IMG/VR virus record: IMGVR_UViG_3300008448_000287
Span: 1-36,313 of that record
Length of the DNA stretch: 36,313 bases
Source of the DNA: a virus
Strand: one strand, 5' to 3'
This document shows, one piece after another, positions 1-36,313 of the stretch (its first letter is position 1; each line of letters begins with the position of its first letter). The translations under genes were made by a program, and so were the position numbers. Below the pieces are notes generated by a model. That model saw nothing but the letters and a program-made list of their open reading frames with translations, ran no database searches and was not told the origin of the DNA.

Positions 1-86
1 CCTGTTTTGCTGTTAGTTGATCCGTATTGAAAAATTACGGCGATTGTTTGGCCGAGATGGTTTTTAGTGGTGTAAATTGTTTTCAT
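1..86 (-). CDS. N-terminal part of a small leftward gene, cut by the window edge
   Basis: Reading leftward from an ATG at 86-84, the frame stays open for 28 codons to the left edge (begins MKTIYTTKNHLGQ). The start follows the leader AACCTCAAAACTCAAACCA, which matches the leader motif seen before many leftward genes here. It lies 31 bp after the stop of the upstream gene. Product unknown. If the molecule is circular, its end would lie at the right edge of the window (see 36257-36313), although a direct join does not keep that partner's frame. Confidence 0.6.
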   Translation of the reverse strand, partial: MKTIYTTKNHLGQTIAVIFQYGSTNSKT

Positions 87-117
87 TGGTTTGAGTTTTG
101 AGGTTAGTGTTTAGGGT

Positions 118-354
118 TTAGTGTTGACATATGCAAGCGGTTTGCGCTTGTTTAATTATTTGCGCGGTTTGCTTTGTAATTTTGCCGTAAATTGAAACGC
201 ATAATGTGTCTTGTTTGCCGTACCATCCAAAACGATAGGCCGTAATATTGTCGGAGTCATGCCACGATATAGACTCAAGACGGCAAATCTCTGACCCGTT
301 AGCCTTATTAATTCTGATTTTCAACTGAATGTTTTTTGATTGGATGCGGTTCAT
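118..354 (-). CDS. Hypothetical protein, 78 aa
   Basis: The frame is open further upstream to 462, but the ATG at 354 is preferred. It follows an A-rich leader (CAACTAAAAAAACTACAGAC) typical of this genome, and the longer version would overlap the better-looking 38-codon gene at 393-509. The product begins MNRIQSKNIQLKIRINK, is basic, and has a short beta-rich middle (AYRFGWYGKQDTLCVSIYGK) and a lysine/glutamine-rich tail. No family is recognised. It probably belongs to the early transcript starting near 551. Confidence 0.6.
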   Translation of the reverse strand: MNRIQSKNIQLKIRINKANGSEICRLESISWHDSDNITAYRFGWYGKQDTLCVSIYGKITKQTAQIIKQAQTACICQH

Positions 355-392
355 GTCTGTAGTTTTTTTAGTTGTTTTCCAGGTCAATTGGT

Positions 393-509
393 TTAGCTTA
401 CCTTTTCTGTAATGATGCAAACAATAGTTGAGATGATTGTAACGGAAACAAGAAAGTAGCAAAGTACTTTGTTGACGTTGATCTCTGTGGTGGTGGTGTT
501 AGTGTTCAT
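393..509 (-). CDS. Small single-span membrane protein, 38 aa
   Basis: ATG at 509 follows the leader AACCCAAAAACACC and lies about 40 bp downstream of a good leftward promoter. The peptide is a short Thr/Asn-rich head (MNTNTTTTEINVNK) followed by one hydrophobic helix (VLCYFLVSVTIISTIVCII) and a charged end. As the first gene of an early transcript it could be a host-interaction peptide, but this is inference. It overlaps the 5' extension of the 118-354 frame, which is why the shorter start was chosen there. Confidence 0.55.
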   Translation of the reverse strand: MNTNTTTTEINVNKVLCYFLVSVTIISTIVCIITEKVS

Positions 510-550
510 GGTGTTTTTGGGTTAAGTGTTTCTGTTTTGTTTTGATAGAA

Positions 551-581
551 CAAAGATACACAAATAATTTCTAAATGCAAG
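551..581 (-). promoter_or_regulatory. Leftward Bacteroidota-type promoter
   Basis: On the minus strand there is a -7 element TATCTTTG (551-558), a 19-bp spacer and a -33 element CTTG (578-581). This closely matches the known Bacteroides/Flavobacterium consensus TTTG-N19-20-TAnnTTTG. Transcription would start near 545 and read into the 393-509 gene and onward to the left. A second -7-like octamer, TAACTTTG, lies upstream (613-620) next to a palindrome, but without a matching -33. Confidence 0.6.
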
Positions 582-601
582 TATTTTCGAAATTATTTTT
601 A

Positions 602-626
602 GTTGATATCAACAAAGTTATCAACA
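602..626. promoter_or_regulatory. Palindrome plus half-repeat, possible operator
   Basis: GTTGATATCAAC is a perfect 12-bp palindrome. A further half-site, read on the minus strand as GTTGATA, follows directly beside a -7-like TAACTTTG. The site lies about 25-50 bp upstream of the leftward promoter at 551-581, where a regulator could act. TTATCAACA at 618-626 also resembles a DnaA box with one mismatch. Confidence 0.35.
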
Positions 627-760
627 ATTAATCGAAATAGTTTGAGGGAAATAGTCGAAAGAAAGTTGAAACAAACGACAGAGCCGTGCCGGTTCGATTT
701 CGGTGTTAGTTGTTTTTTCGTCCCGAAATTTCGAATGTTGATTTTTGCCTGTTTCCAGGT

Positions 761-863
761 CAATTCCAAAAATTGGAAATTGGGGGTTTACACCTAATGA
801 TCTGTCGAGTCCCAAAATTGGAACGTAAATTCCATAAATTGGAAATATGGGGGTATACCCCTA
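761..863. repeat. Imperfect direct repeat of a double-palindrome unit
   Basis: Two copies of a ~36-bp unit lie at 761-796 and 827-863. Each has TTCCA-N4/5-TGGAA followed by GGGGGT(T/A)TAC(A/C)CCTA. In the second copy the last part is the palindrome GGGGTATACCCC, followed by T6, so it could also act as a rightward terminator. A third partial copy (CAAAATTGGAAC) sits between them at about 813-824. Such arrays are typical binding sites for a dimeric protein, but the protein is unknown. Confidence 0.6.
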
Positions 864-1031
864 TTTTTTGGGCCGGGGGGAGGGTGTATTCCATCAGCGT
901 ATAAATTTTGTAAAAACCGACCTTCAAAATCTTCGTTTATACAAACGAAAAACAAACAATGGTATATACGGATGTCTTTGGGTCAAAAAGTGTCTTATAT
1001 CGCTTTAAAACAGCCTTTAATGGCGATTATA

Positions 1032-1160
1032 TTCGATAGTATATATACGACACAAAAAGGGTCAAAAATGGGACAAAAAAATAGGGGGGGGGTATTGAAA
1101 AAGGGGGTTTTGGTTTTAGAAAAAAAACCGACTATCGAAAATTTCGTTTTATCTATCGAA
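1032..1160. repeat. Dispersed TTCGATAG / CTATCGAA octamers
   Basis: TTCGATAG occurs at 1032-1039, and its exact reverse complement CTATCGAA at 1132-1139 and 1153-1160. The last two sit in similar surroundings (CTATCGAAAA). Three copies within 130 bp of non-coding DNA suggest protein binding sites; the function is unknown. Confidence 0.35.
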
Positions 1161-1168
1161 AACGGCTA

Positions 1169-1291
1169 TCAGTAGTATTGCAGGGTATTTTGCTGAGTCT
1201 TTTTAAACTTCTTATAGGACTCTGAATGGGTTACATCGTGATTTGAGGCACAACCGCAAGTAAAGATGATGATAAGGAGAATAATTCTCAT
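1169..1291 (-). CDS. Small lipoprotein-like peptide, 40 aa
   Basis: The start ATG overlaps the stop of the upstream leftward gene as ATGA (1288-1291), which suggests translational coupling. The peptide begins with Met-Arg and a strongly hydrophobic run (IILLIIIFTC) ending in a lipobox-like TCGC-A, followed by a short hydrophilic tail ending in Gln/Tyr. Bacteroidota lipoboxes are loose, so lipidation is plausible. Small lipoproteins in phages are often outer-membrane spanins or exclusion factors, but a probable spanin already exists at 23790-24254, so its role is open. Confidence 0.6.
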   Translation of the reverse strand: MRIILLIIIFTCGCASNHDVTHSESYKKFKKTQQNTLQYY

Positions 1292-1548
1292 GGGAGGTCG
1301 TATTTACCGAAGAAAGGTTTTTTAGATACAGATTTTTTTCCTTTACAAGACCATAATTGTCTTGCCCAATAGTTTGGGGTTGATTTATCGTTTGCTCCTT
1401 TGATGGCTGATGATCTTGCACAATAGGAATCACCGGCAGTAGTACCTGGCTTGATTCTATAGCCTTTTGCTCCGAAGTTGATTATCTTGCCATCGACTTC
1501 AACGGCATACTTTTTATTTAGTGCGTTAGAGGCTTTAATTTTTGCCAT
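1288..1548 (-). CDS. Conserved-looking small phage protein, 86 aa
   Basis: The start is the ATG at 1548, just after an A-rich leader. The protein is basic (MAKIKASNALNKKYAVEVDG) and contains a central GDSYCARSSAIKG block followed by PNYWARQLWSCKGKKS. I have seen GDSYCARS-type blocks in uncharacterised small phage proteins, but I cannot name a function. Two cysteines about 25 residues apart could bind a metal or form a disulfide. It is coupled to the lipoprotein-like gene downstream. Confidence 0.7.
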   Translation of the reverse strand: MAKIKASNALNKKYAVEVDGKIINFGAKGYRIKPGTTAGDSYCARSSAIKGANDKSTPNYWARQLWSCKGKKSVSKKPFFGKYDLP

Positions 1549-1556
1549 TATCTTTG
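1549..1556 (+). promoter_or_regulatory. Candidate rightward late promoter (-7 element)
   Basis: TATCTTTG matches the Bacteroidota -7 consensus TAnnTTTG and lies about 28 bp before the first rightward gene at 1584, in a divergent gap of only 35 bp. No clear TTTG stands at -33 (GTTA is found there), so it may need an activator or may be a chance match. The same octamer recurs at other transcription-start positions in this window. Confidence 0.4.
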
Positions 1557-1583
1557 ATATCAGATAACAAATATGGGAACAAA

Positions 1584-1769
1584 ATGGCTATTCAGGATAT
1601 GGACTTATTAGAAAAGATAATTTTCGATTTGGAATACGATTTGGCCGTAAATGATGACATTGACATTATGGAGTTCCATTTAAGGTTTTTGGAGTTAGAG
1701 AATCACAAGGAAAGAATTATAGGTTTTTTCGAAAAACTAAGGGGGGGTGATGAGGGAATTCAGCCGTGA
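1584..1769 (+). CDS. Small acidic helical protein, 61 aa
   Basis: First gene of the rightward block. The ATG at 1584 (after GGGAACAAA) is chosen over an in-frame upstream start at 1542, which would overlap the divergent gene. The product (MAIQDMDLLEKIIFDLEYDL...) is acidic and predicted to be helical, with heptad-like leucines. It overlaps the next gene by 20 bp. No family is recognised. Its position ahead of the ParB-like and terminase genes suggests an accessory role in packaging or late regulation. Confidence 0.6.
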   Translation: MAIQDMDLLEKIIFDLEYDLAVNDDIDIMEFHLRFLELENHKERIIGFFEKLRGGDEGIQP

Positions 1770-2013
1770 GAGGCACAGACAGATATCCAGGATAAACATT
1801 GAGTTTTGGAGTATAGTTAGGGGGTTTGAAGAGAGTTTATATGGGATCAAGATTGAAAGGATAGAGAGTGACAAGATATTTTTGAAGTACGAAGATGTAT
1901 GGATTAGATTTTGTCGGCATTGGGATATAGGTTACAGTCGGATTGTATGGCCTAATCCTGATGCATTCAAGCAATACGTTACCAAGGACGAAACAAACAC
2001 GATATTAGAATGA
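1750..2013 (+). CDS. Hypothetical protein, 87 aa
   Basis: The ATG at 1750 is used (a GTG directly before it is also possible). The product begins MREFSRERHRQISRINIEFW; it has a basic N-terminus and a Trp/Phe-rich middle with a hydrophobic core (YEDVWIRFCRHWDIGYSRIVW). The stop overlaps the next start as ATGA (2010-2013), so it is translated with the ParB-like gene. No family is recognised. Confidence 0.6.
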   Translation: MREFSRERHRQISRINIEFWSIVRGFEESLYGIKIERIESDKIFLKYEDVWIRFCRHWDIGYSRIVWPNPDAFKQYVTKDETNTILE

Positions 2014-2540
2014 ACATAGAGATTATAGACATCAAGAAGGTCAAGGGCAATTCATCGAATCCAAGGACGATTAAGGATGAGAAGTTCATGTCATTGGTCA
2101 GGAGTATAAAGGAGTTTCCTGAGATGTTAAGGATACGGCCTATTGTTGTTGATGAGAATATGGTCGTACTTGGTGGCAATCAGAGGCTGAAGGCTTGCCA
2201 TGCTGCCGGCATGAAGGAAGTTCCGATTATTAGGGCATCAGAATTGAGTGATGCTCAGAAGAAGGAATTCGTGATTAAGGATAATGTCAGTTTCGGTCAA
2301 TGGGACGATAAGGCTTTACAGGAAGATTGGGGTGATGTTGATCTTGAAGGATGGGGTATTGAGCAGAAGGAAAGTAAGATGGAGATGTCGGGAAATGGGG
2401 AATCGTGCAGTATTGTTGTATATTTCGAAAGTCAAGATGATAGGGAAGATTTCGTAACTAAAGCCCCGATTTCCGTTTCGAAGAAAGTTGGAAAGAAATG
2501 GAATGCGACTTACGAATCAAATGATATAAATTTGTTTTAA
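2010..2540 (+). CDS. ParB/Srx-fold nuclease-like protein
   Basis: A ParB N-terminal-type domain is recognisable: a conserved NPR at residues 17-19, a hydrophobic strand (RPIVVDENMVVLGG) and the signature GGNQRLKA around residues 55-62. At 176 aa it lacks the HTH/dimerisation domains of plasmid ParB proteins. Phage versions of this fold often sit just upstream of the terminase genes and are annotated as ParB-like nucleases. The C-terminal 60 residues are not recognised. A role in genome processing or packaging is inferred from its position. It is coupled to the preceding gene by an ATGA overlap. Confidence 0.8.
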   Translation: MNIEIIDIKKVKGNSSNPRTIKDEKFMSLVRSIKEFPEMLRIRPIVVDENMVVLGGNQRLKACHAAGMKEVPIIRASELSDAQKKEFVIKDNVSFGQWDDKALQEDWGDVDLEGWGIEQKESKMEMSGNGESCSIVVYFESQDDREDFVTKAPISVSKKVGKKWNATYESNDINLF

Positions 2541-2555
2541 CAAAAAAGGATAAAG

Positions 2556-2879
2556 ATGCCAGGAGGTTATAAGAAGATAAAACCTGAAGATGGTGTTCAA
2601 TGGAAGAAGGGACAGAGCGGTAATCCTAATGGAAGACCTCGGAAGTTGCCTAATTTGAATGAGTTATTGGCTGATGTATTGGGAGATGAGAAGGATGGTG
2701 TTACAGCAGCTGAGGCTATATTGAAGGCTATTCGTTCAAAGGCTGTCAAGGGAGATATTCGTGCAGCTGAAGTTTTGCTTGATAGGGGATATGGAAAGCC
2801 AAAGCAACAGATTGAGGCTTCTATTGAGATTGAAGAACAAGTGTTTAAGATTGGTGACCAAGAAATCAAATTCAAATGA
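2556..2879 (+). CDS. DUF5681-like protein, possible small terminase subunit
   Basis: The N-terminal part has the DUF5681 hallmark W-x-KGQSGNPNGRPRK (about residues 16-29), an AT-hook-like basic element. A helical stretch (ADVLGDEKDGVTAAEAILKAI) and a ...AAEVLLDRGYGKPKQ segment follow, as in this family. Members commonly precede TerL genes in phages. DNA recognition for packaging is therefore a reasonable inference, but no direct TerS signature is visible. The stop overlaps the next short gene as ATGA. Confidence 0.7.
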   Translation: MPGGYKKIKPEDGVQWKKGQSGNPNGRPRKLPNLNELLADVLGDEKDGVTAAEAILKAIRSKAVKGDIRAAEVLLDRGYGKPKQQIEASIEIEEQVFKIGDQEIKFK

Positions 2880-2992
2880 AGTTCATCTTTTACCTGACCA
2901 TATTAGTTGTATGTACTTATATGGGATATAAGTTCGGCAAATACGACAAGACCAATGATAGACAAGGAAACGAACATGATCCCTTGGGCTGA
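2876..2992 (+). CDS. Small membrane peptide, 38 aa
   Basis: The start overlaps the preceding stop (ATGA at 2876-2879). The N-terminal hydrophobic helix (MKFIFYLTILVVCTYMGYKF) is followed by a polar tail rich in Lys, Asp and Asn. It could be an N-anchored peptide or have an uncleaved signal. The coupling makes it likely to be translated. No function can be assigned; its position between packaging genes is odd for a membrane peptide. Confidence 0.55.
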   Translation: MKFIFYLTILVVCTYMGYKFGKYDKTNDRQGNEHDPLG

Positions 2993-3179
2993 ATTCAGAC
3001 CTTGGATACAGACCTCGACAAAGCATTCAGGTGCATTTTATAGCAATGACACGTTTAACTACGATTTAGATTCAAGGAAGTCTAAAACGACTTTACTTGA
3101 GTCTTTACTGTATGTTTTTGCTGTAGTTGGGATTTTGAATGTGATAATTGCGACAACATTCTTAATCTTATTTCTGTAA
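2976..3179 (+). CDS. Small tail-anchored membrane protein, 67 aa
   Basis: Begins at ATG 2976 inside the end of the previous short gene; an in-frame ATG at 2955 would give 74 aa. A polar head (MIPWAEFRPWIQTSTKHSG) is followed by a C-terminal transmembrane helix (LLYVFAVVGILNVIIATTFL). The stop overlaps the next start (TAATG at 3177-3181). With 2876-2992 it makes a pair of membrane peptides before the nuclease gene. A holin-like or antiholin-like role is possible, but nothing in the sequence proves it. Confidence 0.55.
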   Translation: MIPWAEFRPWIQTSTKHSGAFYSNDTFNYDLDSRKSKTTLLESLLYVFAVVGILNVIIATTFLILFL

Positions 3180-3736
3180 TGTACTCAGTCAGAGATTTCA
3201 ATGGCAAAAAGTTAGAAAAAGAAGTCATTGAAATTTTAGACTTCTATTCTGTAAATTATCAGTTAAACGGATACGAGAAGATTTTCACTAAGGAGGTTGT
3301 TAACGAGATTAAGCGGTCGCATGATTCTTACAGTATGAGTCAAAGAATGCGTCCTGATTTTATCGTTTTCAAAAACGGAAAATCCAACTATTTAGAGGTA
3401 AAGAATTCAAGTGGCTTCCCTAAAAGTGCCTATGATTATTTGATGGCTCATTATGACCTGGATAATCTTTGGTTTTGCAATAGGAATAAGGATGTAACAT
3501 TGCTTAGGGATTTAAAGTTTGAGATTCCTAAAGAGATTGAACCTATCGCTAAATTCAGAGTTCCTATTATAGATACTTATTGGAGAAGCCCTGATTTATT
3601 ATCGAAAGAAGAACAAAAAAAGTATAAAGACTCTCATTTGAAGTACAAAGGGTTTTACCCTTCAATGTATGCTTTTGGTTTCATTGACTTCAAAAACACC
3701 CAATGGATACCTCTCGATAAATGGATTACAATGTAA
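3179..3736 (+). CDS. PD-(D/E)XK family nuclease
   Basis: The catalytic core is visible at residues 58-76: RPDFIVFKNG...YLEVKNS, with Asp60 and the E-x-K pair Glu73/Lys75. Glu18 in the N-terminal helix could complete the site. The rest (about 100 residues, aromatic-rich) is not recognised. At 185 aa it is close in size to single-domain phage endonucleases. It overlaps the TerL start by 16 bp. Cutting or trimming of replicated DNA near packaging, or an HJ-resolvase-like role, is inferred from this location. Confidence 0.7.
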   Translation: MYSVRDFNGKKLEKEVIEILDFYSVNYQLNGYEKIFTKEVVNEIKRSHDSYSMSQRMRPDFIVFKNGKSNYLEVKNSSGFPKSAYDYLMAHYDLDNLWFCNRNKDVTLLRDLKFEIPKEIEPIAKFRVPIIDTYWRSPDLLSKEEQKKYKDSHLKYKGFYPSMYAFGFIDFKNTQWIPLDKWITM

Positions 3737-5019
3737 AAAAGAAAGTTCTTTTTAGCCCCCATCCAAAACAAGAAGACTTTATGAAGGCTGTCTTGTCAAA
3801 TACATATAAGTATTTGTTGTTTGGAGGTGCAGCAGGAGGTGGCAAGAGTTATGTTTCTCTTGCGACATTGATTGTGTTGGCAAAGATTTATCCTAATAGC
3901 AAGAGTTTTGTTATTCGGGAATCTCTTCCAACTTTGAAAAGAACAACCATTCCATCTTTTTACAAATTATGTCCCGATTCGTTCATTGATTCGTATAACC
4001 AATCGGATCAAATCGTAAGGTTCAAGAATGGAAGTACGATGACATTCTTCCCTGAGAACTATTACATGGATAAGAATCTAACGAGGTTAGATGGTATCGA
4101 AGCGAATTTCTTCTTGATAGAAGAAGGACAAGAAATTCAAAGAAAGACTTTTGAGAAGTGTAAGCTAAGGGCAGGAAGGCATATCATTCCTAATTTGGAT
4201 ATTCAGCCAAATCCGATGATTATGATTACTTGTAATCCTTCTCAGAATTGGACGAAGACAATGTTCCATGACCCTCATGTAAAAGGGGAGTTGGCTAAAG
4301 ATTATTTCTATCAGCAATCCCTGATGAGCGATAATCCTGCTTTGCCTCAATCGTATCTTGAAAGTTTGGAGAATCTTGATGAGATTACCAAAGAAATCTT
4401 TGTAAAGGGAAATTGGGAGATTGTCGATGTCGAGAGGCCATTTGCGTATGCATTTAATAAGGCAAAACACGTTAAACCTGGGCTTCTGCCAAATAATAAC
4501 GAACCCATTATACTATCATTTGATTTTAACGTTGATCCGATTACCTGTTTGGCCGGACAGAGTTATGATGGTACGATTCGGATTCTTAGGGAGTTCAGAT
4601 TACGGAATTCAGACATCTTTCAGTTATGTGATAGGATTCTTTCAACTTTTCCCGATACATATTTCACAATTACCGGTGATGCGTCAGGAAGTAATCGTTC
4701 TGCGATGACTCAAGGAGCGAAAAACTACTATCATATCATCCATCAGCAGTTACAGATACCAAAATCGTCCTTTAAAGTTCCATCATTCAATCCATCAATC
4801 AAAAATAGTCGAATTCTTTTGAATTCTCTTTTAGAAAGACACAAGGACATTTACATTGACAGTACTTGTCAATTTTTGATAAATGACTTGATGAGTGTTC
4901 AGGCTGATGACTCCGGTGACATCGATAAAGCGAAGGATAAGCATTCAACACACTTATTAGATTGTTTCCGTTACTATTTATGGACTTTTCATAGTAACTT
5001 TGTAAAGTATTTAAAATAG
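3721..5019 (+). CDS. terL: Terminase large subunit
   Basis: The DNA-packaging motor ATPase and headful nuclease, which docks on the portal. Walker A is GGAAGGGKS (residues 35-43), Walker B is FFLIEEG (130-136) with catalytic Glu, and the coupling region is MITCNPS (about 168-174). The RNase H-like nuclease domain shows Asp268 (LSFDFNVD), Asp320 (ITGDASG) and Asp414 (LLDCFRY). At 432 aa the length is normal for a phage TerL. It starts within the preceding nuclease gene and is followed by a strong terminator, so it ends the first late transcription unit. Confidence 0.93.
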   Translation: MDYNVKKKVLFSPHPKQEDFMKAVLSNTYKYLLFGGAAGGGKSYVSLATLIVLAKIYPNSKSFVIRESLPTLKRTTIPSFYKLCPDSFIDSYNQSDQIVRFKNGSTMTFFPENYYMDKNLTRLDGIEANFFLIEEGQEIQRKTFEKCKLRAGRHIIPNLDIQPNPMIMITCNPSQNWTKTMFHDPHVKGELAKDYFYQQSLMSDNPALPQSYLESLENLDEITKEIFVKGNWEIVDVERPFAYAFNKAKHVKPGLLPNNNEPIILSFDFNVDPITCLAGQSYDGTIRILREFRLRNSDIFQLCDRILSTFPDTYFTITGDASGSNRSAMTQGAKNYYHIIHQQLQIPKSSFKVPSFNPSIKNSRILLNSLLERHKDIYIDSTCQFLINDLMSVQADDSGDIDKAKDKHSTHLLDCFRYYLWTFHSNFVKYLK

Positions 5020-5052
5020 TGGTTTCCATTAGGGTTTTAGGTGAGTAAAAAT

Positions 5053-5079
5053 GGGGGGTCGATGACCCCTCTTTTTTTT
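5053..5079 (+). terminator. Rho-independent terminator after TerL
   Basis: A GGGGTC/GACCCC stem (extendable to 8 bp with G-U and G-C pairs, 5053-5060 with 5064-5071) has a GAT loop and is followed by eight T residues. It is placed directly after the TerL gene and before a candidate promoter. Confidence 0.85.
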
Positions 5080-5081
5080 GT

Positions 5082-5089
5082 TACATTTG
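5082..5089 (+). promoter_or_regulatory. Candidate promoter (-7 element) for the tail operon
   Basis: TACATTTG fits TAnnTTTG and lies 3 bp after the terminator T-run and 20 bp before the next start codon. No TTTG occurs at -33, where the terminator stem lies. The terminator-then-promoter order argues for a real restart of transcription. Confidence 0.4.
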
Positions 5090-5108
5090 AATAATCAAAT
5101 TCATAGAG

Positions 5109-5234
5109 ATGCCAAAGAAACTTGACCGTTGTGTTGCCCAGGTAATGAAAAAAGGGAATAAGGAATCTTCTGCCTATGCAATTTGTAATGCCTCATTGAA
5201 CAAGAACAAAAAGAAAACAAAGAAAAAAAAATGA
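5109..5234 (+). CDS. Small basic conserved-type phage protein, 41 aa
   Basis: The sequence MPKKLDRCVAQVMKKGNKES followed by SAYAICNASL and a poly-lysine tail is a pattern I recognise from many phages, where a ~40-60 aa protein with K-C-V...SAYAIC lies among virion genes. Its function is unknown. It ends in an ATGA overlap (5231-5234) with the tail assembly chaperone gene. Two cysteines and a strongly positive C-terminus suggest nucleic-acid or metal binding, which is inference. Confidence 0.7.
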   Translation: MPKKLDRCVAQVMKKGNKESSAYAICNASLNKNKKKTKKKK

Positions 5235-5812
5235 ACCTCTTTAAAAAAAAGAAGCAGACTACAACTGCTACGAAGATTCCAATGATTGAGATTTATGCTG
5301 ATAAGTTTGGAAACAAATGGTATCAGTATGAGAATAATCTGAGTATACCGGCTAAAAGGGCTATTGCAGCTGAGATTGCAACTCGATTTGCTGATATGAA
5401 TCTTACTAAAGAAACTCTGAGTCAATTGATTAATGAAATGAAGAAAAAAGCCAACGATGGAAACATTGTTGACTTATTTCATTTATTGGCTGAGATTGAG
5501 TTCCGATTGGATTTCGTTGGAGAAGAAAGGACTTTATTGGATTTGGCGGTTTGTTACTTTGTGATTGATGGAGAAGATGAGAATGATTTCTCTGAGGTTT
5601 GGCGAAAGAAAAAACTTGACATTCTGTTAGAAGATAGTGATGCCAAGGGTTTTTTTTTAGACAAAGCATTCCAATTCACAATCAAATATTCCAATATGTC
5701 AGAAATCGCTATCCAAGAATATTTAAGAGTGAACGACCCAAACGCATTGAGGATACCTCATATTTTACAAGCATTGAAATCGGGAGATACATCGACAATA
5801 TCAATTATCTAA
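5231..5812 (+). CDS. Tail assembly chaperone, frame-0 product
   Basis: 193 aa, beginning with a Lys-rich stretch and then a mostly helical body. It sits directly before the tape measure gene, where siphophages and myophages encode the G-type tail assembly chaperone. A second open frame at -1 starts just after a TGA (5638-5640) and continues past this stop to 6012, and two correctly phased slippery heptamers lie in the overlap. This matches the G/GT arrangement of lambda-like phages. The protein would coat or deliver the tape measure during tail assembly and be absent from virions. No motif confirms this; the call rests on context and the frameshift layout. Confidence 0.65.
   Translation: MNLFKKKKQTTTATKIPMIEIYADKFGNKWYQYENNLSIPAKRAIAAEIATRFADMNLTKETLSQLINEMKKKANDGNIVDLFHLLAEIEFRLDFVGEERTLLDLAVCYFVIDGEDENDFSEVWRKKKLDILLEDSDAKGFFLDKAFQFTIKYSNMSEIAIQEYLRVNDPNALRIPHILQALKSGDTSTISII
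5653..5659 (+). promoter_or_regulatory. Candidate -1 slippery heptamer T TTT TTA
   Basis: Within a run of nine T (5650-5658) the zero-frame codons are TTT TTT TTA, so T TTT TTA is correctly phased as X XXY YYZ. It is the same heptamer used at the HIV-1 gag-pol site. The -1 frame opens at 5641, immediately after its last stop (5638-5640). Confidence 0.45.
5737..5743 (+). promoter_or_regulatory. Candidate -1 slippery heptamer C CCA AAC
   Basis: Zero-frame codons GAC CCA AAC contain C CCA AAC in perfect X XXY YYZ phase. Slippage here would join frame 0 (...VNDPN) to the -1 frame (RIEDTSYFTSIEIGRYIDN...), which reads more naturally than the sequence directly after the upstream T-run. It is close to the frame-0 stop, as usual for G/GT-type chaperones. 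Confidence 0.5.
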
Positions 5813-6012
5813 ATCAATTAATTTGCGATTCAAAGCCATCAGAGATGAAGGTGTTGGAATCGGGATCAATAGACGAATATTATCAGACCATCAATACCTG
5901 GATTAAGATAGTTGACGAGAAGAATAAGACAGTCCGTGACAATGCTAATGAAGGAGAACAAGAGCAACCTAAAAAAGGAATAAGGAAGAAGTTTCAACCC
6001 AAAATTGAATAA
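5744..6012 (+). CDS. -1 frame extension of the tail assembly chaperone (T-like part)
   Basis: This frame is open from 5641 to a stop at 6010-6012. Reading from the C CCA AAC site it gives about 89 residues, including KPSEMKVLESGSIDEYYQTI, INTWIKIVDEKNK and a charged end before KIE. It can only be reached by frameshifting or by internal starting at an ATG at 5845 (55 aa). It ends 3 bp before the tape measure start. In the G/GT model this domain binds the tape measure while the common N-terminal part recruits tail tube subunits. Separate translation from 5845 is the alternative. Confidence 0.6.
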
Positions 6013-6015
6013 TAG

Positions 6016-9000
6016 ATGGCTGTAAAAAATGTTGTCTTTAAGATAACCGCTGATACACTACAGATAAATAAGCAGTTAGATGTAATAAAGCGAAAAGTAA
6101 ATGCTATTGAAAAAGCTGCAAGAGATGCTGCTACTGCTGTAGGTAATATTGGTAAAAAGAGTACTACTGTAAAAATTACAGCCAATGTTTCTCAGTTGAA
6201 TAATGCCTTAACTCAGGCAAACAATAATATCAATAGAACTACTTCTAATCTTAGTAAATTAAATACTCAAACCAATTCATTAGGCAATTCCATTAAGGGT
6301 GCTGCACTTGCATTTGCAGGATTCCAGGTTGGAAGTCAATTATTGGAATTTGGAAAGGCAGCTGTTGAAGGTGCTGTTCAGTTTGAACGATTAAATGTAT
6401 CGCTGACAACATTCTTAGGAAGTCGTGAGAAGGCACAGCAGTTGATACAAGAGATTGAAGAGTTTGCTGTTGCTACACCTTTTACATCGACAGAGATTCA
6501 GTCAAGTGCAAAGATTCTTCTTGCTTATGGTGTTGAGGCTGAAAATCTTGTTGACACACTTCGTCAATTGGGTGATGTGTCAAGTGCCGGTAATGCAAGT
6601 CTTGAGAATTTGGCTCTTGCGTTTGGACAGGTAGCATCGAAGGGTAAACTTCAAGGTGAAGAGATTAGGCAGTTAGTTAATGCCGGATTCAATCCCCTTC
6701 AGGAAATCGCTGAACTTACAGGAGAGTCAATGGCAACCCTTGCTCAGAAAGTTGAGAAAGGTGAAATATCATTTGCTCTTGTACAAGAGGCGTTCAGAAG
6801 AGCAACATCTGAAGGAGGTCGATTCTTTAAATTGACTGAGCAATTATCTCAATCCCTTGGAGGTCGTATCAGCACATTGGTCGATAAATTTGAAATCTTC
6901 AGAAGGGAGATTGGTCAGTTGCTTGCTCCTGCTGTATCATCAGCAGTTGAAGGATTGATTAAATTCTTTGATAGTGTAAAAGACCTTCCAAATGCAATTG
7001 AAAGGAATAAAACTTCTATTGCACTTTTTACAGGAGGTCTTGTTCTTTTGATTGGTTATCTTACTCGTGCTACACAAGCAAAAATAATCGATAGCGTTTA
7101 TTGGGGAATTTATGGTTTAAGAGTAAACTTCGCAGCACTTCGTTTAAAGGTTCTTTCTGCAAGTGCGAGGCAAGCAAGTATCGCACAAAAGGCATTGGCT
7201 GTTTCGACTACAATTGCTACGAGTGCTTTCAATGGATTAAAAGCTGCATTTCTATCTAATCCATTTGGAATTATTGCTTTTGCAGTAACAGAATTAATTT
7301 TCTTGTTTTCTGATTTTGGTGATGAAGTTGAAAATTCAAGAGAAGAATTAATAAAGTTTGCAAATTCAGGTCAATCGATTGTTGATTCTCAAAAACAAAT
7401 AAGGGTGTCAACAAAACAATCTGCTGAAGAAATAAATAAATTATTTGATGCACTTATTAATAATATAAATAGTGAAGAGAAAAGAAGTAAGATTCTTGAT
7501 GATATTAATAAGAAGTTTGGTATAAATATAGATTTATCAGGAAAAGAAAAAGATGCTCTTGAAAAAGTTATTGCTGCAAGGGATAGACTATTAAAAATAA
7601 CAGCTGCTCAAATTAAACAGACTGAAACACAAAAAAATATTGATGCTGAAATAAAAACACTTGATGATTTAGATACTGAAATAAAAAAAGTATTTAATTC
7701 AAGAGAAAAATTGAAAAAACAAATAGAAGATGAAAGAAAAAAACCAACTGCAAAAGATGGAAGTCCATTTTTAAGTGCCAAAGAACTTGGAACAGAAACA
7801 GAAGCATTTATATTATCATTACAATCACAATTAAAAGCTCTTGAAGAAGAATTACCAAGATTATTTGAATCGAGAGGTATTGTAACTAAGCGTATTGATA
7901 TATTAAAAAATCAAGCAGCAGATGCATATGCAGAATATATTGCTGCAATATCAGATGGAAATGATAAAGCATCTGAATCATTTAAAAAGTTCTTAGAAAA
8001 GTTAAGAGAGTTCCAAAATGAACTTGATAAACTTGACTTGCTAATCAAAAAGAGAAAAATAGAGATTAGGGTAGTAACGAATCTTGAAGAAGAGATTCAG
8101 AAAATAAAAGACCTGGCCGATGTTGATAAGGAACTTCTTCAACTTGAATTGGATAATGAAAAGTTAAAAATTGAGGCTGCTGATTTTACAGAAAAACAAA
8201 AGGCTGCTTTAAAAACAGCTGCAACTCAGGAGTTCAATAAAAAAGTAATTCTTCTTGAGATAGATACACAAGAAGAGATATCTGATATTACTGAAAAGTA
8301 CGCTGAACGAAATGAAGAGGCACGGCTTGATATCATCGAAACCAATATTGATAGGAGGCTTCTTTTAGAGGATGAATATTTTGATGAGTTAAAGAGAAAG
8401 TCTGATAAAATCAGCGAAGAAATTGAGAATGCTAAGACAAAGGCTGCATTAAGAGGCATTCCTGATAGGATAAAACAAAATCTCAATGCTACACTTCAGG
8501 TTCTTAATGCTCAAGAGGCTTTAGAACAAGAAAAGGCCATAGATAGAAGAAATGCTCTTTTAAGAGATAATACTAAAACGCCCGAAGAGCAAGCTGCTAT
8601 ACTTGCAAAATCTTTTACCGAATTAGAAGGTATCAGGATTGAATATGATGGCAAGAGAAGAGATGCACAAGATTTGTTCTTGGAATTGTTTAAGCAATAC
8701 AATGACAAGCAAGTCGAAATTGAAAGACTCAAGAAAGAGGCTATTGAGAAATTATGGCAAGACCTGGCTGATAATATTTTCAAATTGCTAAATGAGATTC
8801 TCAATATTCAGATTGCCAATAGTGAGAGAGCTATCAATAATCAAAGGTCAAGAATAGACCAAGCAAAGGATATTGCCGAACAAGGTAATGCTGAATTGTT
8901 ACAACTTGAGGAAGAGCGTTTGAATAAGTTGATAAAGCAAAGGGAGAAATTTGTTCGTCAGCAACAGGCTCTTGCTTTGATTCAACTTACGGCTGAGTCA

Positions 9001-9462
9001 ACTTTGGCAATTGCAAAAGCTGCTGCACAAGGAGGTGCATTAGCACCATTCACTATAGCAAGTACATTGATTGCTTTAGCAGCAGGATTCGCTCAGGCAA
9101 AAGCACAGGCAGCACAAGCAGTACAAGGATTTGCTACAGGAGGTTATACAGGAGATGGTTCAAAGTATGAAACGGCAGGTGTCGTTCACAAAGGTGAATT
9201 CGTCTTTAATAAGGAAACGACTTCACGCCATCGTAAATTCTTCGAAGACATTCATAAGGGTCGTGATCCTTATTTGTCGGCAGGAATGGGTCAGCAAATC
9301 GTTGTTCTGAATAATTATGGTGTTGAAGAGCGTTTATCACGCATTGAAAAGGCGATTACAAGCCAGGATAGGATGAGTCTGACAATTGATGAGTCAGGCA
9401 TTCATGGTTTGGTATCTCATTACCAATGGAAGAACAATAGAATCCGTAACAAGACAAGGTAA
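6016..9462 (+). CDS. Tail tape measure protein
   Basis: At 1148 aa, the longest gene here. The N-terminal third carries a tape-measure-type domain (KAAVEGAVQFERLNVSLTTF, GSREKAQQLIQEIEEFAVAT, then FTSTEIQSSAKILLAYGVEAE). Two hydrophobic stretches follow (about 335-356 and 415-432), then a long Lys/Glu-rich coiled-coil region, and a C-terminal GFATGGYTGDGSKYETAGVV/HKGEFVFNKE segment typical of tape measures. It sets tail length and is ejected during infection. The length would suggest a tail of roughly 170 nm by the usual 0.15 nm per residue rule. The centre (about 7290-8050) is more A-rich than either end. The stop overlaps the next start (TAATG). Confidence 0.93.
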   Translation: MAVKNVVFKITADTLQINKQLDVIKRKVNAIEKAARDAATAVGNIGKKSTTVKITANVSQLNNALTQANNNINRTTSNLSKLNTQTNSLGNSIKGAALAFAGFQVGSQLLEFGKAAVEGAVQFERLNVSLTTFLGSREKAQQLIQEIEEFAVATPFTSTEIQSSAKILLAYGVEAENLVDTLRQLGDVSSAGNASLENLALAFGQVASKGKLQGEEIRQLVNAGFNPLQEIAELTGESMATLAQKVEKGEISFALVQEAFRRATSEGGRFFKLTEQLSQSLGGRISTLVDKFEIFRREIGQLLAPAVSSAVEGLIKFFDSVKDLPNAIERNKTSIALFTGGLVLLIGYLTRATQAKIIDSVYWGIYGLRVNFAALRLKVLSASARQASIAQKALAVSTTIATSAFNGLKAAFLSNPFGIIAFAVTELIFLFSDFGDEVENSREELIKFANSGQSIVDSQKQIRVSTKQSAEEINKLFDALINNINSEEKRSKILDDINKKFGINIDLSGKEKDALEKVIAARDRLLKITAAQIKQTETQKNIDAEIKTLDDLDTEIKKVFNSREKLKKQIEDERKKPTAKDGSPFLSAKELGTETEAFILSLQSQLKALEEELPRLFESRGIVTKRIDILKNQAADAYAEYIAAISDGNDKASESFKKFLEKLREFQNELDKLDLLIKKRKIEIRVVTNLEEEIQKIKDLADVDKELLQLELDNEKLKIEAADFTEKQKAALKTAATQEFNKKVILLEIDTQEEISDITEKYAERNEEARLDIIETNIDRRLLLEDEYFDELKRKSDKISEEIENAKTKAALRGIPDRIKQNLNATLQVLNAQEALEQEKAIDRRNALLRDNTKTPEEQAAILAKSFTELEGIRIEYDGKRRDAQDLFLELFKQYNDKQVEIERLKKEAIEKLWQDLADNIFKLLNEILNIQIANSERAINNQRSRIDQAKDIAEQGNAELLQLEEERLNKLIKQREKFVRQQQALALIQLTAESTLAIAKAAAQGGALAPFTIASTLIALAAGFAQAKAQAAQAVQGFATGGYTGDGSKYETAGVVHKGEFVFNKETTSRHRKFFEDIHKGRDPYLSAGMGQQIVVLNNYGVEERLSRIEKAITSQDRMSLTIDESGIHGLVSHYQWKNNRIRNKTR

Positions 9463-11135
9463 TGGCAAGTTCTCTTTCTATAGAATTAAATGGTACGTTA
9501 ATTACAGGCCGTATAGGTGGCATTGATAATTTCAATGTAAGCATTTCATTGGACGATGAAGATGGTCGTGCTTCCAGGAGATTCTCTTCTGAGTTGACTT
9601 TTTATGATGATGGCTATGATATCTTACGGCAAGCATTAATTGTTCCTTTCGATGGATTTGGTAAGCAAGTAAGCGTTAAGATTTATGATGAATGTTGCCA
9701 TGAACCTGTTTATGAGGGAATCATTCGGGGTGATGCCATCGATTGGTGTGAACCGGATTGTTACATCACGGCAAATGTTATAGAAAACAATGAGCAGTTG
9801 AATTGCATCAAGTCAACTGTACTTTGGGACAATCATAAGAATTTTACTACAAGGGATCATCCCTTTATCAGGTATTGCATAGAAACAAGACCTGAGTTTA
9901 TTTCCTATGCATTGGTATTGGTTGCAGCAGCCTTGCAAATCCTTATATATTCCATCTTAGGCACTATATTGGCGTTCCTTGCAGCGATTCCAATCGTTGG
10001 ATGGGCAATAGCACTTGGTGCTGCTTTGGCGTTCTATGACGATGTAAAGAGTCTTAGTCAGTCAATTCTTGGTACTGTAATCCAATGCGGTCGATACCAT
10101 CCATCTCCATATGTAAGGGAGTATATCAAAAATGTTTGTGATAAGTGTAATCTGACCTTTGAGTCAAGCATTCTTAATGATGCTTCATCGGCATATTACG
10201 ATACAGTTTTAATGGCTGCACAGATAAAGAAGGGAAGGGATAAGAATACATCGAATTACAAGGTGATTTCAGATAATTTGCCTGTCGAAACGCTTGATAC
10301 GTTCTTGAACAATTACATTGTTCCAATTTTCAATGCTGATTGGAGGATTATAAACAATAAGTTAGTAGTCGAACGAAAAGATTACTTTTTCAATCAGGCA
10401 AATTGGATTGATGCAGAGCAATTGCTGAACAATGGAGATATTACTGATGATTCGATTTGCTTTAGTTGGATTGACAAAGAGCGATGGGCATATGGTCGCT
10501 TTGAATATGCCAAGGATGGTCAGGACTACATCGGGAATGAGGCTATAGACAGATGGAGTGATATCGTTGATTGGAATGTGCCTTATAATCCAACACAATC
10601 GGGTTATAAAGAAGTTCTTCTGCCGATTTCATGTGCAAGATTCCGTGATGATGGCATTGACCAAAATGTCTATGATTTCATGCAATCAGCATTGGGAGGT
10701 CTTGTCAATACAGCCTTCTCAGGAGTGTTCAGCCTATATGATAAGGCTCTTCTGATACCAAATCATACTTTCTTCAATTATAAGTTTCTGATTTATTCGG
10801 GAAATGGATATGTAAAGAGAAACTATGACAATAATTTCTGTGGCGGTGATCCATTTGCAGCTTTAGGAGAGCGATTCAATTATCCCTATTGGTTCTTGGA
10901 GAACTACAAAAATAACTTATACAGCAATTTCCATTACATAGATAATCCGAAATTACCTGGCACTACTCAATTTGAATTTAGATTTACCTTTAAATTTGAG
11001 TGTTCTGATTTATCAAATTTCTCTTTTGACAAAACCATCAGATTGGCTAAGTCCGGTCAAATCGTTTATGGCACTATAAAAGATGTCGATATCGATTTTA
11101 ATGCAAGAACGATTCAAGTAAACGGAATAGTCTAA
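9462..11135 (+). CDS. Putative distal tail / baseplate protein with hydrophobic insertion
   Basis: 557 aa, translationally coupled to the tape measure gene (TAATG), where tail tip proteins are encoded. The N-terminal ~130 residues look beta-rich with ...GKQVSVKIYDECCHEPVYEG, similar in style to Dit/hub N-terminal domains. Residues about 147-192 form a very hydrophobic hairpin (FISYALVLVAAALQILIYSI ... AAIPIVGWAIALGAALAFY), which is unusual for a soluble tail protein and could insert into a membrane during DNA delivery. A beta-rich C-terminal part follows. Several Cys pairs are present. Exact family not recognised; the tail tip assignment is by position. Confidence 0.6.
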   Translation: MASSLSIELNGTLITGRIGGIDNFNVSISLDDEDGRASRRFSSELTFYDDGYDILRQALIVPFDGFGKQVSVKIYDECCHEPVYEGIIRGDAIDWCEPDCYITANVIENNEQLNCIKSTVLWDNHKNFTTRDHPFIRYCIETRPEFISYALVLVAAALQILIYSILGTILAFLAAIPIVGWAIALGAALAFYDDVKSLSQSILGTVIQCGRYHPSPYVREYIKNVCDKCNLTFESSILNDASSAYYDTVLMAAQIKKGRDKNTSNYKVISDNLPVETLDTFLNNYIVPIFNADWRIINNKLVVERKDYFFNQANWIDAEQLLNNGDITDDSICFSWIDKERWAYGRFEYAKDGQDYIGNEAIDRWSDIVDWNVPYNPTQSGYKEVLLPISCARFRDDGIDQNVYDFMQSALGGLVNTAFSGVFSLYDKALLIPNHTFFNYKFLIYSGNGYVKRNYDNNFCGGDPFAALGERFNYPYWFLENYKNNLYSNFHYIDNPKLPGTTQFEFRFTFKFECSDLSNFSFDKTIRLAKSGQIVYGTIKDVDIDFNARTIQVNGIV

Positions 11136-11142
11136 TTTATAA

Positions 11143-11150
11143 TATCTTTG
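11143..11150 (+). promoter_or_regulatory. Possible promoter (-7 element) directly before a start codon
   Basis: TATCTTTG stands 4 bp before the ATG at 11155. If active, transcription would begin at about the start codon and yield a nearly leaderless mRNA. There is no TTTG at -33 (TAAA is found), so a chance match is quite possible. Confidence 0.25.
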
Positions 11151-11154
11151 AAAT

Positions 11155-14124
11155 ATGCAGATAATTAGCACCTTAGTTCCTAATTTAAGGAACTCTATAT
11201 ATGGAGATACCAATGGAGCAAATGTTGGATGTTGTTGCTATAATATAAAATTAGAACTTGTTCTTAGTCCGGGTGATTTTCCTCGTTTTATTGATGATAT
11301 ATTTTTAAATACTACAACAGGTACAGATTTTTTAATTATTTCTGTTGATGGTCTTCCTTGGGCAAGTCCATTAGCAACTCCATTTTGGCTTGATTCAAAT
11401 AATAGTTTAGAAATAGTAGTACAAATTTGTAATTGGAAAACGGGTGGTGCGCCTCCTGCTCCTGCAAATTTTTTCAATTCAGGAATAATTAGAACTGTAT
11501 GGTCAGTAGGTGCATCATCAGGTTCTTATGATTTGCCTATCAGTAATTTTAAAGTTCTTGATATTGATAGTGTTAATTATAATCCTTTCTTCGGACTTAA
11601 TTGGTTAAGCACAAATTATTATGCTTGTGAATTAGCTTCTCCAGGATGTAACAATGATATTGTTTTTGAATTTAATACTTACAATCATTCTAATGTTGCA
11701 TTACCAATAACTCTTGATTTAATACCATCAACAGGTAATATATCTGCACCAACTTATTATGTAAATGGAAATCCTATTGCAGGAAATGTTGTTGAATTAC
11801 CCCCAGGGAACTTTGGTTTTAACTATACAAAAATAGGAGTTGGTTTTTGTACTGATTCTGTTCAAAGCGTTGGATTTACAATACAGCCATGTAGCACAGG
11901 AGGATGTTTTACTGAACGAAGGGTTGATTTAACGATAACACCTATTTACTGCACTCCTGCCGGTAGTACAGGTCTTGATTGTTTGGATTTAGTTCTAAGC
12001 ACTAATACAGGAGGTGTATCGACAATAAGTGATTCTGTAAGTTATTGTGATTCTGATTGTAGTCCTATTCCTGATGGATATCATACTGCCTCAGTAGGTG
12101 AAGAGAAGGTTTTAAAACATACTCTTAATTATGTTCAGGGATTCTATTTAGGAGGTGTTGAGATATGGTACAATCCATCTCTATACGAGCAATATTGTGA
12201 CCCTTCTATTCATTATACAGGATTACCGGATACGCCACCTGATGCAGGATATTATTTCAATGTTCCTGATTCTATAGTAGGAGATGGGAATTACTATGAT
12301 ATGATTCAGTTTGCGAATGGATTACCTCAATCTATCCCATCAAATAAGAATTGGAGAGTTCAGATTAAAATTCTTACAGTAAATACCTTTGAGATAAAGC
12401 ATACTTTTTATCTATGGGCAGATTTAGATAATTGGATTACAAATAGAGTTTTTCAGAATAACGATAAGCTGTTTTATTCTGACGTTAATACTCAAAGTCA
12501 ATTAATTACTCAAGGAACTGTATATAGTCAATGGAAGAATATATGTTCTTTTGTTTTCGTTCGTGACCCGAATGTGTTGGTTACTTATAATGGAATTAAG
12601 CAACCATCGTTTTTTTATCTTTCAAAGTGTGTTCCAATTACAATCAGGCATTGGGATGTTGGTCTTTTCTATAATAACTATGTTCCTGAATTTACTAATC
12701 CCGAATTCATACTTGAAAGGAATGGAACTGCCGTTCAGACCTTATCAAATGTCAGCAGAACCAAGTTAAAGTTTAGGATTACAAATCCTTCAGGTAATGG
12801 TATAAACGATGTAGTATTTTGGTTATGGAAGCGAAATACAACTGATGATAATTCTAATTTCTTTGTTGCTACGGATAGTTCAAGGGCTAATGTAACTTTT
12901 GATCCTACTACAACTACATTAGATAATCATCTTGAAACGCCATCAACATTACCTACTCTAATAAGTGCAAACAGATATGAATGCACTTGTTATATAGGCA
13001 CAAATCTTCAAGCTAATGCAGATTATATTCTTGGGGCTATTGTATATTCAGAGAATGACCAAATTATCAATTCATTCTTGTATGATGGATCAATATTCAT
13101 TGATACAACAGTTGACATCAGCGATTTGTGTTGTCCTTTGGATGTAGCATCATCGTGGTATGACCTTTTTAATAGGTATAATGATGATTGTATCCGTCCA
13201 ATTTTAAAAGAAAGAATTGGTCATAATCTGACTATTGAACCTGGAGATTTTCAAGATTGCCTTGATGCTATTGGTATAACAGGGTCATGGCATAATTATT
13301 TGACAGATATTAAACTCAATATCTATCGTCAAGAAAATTATGCTCCTGCAAATCCTCCTGTGTCAAATGCTCAGGACATACTTATAATGTTTGAGCAATA
13401 TCAATCTTTATACAATCAATCAGCACAAGGATATTTTATTAATCAAAGTCCTGATTTTATTGCATATTATGATTTAGTTTCAAATAGTATAAAGACTAAT
13501 TGGACAGGAAGAGTTAGATATGAAGATAATTTGATTCCTGCATCAGGACAATGTTTCTTGATTGATCCTATAAATCCAATGTTAAGAACTCCGGCAGCAG
13601 GAGGTGCAACAACATATATTCAGCAAAATAATATTACCTATAATTGGGCTGATAAGGATATATGGTTTGAATATATTTTCACATTTGATTTCTCAGCATA
13701 TTTTGGAACACCAACATCAATAAGTTTCACTTATAGACCAAGAATTAAACCTTGGCCTTATGAGCCAGGAACTCTTCTTGCATCAATAACATTTACAGGA
13801 TATATTGGTGGTTCTCCTGAACTAATTAATATTAATCTTCCGATTTGTATTGATAAATACGATTACATTGAAGTAGAAGTTATGGATACAGGCGATGGTC
13901 TTGTTGGAGAATTTATAGCATTTATTGATAAATTCCCTTATGGAATAAACAATCTGATTGAAGGAGATGAACCTGGTTCAAATACTACTTATCTTCCTGT
14001 ATTGACAAATCAGGTTATATTTAATGTTACTGATTTCAACACAAAAGGTAATTTCTCATTCAACCCATCATTATTACAACCAGGTAAGTATCAAATCTGC
14101 GGTGCTTATATTGAATTAACTTAA
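11155..14124 (+). CDS. Large Cys-containing tail protein, possible adhesin/fibre
   Basis: 989 aa, rich in Asn, Thr, Ser, Gly, Tyr and beta-forming residues, with few charged residues and no transmembrane helix. It has an early GCCCYN cluster, paired cysteines (CSTGGC, CDSDC, CCPLD), and Ig-like-looking repeats. It follows the tail tip gene and precedes a similar protein, so host recognition or a baseplate-associated fibre is the best guess. Codon choice is more AT-rich (many ATA, AGA, AAT) than in the neighbouring portal and capsid genes, which may reflect recombination of receptor-binding modules. No specific domain is recognised. Confidence 0.55.
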   Translation: MQIISTLVPNLRNSIYGDTNGANVGCCCYNIKLELVLSPGDFPRFIDDIFLNTTTGTDFLIISVDGLPWASPLATPFWLDSNNSLEIVVQICNWKTGGAPPAPANFFNSGIIRTVWSVGASSGSYDLPISNFKVLDIDSVNYNPFFGLNWLSTNYYACELASPGCNNDIVFEFNTYNHSNVALPITLDLIPSTGNISAPTYYVNGNPIAGNVVELPPGNFGFNYTKIGVGFCTDSVQSVGFTIQPCSTGGCFTERRVDLTITPIYCTPAGSTGLDCLDLVLSTNTGGVSTISDSVSYCDSDCSPIPDGYHTASVGEEKVLKHTLNYVQGFYLGGVEIWYNPSLYEQYCDPSIHYTGLPDTPPDAGYYFNVPDSIVGDGNYYDMIQFANGLPQSIPSNKNWRVQIKILTVNTFEIKHTFYLWADLDNWITNRVFQNNDKLFYSDVNTQSQLITQGTVYSQWKNICSFVFVRDPNVLVTYNGIKQPSFFYLSKCVPITIRHWDVGLFYNNYVPEFTNPEFILERNGTAVQTLSNVSRTKLKFRITNPSGNGINDVVFWLWKRNTTDDNSNFFVATDSSRANVTFDPTTTTLDNHLETPSTLPTLISANRYECTCYIGTNLQANADYILGAIVYSENDQIINSFLYDGSIFIDTTVDISDLCCPLDVASSWYDLFNRYNDDCIRPILKERIGHNLTIEPGDFQDCLDAIGITGSWHNYLTDIKLNIYRQENYAPANPPVSNAQDILIMFEQYQSLYNQSAQGYFINQSPDFIAYYDLVSNSIKTNWTGRVRYEDNLIPASGQCFLIDPINPMLRTPAAGGATTYIQQNNITYNWADKDIWFEYIFTFDFSAYFGTPTSISFTYRPRIKPWPYEPGTLLASITFTGYIGGSPELININLPICIDKYDYIEVEVMDTGDGLVGEFIAFIDKFPYGINNLIEGDEPGSNTTYLPVLTNQVIFNVTDFNTKGNFSFNPSLLQPGKYQICGAYIELT

Positions 14125-14126
14125 TC

Positions 14127-15746
14127 ATGTCAACATTCGCATTTACAATACCTACTCATACAACTACATTTCCTATCCCAGGTGGTGGTTTTTATCAGAG
14201 TGATTCATTAGGATTAACTCCTACTCTTGATCCTGATAATATATTAATTGCAGGAGGTAGTGTTGTACAGCCTGGATATAATAGTCCTCCAAGTCCATCA
14301 GGATATATAATTAATCCGACAAATAATAATAAAACGGTTAATTATACTATATCATTAACTATAACAACCTTTCTTAATTTTCAAGGATTTCAAGTTGAGT
14401 TGTTTGTAGGAACTCGTAGTGGTGGCGGTATTTTTCCTACCGGAAGCAATTCAATACTTATTGAAAATAATCAAGGAACTTTTACAAATTCATATACTTT
14501 TTCAGGAAGTATAAATGTTAATGCGTTTGGAAGAGTATATTTTTATGTAAGTACATTTGGTGGTGATTATACTATTGATGCTACTGTTACAGGTGAATTA
14601 GTTGGTCAACAAACGACAGTTGGTAGTTCTAATGGGGTTCAATTTTTCTGTGATATATCTCCTGATTGTGTTCTTCCTTATAATCAGAATAGGATTATTT
14701 GTGCAGAGCTTCAATTCGTACAATGTTTTGCAGGAGATTGTGCTGTTCTTACTACAGATAATGGTCTTATAATTTGTTCTGAAAACGATTCTTGGAATTG
14801 CAATCTATGTGCTAATGACCTTCCATACAATAGCCCTGTAGTAATTGGAGATAGTTTATATTTCCAATTTCAGCAACAAGATTTATTGAATGGTAATAGT
14901 CCAACATTAGATGGTGGTGGTTTATGGGGTAATGGATATGGTTGGGATGAGTTCGGATTGGTTCAAGGATACATTCGTGATTGCTGTACAGGTCAAAGAC
15001 TACAAAAGCCTGGAGTTGGTGGTGATGCTGTAGTCACGGATTATTCAAGTAATTATTTTGTCGGAATATTTGAAGGAACGAATTACTCAAACACATCTAA
15101 TTCGTACACCAATATTCAGCAAATTAAAATTGAAACCGGACAATTATATACCGATATAGCAGCTCAATTCTCAGGGAATTGTTTTTACTTTGAATGGGTA
15201 TTCTATCCGAATGATTTGGCATATACTTATCAATTGTTCTCAGAGCCATTTGAATTTGTTACTTGTCAAGATACAATGATGCTTGAGGGAACTACATCGA
15301 TAAAGGATTGCTTTAATTTATTTTATGGTGAACCAGGTTGTGTTGTAGTAAATAATCCAATCACAATCGGGCCGATTACAATCAATAATTATCAAAAGGA
15401 ATGTCTATATTACATCGGTACAGGATTGTTTCCTTATACGCAGTTCTATCGTGTCAGAGGTTCATTTGAACAGACATCATTTGAAATCACCAAAGACCTT
15501 GTTGGTACAAAACTCCGTTCGACATCAATTGATTTGACAGAGAATTGGCTATTAAGGACAGATAGGCTTCCTCAAAGGGCTGCTAAACTTGTCGCATCGA
15601 TTCTTGCATCTCAAAATGTATACATCGATAACAAAGAATATGTTGTTGATGGAGAGTTGCCCAAAAACAATGAAATAGGAAATCAATGGTTCATTGATGC
15701 CAATCTCAGAAAAGTAACTTGTTCTAAAAACTATTCATGCAATTAA
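14127..15746 (+). CDS. Putative tail fibre/adhesin-like protein
   Basis: 539 aa, starting 2 bp after the previous stop. The first 170 residues are Gly/Ser/Thr/Asn-rich with repeated aromatic residues (FAFTIPTHTTTFPIPGGGFY). The middle holds Cys pairs (CDISPDC, CFAGDC, CNLC) and YGNGYGW-like segments. The last ~120 residues (GTGLFPYTQFYRVRGSFEQT, then ...GTKLRSTSIDLTENWLLRTD) look like a conserved structural domain and use GC-richer codons than the front half. This split suggests an exchangeable N-terminal region joined to a conserved tail-associated C-terminus. Function inferred from position only. Confidence 0.5.
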   Translation: MSTFAFTIPTHTTTFPIPGGGFYQSDSLGLTPTLDPDNILIAGGSVVQPGYNSPPSPSGYIINPTNNNKTVNYTISLTITTFLNFQGFQVELFVGTRSGGGIFPTGSNSILIENNQGTFTNSYTFSGSINVNAFGRVYFYVSTFGGDYTIDATVTGELVGQQTTVGSSNGVQFFCDISPDCVLPYNQNRIICAELQFVQCFAGDCAVLTTDNGLIICSENDSWNCNLCANDLPYNSPVVIGDSLYFQFQQQDLLNGNSPTLDGGGLWGNGYGWDEFGLVQGYIRDCCTGQRLQKPGVGGDAVVTDYSSNYFVGIFEGTNYSNTSNSYTNIQQIKIETGQLYTDIAAQFSGNCFYFEWVFYPNDLAYTYQLFSEPFEFVTCQDTMMLEGTTSIKDCFNLFYGEPGCVVVNNPITIGPITINNYQKECLYYIGTGLFPYTQFYRVRGSFEQTSFEITKDLVGTKLRSTSIDLTENWLLRTDRLPQRAAKLVASILASQNVYIDNKEYVVDGELPKNNEIGNQWFIDANLRKVTCSKNYSCN

Positions 15747-15749
15747 GCA

Positions 15750-17426
15750 ATGATTGATATAAATTATCTAAACAGCAATTTAGGTTCTCTTCGTCCTAAC
15801 AAACATTACGAAGATTGGGTTGAAGTAAGGGACACCATGTTTGTCCATACAAGGGGCAAGAATCCAGGTGATATCCTTACTAAAAGGAGGCCGAATGAAG
15901 ACCCTGAGTTGATGGAATATCGTCTTTCGATTTATGAGCCTATCACAAAGGGTTCTATAAATCGTGCAATTGATAAATTGTATAGGATATTTGGAGCAGC
16001 CAACTTTTCCATTCAGGTATCTGAAGAATTATCTTCTTATCTGAATGCAAAGAAATTTGATAGTCAGTACTTCTATGCTTTCATTCAGAAGTATGTTGTA
16101 AGAAGGATGATTGAAGACCCTAATGGATATCTTGCATGGATTCCATATGGAGCAGGACTTACAGACCCAACACAGAAGGTTGATGTATATCCTTTGATTA
16201 TAGGATCAGACCAAATCAGATATCTTGATAATTATACAATCTCTTGGGTTGATTATGATGAAAAAAGCAAGGTATCAGAAGGAGGCAAGGTAGTTGACAA
16301 GGGAGAAGTAATTTATACTCTTGATGGAGAAGGATTTTATAAGCATGAACAGTATGGCATCAATCGTGACAAGAAATATGACCTGAGTGTAATTTACATT
16401 CATAATCTTGGTTTCCGTCCTGCCATCGTTCTTGGAGGTGACTTGACTGATGAAGGATATTATGAGTCATATTTCTCAGCCTTTGTTCCATTTGCGAATG
16501 AGGCCATCAGGCAGTATTCAGATTGGCAAGGCATTATGACAACATCAGGATTCCCATATCGGGAAGAGGTTGCAGAAACGTGTTCTGCACCTGGATGTCG
16601 TGATGGTGTTTGCTACAATACTGAAGAAGATGAGCATTACCCTTGTAAAGTCTGTAAGGGTACAGGAAGGATTATTTCACGCTCTCCATATGGTGTATTC
16701 CTAAAAGAGAAAGGAGGTAATGTCCTTGATTCGAATTTTGGAAATGATGCCATGATTCGTTTTGTTGCACCTCCTGTCGATATCATCAAGTATTCAGGTG
16801 AGGCATGGCAAGTTCTTCTGAAGAAGGCTGAAGAGGCATTGCATCTTGACAAGATTGATGAGGCTCAGTCAGGAACGGCAAAGCAGATTGATAGGGAAGA
16901 TTCGTTCATGGTTTTGACAAAGATTAGTAACAACATCTTTGATGAAATCATCTATCGCTCATTATTGATAATTGAAAAACTTCGGAATGTAAGTAGCCCG
17001 ATGGATCCGATTATCATCAAGCCAATTTCTTTCTCAATGAAGACGGAATATGATTTGATTAATGAGATTAATATGTTGCATGACAGAAATGCACCGGTTG
17101 CATTTTTGGTTGAGGCAACAAAAGACCTGGCTAAGAAAAGGTTCTCAGGAAATCAGTCAATTGCAAGGATGGTTGAGGTTCTTGTCGCTTATGATCCTAT
17201 TTATCATCTTGACACAAAGGACAAGCATATGCTGATGTTGTCAGGAACGATTAGAAAGGATGATGTGATTAAATCTCTGTTTGCTTACAAGATGCTTGTT
17301 TCGTTGACTTCTGAAAATGGCAATGAATATCTTGAGAAGGATTTGTCAGAGATTTTTGCTGACCTTGATAGACTTATTGCTCCTGTAATCTTACAGTATG
17401 CTAATATGCCAATCATCACAATCTAA
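15750..17426 (+). CDS. Portal protein with Cys/zinc-finger-like insertion
   Basis: 558 aa, followed directly by a MuF-like head gene, the standard portal position. Portal-like features are the N-terminal ERL region, the ...YLAWIPYG / VYPLIIGSDQIRYLDN wing strands, and the long C-terminal helical part (AEEALHLDKIDEAQSGTAKQ, IDREDSFMVLTKISNNIFDE). A dodecameric portal forms the DNA entry vertex and binds TerL. Unusually, residues 278-302 hold five cysteines (C278, C283, C288, C299, C302) ending in CKVCKGTG, which resembles the CxxCxGxG repeat of DnaJ zinc fingers. The stop overlaps the next ATG. Confidence 0.8.
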   Translation: MIDINYLNSNLGSLRPNKHYEDWVEVRDTMFVHTRGKNPGDILTKRRPNEDPELMEYRLSIYEPITKGSINRAIDKLYRIFGAANFSIQVSEELSSYLNAKKFDSQYFYAFIQKYVVRRMIEDPNGYLAWIPYGAGLTDPTQKVDVYPLIIGSDQIRYLDNYTISWVDYDEKSKVSEGGKVVDKGEVIYTLDGEGFYKHEQYGINRDKKYDLSVIYIHNLGFRPAIVLGGDLTDEGYYESYFSAFVPFANEAIRQYSDWQGIMTTSGFPYREEVAETCSAPGCRDGVCYNTEEDEHYPCKVCKGTGRIISRSPYGVFLKEKGGNVLDSNFGNDAMIRFVAPPVDIIKYSGEAWQVLLKKAEEALHLDKIDEAQSGTAKQIDREDSFMVLTKISNNIFDEIIYRSLLIIEKLRNVSSPMDPIIIKPISFSMKTEYDLINEINMLHDRNAPVAFLVEATKDLAKKRFSGNQSIARMVEVLVAYDPIYHLDTKDKHMLMLSGTIRKDDVIKSLFAYKMLVSLTSENGNEYLEKDLSEIFADLDRLIAPVILQYANMPIITI

Positions 17427-18286
17427 TGATTCCAAAGGAAGTTGACAAGGCGATTGATGAGAAGGAAGAGGTAGTTAATTCTGCCGATGATGAGTTTGTT
17501 ACATCTGATTGGAGCGATATTGAGAATGACATTTATAGGGATGTCAAAAGGTATACAAACAAGTTAGAATCAGAAGATGGTGAGTTGTTGTTCTCAGATG
17601 AGAATATAGCCTTGATTGCAGCTATGACTGCAATTATTGCTACTTCAATTCAAAAATCAGTCTATCCTGCCAAAACAAAGAAATACATTGAAGAGTTTGA
17701 CAAGGTATATTCTTTAAATAGAGAAATACATTCCAAATTGAATGGTATCAGTCCTGAAGAATGGGATGAACTGATTAAACCATTGCAATTACAGAACATC
17801 CAAATCACCCTCCAAAATCTTACCGGCATAGGTCTGTCAACTTCATTTATTGAACCCCTAAAGCAAAATATTTATAAAAATATTGTGGCAGGGGCAACAA
17901 TAGAAGATTTGGAAACCTATATGCAGTCTTTCATCATTACCAATAACGAAAGATTAGGCCAATTAAAGCGATATAGCACATTAATAGCAAGGGATGCTAT
18001 ATATCAGTTTGATGGGCAAATCAACGCCTATATCGCATCTAAATACAAATACGACTCATATTATTATAGGGGAGGGATTATAAAAGACAGCCGACCCCAA
18101 TGTGTCAGATGGTCGAATATGAGTATTTTGAAAAAATCTGACTTAGCTAAGGAGATTAGTTGGGCTTATACCTATGGGAATGGGATGATTCCTGGAACGA
18201 CACCGGAAACCTTTTCGGTCTATCGGGGAGGTTATAATTGCCGTCATACGGCAGTACCTTTTGACTCAAAAACTATAAATTTGTAA
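17426..18286 (+). CDS. Phage Mu F-like minor head protein
   Basis: 286 aa, overlapping the portal stop (TAATG). The C-terminal half has the MuF pattern: IARDAIYQFDGQINAY, then KDSRPQCVRWSNM and the terminal GGYNCRHTAVPF, corresponding to the D-R-x-C...NCRH signature. The N-terminal part is helical with a hydrophobic segment (IALIAAMTAIIATSI). MuF proteins are minor capsid components close to the portal, sometimes ejected. Size and neighbours fit well. Confidence 0.82.
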   Translation: MIPKEVDKAIDEKEEVVNSADDEFVTSDWSDIENDIYRDVKRYTNKLESEDGELLFSDENIALIAAMTAIIATSIQKSVYPAKTKKYIEEFDKVYSLNREIHSKLNGISPEEWDELIKPLQLQNIQITLQNLTGIGLSTSFIEPLKQNIYKNIVAGATIEDLETYMQSFIITNNERLGQLKRYSTLIARDAIYQFDGQINAYIASKYKYDSYYYRGGIIKDSRPQCVRWSNMSILKKSDLAKEISWAYTYGNGMIPGTTPETFSVYRGGYNCRHTAVPFDSKTINL

Positions 18287-18287
18287 T

Positions 18288-18539
18288 ATGGACAAGAAGA
18301 TTAGAATTCAGAATGTAAAGACAGGTGTTGTCTTTTTCAAAACTGAAACTGCTGTTAAAATAATGAAGAAGCATGGTTTGTTTGACGATTTTCAGGTTAT
18401 TCCTGATTTGATTCCGACACCTATTGTTGAGCAACCTATCGTACAGGAAGAAACACAGACAGAATTAACACCTGTAAAAAGGGGACGCAAACCTAAAGAA
18501 GTGCAAGAAGTACAAAACGAACAAACCGAAGAACAATGA
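18288..18539 (+). CDS. Small head-region protein with AT-hook-like tail, 83 aa
   Basis: Starts 1 bp after the MuF-like stop and overlaps the next gene (ATGA, 18536-18539). The front (MDKKIRIQNVKTGVVFFKTE) looks like a small folded unit resembling head-tail joining fragments. The rest is a Pro/Glu/Gln-rich linker with KRGRKPKE, an AT-hook-like element, then an acidic end. It may be a minor head component, or a DNA-binding or scaffold-associated protein. No family is recognised. Confidence 0.55.
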   Translation: MDKKIRIQNVKTGVVFFKTETAVKIMKKHGLFDDFQVIPDLIPTPIVEQPIVQEETQTELTPVKRGRKPKEVQEVQNEQTEEQ

Positions 18540-19360
18540 AAAACTTAGAAGCATTCCTCAAAAAGATTGGACTTACCAATGAGTCCATTCAGAAATTGAA
18601 TTCCGATGATGAGATAAACATCGATGAGATTTATAAATCTTATCAGACTCAGATTCGTAGTGCAATGTCAAATGATCCCGAATTCATTCAGCCAATCAGA
18701 GATGAGATTAGGGGTACTGAGTTGAGTAAGGTTGAACATAAAATCAAGAAAACTTTTGCTCTTGAACCAAATGAGATTCAGGGTAAAAAGTTCGATGAAA
18801 TTGTTGCTCTTGCCTTTCAAAAGACAATGAACAATGCGTCTTCATCATCTTCTGAAGAAATTCAAAATAAACTAATTGAACTTTCAAAAGAGAATAAAAG
18901 ACTTTTGGAAGAGGTGATTCCGGCTAAAGAAGCTGAGTCAAAAGACTTCATTAAGAAGTATCAATTGACAGCTATTCAGCAAGCAAAATTGGCTTCTAAG
19001 AAATTGCTTGTAGGAATGAATGTAGCTATTCCTGCAATTGAGGCCAAAATCAAAGAATTGAAATGGAATCTTGATGTCGATACTGATGGTCAAGTTCAAG
19101 TCAAGACTTCTGAAGGATTAAATGTTCTTGCAAAGGATGGAACTAAGGTCATGTCTTACGATGATATTTTAGACTATGTTCTTGGACAAGAACAATTGAA
19201 TTTAGTGATTCAATCAAATGGATCACCCGATAATCAGGTAGCCCGTAAGCAGCCTATTATCGAAAACAATTTAGATAAGCCAAAGTACAATGTTCCTGGT
19301 CTAAAGAAGGCTCAAGAAAATGCCGAATCAATGAAGTCCATCAGAACATTTGGACAATAA
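18536..19360 (+). CDS. Scaffold protein candidate
   Basis: 274 aa, highly charged and largely helical, with a coiled-coil centre (EIQNKLIELSKENKRLLEEV) and a conserved-looking DxDGQVQVKT...VLAKDGTKVMSYDDILDYVL segment near residues 180-215. It lies immediately before the major capsid gene, the normal place of a capsid scaffold. No protease motif is visible in it. It ends just before the capsid promoter, whose -33 TTTG lies inside the last codons. Confidence 0.65.
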   Translation: MKNLEAFLKKIGLTNESIQKLNSDDEINIDEIYKSYQTQIRSAMSNDPEFIQPIRDEIRGTELSKVEHKIKKTFALEPNEIQGKKFDEIVALAFQKTMNNASSSSSEEIQNKLIELSKENKRLLEEVIPAKEAESKDFIKKYQLTAIQQAKLASKKLLVGMNVAIPAIEAKIKELKWNLDVDTDGQVQVKTSEGLNVLAKDGTKVMSYDDILDYVLGQEQLNLVIQSNGSPDNQVARKQPIIENNLDKPKYNVPGLKKAQENAESMKSIRTFGQ

Positions 19361-19380
19361 TTAAATATATAGTATATTTG
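19349..19380 (+). promoter_or_regulatory. Strong Bacteroidota-type promoter for the major capsid gene
   Basis: The -33 element TTTG (19349-19352), a 20-bp spacer and the -7 element TATATTTG (19373-19380) match the Bacteroidota consensus exactly. The -33 part lies in the last codons of the scaffold gene. The predicted transcript starts near 19385 and has a leader of about 170 nt before the capsid ATG at 19558. Confidence 0.75.
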
Positions 19381-19386
19381 GCCTTG

Positions 19387-19501
19387 GGAGGTGATGCTCC
19401 GTAAAACATTATCCGAGGTAGCCTTCCTTTCAGGCAAATCGGGGAAATCGGGTATCCCAAAACCGAATTACTTGAGAAATCAGGTTGTTCAGTTTTGGGA
19501 T
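19387..19501 (+). promoter_or_regulatory. Structured 5' leader of the capsid mRNA
   Basis: Nested inverted repeats lie between promoter and capsid gene. GGAG/CTCC (19387-19390 with 19397-19400) and GCCT/AGGC (19421-19424 with 19432-19435) come first. Then there is a perfect 10-bp stem ATCCCAAAAC/GTTTTGGGAT (19454-19463 with 19492-19501) enclosing a 6-bp hairpin with a GAAA tetraloop (19470-19475 with 19480-19485). The rest of the leader (19510-19557) is A/C-rich and unstructured, as expected for ribosome loading in Bacteroidota. No T-run follows the long stem, so it is not a simple terminator. It may stabilise the mRNA or regulate capsid translation; no known riboswitch is recognised. Confidence 0.55.
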
Positions 19502-19557
19502 TCTTGCATATATACCCCAAAGAAAAACTAACTCAAAACAATTTAAAAAATTAAAAA

Positions 19558-20565
19558 ATGGCTTACACCCAAGGATTGTGTTCATCGCTCCAGGTGAATC
19601 TCAATGACATTGCAGGAACAAACGCTCCTGCTCTTGCTCGTCAGAAAGTTGGTATGATTGATGCCCTTATGTCTGACGTAAATCGTGCCGGTTTTACTGC
19701 TGAAGTTGTTCCAACTAACGGCAAATTCCGTGCTGTACAAATCAACTACATCGGTCAGGCTTGTGATTCTGACGTAAACACTTCATGTGCTGCTAATTGT
19801 ACTGAAGATGTTACTCCTGAGCCTGCTCAGATGCTGATGACTTCATTCAATTGTGCCAAATATAAGATGGGCTTTGATGAGGCTGATATGCGTAAACTGT
19901 GTGAAGCAGACAGCGTATGGGTTGCTCAAAACATCATGCGAGCAATGAATGCCATCAACACTTCTGTTGACAAGGCTCTCATCGCAGCTCTTACTTGGGG
20001 TGCAAATGCATCAGGTGATGCTACTACCTCTTTGCCTTTGTTTACGACTGCCGGACTTCCTAACCCAATGGCTTGGGCGCAAATCCTGAATACTTTCGAT
20101 GCTCTTGGTGCAAGTGGCGCACCAATCGTTGTTGGAGGTCAGATGGTTGATCTTTATGCTAAGGCACAATCAATTGCTTGCTGCAATACAGTAGCAGGAA
20201 TGGATTTGTCACAAGGCGGTGGTACTGCTTATTTCTATTCTGACCATTTCATTAACACAGTTGAAACACCAACTACCTTCTTCGGATGGGCGCCTGGTGC
20301 AAAGCAAATGGTTACTTGGAATAAGTACCTTGGAGAATACGCAAAGCGTAACGATTCTTTTGAGCATGGAACAATCGTTGATCCGTTTACAGGATTAGTT
20401 TACGACTTGAAGACATCTTACGATGATTGTGCTGAGAAGTGGTATGTTGAACTTGCTTTGAATTGGAACTTCATCGAAGTACCGGCAGCTTACTGCATCG
20501 AAGATGCAAATGGCTCAATCCAATTTGAAGATTGCTCGGCCGGTGCTGTTTCTTGCCCTGCTTAA
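19558..20565 (+). CDS. Major capsid protein candidate
   Basis: 335 aa, after the scaffold candidate, with its own consensus promoter, a long leader and a terminator-like hairpin behind it. This is the layout of the most highly expressed virion gene. Codon use is the most GC-rich/optimised of the late genes (CGT, ATC, AAC, CTT). The sequence (MAYTQGLCSSLQVNLNDIAG...) has helical and beta parts compatible with an HK97-fold capsid, but no diagnostic motif was identified. It contains 12 cysteines, several in the C-terminal 60 residues (YCIED, EDCSAGAVSCPA), which is unusual and might reflect disulfides or metal binding. Confidence 0.78.
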   Translation: MAYTQGLCSSLQVNLNDIAGTNAPALARQKVGMIDALMSDVNRAGFTAEVVPTNGKFRAVQINYIGQACDSDVNTSCAANCTEDVTPEPAQMLMTSFNCAKYKMGFDEADMRKLCEADSVWVAQNIMRAMNAINTSVDKALIAALTWGANASGDATTSLPLFTTAGLPNPMAWAQILNTFDALGASGAPIVVGGQMVDLYAKAQSIACCNTVAGMDLSQGGGTAYFYSDHFINTVETPTTFFGWAPGAKQMVTWNKYLGEYAKRNDSFEHGTIVDPFTGLVYDLKTSYDDCAEKWYVELALNWNFIEVPAAYCIEDANGSIQFEDCSAGAVSCPA

Positions 20566-20576
20566 TTCAAAAATTT

Positions 20577-20600
20577 GGGGAGTGATTTCGGTCACTCCCC
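20577..20600 (+). terminator. Terminator-like hairpin after the capsid gene
   Basis: A perfect 9-bp stem GGGGAGTGA/TCACTCCCC has a 6-nt loop (TTTCGG). The following TTCACTCTT is only partly T-rich, so termination may be incomplete. The hairpin could also protect the 3' end of capsid mRNA and lower expression of the genes behind it. Confidence 0.6.
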
Positions 20601-20626
20601 TTCACTCTTAAAAAAAATCATAGAAC

Positions 20627-21196
20627 ATGGCTATTTGTAATTCTTCATGTGCAGTAACCCTTCCATGCCCTTTGGATGCAGGTTGCGAAATTCAGACAAG
20701 GGCAGGTGGTATCAAGCAATTTGCCATTGTTAAATGTGATGTAAGTTTTGACATCACAGATGAAGCAGAGTGGCAAACTAAATTGAATGACGGTGATGCT
20801 ATGTTGAGCGGTATCGTACTTGGACAGAAGCCAAAAGGAACTTTCACCAAGAAGCGTATCAGTTCATGTAGTGCAGAAGCAGTAGTTGGTGCTGAAAAGC
20901 AAATTACTTTCCAAGATTATAATGTTGGAAATAATTATACTGCAAATGCCCATTGTGCAGCTTACACTTTTTGGAACACTATTCTGACAAATGCAAGTGC
21001 GTACAAATTGGCTTACATCACCTGTGACAATTTGCTGTATGGTCTTATTAACGATTTCCAAATCGAAATCGATGAGGTTATCGAAGACAACAATACAGGA
21101 TCAACATTCTTTGACGGAACGATTCTTTGGAATCAGGTTCAAATGATTTGCCCTGTATATGTTGATCTTTCAACTTTGAGTAACGGCTCTTGCTGA
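20627..21196 (+). CDS. Cys-rich virion protein; major tail protein candidate
   Basis: 189 aa with 10 cysteines, beginning MAICNSSCAVTLPCPLDAGC. It lies between two hairpin terminators directly after the capsid gene, so it is probably made in large amounts. No other gene is an obvious major tail (tube) protein, and the size and beta-rich pattern fit a tube subunit; a capsid decoration protein is the alternative. Its cysteine wealth and good codon use resemble the capsid gene. Confidence 0.5.
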   Translation: MAICNSSCAVTLPCPLDAGCEIQTRAGGIKQFAIVKCDVSFDITDEAEWQTKLNDGDAMLSGIVLGQKPKGTFTKKRISSCSAEAVVGAEKQITFQDYNVGNNYTANAHCAAYTFWNTILTNASAYKLAYITCDNLLYGLINDFQIEIDEVIEDNNTGSTFFDGTILWNQVQMICPVYVDLSTLSNGSC

Positions 21197-21219
21197 TAAT
21201 CAAAGTTAATGCGTAACAA

Positions 21220-21254
21220 AGCCGGGCATTTCTTAGGATTTGTCCGGCTTTTTT
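21220..21254 (+). terminator. Rho-independent terminator
   Basis: A 9-bp stem AGCCGGGCA/TGTCCGGCT (one G-U pair, 21220-21228 with 21241-21249) with a 12-nt loop is followed by a run of six T. It closes the capsid/second virion protein unit. Confidence 0.82.
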
Positions 21255-21280
21255 ATCAAAACAATAAATAAACAAAAACC

Positions 21281-21700
21281 ATGATTATTCAAATCGACCT
21301 CTTAAAAGACATTAATCCCAATGTTCAGTATGCCGTGTATCAATTGCATAGTATGCTTGGTAAATACTATAATATTTCCATTTGGAAAGGCCATTATGAT
21401 CTGAAATATGGTCAGGCCATGATGAGCAACAATGGCATTATGGTTTGTGTTGAACAGATGGGATCATCATTCAAATACAAGGCAAATCATACCCCTGAAA
21501 TCAAAATGGCGATTAAGACTCTTAAAGAACATCTAAAAGAGGTAAAAATCGATGTTATAGATAAGGGAAAATTTGACATATTTGCTTTTACATACGATGA
21601 ACCTCAGAAATCGACTAAAAAGAAAAAAGAAGAAGTAATCAATGAGGATTCAGTAGTGCAATGGCCTATTGAAAACAAAGAAGAAGATGGGAATATTTAA
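21281..21700 (+). CDS. Hypothetical protein, 139 aa
   Basis: Starts after an A-rich leader (CAATAAATAAACAAAAACC) downstream of the terminator. It is a mixed alpha/beta protein (MIIQIDLLKDINPNVQYAVY) with a basic KKSTKKKKEE linker and acidic end. The end overlaps the amidase start by 14 bp. The position, between a tail-tube candidate and the lysin, is compatible with a minor tail or chaperone role, but no family is recognised. Confidence 0.55.
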   Translation: MIIQIDLLKDINPNVQYAVYQLHSMLGKYYNISIWKGHYDLKYGQAMMSNNGIMVCVEQMGSSFKYKANHTPEIKMAIKTLKEHLKEVKIDVIDKGKFDIFAFTYDEPQKSTKKKKEEVINEDSVVQWPIENKEEDGNI

Positions 21701-22196
21701 ATATCTCATAATTCATTGTACAGCGACACCTGAAGGTCGTTCAGTTACTGCTGAAACCGTTAGGAATTGGCACACTAAGCCAAAGCCTGTTGGAAGAGGT
21801 TGGAGTGTTGTAGGCTATTCAGATTTGATTTTATTAGATGGATCAAGGCATCAGTTCGTAAAACATAATGGTGATAAATGGATTGATGCAAACGAGGTAA
21901 CAAATGGTGTTGCAGGGATTAACTCTGTTTCCAGGCACATTTGTTATGTTGGTGGCTTGAGTACTGATAAAAGGAAGGCCAAGGATACTTTGACCGATAA
22001 ACAGAATGCAATGTTGAGTGCAATAATTGCTGAGGTTTTATCTTATGCTCCTGATGTGATGATTGCCGGTCACAATCAGTTTGCACAAAAAGATTGCCCT
22101 TCTTTCTATGTCCCTGACTATCTTAGAGAACGATGTTTAATCAAAGTTCCTGAGAAAAACATTTACAAAGCAAACCCATTTGGATATGATTCCTAA
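21687..22196 (+). CDS. Endolysin: N-acetylmuramoyl-L-alanine amidase, T7-lysozyme type
   Basis: 169 aa from the ATG at 21687 (an in-frame TTG at 21669 is less likely). It hydrolyses the bond between muramic acid and the stem peptide. Zinc ligands and catalytic residues of the Amidase_2/PGRP fold are visible: His10 (IIHCTATPEG), Tyr44 (VVGYSD), His129 (IAGHNQ), Lys135 and Cys137 (QKDCPSF). They parallel His17, Tyr46, His122, Lys128 and Cys130 of T7 lysozyme. There is no signal peptide, so release needs the holin at 23336. The length is normal for a single-domain Gram-negative phage lysin. Confidence 0.88.
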   Translation: MGIFKYLIIHCTATPEGRSVTAETVRNWHTKPKPVGRGWSVVGYSDLILLDGSRHQFVKHNGDKWIDANEVTNGVAGINSVSRHICYVGGLSTDKRKAKDTLTDKQNAMLSAIIAEVLSYAPDVMIAGHNQFAQKDCPSFYVPDYLRERCLIKVPEKNIYKANPFGYDS

Positions 22197-23127
22197 TTGT
22201 CTAAACGAATGGATTGGAGTCAAGTGTTTGAGCCAATCTAAATCAGGATTTTGGATTAATGACCTTGAAGGTCTTAATCTGAAATATGCAGCTGATATTG
22301 TCGATACAGACCATATTTCAGGTCTTGAATTTCTAAAATCAAAAATCAATTTTGCGACTGCTCTTGTAATCGAAGAGATAAAGGGGTATATGATGCCCTA
22401 TTATCGGATTAATTCATTGGTTGATGAGATTCTTGTCGGTGATTGGAGAAAGAATAATTACTTAGCCCCATTGAATGCTGATAGGGGAGTAAAATTGACA
22501 ACCAAGAAATCAAGGCTGTTAAGGATTAGGATTCAGACTGTCAAGATTAATATTCAGCAAGCTAATTATACAGGTTCTCTTGATGTAGTTGATGGAATCG
22601 ATACTGTATCATTCCCATTTACTACTGATGCAAATGGTGAAACTGAAGTATTTGTAAATTACTTGAGCAATACGAATGTTGTTTATGTAACTACAAATAA
22701 TTTAGCCATCAATGTAAATAATTCAGCTGTAAAGGTAAATTGCAATTGCAATACAAAGACAACTTCATTTTTGACTGCCAATGGTTGGAATGGAAGTATA
22801 CCTGTAAATACTACATATGGATTGCAAGTATTAGCATTAGCAGAATGTAGTATTGATGATGTTGCTTGTATTCTTAGCAGTAAATTGACATTCCCTATTC
22901 TTTATCGTGCAGGAATGGAGATTGCAAAAGAAGCAGCTACAACAGACCGATTAAATTCAATCACTTTGCTTGACAGCGAAAAGGTTGATTTGCTTATGAA
23001 TTCATTTAAGGCTGAATACGATAAGTATTTCAAGATTCTTGTTGATTCATTGCCTGAGTTGATGAAAAGAGTCGATGATTGTTGCATTGTCTGTAATCAA
23101 TCACGCTATGTTAACGGATTACCATAA
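22186..23127 (+). CDS. Structural-type protein of unknown role, 313 aa
   Basis: The ATG at 22186 overlaps the amidase end by 11 bp. The front third (CLNEWIGVKCLSQSKSGFWI, then DLEGLNLKYAADIVD) and a middle beta-rich domain (VNYLSNTNVVYVTTNNLAIN, VNCNCN) are followed by a helical C-terminus ending CCIVCNQS. Cysteines are again frequent. Its neighbours are lysin and small genes, so a tail or neck component is the best guess. No known domain is recognised. Confidence 0.5.
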   Translation: MIPNCLNEWIGVKCLSQSKSGFWINDLEGLNLKYAADIVDTDHISGLEFLKSKINFATALVIEEIKGYMMPYYRINSLVDEILVGDWRKNNYLAPLNADRGVKLTTKKSRLLRIRIQTVKINIQQANYTGSLDVVDGIDTVSFPFTTDANGETEVFVNYLSNTNVVYVTTNNLAINVNNSAVKVNCNCNTKTTSFLTANGWNGSIPVNTTYGLQVLALAECSIDDVACILSSKLTFPILYRAGMEIAKEAATTDRLNSITLLDSEKVDLLMNSFKAEYDKYFKILVDSLPELMKRVDDCCIVCNQSRYVNGLP

Positions 23128-23136
23128 TTGAAAAAA

Positions 23137-23262
23137 ATGGCAAAAAGACTTACTATTAGCGAAAAATATCGGCAGTTAAAAAGACAAACCGAACAAGCAG
23201 GAATGAATGTCACAGAAAAGAATGGTAAATTGATTGTATCACGCAAAAAAAAGAAAAAATGA
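23137..23262 (+). CDS. Small basic protein, 41 aa
   Basis: MAKRLTISEKYRQLKRQTEQ, then a short beta pair (MNVTEKNGKLIVSRK) and five lysines. It has an A-rich leader (TTGAAAAAA) and overlaps the following start (ATGA). Size and charge suggest nucleic-acid or protein binding. It was identified by its coupling and composition; the family is unknown. Confidence 0.55.
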   Translation: MAKRLTISEKYRQLKRQTEQAGMNVTEKNGKLIVSRKKKKK

Positions 23263-23339
23263 AAAACAAATGCTGTTCCCAAGGAGGCTCAAGGCCACGA
23301 CCAATGACGATTCAACGCCCTGTTAGAAGGCCAAGATGA
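23259..23339 (+). CDS. Very small Cys/Arg/Pro peptide, 26 aa
   Basis: Linked to both neighbours by ATGA overlaps (23259-23262 and 23336-23339), which is the main evidence for translation. The sequence starts MKNKCCSQGG and ends in a Pro/Arg-rich stretch. Alternatively it only carries ribosomes to the holin start. Confidence 0.4.
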   Translation: MKNKCCSQGGSRPRPMTIQRPVRRPR

Positions 23340-23866
23340 AAGCAATAATTCAGAATGATATCACTCCGATAATTAAATCGGTGTGTTCTTTAAATCTGAA
23401 GTTAGAGGTGTTGATGACTGCTATTGTCGGAGGCTTTTCTATAGGAATGGTTTCCGGAATTGTAACTGATTGGATATTTGATCCTGCGGTTTCTTATTAT
23501 TTTCTTCTTGCATTAATCATTTCTGACCATATCGCAGGAATGACAATTGCCTGGAAGAACAATCGATTTGAAACCAAAAAAGCATTAAGAATCTTTTGGA
23601 CTCTTATTGCTCATACTGCACTTCTATCTTTCTCAACAAATCTTGCTAAAGGATCAGCTGCTATTTATTGGCTCAATGAGGCGATATTTGTACCTGTCTG
23701 TCTTGTAAACATGATTTCTCTGATGAAGAATCTGACTTTGCTTGGCCTTGTAAAGAAAGATGTAACTAACTTCTTCTATCGGAAAGTTGATGTCTATAAA
23801 AACGAATACATTGAGAAAAAAGAAAATAATTCTGACCCTTCTCTTAGGGGTAATGATGGTTGCTAA
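23336..23866 (+). CDS. Holin, phage_holin_4-like
   Basis: 176 aa membrane protein with three to four hydrophobic segments (about 27-44, 52-72, 85-101, 108-128). It carries a conserved-looking DHIAGMTIAWKNNRFETKKA loop, as in phage_holin_4-type holins common in Bacteroidota phages. It would form the inner-membrane lesion that frees the amidase. Its C-terminal, charged end overlaps the spanin gene by 77 bp in another frame. Confidence 0.75.
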   Translation: MKAIIQNDITPIIKSVCSLNLKLEVLMTAIVGGFSIGMVSGIVTDWIFDPAVSYYFLLALIISDHIAGMTIAWKNNRFETKKALRIFWTLIAHTALLSFSTNLAKGSAAIYWLNEAIFVPVCLVNMISLMKNLTLLGLVKKDVTNFFYRKVDVYKNEYIEKKENNSDPSLRGNDGC

Positions 23867-24254
23867 TTCCTGTAAGGTAAAGCAACGACATTTTCTTGAT
23901 GAGCAACCTCCTGCGGTAAGAGAATTTACTTCTATTGCCGTTTATGATACGGAGATTGTTACTCCTAAAATTGTATTCGATACAATCTTTAAATTCCTTC
24001 CAAATGATACTGTGTTTATCACAGATAGCATTACAAGAGTGAAATTGAAGGTAGTTAAGTTACCTGGAGATTCGATTTACATTCAGCCTGAATGCCCTTC
24101 TGATACTATCACGATAAAGCAGTATAGGATTGAGAAAGTTAAAGAATCAATTCTTGATAATCCAAATAATGTAAAGAAGACTATCTTATTTATCATACTT
24201 GGAATATTTGCTTTATTTGCGATTGGATATACAGTAAATGCCATTAAGAGATGA
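23790..24254 (+). CDS. Probable unimolecular spanin (lipoprotein with C-terminal TM)
   Basis: 154 aa from ATG 23790. The N-terminus has a basic patch, a hydrophobic run (IILTLLLGVMMV) and a lipobox-like ANSC, so the mature protein would be anchored in the outer membrane. The middle is beta-rich with repeats of D-T-(I/V)-F (FDTIFKFLPNDTVFITDSIT). A C-terminal transmembrane helix (ILFIILGIFALFAIGYTV) enters the inner membrane. This two-anchor layout is that of u-spanins such as T1 gp11, which fuse inner and outer membranes in the last step of lysis. The overlap with the holin gene is also typical of lysis cassettes. Confidence 0.7.
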   Translation: MSIKTNTLRKKKIILTLLLGVMMVANSCKVKQRHFLDEQPPAVREFTSIAVYDTEIVTPKIVFDTIFKFLPNDTVFITDSITRVKLKVVKLPGDSIYIQPECPSDTITIKQYRIEKVKESILDNPNNVKKTILFIILGIFALFAIGYTVNAIKR

Positions 24255-24724
24255 CACCTCAAGAATTTGTACTTCGTCTTCAAGCCGTATCACGACTATT
24301 CAAACGTGATAAGTCTAATGTATTGTTGCAACCAATGATTGAGTTGGAAGAAACGATGAAGTCAAGGATATTTGAAAAGGGTATTAATTCATCGGGTCGT
24401 AAAATTGGCAAGTATGGTCAATCCTGGCCTCCTATAAGGAAGGAAAGGGGATTGCAGACAAAGTATGTTGATCTGAAGTTCTCAGGTGATTTAATGGACT
24501 CTTTCGTTGCCGATAGGGATGAAAAGGATAGTGTTGCTTTAGGGTTTTCTGATGATTTCAATTACGAAAAGGCGTTATATCAAGAAGCACTTCAGGGTAA
24601 AAAGAAGGGGGGATTTAACTCCATGAATATTTTTACCCCAAGAAATGTTGAGATTCGCCAAATGCAGAAAGTCGCATTGAAAGAAATTGAAGATGAGATT
24701 GAAAAAATCATAAATGTATTCTGA
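24251..24724 (+). CDS. Tail completion / virion morphogenesis protein candidate
   Basis: 157 aa, ATGA-coupled to the spanin gene. The pattern of helical N-terminus (MTPQEFVLRLQAVSRLF), GKYGQSWPPIRKERG, ...LKFSGDLMDSFV and an amphipathic end resembles phage virion morphogenesis (Mu gpG-like) or HK97 gp10-like proteins that finish the tail or head-tail joint. It is located after the lysis genes instead of between head and tail genes. Confidence 0.55.
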   Translation: MTPQEFVLRLQAVSRLFKRDKSNVLLQPMIELEETMKSRIFEKGINSSGRKIGKYGQSWPPIRKERGLQTKYVDLKFSGDLMDSFVADRDEKDSVALGFSDDFNYEKALYQEALQGKKKGGFNSMNIFTPRNVEIRQMQKVALKEIEDEIEKIINVF

Positions 24725-25263
24725 TGGTTGTTTACGATAACATAAATGGTATTCTTGATTTTCTCTCTGAGAATATCAAAAGGATGATTCCTGAGTTCAA
24801 GAAATCAGTTTTCTTGGCAAGGATTGATGAAGAAGGAAGAGTTCTCGTTCAGTCTGATCCGACTCAAAATGAATTTAAATGGGCAGGACTATCGGATACA
24901 GAGGGCAACTACTTCTATATCCGGCACAGAGATGAAGGGAATATCTTCTATGAAGAGTCTGTAACAGCACCAAAAACATCTTGTAATTATTACATAATGA
25001 ATATTCGTTATGAATTACGATTGGTCGCTGTATTGAAGAATGCTTGTGCTTATACCTTGGAGAATACGATTCGGGATACAATGATTTCGATAAAGTTTCC
25101 AAATCAGAGTTCAATCAAAAATATTCGATTCATTCCGACAAAATCTGTCATTGATAGTATTCAAGTTCTCAGAGAGGAATCACCTAAAACAAAGGCGTTC
25201 GATAAAAACATGATGTTTGTCGCTATAGATTTCGATTTGGGTTTTGAAAAGCATTATATTTGA
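24724..25263 (+). CDS. Possible tail terminator/minor tail protein
   Basis: 179 aa, overlapping the previous stop by one base. Alternating strands (RYELRLVAVLKNACAYTLEN, MMFVAIDFDLGFEK) and helices (NINGILDFLSENIKRMIPEF) are compatible with the gpU-like tail terminator fold. It follows a gp10-like candidate, as in many siphophages. No diagnostic motif is present, so the call rests on order and size. Confidence 0.45.
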   Translation: MVVYDNINGILDFLSENIKRMIPEFKKSVFLARIDEEGRVLVQSDPTQNEFKWAGLSDTEGNYFYIRHRDEGNIFYEESVTAPKTSCNYYIMNIRYELRLVAVLKNACAYTLENTIRDTMISIKFPNQSSIKNIRFIPTKSVIDSIQVLREESPKTKAFDKNMMFVAIDFDLGFEKHYI

Positions 25264-25278
25264 TAAAAATATCGATAC

Positions 25279-25593
25279 ATGAATTGCGGTTGCTGTAAAG
25301 ATTTAGGTTGTTTTGCTCCAGGTCAAATTATTGATTTCGGATTCACAAATCCATGTGATGCTGAGGCTGATTTTGTGTTTCAGATTTGGAGCAATGGAAC
25401 ATTCTATGAAGTAACAGAAACATTTGACCCATTGGAGGAGATTCAATTGACAATGACGTTCAATGAAAATTCTGTGACTGAAATCAAGATAAAACTCCCT
25501 GCTTGTATGACCGGTGAAGGGATACACTATGCAACAACTCCTGATGGGGCTTGTTGTTTCTTGGTAAAAGGTGTTGTAACAACTTGCTTATAA
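25279..25593 (+). CDS. Small Cys-rich protein, 104 aa
   Basis: It begins MNCGCCKDLGCF and contains nine cysteines (including GACC near the end) in an otherwise beta-rich sequence. This resembles the Cys-rich style of the capsid and second virion protein, so it may be a virion component with disulfides or bound metal. The stop overlaps the next start (TAATG). No family is recognised. Confidence 0.5.
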   Translation: MNCGCCKDLGCFAPGQIIDFGFTNPCDAEADFVFQIWSNGTFYEVTETFDPLEEIQLTMTFNENSVTEIKIKLPACMTGEGIHYATTPDGACCFLVKGVVTTCL

Positions 25594-26003
25594 TGGATAA
25601 ATCAACTGCGATTAAACTTGTCTTTGCAGCTTTCCTATTGGGATTTGTTGCTGCCGGTATGAGTTCATACGAAGGCAAACAAGATTTCATGGAAATGATT
25701 TTCGTTGGATTCTTTAGTGCCATGACAAGTTTCTTCTTGCAGTTCACCTATATGCCAGGTCAGATATTCGGAAAATGGATTCCTTTCCTTGAGAGGCGAT
25801 TCCGTGATAATCCGAATTCATCTGTTCCTTGGATTGCAGAACCATTGGGTTTATGTCCCTATTGCCAAAATATTTGGATTTGCATAATCGGTTATCTGAT
25901 TATGAATCTGACAATGGGAACAACCTGGTGGCTGTTTATTCCTGCAACTGCTGTTGCTCATTTCTCATTAACATTATTTGATAGAGCCTTTTGGCGTGAC
26001 TAA
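25593..26003 (+). CDS. Integral membrane protein with CPYC motif
   Basis: 136 aa from the ATG overlapping the previous stop; an in-frame upstream ATG at 25551 is rejected because it lies inside the previous gene. Three or four hydrophobic segments surround LGLCPYCQNIWICIIGYLI, which recalls the C-x-x-C...W of DUF1360-type membrane proteins found in some phages. The role is unknown; CPYC may be a metal site or redox pair. It is odd to find it among virion genes, so a late host-membrane function or superinfection block is possible. Confidence 0.55.
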   Translation: MDKSTAIKLVFAAFLLGFVAAGMSSYEGKQDFMEMIFVGFFSAMTSFFLQFTYMPGQIFGKWIPFLERRFRDNPNSSVPWIAEPLGLCPYCQNIWICIIGYLIMNLTMGTTWWLFIPATAVAHFSLTLFDRAFWRD

Positions 26004-26004
26004 C

Positions 26005-26214
26005 ATGGAAGTAAAATATCATTTCGGTTCTTACTACATTACTCATCCTGCATACAATTATGTGTTTAAGATAACACAGATGCTTGATGGTGTTTCAACC
26101 ATTGAAGTAGTCAATGATTTTCCTAAGTATGGTGAGTATATTGATCCCAATGATATCATCGTGATTGGAATCATGGAGAACCTCAAGAATTTTATTGCTA
26201 AACTTTCTTCTTAA
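26005..26214 (+). CDS. Hypothetical protein, 69 aa
   Basis: The ATG at 26005 (after GACTAAC) is preferred to an in-frame start at 25978 within the previous gene. The protein (MEVKYHFGSYYITHPAYNYV) is short, beta-rich and acidic towards the end, with an amphipathic last helix (GIMENLKNFIAKLSS). The stop overlaps the next start. No family is recognised. Confidence 0.5.
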   Translation: MEVKYHFGSYYITHPAYNYVFKITQMLDGVSTIEVVNDFPKYGEYIDPNDIIVIGIMENLKNFIAKLSS

Positions 26215-27092
26215 TGAAAAGGATAGTTCTTCCTAAAATCACAGCCATGTCCCCTCCAAGGGGAACTTGTTGCGGTACTGCTGCATCAAAGAGATTTGTT
26301 TTTAATGCTGATGGAGGAACTCCCTGTTGTGGCTTGGTTAATCCTGCTATTTCAATCGTAAACTACAATCCCTCTGAAGGAACACAAGAGGGTGATGTAT
26401 ATACATTCGCAAATCTTGAATGTAGCGTTAATCTTTGTTTTTCTGTTTCAGCAAGTAATCCTGATGCAGCAAGAACAAGTCTTAGTCTTTTTACAGACAT
26501 TGGAGGAAGTTTCTCAAGTCAACTGATGCCGTTAGATGGAACACCTGTTTGTGTTGATTTCAATAATGGTGATTCGTTTTACTTTTATGCTGCATCAGAT
26601 GAGTGTAACACATTTACTGTGTCAGCGACAAATGGCACTTGCGGTACAAACTTAGGAGTGATAGAACAGATTTCTGTTTTCTTTGACCCTGCTTGTACTA
26701 TTTGCCCTCCTTGGGATTTGGGTAATCGTCATTCATTTACTCCTGAATTAGACCATGCTTGGCAATTACTTGGCCCGAATCAGGCATTGACAATCTCTTT
26801 GAATGCCGATATCAATGAATTTAACCCAAGTATAAGTGTAATGGGGTATGTTAATCCAACTGCTCCGGATTGGAGTTCAGGAACAACACAAAGTGCTGTA
26901 ATAATGGAAAATGGAAATTCCTATGGAAATATTCCTTTTACGATTGCACCCGGTGAATACCTAATTATCAGAATGACTGCTTACGACCCAAGTTGTGCCG
27001 ATGTATATATTACGTTTGCAGACCTAACTTGCGGTCAGCAAATATCAAGCGGTCAAATCAATAGCTTTATGGTAAACAAAGGTGCTTGTTAA
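26214..27092 (+). CDS. Cys-rich structural-type protein, possible receptor-binding protein
   Basis: 292 aa, last gene of the rightward block. A short basic start (MKRIVLPKITAMSPPRG) precedes a Cys-rich, Ser/Thr/Asn-rich beta body with about 14 cysteines, many paired (TCC, PCC, CTICPP). The second half (SFTPELDHAWQLLGPNQALT, then FTIAPGEYLIIRMTAYD) reads like a beta-sandwich. Charge is low and no membrane segment is present. The composition resembles the large fibre-like proteins at 11155-15746. The stop codon overlaps that of the convergent leftward gene. Confidence 0.45.
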   Translation: MKRIVLPKITAMSPPRGTCCGTAASKRFVFNADGGTPCCGLVNPAISIVNYNPSEGTQEGDVYTFANLECSVNLCFSVSASNPDAARTSLSLFTDIGGSFSSQLMPLDGTPVCVDFNNGDSFYFYAASDECNTFTVSATNGTCGTNLGVIEQISVFFDPACTICPPWDLGNRHSFTPELDHAWQLLGPNQALTISLNADINEFNPSISVMGYVNPTAPDWSSGTTQSAVIMENGNSYGNIPFTIAPGEYLIIRMTAYDPSCADVYITFADLTCGQQISSGQINSFMVNKGAC

Positions 27093-27319
27093 GACTTTGA
27101 AGCCAATAAATTCTTTTTAGAATTCTTTCTGACTTCAAGAATTTCTATTTGCAGCTTATCAATATTATCCTGGAACTCCTTACGTTGCATTGTCATCGCA
27201 TCGATGATGCTGTCGTAATTCTTACATTGCATTCGATACCATGAAATCATTTTTGTGATTTCAACTTCCTTGTTATCGACTTTTATTTCTCTTAGTTTTC
27301 GTTCAGGTCTTATTTTCAT
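27089..27319 (-). CDS. Small coiled-coil protein, 76 aa
   Basis: Last gene of the leftward block, converging with the late block; the stops overlap by 3 bp. It is strongly charged with a predicted coiled coil (MQRKEFQDNIDKLQIEILEV). It starts within a base of the upstream gene's stop (coupling). No family recognised. Confidence 0.55.
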   Translation of the reverse strand: MKIRPERKLREIKVDNKEVEITKMISWYRMQCKNYDSIIDAMTMQRKEFQDNIDKLQIEILEVRKNSKKNLLASKS

Positions 27320-27543
27320 TACATTGGTTTATCGGGATCAAACATTTTCCTGATTTGATATTTCTTAGCCATTGCTTCTGTTTTCTTCAGAAGAAAAATA
27401 ATAGCATCTATCACACCAAAAAAATTCAAGATTTTTAACGTGATGATTACTGATATTGCAATCAGTAGTCCGGTGAAAGCGATTGTGACATAGATTGGAA
27501 TTGCGATAAACAATCCAATTTTTGTTTTTAGAGGTGTTTGCAT
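27319..27543 (-). CDS. Small membrane protein, 74 aa
   Basis: One long or two short hydrophobic segments (IGLFIAIPIYVTIAFTGLLI and VIITLKILNFFGVIDAIIFL) followed by a basic tail. It overlaps the upstream gene by 16 bp and touches the downstream start. Its location at the end of the early block suggests a membrane-acting accessory protein. Function unknown. Confidence 0.55.
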   Translation of the reverse strand: MQTPLKTKIGLFIAIPIYVTIAFTGLLIAISVIITLKILNFFGVIDAIIFLLKKTEAMAKKYQIRKMFDPDKPM

Positions 27544-27971
27544 TTATAGAGTTCGATGAAATATTTAAACGCTTCTTTATCCATGAAGAATCTCTTCGAT
27601 GGGTTTGTTGCAAGATAGATTTCTATTGACTTCTTTTGTGACTCAGCAAAAAGATTCAGAGCAATAGGATAATCTGTGATATAAGACTTGTGATTGTAGC
27701 AATCGGTTATCTTGGCTTTACCTGTAAAGCGGTTATCGTAATCAAAAGTCTTGCTAATCTCAATCATCAATTCATTGAGGTTAGTGATACTAATGATTTG
27801 AATTTTTGCAGCAACAGATGATATTAAATCATCGAGATAAATATCTAATTCATGCTTGCTACCTTCAAAATCGATGGTTCTATAACCGTGATATATATCG
27901 GTTACATGAATGCCATCTTTTTGCTTTTCTTCAGGCCAATAACCCTTTATGGTCACTTGCCATTTATCCAT
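27528..27971 (-). CDS. Hypothetical protein, 147 aa
   Basis: The frame is open upstream to 28088, but ATG 27971 is chosen because it overlaps the SSB stop by only 8 bp; the longer form would be buried in the SSB gene. It begins MDKWQVTIKGYWPEEKQKDG and contains beta strands, a helical middle and a basic end (LATNPSKRFFMDKEAFKYFI). Coupling to SSB suggests a DNA-metabolism accessory. No family is recognised. Confidence 0.55.
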   Translation of the reverse strand: MDKWQVTIKGYWPEEKQKDGIHVTDIYHGYRTIDFEGSKHELDIYLDDLISSVAAKIQIISITNLNELMIEISKTFDYDNRFTGKAKITDCYNHKSYITDYPIALNLFAESQKKSIEIYLATNPSKRFFMDKEAFKYFIELYKCKHL

Positions 27972-28293
27972 TTTGCCAAGTGAGCAATTCAAACTTATCG
28001 ATGACGATTTCTCCGACTTTTTGTTCATCTCCATTATTGTCTTTATAGAGCCTGGTTTTGAACTTTCCATCGACAAACACCTTAGCACCTTTCTTGGCGT
28101 GTTTATTGATAAACTCAGCGGTTTTACCCCATGCTACACAGCGAAACCATTCTGTGATTTTTACAGGGTCACCATTTTTATCTTTTGTGTTCTCTGATAC
28201 TGCAACATTGAAGTTGGAACACATTGTTCCGTTTCCGAAGTCTTTGTAAGTTGGGTCATTTCCCAAGTTACCCATGATGATGATCTTGTTCAT
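27964..28293 (-). CDS. ssb: Single-stranded DNA-binding protein
   Basis: 109 aa OB-fold SSB. It begins MNKIIIMGNLGNDPTYKDFG, with later TEWFRCVAWGKTAEFINKHA, KKGAKVFVDGKFKTRLY and VIDKFELL, all typical SSB blocks with aromatic residues that stack on ssDNA. It stops right after the OB fold and lacks the usual acidic C-terminal tip (DDDxPF-like) that recruits host partners. The start follows AGCCTCAAAAACAATTAACCA, a version of the leader motif of this genome. It would coat ssDNA for replication and RecT annealing. Confidence 0.92.
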   Translation of the reverse strand: MNKIIIMGNLGNDPTYKDFGNGTMCSNFNVAVSENTKDKNGDPVKITEWFRCVAWGKTAEFINKHAKKGAKVFVDGKFKTRLYKDNNGDEQKVGEIVIDKFELLTWQNG

Positions 28294-28296
28294 TGG

Positions 28297-28635
28297 TTAA
28301 TTGTTTTTGAGGCTGAAAGATATGAAAGATTTATTCTTGTTATTGTACCATTCTGCCCATACCTGGGTCAGAACATCAAATGACTCAGCTGCAATAATTA
28401 CCTCTCCATCTTTGAGAATTATTTCAGTTGTTTTACGCTCGATACCATCGTACATATAGCCAATCAATTCCATTGGAATAAGAGCAAGACGCTTGAGTTC
28501 CGGATTTGGATTTACGATGCTTAGTATATCATCGTCTTCATCGATATCCCTTGCTATCCAAATTGGCACTTGTATAAACTCTTGCATGGTACTAAGATAC
28601 CCTTGGTTTTGCCAAACAAATCCTAAATCATGCAT
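28297..28635 (-). CDS. Hypothetical protein, 112 aa
   Basis: It overlaps the upstream gene end by 8 bp and stops 3 bp before the SSB start. An acidic front (DIDEDDDILSIV) and a C-terminal part (ILKDGEVIIAAESFDVLTQV followed by WAEWYNNKNK) are seen. No family is recognised. The location between replication genes suggests a replication or regulation accessory. Confidence 0.5.
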   Translation of the reverse strand: MHDLGFVWQNQGYLSTMQEFIQVPIWIARDIDEDDDILSIVNPNPELKRLALIPMELIGYMYDGIERKTTEIILKDGEVIIAAESFDVLTQVWAEWYNNKNKSFISFSLKNN

Positions 28636-29512
28636 CTTGTGTATCTTTTTTAAGCCAATTTTCTATTTGTTCCTCCAAATCAGTACCATCAGTTTTCGAC
28701 TGCTCAAAAAATCGCTCAAGGCTCATTCTGTAACATTCTTTTTTGATGATATAGTCCATCGCCTTTTCAAAGCCAAGTCGTTCGACTTCATTTTTCAAAT
28801 GCTTAATCCTATCAAATTCGGTTTTGTCATCTGTTTTTTTGGATATTTCCAATTTAGCTATTTTAAGGGCTTCTGCGTGTATTTCTTTTTTGGTTGATAG
28901 GGGAACATCAAGAAGACCCATTTTGTCGCTCAGATGGCTGTAAATTACGTTATAAGGCACTATTCCAAATGTGATTGTACCTGTCTTCAAATAAAACCTC
29001 CAAGGTTTGATGATACACTCCCTGATAAAATCATGGGTTTGCTCCTTTCTGTGATTGGGGTTTACTTGTTGTTTTTCAGCGTTTTCCATTTTAATTTCTC
29101 CTATTCGATAGTCTTTGTAAGCGTTGTTTTTGAGTTTTTGATAGGCTGACATGACATCGCCAAGGTAAATCGCTGAGAAGTTCTGATAGTGATTCCCATT
29201 CATGTCAAGTTTTTTTTCGGCCAAAGCATGGAAGGCATTCTTGAATTCTTCCAGGGTAAAGTTCCCAAGATTGGAACGCATGAAGTTGATGATTACTACG
29301 CTTTGGAAGTCTGTCGGCAGGTTCTCCGGTTTGATTCCTATCAGGGCGAAGATATAGCCAATGACCTTTTTGATTTCCAGGTCGGTACAGTCTTTTACCT
29401 TTACCCCTTTGGATGCAACCATAATTGCTTCACCCATTGCTGACCCAATTTCGAATTGCGTCATCGAAAGACACTTTTGGAGATGATCCTTGGTTGTTAG
29501 TTCTGTTCCCAT
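28628..29512 (-). CDS. Putative replication-associated protein, 294 aa
   Basis: Starts at ATG 29512 after an A-rich leader, overlapping the end of the initiator gene by 83 bp. The N-terminal part is helical (MTQFEIGSAMGEAIMVASKG...KKVIGYIFALIGIKPENLP), with a segment LEEFKNAFHALAEKKLDMNG...HYQNFSAIYLGDVMSAYQK. That arrangement recalls phage replication helper proteins encoded after DnaD-like initiators. No Walker motif is present, so it is not a DnaC-like ATPase. The C-terminal half is charged and coiled. Confidence 0.5.
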   Translation of the reverse strand: MGTELTTKDHLQKCLSMTQFEIGSAMGEAIMVASKGVKVKDCTDLEIKKVIGYIFALIGIKPENLPTDFQSVVIINFMRSNLGNFTLEEFKNAFHALAEKKLDMNGNHYQNFSAIYLGDVMSAYQKLKNNAYKDYRIGEIKMENAEKQQVNPNHRKEQTHDFIRECIIKPWRFYLKTGTITFGIVPYNVIYSHLSDKMGLLDVPLSTKKEIHAEALKIAKLEISKKTDDKTEFDRIKHLKNEVERLGFEKAMDYIIKKECYRMSLERFFEQSKTDGTDLEEQIENWLKKDTQDA

Positions 29513-30170
29513 TTTTTTGCTTTTCGTTTTTAGCCCAATTCAAGGCGGTGCGGTAAATTGAGTTATACTTTTTGTGAGAGTCTTTGTAGTTGTCTAAATT
29601 ATTTAAAATTACTTTGACCAAATCTAATCCGAATTCGTTTATCAATTTTTCGGATTGCTCATCGCTAAGTTGTTCACGAAATTTTTGGAGGTTGCTACAA
29701 TTTTCCTTTACCCAAACTGATAATGGGTGATTAGAAATAATTTGGAGGCTATTATTATTATTATTAATATTCTTTCTTTCTTTTCTTTCTTCTTTAGTGG
29801 TTATTTGTTGGTTATTTGTTGGCTGTTCGTTGGTCGAACCTTGGCTGATGTCCTGATATTTTTCGTAGTTAAGTATTGATATTAAGGTACTTGTGTTGGT
29901 CGTTTGTTGGTCGATTTGTTGCAGCTCTTCGAACAATTTTAGTAAACGTCTGATTTTTGATTCCGAAATTTCGGTATTTTTTGACAATACTTTTCGGCCT
30001 GTAACTAATTGACCTGGTTGGAGTTCTATCAGTTTTCCGTTCCAATAAATCTCTTTTTTTCGGAACATGGAATGTGATATCAGATATATCCATAAATACA
30101 TTGCATCATGGTCAGTTGCCCAAGGCTGTTCCCATATTGAACGGTGAATTTTAATCCATCCTGTATCCAT
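29430..30170 (-). CDS. Replication initiator / replisome organiser (DnaD-like, winged helix)
   Basis: 246 aa. The N-terminal 90 residues match the winged-helix front of phage replisome organisers: GWIKIHRSIWEQPWATDHDA, YLWIYLISHSMFR, LQPGQLVTGRKVLSKNTEIS and SKIRRLLKLFEEL. A Gln/Asn/Thr-rich linker (about 86-145) follows, then a helical DnaD-like C-terminal part with DNYKDSHKKYNSIYRTALNW, like the YxxxxxIWRxxxNW element of that domain. It probably binds the origin and loads host helicase. The linker is encoded by iteron-like repeats and an AT-rich stretch (see 29750-29921), as in lambda O. Confidence 0.75.
   Translation of the reverse strand: MDTGWIKIHRSIWEQPWATDHDAMYLWIYLISHSMFRKKEIYWNGKLIELQPGQLVTGRKVLSKNTEISESKIRRLLKLFEELQQIDQQTTNTSTLISILNYEKYQDISQGSTNEQPTNNQQITTKEERKERKNINNNNNSLQIISNHPLSVWVKENCSNLQKFREQLSDEQSEKLINEFGLDLVKVILNNLDNYKDSHKKYNSIYRTALNWAKNEKQKNGNRTNNQGSSPKVSFDDAIRNWVSNG
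29750..29921. other. Candidate replication origin inside the initiator gene
   Basis: The AT-rich/polypyrimidine tract 29750-29794 (TTA repeats, then TTCTTTC repeats) lies beside a tandem 11-bp repeat GGTTATTTGTT (29799-29820) and three copies of GTTGGTCG (29829-29836, 29895-29902, 29906-29913; the last two 11 bp apart). Iterons plus an unwinding element inside the initiator gene is the lambda ori arrangement. The repeats also encode Gln/Asn/Thr-rich linker residues, so a purely coding explanation remains possible. Confidence 0.5.
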
Positions 30171-30235
30171 TTTTTTGGGGTGTATTTATCCTATCTCCGT
30201 CTTTCAGGAGTCGGTGTGTTTATAAATGATTTGAA

Positions 30236-30625
30236 TTATTTACCCAACAAATCCATCAATTCCTTGACATCAGTATCGTACTTTTTCCTGCGACCTGTGA
30301 TGATATTGCTAACCATTACAGGATGATATTGCTCATAGGTACGACAAAAGCCACGGATGCTATGGTACTTGATAACGATGTTTTGGCGAATGAATTCACG
30401 CTGTTCATCGCTTGTATGCTTGGGGTCAGGAGTCAAATCTGTATCCTGAATCTTGCTCTGAAGGATATTCAGATATTGTTCAGTCTTAGACATTGCCATC
30501 TTCCCTGAGAAGAAATTACGCATCTCCTTTTCGGGAATACCGGTAATGGCACAGAAACGCCTAATGTTTTTGAATTTAAATCGAATGAGGTGCTTGATCT
30601 TGTTGATTTGTTCCAGGTTGTTCAT
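30236..30625 (-). CDS. HTH-like regulator with two tandem repeats, 129 aa
   Basis: Two similar ~45-residue units are seen: HLIRFKFKNIRRFCAITGIP followed by EKEMRNFFSGKM, and FIRQNIVIKYHSIRGFCRTY followed by ...VMVSNIITGRRKKY. Each has an IR(R/G)FC helix, a turn and a (F/I)x(S/T)G(K/R) end, as in Cro/CI-type helix-turn-helix units. A DNA-binding early regulator is likely. It starts inside the end of the upstream gene and is separated from the initiator gene by 65 bp. No peptidase or dimerisation domain is attached. Confidence 0.6.
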   Translation of the reverse strand: MNNLEQINKIKHLIRFKFKNIRRFCAITGIPEKEMRNFFSGKMAMSKTEQYLNILQSKIQDTDLTPDPKHTSDEQREFIRQNIVIKYHSIRGFCRTYEQYHPVMVSNIITGRRKKYDTDVKELMDLLGK

Positions 30626-30830
30626 TGAGGTATTGGATTATGGTTTGAATGATATCTTTCGAACTGACATCTTTAAGGAAACGAATCATCTGAATTTCTT
30701 CTTCTAATGCTAAAAGAGGATTCTCCTGATAAATTCGCTTCCTTTCTAAGAGGTCATTTAAATTGCTCTGAAGGTTTTCTATTTCAGAGTTTATGTGATT
30801 GAGATGCTTCAATTTTCTTGCGTTTAGCAC
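30576..30830 (-). CDS. Small coiled-coil protein, 84 aa
   Basis: It overlaps the recT end by 47 bp and the next gene's start by 50 bp, so both ends are shared. The front is a clear coiled coil (LKHLNHINSEIENLQSNLND...LLERKRIYQENPLLALEEEI), followed by a helix and a Gln/Pro-rich end. It may partner RecT or the HTH protein. No family is recognised. The start at 30830 is the only in-frame ATG that gives the full coiled coil. Confidence 0.5.
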   Translation of the reverse strand: MLNARKLKHLNHINSEIENLQSNLNDLLERKRIYQENPLLALEEEIQMIRFLKDVSSKDIIQTIIQYLNEQPGTNQQDQAPHSI

Positions 30831-31620
30831 TCAGGGCATCAATAAATTCGACATCTGAAGTGTATTGAGTGTAATCAGCGTAAACACTTCGAAGTTCATC
30901 GACTGTGTCACAGAGTTCAATTCGGACAAGAGCCTCTTGCCATTGTGTTCCCCTGACGGTTTCAAATAATCCCTCTTCAGGTTCTTTTTTCTTCCTGCCA
31001 GGTTTGTTTACCGGCAACTCAGGCTTTGGCTCTTCATTCTTAGCTTCTATTTGCTTAGGTTCGACCGGCACATAGGATGTATCGATTGTATCAGCACCAA
31101 TCTCTTCGGAGGTATACGGCATACCTCCAAGTTCGTCTGAGAAACACAATCTGAAGCCTTGACTAATAGCAACCTTCTTGAGCATCGTGTATGGCTTGTC
31201 TTTCCAAAACTTAGTTGGATAGCCATCTTTGGTTTTCTGACAATATTCGCTGAACCATACTTCGTGAACAAAAGGATATGACCAATCCTTTCTGTAAATG
31301 GTGATGGTAGCCTTAATCTGACTCTGAGCAATGTTCTTCGGATCAAGAACACCTTCGGTAGTCACATTCCATCCTGCAAGATTACCGCTACGCTCTGCCC
31401 TTTTGATATAGGTTTCGTAGCCAACAATAATGGAGAAGTTTTCTCCGTACTTAGAGGCATAAATCTCCCTCTTAAAAGGGTTCAGCCCAAAAGCATTGCA
31501 AATCTCCAAGAATTGCTGTTTTTGAGAGGCATTCAGACTTGTTGCCAAGTTCATTGTTTCCAGGTATGCCATGATTTTTTCCTTCTCGATGGCATTGTTT
31601 ACTGTGAGGTTGTTTTCCAT
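30784..31620 (-). CDS. recT: RecT/Bet-family single-strand annealing recombinase
   Basis: 278 aa. The core matches the Bet/RecT family: LNASQKQQFLEICNAFGLNP, FKREIYASKYG, FSIIVGYETYIKRAERSG, then FVHEVWFSEYC and TMLKKVAISQGFRLCFSDEL. It anneals complementary strands with SSB during recombination-dependent replication. The C-terminal 80 residues contain a basic linker (NKPGRKKKEPEE) and a helical end. No RecE/Exo-type nuclease lies next to it; the PD-(D/E)XK protein at 3179-3736 is a distant possible partner. The start follows TAACCTCAAAAACA, and a -7 element lies at 31640. Confidence 0.88.
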   Translation of the reverse strand: MENNLTVNNAIEKEKIMAYLETMNLATSLNASQKQQFLEICNAFGLNPFKREIYASKYGENFSIIVGYETYIKRAERSGNLAGWNVTTEGVLDPKNIAQSQIKATITIYRKDWSYPFVHEVWFSEYCQKTKDGYPTKFWKDKPYTMLKKVAISQGFRLCFSDELGGMPYTSEEIGADTIDTSYVPVEPKQIEAKNEEPKPELPVNKPGRKKKEPEEGLFETVRGTQWQEALVRIELCDTVDELRSVYADYTQYTSDVEFIDALSAKRKKIEASQSHKL

Positions 31621-31639
31621 TGTTTTTGAGGTTAGATGA

Positions 31640-31647
31640 CAAAGATA
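31640..31647 (-). promoter_or_regulatory. Candidate leftward promoter (-7) for recT and replication genes
   Basis: TATCTTTG on the minus strand, about 20 bp before the recT start. At -33 (spacer 18) TTCG is found, one base off TTTG. The gap between the two genes is only 41 bp and otherwise holds the AACCTCAAAAAC leader. Confidence 0.5.
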
Positions 31648-31661
31648 ATAAAATTATTATT

Positions 31662-32144
31662 TCAGCGAAGTTGGAGGCAATTAATTACCAATTTTAATCC
31701 TTGTCGCTGTTCTTCAGTAAGATACGTTTCGACAAAGCCTCTCATGTGATAGGCTCTGATACAAATGATCTCTCTTTCTTTGAGTTTTTGGTACTCCTTT
31801 TTATGGCCGTAAAGGCCATTAAACATTAGCTTGATGTCACCTGAACAATTGAAGTCACCGGAATGGTTCAGATTAAGAATTTCATCGTTATCAAGCAGGA
31901 ATTGAACCTGGCTGTCTTCCCGAATGCAGGAAACTTTCTGACCCATGTCAAGTTTCATAACGAAATTTCCATGAGATGAATACAGACAGAAAATGGTCAT
32001 CTCATTTGTCTTAATCGGATACTTCTGTGCTTCGAACGAAGTCTTGGCAAAGGAATCATTGATGATGTCAATTACATCTTCGCATTGGGCATTTGCTGAG
32101 TTCATCATCCCGATGAAGGCAGCTGATAAGAGTAGTTTTTTCAT
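31662..32144 (-). CDS. Exported (periplasmic) protein, 160 aa
   Basis: A clear signal peptide: MKKLLLSAAFIGMMNSANAQ, with an ANA-Q cleavage site typical of Bacteroidota. The mature part has five cysteines (CEDV, FCLYSS, CIRE, NCSG, ICIRAY) and later GLKLVINCLQLR; beta-rich front, helical end. No enzyme motif is recognised. An exported early protein could modify the envelope, for example to exclude superinfecting phages; this is inference. It sits behind the hairpin at 32170-32202 and before recT. Confidence 0.7.
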   Translation of the reverse strand: MKKLLLSAAFIGMMNSANAQCEDVIDIINDSFAKTSFEAQKYPIKTNEMTIFCLYSSHGNFVMKLDMGQKVSCIREDSQVQFLLDNDEILNLNHSGDFNCSGDIKLMFNGLYGHKKEYQKLKEREIICIRAYHMRGFVETYLTEEQRQGLKLVINCLQLR

Positions 32145-32169
32145 TGGGTTTGGGTTTGTGAGTAATTTA

Positions 32170-32202
32170 TTTGCGGTGAATAAGTGATTTAATCACCGCA
32201 AA
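32170..32202. repeat. Perfect 10-bp inverted repeat between two early genes
   Basis: TTTGCGGTGA (32170-32179) and TCACCGCAAA (32193-32202) flank a 13-nt AT-rich loop. The loop edge contains TGATTTAATCA, a second, overlapping palindrome. It lies after the MazG-like gene and before the exported protein gene. Without a T-run in the leftward direction it is either a weak terminator, an mRNA-stabilising hairpin or an operator. Confidence 0.55.
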
Positions 32203-32220
32203 CTTTGCTGTCTGTCTTAA

Positions 32221-32595
32221 TCAATAATTCTTTCCGTGAAGGATTTCCCTTCCCTTATTGTACTTGACTTTTTCCCTTACATGGAATTCTATATCGACAT
32301 TGAAACCACCGCACATATCGAGAATTCTAATAAGTGCATCAGCGATTTCATCTTCGAAGGTGTCCTTGTAAAAGTCTTCGAATGCTTTCTTTTCGATTTC
32401 ACCATCCATTGGAGGCATTGCTAAATTGCCATTGCGATGTGCTTCCATCGCTTCAGCAAGTTCAGTCACGATAAGCATTAAGGTTTCACCCTTGTTTCTT
32501 GGGTAATTCCAAAATCCTTTTTCGACATTGTTGGAATGAATCAGTCTTGACATCTGATTGAGGCCGATAAATACTGTGTTTTCTTTCATGTTCAT
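32221..32595 (-). CDS. MazG-like nucleotide pyrophosphohydrolase
   Basis: 124 aa, all-alpha NTP-PPase pattern: E45-x-x-E48 in VTELAEAMEAHR and E83-x-x-D86 in EDEIADALIRILDM supply the Mg-binding residues. The C-terminal KVKYNKGREILHGK is typical for phage MazG-like proteins. It hydrolyses (d)NTPs to monophosphates and pyrophosphate, tuning nucleotide pools or alarmones during infection. It overlaps the upstream stop by ATGA (32592-32595); a second ATG two codons later is also possible. Confidence 0.82.
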   Translation of the reverse strand: MNMKENTVFIGLNQMSRLIHSNNVEKGFWNYPRNKGETLMLIVTELAEAMEAHRNGNLAMPPMDGEIEKKAFEDFYKDTFEDEIADALIRILDMCGGFNVDIEFHVREKVKYNKGREILHGKNY

Positions 32596-33083
32596 TTTGC
32601 TTTTGGGATTGTGATTTCAACGATTGTTTTTGAGGTTCTTTTTGCCGGTAAGTAAGTCACTACTTCGCCTGTGTCGGGATCAACTACAGGAGTCGGACGA
32701 TGTAATGTCTTGATGAATGTTTCAACTTCCTTCATCTGATTTTTGATTTCCATCAGATGCTCATTATGCATATTCCAAATCTTGTTTTCGGAATAATCAT
32801 ACTTGACTCCTGCTTCCTTTCTTTTGAACTGAATGCCGTTCCTGATGACTCCGTTTTCGGCATCCTTGCCATAGACATCGATGTCATGCACCAGGTTATT
32901 TCTGATTTGTTCCATCGCTGATTCCAACGATTGAAGAAGAAATTCGACCTTACCGGCAAAGATGAAAGGATCAACTTTTCCTGAGTTGAATTCATCGAGA
33001 ATAATGGATGAGATATCTCTTACATGACCTTTGTCGATTGAATCAACACCATTGATGATCTGAATTACTGATTGGTTTTCCAT
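32592..33083 (-). CDS. Hypothetical protein, 163 aa
   Basis: It starts 19 bp inside the methyltransferase end and overlaps the MazG-like start (ATGA). It is acidic and helical, with a possible coiled coil (EFLLQSLESAMEQIRNNLVH and NEHLMEIKNQMKEVETFIKT), and ends in a Pro/Thr-rich tail (RPTPVVDPDTGEVVTYLPAK). No family is recognised. Coupling on both sides places it in the nucleotide/DNA modification group. Confidence 0.55.
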   Translation of the reverse strand: MENQSVIQIINGVDSIDKGHVRDISSIILDEFNSGKVDPFIFAGKVEFLLQSLESAMEQIRNNLVHDIDVYGKDAENGVIRNGIQFKRKEAGVKYDYSENKIWNMHNEHLMEIKNQMKEVETFIKTLHRPTPVVDPDTGEVVTYLPAKRTSKTIVEITIPKAK

Positions 33084-34135
33084 TGTTCTTGGTTCTGATA
33101 TTGTTCGATTGTTTTGAAGATTTGATATGCGACATTAGGAACTATTGCATTACCATAGCCCATCAAGGATTCTGTTCTCCATTTAGAAAAGGTAATTCCG
33201 TCCAATTTATCGGGAAGCCCATCATCTCTGCCACAAATCGGGGGTTGAGTTGGGAACTCTTCCCAGGTTGAGCGAATTGGTCGGCTAAATTGTCGGCTAT
33301 TGGTTTCAATCTCCCTCTCTTCTCTAAGGCTTCCGTTGAACTTGCTCCCTTGTAATTTTGAGTTGCAGGAGTCGGAAGTAAGCCATTCCTTGCCATTTGC
33401 CTTAATGACATCTGTAAATTGATCCCCTTGTTCGAATATTTCTCCTTGTCTTCTTCCCATTTCTCCGGAGTCCTTGAGCTGTTGTAGTCGAATTTTTGAG
33501 GTGTCGGGAGCATCCCCGAATAAAGAACCTGAATCAAAAGGCAATTGTACTTGTTGTTTGGATGTTGGGCATTGTTCTTGCCCAACTCCGTTCGAAGTTT
33601 TTGTCTTTCCTGATATTTCTCCGGTGTTTCGGGCATCTGAATTGTTCCTGGCGTGAGCAACAAACCAACATCTGATTCTTTGGTGAGGTGCGTTGACGCT
33701 TGCAGCAGGAAGTAATATCGGTTGTACTTCGTAGCCTTGATTTTCCAAGTCAGCACACACTTCTTCGAAGACCAATCCTTCTGACCAATTAGTAATGCCA
33801 TAAACATTTTCGCCCAAGACCCAACTTGGTTTAACTTCTCTAATTGCTCTAAGCATCGAAGGCCAGAGGTGTCGGCTGTCATCTTTCCCAAGTCTTTTTC
33901 CTGCTGAACTGTATGGCTGACATGGAAAGCCTCCGGTGATGATGTCAATTCTGTTTCTGTAAACAGAGAAATCTGTTTTGGTGATGTCTTCATGTCCTAT
34001 TGCGTTTGGGAAATGATATTTTAACACTTTTTGTGCGAAGGGATTGATTTCACACCATGCAACTGTATTCCATCCCATCCAATGAGCTGCGATAGAGAAT
34101 CCCCCTATTCCTTCGAACAATCCTAAATGGTTCAT
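33065..34135 (-). CDS. C5-cytosine DNA methyltransferase
   Basis: 356 aa. SAM-binding motif I is LFEGIGGFSIAA (6-17). The catalytic PCQ loop is GGFPCQPYSS (68-77) with Cys72, ENV is at 109-111, QRIRCW at about 152-157 and motif X GYGNAIVPNVAYQIF near 325-340. It methylates cytosine in a short target, probably protecting phage DNA from restriction; no cognate endonuclease is adjacent. The region between motifs VIII and X is low in hydrophobic residues and coincides with a second open frame of 276 codons on the same strand. It overlaps both neighbours (ATGA with the upstream gene). Confidence 0.92.
   Translation of the reverse strand: MNHLGLFEGIGGFSIAAHWMGWNTVAWCEINPFAQKVLKYHFPNAIGHEDITKTDFSVYRNRIDIITGGFPCQPYSSAGKRLGKDDSRHLWPSMLRAIREVKPSWVLGENVYGITNWSEGLVFEEVCADLENQGYEVQPILLPAASVNAPHQRIRCWFVAHARNNSDARNTGEISGKTKTSNGVGQEQCPTSKQQVQLPFDSGSLFGDAPDTSKIRLQQLKDSGEMGRRQGEIFEQGDQFTDVIKANGKEWLTSDSCNSKLQGSKFNGSLREEREIETNSRQFSRPIRSTWEEFPTQPPICGRDDGLPDKLDGITFSKWRTESLMGYGNAIVPNVAYQIFKTIEQYQNQEQWKTNQ
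33163..33993 (-). CDS. Overlapping gene within the methyltransferase gene (dual coding), 276 aa
   Basis: In the +1 frame relative to the methyltransferase, an ATG-started frame of 276 codons runs entirely inside codons ~48-324. The product reads as a real protein: MKTSPKQISLFTETELTSSP, VGSWAKMFMALLIGQKDWSS, KKCVLTWKIKATKYNRYYFL, three L-x-TP blocks (GLLLTPGT, GMLPTPQK, GLLPTPAT) and the end LNPRFVAEMMGFPINWTELP. I recall similar proteins (LLPTPTA..., LNPxFVExMMGFPxGWT) found overlapping dcm-type genes in other phages and bacteria. The function is unknown; it may act with the methyltransferase. Confidence 0.65.
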   Translation of the reverse strand: MKTSPKQISLFTETELTSSPEAFHVSHTVQQEKDLGKMTADTSGLRCLEQLEKLNQVGSWAKMFMALLIGQKDWSSKKCVLTWKIKATKYNRYYFLLQASTHLTKESDVGLLLTPGTIQMPETPEKYQERQKLRTELGKNNAQHPNNKYNCLLIQVLYSGMLPTPQKFDYNSSRTPEKWEEDKEKYSNKGINLQMSLRQMARNGLLPTPATQNYKGASSTEALEKRGRLKPIADNLADQFAQPGKSSQLNPRFVAEMMGFPINWTELPFLNGEQNP

Positions 34136-34470
34136 ATTTCCGATTGTTTCTCTGAGGTATAAGGAGTCAATTCAATCTTTCTCTTGATCCCTTGGAGATG
34201 ATGAAACAACTTGATGTTTATGCATTCGGCCAATGTCCTTCCTGCCGTTTGCAATTCCTGATTGATGTCAACTAAAAAGTAGTACATCCAATTCACGCAC
34301 ATCTCATTTATTTCATTTCGTTCGTGCTTAATTGACCTGGAGCGTCTGTTTATCGCATTAATGATAAACATGATTTCCATATCGTTGAATTCGTTCTTGC
34401 AAGCGAGAAATCTTTTCGATTTTTGGTCGTAAAACATATCACCGCCTTTGTTTTGAGATATATTTGCCAT
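34132..34470 (-). CDS. Hypothetical protein, 112 aa
   Basis: It overlaps the methyltransferase start (ATGA at 34132-34135) and begins after ACAGACCTC. It is a mostly helical protein with a basic middle (IINAINRRSRSIKHERNEIN) and a Trp/Tyr/Phe-rich segment (EMCVNWMYYFLVDINQEL). No family is recognised. As the gene before the methyltransferase it might regulate it or be an anti-restriction accessory; there is no direct evidence. Confidence 0.55.
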   Translation of the reverse strand: MANISQNKGGDMFYDQKSKRFLACKNEFNDMEIMFIINAINRRSRSIKHERNEINEMCVNWMYYFLVDINQELQTAGRTLAECINIKLFHHLQGIKRKIELTPYTSEKQSEI

Positions 34471-34504
34471 GAGGTCTGTGTTTATTGTTCGTTCATTGGG
34501 GAAT

Positions 34505-34526
34505 GGGGTGATTGAGAGGTCACCCC
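34505..34526. other. Hairpin overlapping a gene end
   Basis: GGGGTGA/TCACCCC (34505-34511 with 34520-34526) overlaps the stop codon of the leftward gene ending at 34520. The T-run is only on the right side (rightward direction), although no rightward gene is present. It may therefore attenuate antisense transcription or protect the 3' end of the leftward mRNA. Confidence 0.4.
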
Positions 34527-34684
34527 TTCTTTTTTATTGCATCATTTGCACATGAGATCATCGCAGCTATGCACATGAAAGTGAAGATGACCAAACATAC
34601 ATGACAGATGACCATGAACGTATGAGAGATGAAGGTTAGATATGTGATGAAACATATCAGAGCGAAATAAAGAAGTCCTTGCAT
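34520..34684 (-). CDS. Small membrane protein, 54 aa
   Basis: The ATG at 34684 is chosen because it follows AACCTCAAAAACACAAACTC, the recurrent leader motif. A longer reading from a TTG at 34780 (86 aa) would overlap the 48-codon gene upstream. The peptide is nearly all hydrophobic, with two helices (GLLYFALICFITYLTFIS and FMVICHVCLVIFTFMCIAAM) and a short basic end. Cysteines lie within the helices. Function unknown; possibly an early envelope-acting peptide. Confidence 0.55.
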   Translation of the reverse strand: MQGLLYFALICFITYLTFISHTFMVICHVCLVIFTFMCIAAMISCANDAIKKKG

Positions 34685-34709
34685 GAGTTTGTGTTTTTGA
34701 GGTTGTTTT

Positions 34710-34856
34710 TTATCTCCAATTCCATCCGTTAGGGATGATAGTTCTTGTGTGAGTCCTTCGAATCCTTTCCAAGATTTCAATCTTTGATGGAATTCCTGAA
34801 GTCTTCCTGCAATGGAGAAATTGCATCAATAAGCGGTAATCGATGTGGTAATTCAT
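34710..34856 (-). CDS. Possible small basic protein, 48 aa
   Basis: ATG at 34856 follows CTAACCCAAAACTCAT and lies about 25 bp downstream of a -7 element. It reads MNYHIDYRLLMQFLHCRKTS and on to a basic Trp-containing end. It ends 25 bp before the next start. Alternatively the DNA codes in the frame that joins the TTG start at 34780 (LKSWKGFEGLTQELSSLTDG), which also looks protein-like. The two readings cannot both be main products. Confidence 0.35.
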   Translation of the reverse strand: MNYHIDYRLLMQFLHCRKTSGIPSKIEILERIRRTHTRTIIPNGWNWR

Positions 34857-34879
34857 ATGAGTTTTGGGTTAGTGGTAAA

Positions 34880-34887
34880 CAAAGATA
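34880..34887 (-). promoter_or_regulatory. Candidate leftward promoter (-7 element)
   Basis: TATCTTTG on the minus strand, 23 bp after the bidirectional terminator at 34910-34934 and upstream of the small genes 34856/34684. No -33 match is present. The terminator-then-promoter layout repeats the one at 5053-5089. Confidence 0.45.
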
Positions 34888-34909
34888 TAAATAATTTGGA
34901 TAATGGGAT

Positions 34910-34934
34910 AAAAAAGGGGTTTCCCCCTTTTTTT
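34910..34934 (-). terminator. Rho-independent terminator, bidirectional in form
   Basis: Reading leftward: A7, GGGGG, AAA loop, CCCC, T6, directly behind the stop codon of the exported protein gene. The A/T tracts on both sides would allow function in either direction. Confidence 0.8.
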
Positions 34935-35269
34935 CAGAGTGAACGCAGGTACAGGATGCTTTGAATGATATCCTTCTTATCAGCGTAGGGAATAATTTCC
35001 ATGAACTGAAGGATCAGGGTCTTGTTGTATGCATCCATTTTATTCGATACACGGTCGAATTTGCCTTGGGTGTACTTCGTAGTCGGAACTGAGTGCGAAA
35101 TGGTGTCAAAAGTCACATATGCGAGTTTTTTGGATACTCTTTGGACTTCCTTAAGGTATACATCGGCCAAATCAACTTTTTTCATCCTTTCAAGCTGCAA
35201 GGTGTCGGTCTGAGCGTTCGTTACATTCGATGCAAACATGATGATGCATCCAAGAATCAGTTTTTTCAT
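34934..35269 (-). CDS. Exported (periplasmic) protein, 111 aa
   Basis: The signal peptide MKKLILGCIIMFASNVTNAQ ends in a TNA-Q cleavage site, as in the exported protein at 31662-32144. The Cys in the h-region is too early for a normal lipobox. The mature part is about 90 residues and charged: DTLQLERMKKVDLADVYLKE, then RVSNKMDAYNKTLILQFMEI. No family is recognised. A second small exported early protein supports a theme of envelope modification. It has its own candidate promoter and a terminator. Confidence 0.7.
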   Translation of the reverse strand: MKKLILGCIIMFASNVTNAQTDTLQLERMKKVDLADVYLKEVQRVSKKLAYVTFDTISHSVPTTKYTQGKFDRVSNKMDAYNKTLILQFMEIIPYADKKDIIQSILYLRSL

Positions 35270-35292
35270 GTGTTTAGAGGTTGTTTGAGGTT

Positions 35293-35300
35293 CAAAGGTA
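35293..35300 (-). promoter_or_regulatory. Candidate leftward promoter (-7 element)
   Basis: TACCTTTG on the minus strand, about 24 bp upstream of the start at 35269, in the 36-bp gap behind the preceding gene. No -33 match (TGGA). The leader contains AACCTC twice. Confidence 0.35.
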
Positions 35301-35305
35301 CTTTT

Positions 35306-35557
35306 TTATTGGAATGTGATCCATTTGTCCGAATTCCCTATTTTATTGTCACCGGAGCGATAAATGACCTGGTCATTGGCATCCTTGATTTCGTTAGGTG
35401 TATCGACATAAAAATCTTCGGGAAATAATTCGTACCAATGGTCAATTATAGAAGTTCTTGCTTCCTGAATTGATCCTGTGCAGAATCCGATGATTTTTGA
35501 GAACCCAGGTCGTGGCATGGTATTCCCATGATTTAAGATGATAGTGTATTCTTTCAT
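35306..35557 (-). CDS. Hypothetical protein, 83 aa
   Basis: It starts after CTTAAAACTCAAAA. The product (MKEYTIILNHGNTMPRPGFS) is a small alpha/beta protein with a helical segment (GSIQEARTSIIDHWYELFPE) and an end with YRSGDNKIGNSDKWITFQ. No family is recognised. The hairpin at 35581-35611 lies in front of it. Confidence 0.55.
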   Translation of the reverse strand: MKEYTIILNHGNTMPRPGFSKIIGFCTGSIQEARTSIIDHWYELFPEDFYVDTPNEIKDANDQVIYRSGDNKIGNSDKWITFQ

Positions 35558-35580
35558 TTTTGAGTTTTAAGGCGTTTAAA

Positions 35581-35611
35581 GGGTCACCGGCATCCAATGT
35601 ACCGATGACCC
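35581..35611 (-). terminator. Hairpin between early genes, weak terminator candidate
   Basis: A 10-bp stem GGGTCATCGG/CCGGTGACCC (one G-U pair on the minus strand) with an 11-nt loop, followed leftward by TTTAAACG only. It lies between the stop at 35624 and the start at 35557. Termination would be inefficient; mRNA processing or stabilisation is an alternative. Confidence 0.45.
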
Positions 35612-35623
35612 CGAATTCATCCG

Positions 35624-35935
35624 TTAAATGTCTTGAAAAACTGTCCAAATTCCTTTGATTTCGACATTGCCCATGTACGTTTCGATTTCCAATGTATCTA
35701 TCCAAATAACATTGACCATCGGCCCAAATTTGAGGCTATATTGATCCAAGACGATACACTTGGCATCCAAGGCTTCATCCTTGTAATGGAGAACTGTGCC
35801 AGGTGCGAGGTCAGCCATGTAACGTGTTACCGGTTTGAGGTCATCCTTTTTCCATTGCAAGTATTCAAGCAATGTCTGAGAACTGTAAGGGGTAACACTT
35901 GTTTGTTCGGTCTGATTTGATTTGTTCGTTTCCAT
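35624..35935 (-). CDS. Hypothetical protein, 103 aa
   Basis: It begins after CAAACCTCAAAAATC, one of the best copies of the leader motif. It has a polar start (METNKSNQTEQTSVTPYSSQ) and then a small beta-rich domain (APGTVLHYKDEALDAKCIVL and GPMVNVIWIDTLEIETYMG) that looks like an SH3-like or beta-barrel fold. No family is recognised. Confidence 0.55.
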   Translation of the reverse strand: METNKSNQTEQTSVTPYSSQTLLEYLQWKKDDLKPVTRYMADLAPGTVLHYKDEALDAKCIVLDQYSLKFGPMVNVIWIDTLEIETYMGNVEIKGIWTVFQDI

Positions 35936-35985
35936 GATTTTTGAGGTTTGAGAGTTTTAATCTGAGAGAATTTGAAGGTAAGTAA

Positions 35986-36243
35986 TTAGTGAATGTAATC
36001 CGTGATCCTTTCGAAAAAAACGTAATCTTCGTGATGACGTTCGAAATATGCCTGTTCCTGAGCCTGAACATAGGCTGCGGTATTCCTGGCTTCGTGTTCG
36101 TGCATCTGTAAACGGAATTCCGTGTGACACTTCGTGCAAAGGGTAATTTTGCAATACCTATCCCATCCAATGGGATCACCTTTACGAATCCGACATTTAC
36201 ACTCCGTACATTTGCCGGTATACTTTGCGATTAATGCTAACAT
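35986..36243 (-). CDS. Small zinc-ribbon-like protein, 85 aa
   Basis: Four cysteines in two pairs: GKCTECKCRIRKGDPIGWDR and ITLCTKCHTEF form a C-x2-C(-x-C)...C-x2-C-H zinc-binding pattern, resembling PARP-type or other short treble-clef fingers seen in phage proteins. The C-terminal half is helical and rich in Glu, His and aromatics. Possible roles are host polymerase or nucleic-acid binding. It starts after AACCTAAAACGTC, 13 bp behind the end of the partial gene at the right edge. Confidence 0.6.
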   Translation of the reverse strand: MLALIAKYTGKCTECKCRIRKGDPIGWDRYCKITLCTKCHTEFRLQMHEHEARNTAAYVQAQEQAYFERHHEDYVFFERITDYIH

Positions 36244-36256
36244 GACGTTTTAGGTT

Positions 36257-36313
36257 TTAGAAGTTTAAACTTTCAGCGATTGAGTCGAAATAATTTTGAA
36301 GTTCGACCAACTG
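36257..36313 (-). CDS. C-terminal part of a leftward gene entering from the right edge
   Basis: From the right edge the minus strand reads QLVELQNYFDSIAESLNF and a TAA (36257-36259). This looks like a natural protein end, 13 bp before the next ATG. It could be the end of the gene that begins at position 86, if the genome is circular and one extra base (or 1+3n bases) lies between the two edges. A direct join instead selects another frame ending at a TAA near 36266. Confidence 0.4.
   Translation of the reverse strand, partial: QLVELQNYFDSIAESLNF

Follow-up and report, generated by a model that had tools for sequence, protein, structure and literature searches.

A probable G/GT-type programmed -1 frameshift at an invariant T_TTT_TTT heptamer ahead of the tape measure gene in an uncultivated phage family

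The locus described here lies in IMG/VR virus record IMGVR_UViG_3300008448_000287, whose 36,313 nucleotides, analysed as one whole stretch, are called the window throughout. Between positions 3721 and 20565 the genes follow the order terminase, the two overlapping frames that we designate G and T, tape measure, tail-like genes, portal (15750) and further genes; the terminase (3721-5019) is the large gene preceding the G gene, and it is this gene, not a recognisable major tail protein, that the G/T pair follows. The -1 frame is open from the TGA at 5638-5640 to the TAA at 6010-6012, that is, 200 nt beyond the frame-0 stop (5810-5812), from which 203 nt lead to the tape measure gene with its ATG at 6016 (Table 1); the positions originally predicted for the -1 ORF, the frame-0 stop and the tape measure gene all check out. 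Shortly after the -1 frame opens, the window carries a run of nine T (T9, 5650-5658), the only T9 that it contains. A phased A_AAA_AAG occurs at 5245-5251, only a few codons from the start of the G gene (AAA AAA AAG AAG); the N-terminal sequences of relatives differ at that place, and the motif has probably arisen by chance from the Lys-rich N terminus. A host may be proposed only loosely, from the closest named tape measures, among which are those of Riemerella and Bacteroides phages.

Table 1. Position and basis of the features at the G/T locus of the window
Feature	Position	Strand	Basis or comment
Frame-0 ORF, G protein, 193 aa	5231..5812	+	ORF and 74 distinct IMG/VR frame-0 ORFs
-1 frame ORF	5641..6012	+	From 5650, a 120-codon T extension; predicted shifted product 260 aa
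Slippery heptamer T_TTT_TTT, invariant (last base of GGT and the following TTT TTT), -1 shift site with the best support	5650..5656	+	40/40 clusters
T_TTT_TTA, overlapping second heptamer, possible accessory slip site	5653..5659	+	T9 lineages only
Dual-coding overlap, both frames constrained	5657..5812	+	Substitution pattern by codon position
C_CCA_AAC, phased, not conserved, outside the mechanism	5737..5743	+	CCC AAA is Pro-Lys in the -1 frame
ATG in frame with the -1 ORF, start not conserved	5845..5847	+	Lineage comparison
Tape measure protein gene, Pfam TMP_3	6016..9462	+	Starts 3 nt past the end of the -1 ORF

Relatives were sought in IMG/VR with the frame-0 protein, with its alignment and with the alignment of the -1 protein, which yielded about 80 loci, all on virus contigs, comprising 74 distinct frame-0 ORFs (the window and its duplicate counted), the relatives having amino acid identities of 47-63%; searches with tape measures match the contigs of these relatives in a subset. 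Comparisons were carried out on 40 clusters under 90% identity, on 32 lineages under 85% identity and on a tree of 67 sequences. Loci that were damaged, truncated or duplicate (L023, with T8 and a broken frame, L021, L124, L160 and L024) were kept out of the statistics, and so were L109 and L182, in which T9 is present with an in-frame TGA upstream; in L109 this TGA (~4330) falls within the G gene ahead of an intact T9 site and may represent an error, a polymorphism or recoding. No relative of either the G protein of the window or the T part, for which the T sequence of L208 served as query, was found among the cultured phages of INPHARED, and two scans of the contigs of GTDB species genomes likewise returned none.

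The pattern of substitution among these relatives follows the codon structure of both frames. Pairwise differences at codon positions 1, 2 and 3 amount to 0.335, 0.207 and 0.632 in frame 0 upstream of the T-run and to 0.378, 0.293 and 0.606 in the stretch of the -1 frame that follows the frame-0 stop, while within the overlap the third positions of frame 0 (0.447) and of the -1 frame (0.404) are both suppressed; the overlap therefore codes for protein in both frames, and the comparison indicates that frame 0 is under selection ahead of the T-run, the -1 frame once frame 0 has ended, and both of them in the overlap. When the codons of the window were resampled synonymously with the frame-0 protein held fixed, the -1 overlap was left open in about 0 of 2000 trials; summed over the 32 lineages the resampling gives a log10 P of about -63, a value that takes the lineages as independent, which strictly they are not. 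The -1 ORF is intact in all intact relatives and ends, in the complete loci, 1-27 nt short of the next ATG. These observations bear on the idea that a homopolymer sequencing indel has split one gene in two, whose probability we regard as practically negligible: T9 is a classic indel site, and L023 has T8 (3426-3433) with a broken frame where the near-identical L019 has T9, a difference that probably reflects an indel in the assembly or real variation of the homopolymer, but the two-frame arrangement is found in about 70 distinct sequences and the overlap is selected in both frames.

A second possibility is that T forms a gene of its own, with translation initiated internally, for instance at the ATG at 5845, which is present in the window and in many relatives. 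This we hold to be highly unlikely, for the ATG is absent in L007, L211, L037, L151 and L154, and conservation of the -1 frame begins well before 5845, at the T-run. A start at 5845 was rejected on these grounds, and no conserved internal start for the -1 frame was found among the relatives.

The T-run itself is constrained as well. All intact ones among the about 70 relatives have NNT TTT TTT at the homologous place; both Phe codons of the site are TTT in 40 of 40 clusters, Phe elsewhere in the gene being written TTT 224 times and TTC 199 times, and the codon that precedes them, which may encode G, A, D, N or S, always ends in T. On the 67-sequence tree the wobble T at 5650 undergoes 0 parsimony changes while the residue encoded by its codon changes at least 11 times, as compared with a mean of 14.2 changes at the 126 upstream wobble positions; upstream of the overlap, only two columns have an invariant third base, namely this codon before Phe-Phe and a Met codon. 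The T at 5650 is kept even by the T9 sequences, where T8 and a T_TTT_TTG would remain without it. Because the wobble T and TTT TTT are invariant while the residue changes, the constrained heptamer is T_TTT_TTT (5650-5656).

This places the site one codon upstream of T_TTT_TTA (5653-5659), which the original prediction had named together with C_CCA_AAC (5737-5743). Both of these heptamers are indeed present and in X_XXY_YYZ phase; owing to the T9 run, however, the overlap holds four, and G_GGT_TTT (5647-5653) and T_TTT_TTT (5650) had been missed. Phased heptamers of this form occur at about 0.005 per codon in the plus-strand genes of the window, so that some 0.26 would be expected in the 53-codon overlap, and no other phased T7 was seen among 7469 codons scanned. 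The codon after TTT TTT is TTG or TTA in 19 of the 40 clusters and GTC, GTT or ATC in the remaining 21; T_TTT_TTA was rejected as the main site because T_TTT_TTA/G is missing from about half of the lineages. In the comparison with relatives, the check suggested for the heptamers, no intact relative has lost the T-run and 5845 is not conserved as a start, as opposed to a loss of both heptamers with the -1 frame kept behind a conserved start at that position, which would have spoken against the frameshift.

A shift at C_CCA_AAC has a very slight probability. The heptamer is phased and recurs at an equal distance from the T-run in L108, L110 and L181, which together with the window make 4 of the 32 lineages; it is nevertheless absent from the other 28, and the 84 nt of the -1 frame that precede it are already conserved. 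In the -1 frame the stretch reads CCC AAA CGN, or Pro-Lys-Arg, and related lineages write the same Pro-Lys as CCA AAA or CCT AAA, codons with which the heptamer is lost. One extra phased heptamer such as CCCAAAC is unremarkable against the chance rate, and by the alignment it is a by-product of the sequence coding for the T part, to which the earlier impression of two candidates in one overlap reduces. The -1 peptide ahead of C_CCA_AAC at first looked unlike protein, which spoke for a shift at this heptamer, but in the alignment that stretch proves to be conserved.

The T-run also invites an explanation at the level of transcription, whereby RNA polymerase would slip on T9 and mixed mRNAs would encode both products. 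We consider this improbable. No T run in the window is longer than this one, and exactly nine T are found in 35 of the 67 sequences, but the other half have T7 only (one T8) with the architecture unchanged; moreover, a T always stands before TTT TTT while the base after it is free, which fits tandem tRNA slippage and not a need for run length, and the T at 5650 is never lost even where T8 would remain. Ribosomal slippage is thus favoured by the T7 run that half of the family carries and by the need for T before and not after TTT TTT, whereas the T9 run in the other half makes a contribution of polymerase slippage possible.

Folding of the RNA, suggested at the outset as a means of finding a stem or pseudoknot, revealed none downstream of the slip site, either in the window, where the 60 nt on its 3' side fold no better than shuffled sequences (z 0.64), or on average over 32 relatives, whose mean folding energy shows no dip after the site. 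A weak hairpin lies upstream of the site in the window (5610-5650, z -1.9).

The interpretation that we put forward as very probable, on the strength of sequence comparison, is a programmed -1 frameshift of the lambda G/GT type at T_TTT_TTT, within the gene of a G-type tail assembly chaperone, which would give rise to a GT-type product of 260 aa. Most ribosomes would stay in frame 0 and produce the 193-aa protein; in a minority, the two tRNA-Phe molecules on TTT TTT, one in the P and one in the A site, would move back one base at T_TTT_TTT, and these ribosomes would continue in the -1 frame to make a protein of 140 frame-0 residues followed by 120 residues of the -1 frame. If the roles match those in lambda, coating of the tape measure protein would be the task of the G part and recruitment of the tail tube subunit that of the T part. 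The heptamer U_UUU_UUU is far less shift-prone in E. coli than A_AAA_AAG, the most shift-prone of the -1 heptamers there; the efficiency may therefore be low, and a low efficiency would suit the G/GT ratio. the ribosomal nature of the shift, its efficiency and the chaperone function are what we infer.

The putative name of tail chaperone derives from gene position and architecture. Neither protein part gave a convincing match when compared with PHROGs, Pfam, NCBIfam, the sequences of the PDB and INPHARED, the hits being sub-threshold only. Low mutual similarity is to be expected between the tail chaperone genes of different phages (PMC5009743), and the absence of a match is therefore not counted against an assignment to this kind, nor is membership of a sequence family claimed. 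The proposal of a tail assembly chaperone frameshift has accordingly fared well as regards a -1 shift upstream of the tape measure gene, which comparison strongly supports, and less well in its choice of site.

A more far-reaching idea, which we offer tentatively and with considerable doubt, is that in the dual-coding segment of this uncultivated phage family (41-62 codons, unusually long) the C-terminal part of the frame-0 protein and the beginning of T are each functional and were shaped together, and that in the T9 branch two overlapping phased T heptamers in series, possibly aided by polymerase slippage, raise the efficiency without an RNA stimulator. The locus makes a clear comparative example, in that sequence alone suffices to name one exact heptamer, and it shows Phe-Phe T_TTT_TTN slip sites to be the rule in an uncultivated phage family; the gene call is corrected as well, automatic annotation being likely to report the 193-aa protein alone.

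Phe-Phe sites of the form T_TTT_TTN also recur ahead of tape measure genes in other phages. Loci found by tape-measure similarity contain phased T_TTT_TTC or T_TTT_TTT in G/T-like ORF pairs, the match being one of architecture only, and many of L045-L055, L062-L064, L075, L079, L085, L088 and L100 (L045, L064, L075, L085, L088 and L100 among them) place such pairs some 150-200 nt upstream of the tape measure gene; in L066, L071 and L077, GGGAAAC takes the place of the T-run heptamer. The cultured Parabacteroides phage PF672P1 (L218, 1579-2354) shows, again as an architecture match only, a -1 ORF together with a phased T_TTT_TTT ahead of the tape measure gene; this ORF carries no frameshift annotation, and as a Bacteroidota phage PF672P1 would be convenient for bench work. 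The record L213 (PP511318.1, Dulem virus 31) is filed under Microviridae, but its gene table, which lists a tail sheath, tube, tape measure and baseplate, belongs to a contractile-tailed phage, and the public taxonomy line appears to be wrong.

Several known systems provide a frame for these findings. Lambda likewise yields G and GT products that share an N terminus through a -1 shift, although its heptamer, G_GGA_AAG, is a different one and no sequence similarity between its proteins and those of the window was found. Both lambda products, gpG and gpGT, bind the tape measure protein; frameshifting of the G/GT kind is a widely conserved feature of long-tailed phages (PMC5009743). A closer parallel is P2, whose E and E+E' proteins arise by a -1 frameshift at TTTTTTG without downstream RNA structure (PMC3091744): the T-run on Phe codons, the place of the tail chaperone ahead of the tape measure gene, the direction of the shift and the lack of a downstream structure are all shared. 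No sequence relation to P2 was detected, however, and the window differs in that T_TTT_TTT is invariant while the codon after TTT TTT is free, and in that the frame-0 protein continues for about 50 residues beyond the slip site. Seven-T runs, T7G and T7C, have been reported in the corresponding tail gene of Smp131 and related P2-like prophages, as a prediction only (PMC3931495); the Smp131 tail module is nevertheless of the P2 type, and no sequence relation to the proteins of the window was detected. In the Bacillus phage SPP1, a putative -1 shift at UUUUUUC within the chaperone gene before the tape measure gene gives gp17.5 and gp17.5* (PMC6316719), a site which is again a U-run in the same position, but with another Z base and in another protein family. 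The phage family described here is new; the kind of mechanism is one already known from P2, SPP1 and Smp131.

Follow-up and report, generated by a model that had tools for sequence, protein, structure and literature searches.

A phage C5-cytosine methyltransferase gene with a nested +1-frame gene that probably encodes the second part of the enzyme

INTRODUCTION

The multispecific C5-cytosine DNA methyltransferases (C5-MTases) of Bacillus phages (SPR and phi3T) reportedly carry several tandem target-recognizing domains between motifs VIII and IX (Trautner 1996, cited in PMC12707154), and in M.EcoHK31I the gene of the small subunit is said to lie inside that of the large subunit, in another frame. 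M.EcoHK31I (YGGCCR) and M.AquI (CYCGRG) are cited as two natural two-subunit C5-MTases (PMC3404938). In M.EcoHK31I, the larger subunit contains motifs I to VIII and X and also holds the predicted recognition domain, and the smaller subunit contains motif IX (PMC3404938). M.AquI is naturally split as well, with motif IX in its second subunit (PMC3404938); its split falls within the variable region, and motif X is in the smaller subunit.

The window analyzed here, i.e., the whole stretch of DNA under study (36,313 bases), is a virus record (IMGVR_UViG_3300008448_000287) with a C5-MTase gene (here, alpha) that contains a second gene (here, beta) nested in its +1 frame. The pair resembles M.EcoHK31I, compared by description only, in that motifs I to VIII and X belong to the larger polypeptide and motif IX to the smaller one, and also in that the smaller gene is overlapped by the larger one in another frame, as is reportedly the case for M.EcoHK31I. 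It differs in that the recognition region is assigned here to beta and not to the larger subunit, in that the phage/prophage pair stands outside any restriction-modification system, and in the presence of 1 to 5 shuffled LPTP modules. In contrast to M.AquI, alpha retains motif X and the division follows the reading frame, and in contrast to monomeric M.HhaI and M.HaeIII, which are single chains with motif IX in frame, a nested gene is present. Like SPR and phi3T, these are phage C5-MTases, and their 1 to 5 LPTP modules may correspond to the tandem domains between motifs VIII and IX of those enzymes, but the modules lie in a separate overlapping frame and are candidate recognition units. The layout is known from M.EcoHK31I; what is new is how widely it is spread, in phages as well as prophages from several phyla, together with the evidence for a recognition region in beta and the shuffled LPTP modules.

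RESULTS AND DISCUSSION

A long +1 frame inside the C5-MTase gene

The plus strand of the window carries the terminase and structural genes, while RecT, small early genes, and the methyltransferase are on the minus strand. Beta has an ATG start, is offset by 142 nt from the dcm start, and lies wholly within the methyltransferase gene; the first-pass annotation had reported the same 276-codon frame with the same coordinates and start.

33065..34135, minus strand: alpha, C5-methyltransferase gene, 356 amino acids, with motifs I to VIII and X and no motif IX (PF00145, E value 7.7e-43; hhalign to M.HhaI 13-178 and 285-321 only; Foldseek to M.HhaI)
33163..33993, minus strand: beta, nested +1-frame gene, 276 codons, putative specificity/motif IX subunit (open in 207/207 loci; dN/dS-like values of 0.2 to 0.5 versus 0.84 to 0.91 in control regions; phrog_1008 match, E value 9.6e-19)

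The segments singled out in that annotation were all located in the beta product, namely, three L-x-TP elements (residues 112, 162, and 206), WKIKATKYNRYYF (residues 83 to 95), and the closing NPRFVAEMMGFPINWTELP (residues 250 to 268). With the alpha protein held fixed, 8.1 stops are expected across the beta span, and a +1 open stretch this long arose once in 20,000 synonymous codon-usage resamplings and never in 20,000 within-gene codon permutations. The longest +1 open run in the other long genes of the window is 104 codons.

Two further features of the window were noted. The alpha start codon and the stop codon of the upstream gene (34132-34470) share the sequence ATGA (34132-34135, minus strand), which suggests that alpha may be translationally coupled with that gene. 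On the plus strand (2010-2540), a short ParB_N protein, the N-terminal part of which matches the PADLOC type II methyltransferase model (E value 1.3e-11), is possibly a ParB-like piece of a kind usually fused to a methyltransferase.

Division of the conserved motifs between alpha and beta

The C5-MTase motifs and the regions between them are distributed over the two frames as follows.

33653..34135, minus strand: alpha motifs I to VIII, residues 1 to 161, catalytic domain (PCQ and ENV motifs; hhalign; AF2 pLDDT mostly at least 90)
33215..33607, minus strand: alpha linker, residues 177 to 307, disordered and neutrally evolving (pLDDT below 50; alpha dN/dS, 1.22)
33190..33264, minus strand: motif IX, read in the frame of beta (GKSSQLNPRFVAEMMGFPINWTELP) (hhalign to M.HhaI 266-296)
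33071..33187, minus strand: alpha motif X (GNAIVPN...) and C-terminal helices, residues 317 to 355 (hhalign to M.HhaI 285-321; pLDDT mostly above 90)

Alpha contains the SAM-binding and catalytic motifs I to VIII of the C5-cytosine DNA methyltransferases (PF00145), including PCQ and ENV. In hhalign, the alpha profile aligned with residues 13 to 178 of M.HhaI (motifs I to VIII; E value 2e-25), and the alpha C terminus aligned with residues 285 to 321 (motif X) only. Motif IX was absent from alpha's own frame and was found in the +1 frame instead: a beta-only profile aligned with M.HhaI residues 266 to 296, which correspond to motif IX (E value 4e-4), and none of 150 shuffled M.HhaI sequences reached this score, while against a monomeric C5-MTase profile the same place gave an E value of only 0.019. 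Beta residues M258, G259, F260, P261, and W264 are invariant. M.HhaI is thus matched by both products, in motifs I to VIII and X by alpha and in motif IX by beta.

AF2 models alpha residues 1 to 170 and 317 to 355 well and leaves residues 177 to 307 disordered, in agreement with the first-pass annotation, which had described the methyltransferase product of this stretch as low in structure; Foldseek aligned the alpha model with M.HhaI (E value 1.3e-14 over 164 columns). For beta, AF2 gave only a weak model (mean pLDDT, 67), with which a Foldseek search against the PDB returned no usable fold match.

Judged by the profile alignments, beta contains the C5-MTase motif IX that is missing from alpha. 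Because it carries this motif, beta is most likely an essential subunit and not a separate modulator. The role of beta had been called undescribed, which is only partly right, since the arrangement resembles that of M.EcoHK31I (PMC3404938); the accompanying suggestion that beta could modulate methylation or block restriction is likewise partly wrong for a protein with the motif IX absent from alpha.

Start and N-terminal segment of beta

33991..33993, minus strand: putative beta start codon, ATG (homolog ATG positions and local dip in the alpha synonymous rate)
33694..33867, minus strand: beta residues 43 to 100, constrained N-terminal segment overlapping the alpha core, with two predicted helices and an LTWK...YYF hairpin (NN/NS, 0.35 to 0.51; AF2 helices and strands)

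The first ATG of the homologs is located at -4, 0, or +1 codons relative to the beta start of the window in 156 of the 207 loci, and the alpha synonymous rate dips locally at this start. Constraint on beta is seen at the start, is weak at residues 13 to 42, and appears again from about residue 43 (NN/NS of 0.35 to 0.51 for residues 43 to 112); W83, L97, and R92 are invariant or nearly so, and residues 1 to 39 are disordered in the AF2 model. Because residues 13 to 42 are weakly constrained, the precise start of beta is uncertain.

The canonical motif order along the DNA would also be compatible with a programmed +1 frameshift near motif VIII, which would join the recognition region and motif IX onto the alpha N terminus in a product that reads I-VIII-recognition-IX and leave no separate beta. 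We regard this as quite unlikely, since constraint on the beta frame starts well upstream of motif VIII (residues 43 to 112), where a shift at motif VIII would not need it, since an ATG recurs near the same place in 156 loci, and since the fusion would be without motif X.

Distribution of the nested pair

Relatives of beta were detected in 58 phage records by tblastn, and profile searches found them encoded in at least 434 viral and 289 bacterial-genome stretches. The hosts and genomes include Bacteroidota, Bacillota (Paenibacillus and Lacticaseibacillus), a cyanophage, an actinobacterial phage, and Pseudomonadota members (Vibrio, Edwardsiella, Klebsiella, and Cronobacter phages and Escherichia coli prophages). 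No restriction gene was found in the E. coli prophages examined among the matches.

In every one of the 207 loci examined, beta and alpha overlap with beta in the +1 frame; beta is fully nested in 198 of them and free-standing in none. This bears out the first-pass annotation, according to which comparable proteins accompany other dcm-like genes in this way. Because the 207 loci were collected via beta, a search with alpha as the sole query served as the control; beta was present in all 27 loci found by alpha alone, two of which have a frameshift affecting both frames. In 11 host genomes, alpha-type genes lacking an in-frame motif IX are accompanied by beta, whereas the C5-MTases without beta in the same genomes are monomers, many of them with motif IX in frame.

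The existence of the nested family has previously been noticed in annotation: all 111 beta members matched phrog_1008 (“DNA methyltransferase”), and gp56 of Paenibacillus phage Shelly is already annotated as “g55 internal gene.” However, no mechanism, selection test, or subunit assignment is attached to these labels. No Pfam or NCBIfam family covers beta, the beta profile had no matches among PDB sequences, and a literature search, conducted largely outside subscription papers, found no description of the mechanism of the overlapping family.

The loose annotation of phrog_1008 and the lack of a Pfam or NCBIfam family would leave room for beta as an independent protein (a regulator or anti-restriction factor) that merely shares the DNA with alpha. 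The chance of this seems slim, given that beta holds the sole motif missing from alpha, at the canonical position, that it never occurs without alpha among the 207 loci, and that the monomeric MTase genes examined in the same genomes do not contain it.

Several loci show peculiarities of their own. In seven Bacteroides loci (L043, L047, L175, L177, L178, L180, and L181), alpha is broken by TGA only (two or three each, at five sites, mostly where the homologs have Trp) and never by TAA or TAG, and beta is open; pairwise changes in the alpha cores of these loci still look alpha-constrained. These TGA codons may reflect read-through/recoding or recent decay. The beta frame runs stop-free into a downstream DNA methyltransferase gene in Edwardsiella phage eiAU (L236, 1218-2640) and in a Rhodoplanes plasmid (L240, 1332-3051), where a beta-methyltransferase fusion or read-through is possible. 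In Cronobacter phage JC01 (L238, 1342-2316), the coding sequence annotated as “DNA methyltransferase” is the beta frame, and the alpha frame is unannotated.

Selection acts on different frames along the locus

Codon-position rates were obtained from DNA alignments of 90 independent pairs. At alpha codon positions 1/2/3, the rates follow the usual alpha pattern before the overlap (0.118/0.074/0.357) and after it (0.175/0.116/0.393). In the region separating motifs VIII and IX, the rates change to 0.355/0.241/0.213, and the fastest position is now the third position of beta codons. The switch occurs at P0002 residue 161, at the border of motif VIII and the linker, and is reversed at residue 321, near the beta stop at 324.

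The OLGenie-style dN/dS values (52 pairs) are simple pairwise counts, uncorrected for multiple hits or transitions, and the argument rests on contrasts between regions. In the alpha-only controls, dN/dS of the beta frame is 0.84 and 0.91. It is 0.47/0.34 where beta overlaps the core, 0.46/0.45 from the end of motif VIII to motif IX, and 0.36/0.21 at motif IX itself. For alpha, it is 0.12 to 0.16 in the control and core (core overlap, 0.16/0.12), rises to 1.22 [1.08-1.39]/1.21 in the region that separates motifs VIII and IX, and is 0.52/0.31 at motif IX. Both frames are thus constrained in the core overlap and again around motif IX. It follows from these regional values that both frames code in the core, that beta alone codes in the middle, and that alpha alone codes at the ends. 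The analysis demonstrates dual coding, locates the sites of selection, and assigns the motifs to their frames.

The frame-specific selection and the +1 nesting in every locus support long-term dual coding, as the first-pass annotation had proposed; neither +1 stops in homologs nor normal frame-0 synonymous variability was seen. Its view that the alpha stretch is constrained by the second frame has to be revised between motifs VIII and IX, where alpha is rather neutral (dN/dS of about 1.2). Because alpha is neutral and disordered there and beta is the selected frame, the recognition region is assigned to beta, which very probably supplies target recognition.

The total overlap and the little own constraint at beta residues 13 to 42 could be taken to mean that the +1 conservation is a by-product of the methyltransferase frame. 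Such a shadow frame is scarcely credible and was rejected by the selection tests, as substitutions flip to beta codon periodicity, alpha is neutral between motifs VIII and IX, and the frame is stop-free far beyond synonymous shuffles. An out-of-frame mobile insertion like the hidden HNH endonuclease of ShiLan, which likewise looks like a loop when translated with the methylase but encodes an enzyme in a different frame (PMC11855218), was also rejected and has virtually no chance of being correct, since beta matches no endonuclease family, no empty-site homolog exists among the 27 loci found by alpha, and motif IX is carried by beta.

LPTP modules of beta

33511..33660, minus strand: beta LPTP-type module 1, residues 112 to 161 (module family 3, 28 members)
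33379..33510, minus strand: beta LPTP-type module 2, residues 162 to 205 (77% identity to a module of locus L033)
33250..33378, minus strand: beta LPTP-type module 3, residues 206 to 248 (88% identity to module L128.3)

Each beta contains 1 to 5 L-x-TP segments with a median spacing of 43 residues. The segments form 84 families, many of which recur at more than one ordinal position, and they were seen in 136 different orders. With alpha-core identity as the background for module exchange, 24 pairs of segments share 75% identity or more despite alpha cores that are less than 60% identical, and 19 of these pairs are at different positions. Locus L033, one module of which is 77% identical to module 2 of the window, has an alpha core only 50% identical to that of the window. 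Loci L003 and L009 are 96% identical otherwise but differ by one whole module.

The gain, loss, and exchange of whole modules is the pattern expected of recognition domains, and the modules of about 43 residues are plausibly tandem recognition domains. As a tentative but serious possibility, beta may be an interchangeable array of tandem target-recognition modules in an overlapping frame, in which phages gain, lose, or swap modules to change or add methylation specificities. The outer frame would tolerate such swaps because alpha is merely a neutral linker there. If this is true, the split methyltransferase would be multispecific, and its specificity would evolve within the bounds of another gene.

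A C5-MTase probably divided between two frames

We consider it highly likely that a single C5-cytosine methyltransferase is encoded here by two overlapping frames, with alpha as the catalytic part and beta completing the enzyme. The motifs follow the canonical order along the DNA (I to VIII, recognition region, IX, and X), but translation of the +1 frame from an internal start codon would yield the recognition region and motif IX as a separate polypeptide, beta. Beta would then dock on alpha, where it would restore the small domain and select the target sequence; the enzyme completed in this way would most likely methylate the phage's own DNA against host restriction. We infer that both proteins are made and bind each other, that beta sets the specificity, and that the purpose is anti-restriction.

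As annotated, the “dcm” genes of phages and prophages in several phyla, including the E. coli prophages, appear to represent only half of an enzyme. Since the half for specificity is either overlooked or assigned to the wrong frame, cloning or activity prediction from annotation would fail. The locus also represents an unusually clean natural case in which two coding frames divide labor along one DNA stretch, each end being read by one frame and the middle being handed over, while modules recombine inside the overlap.
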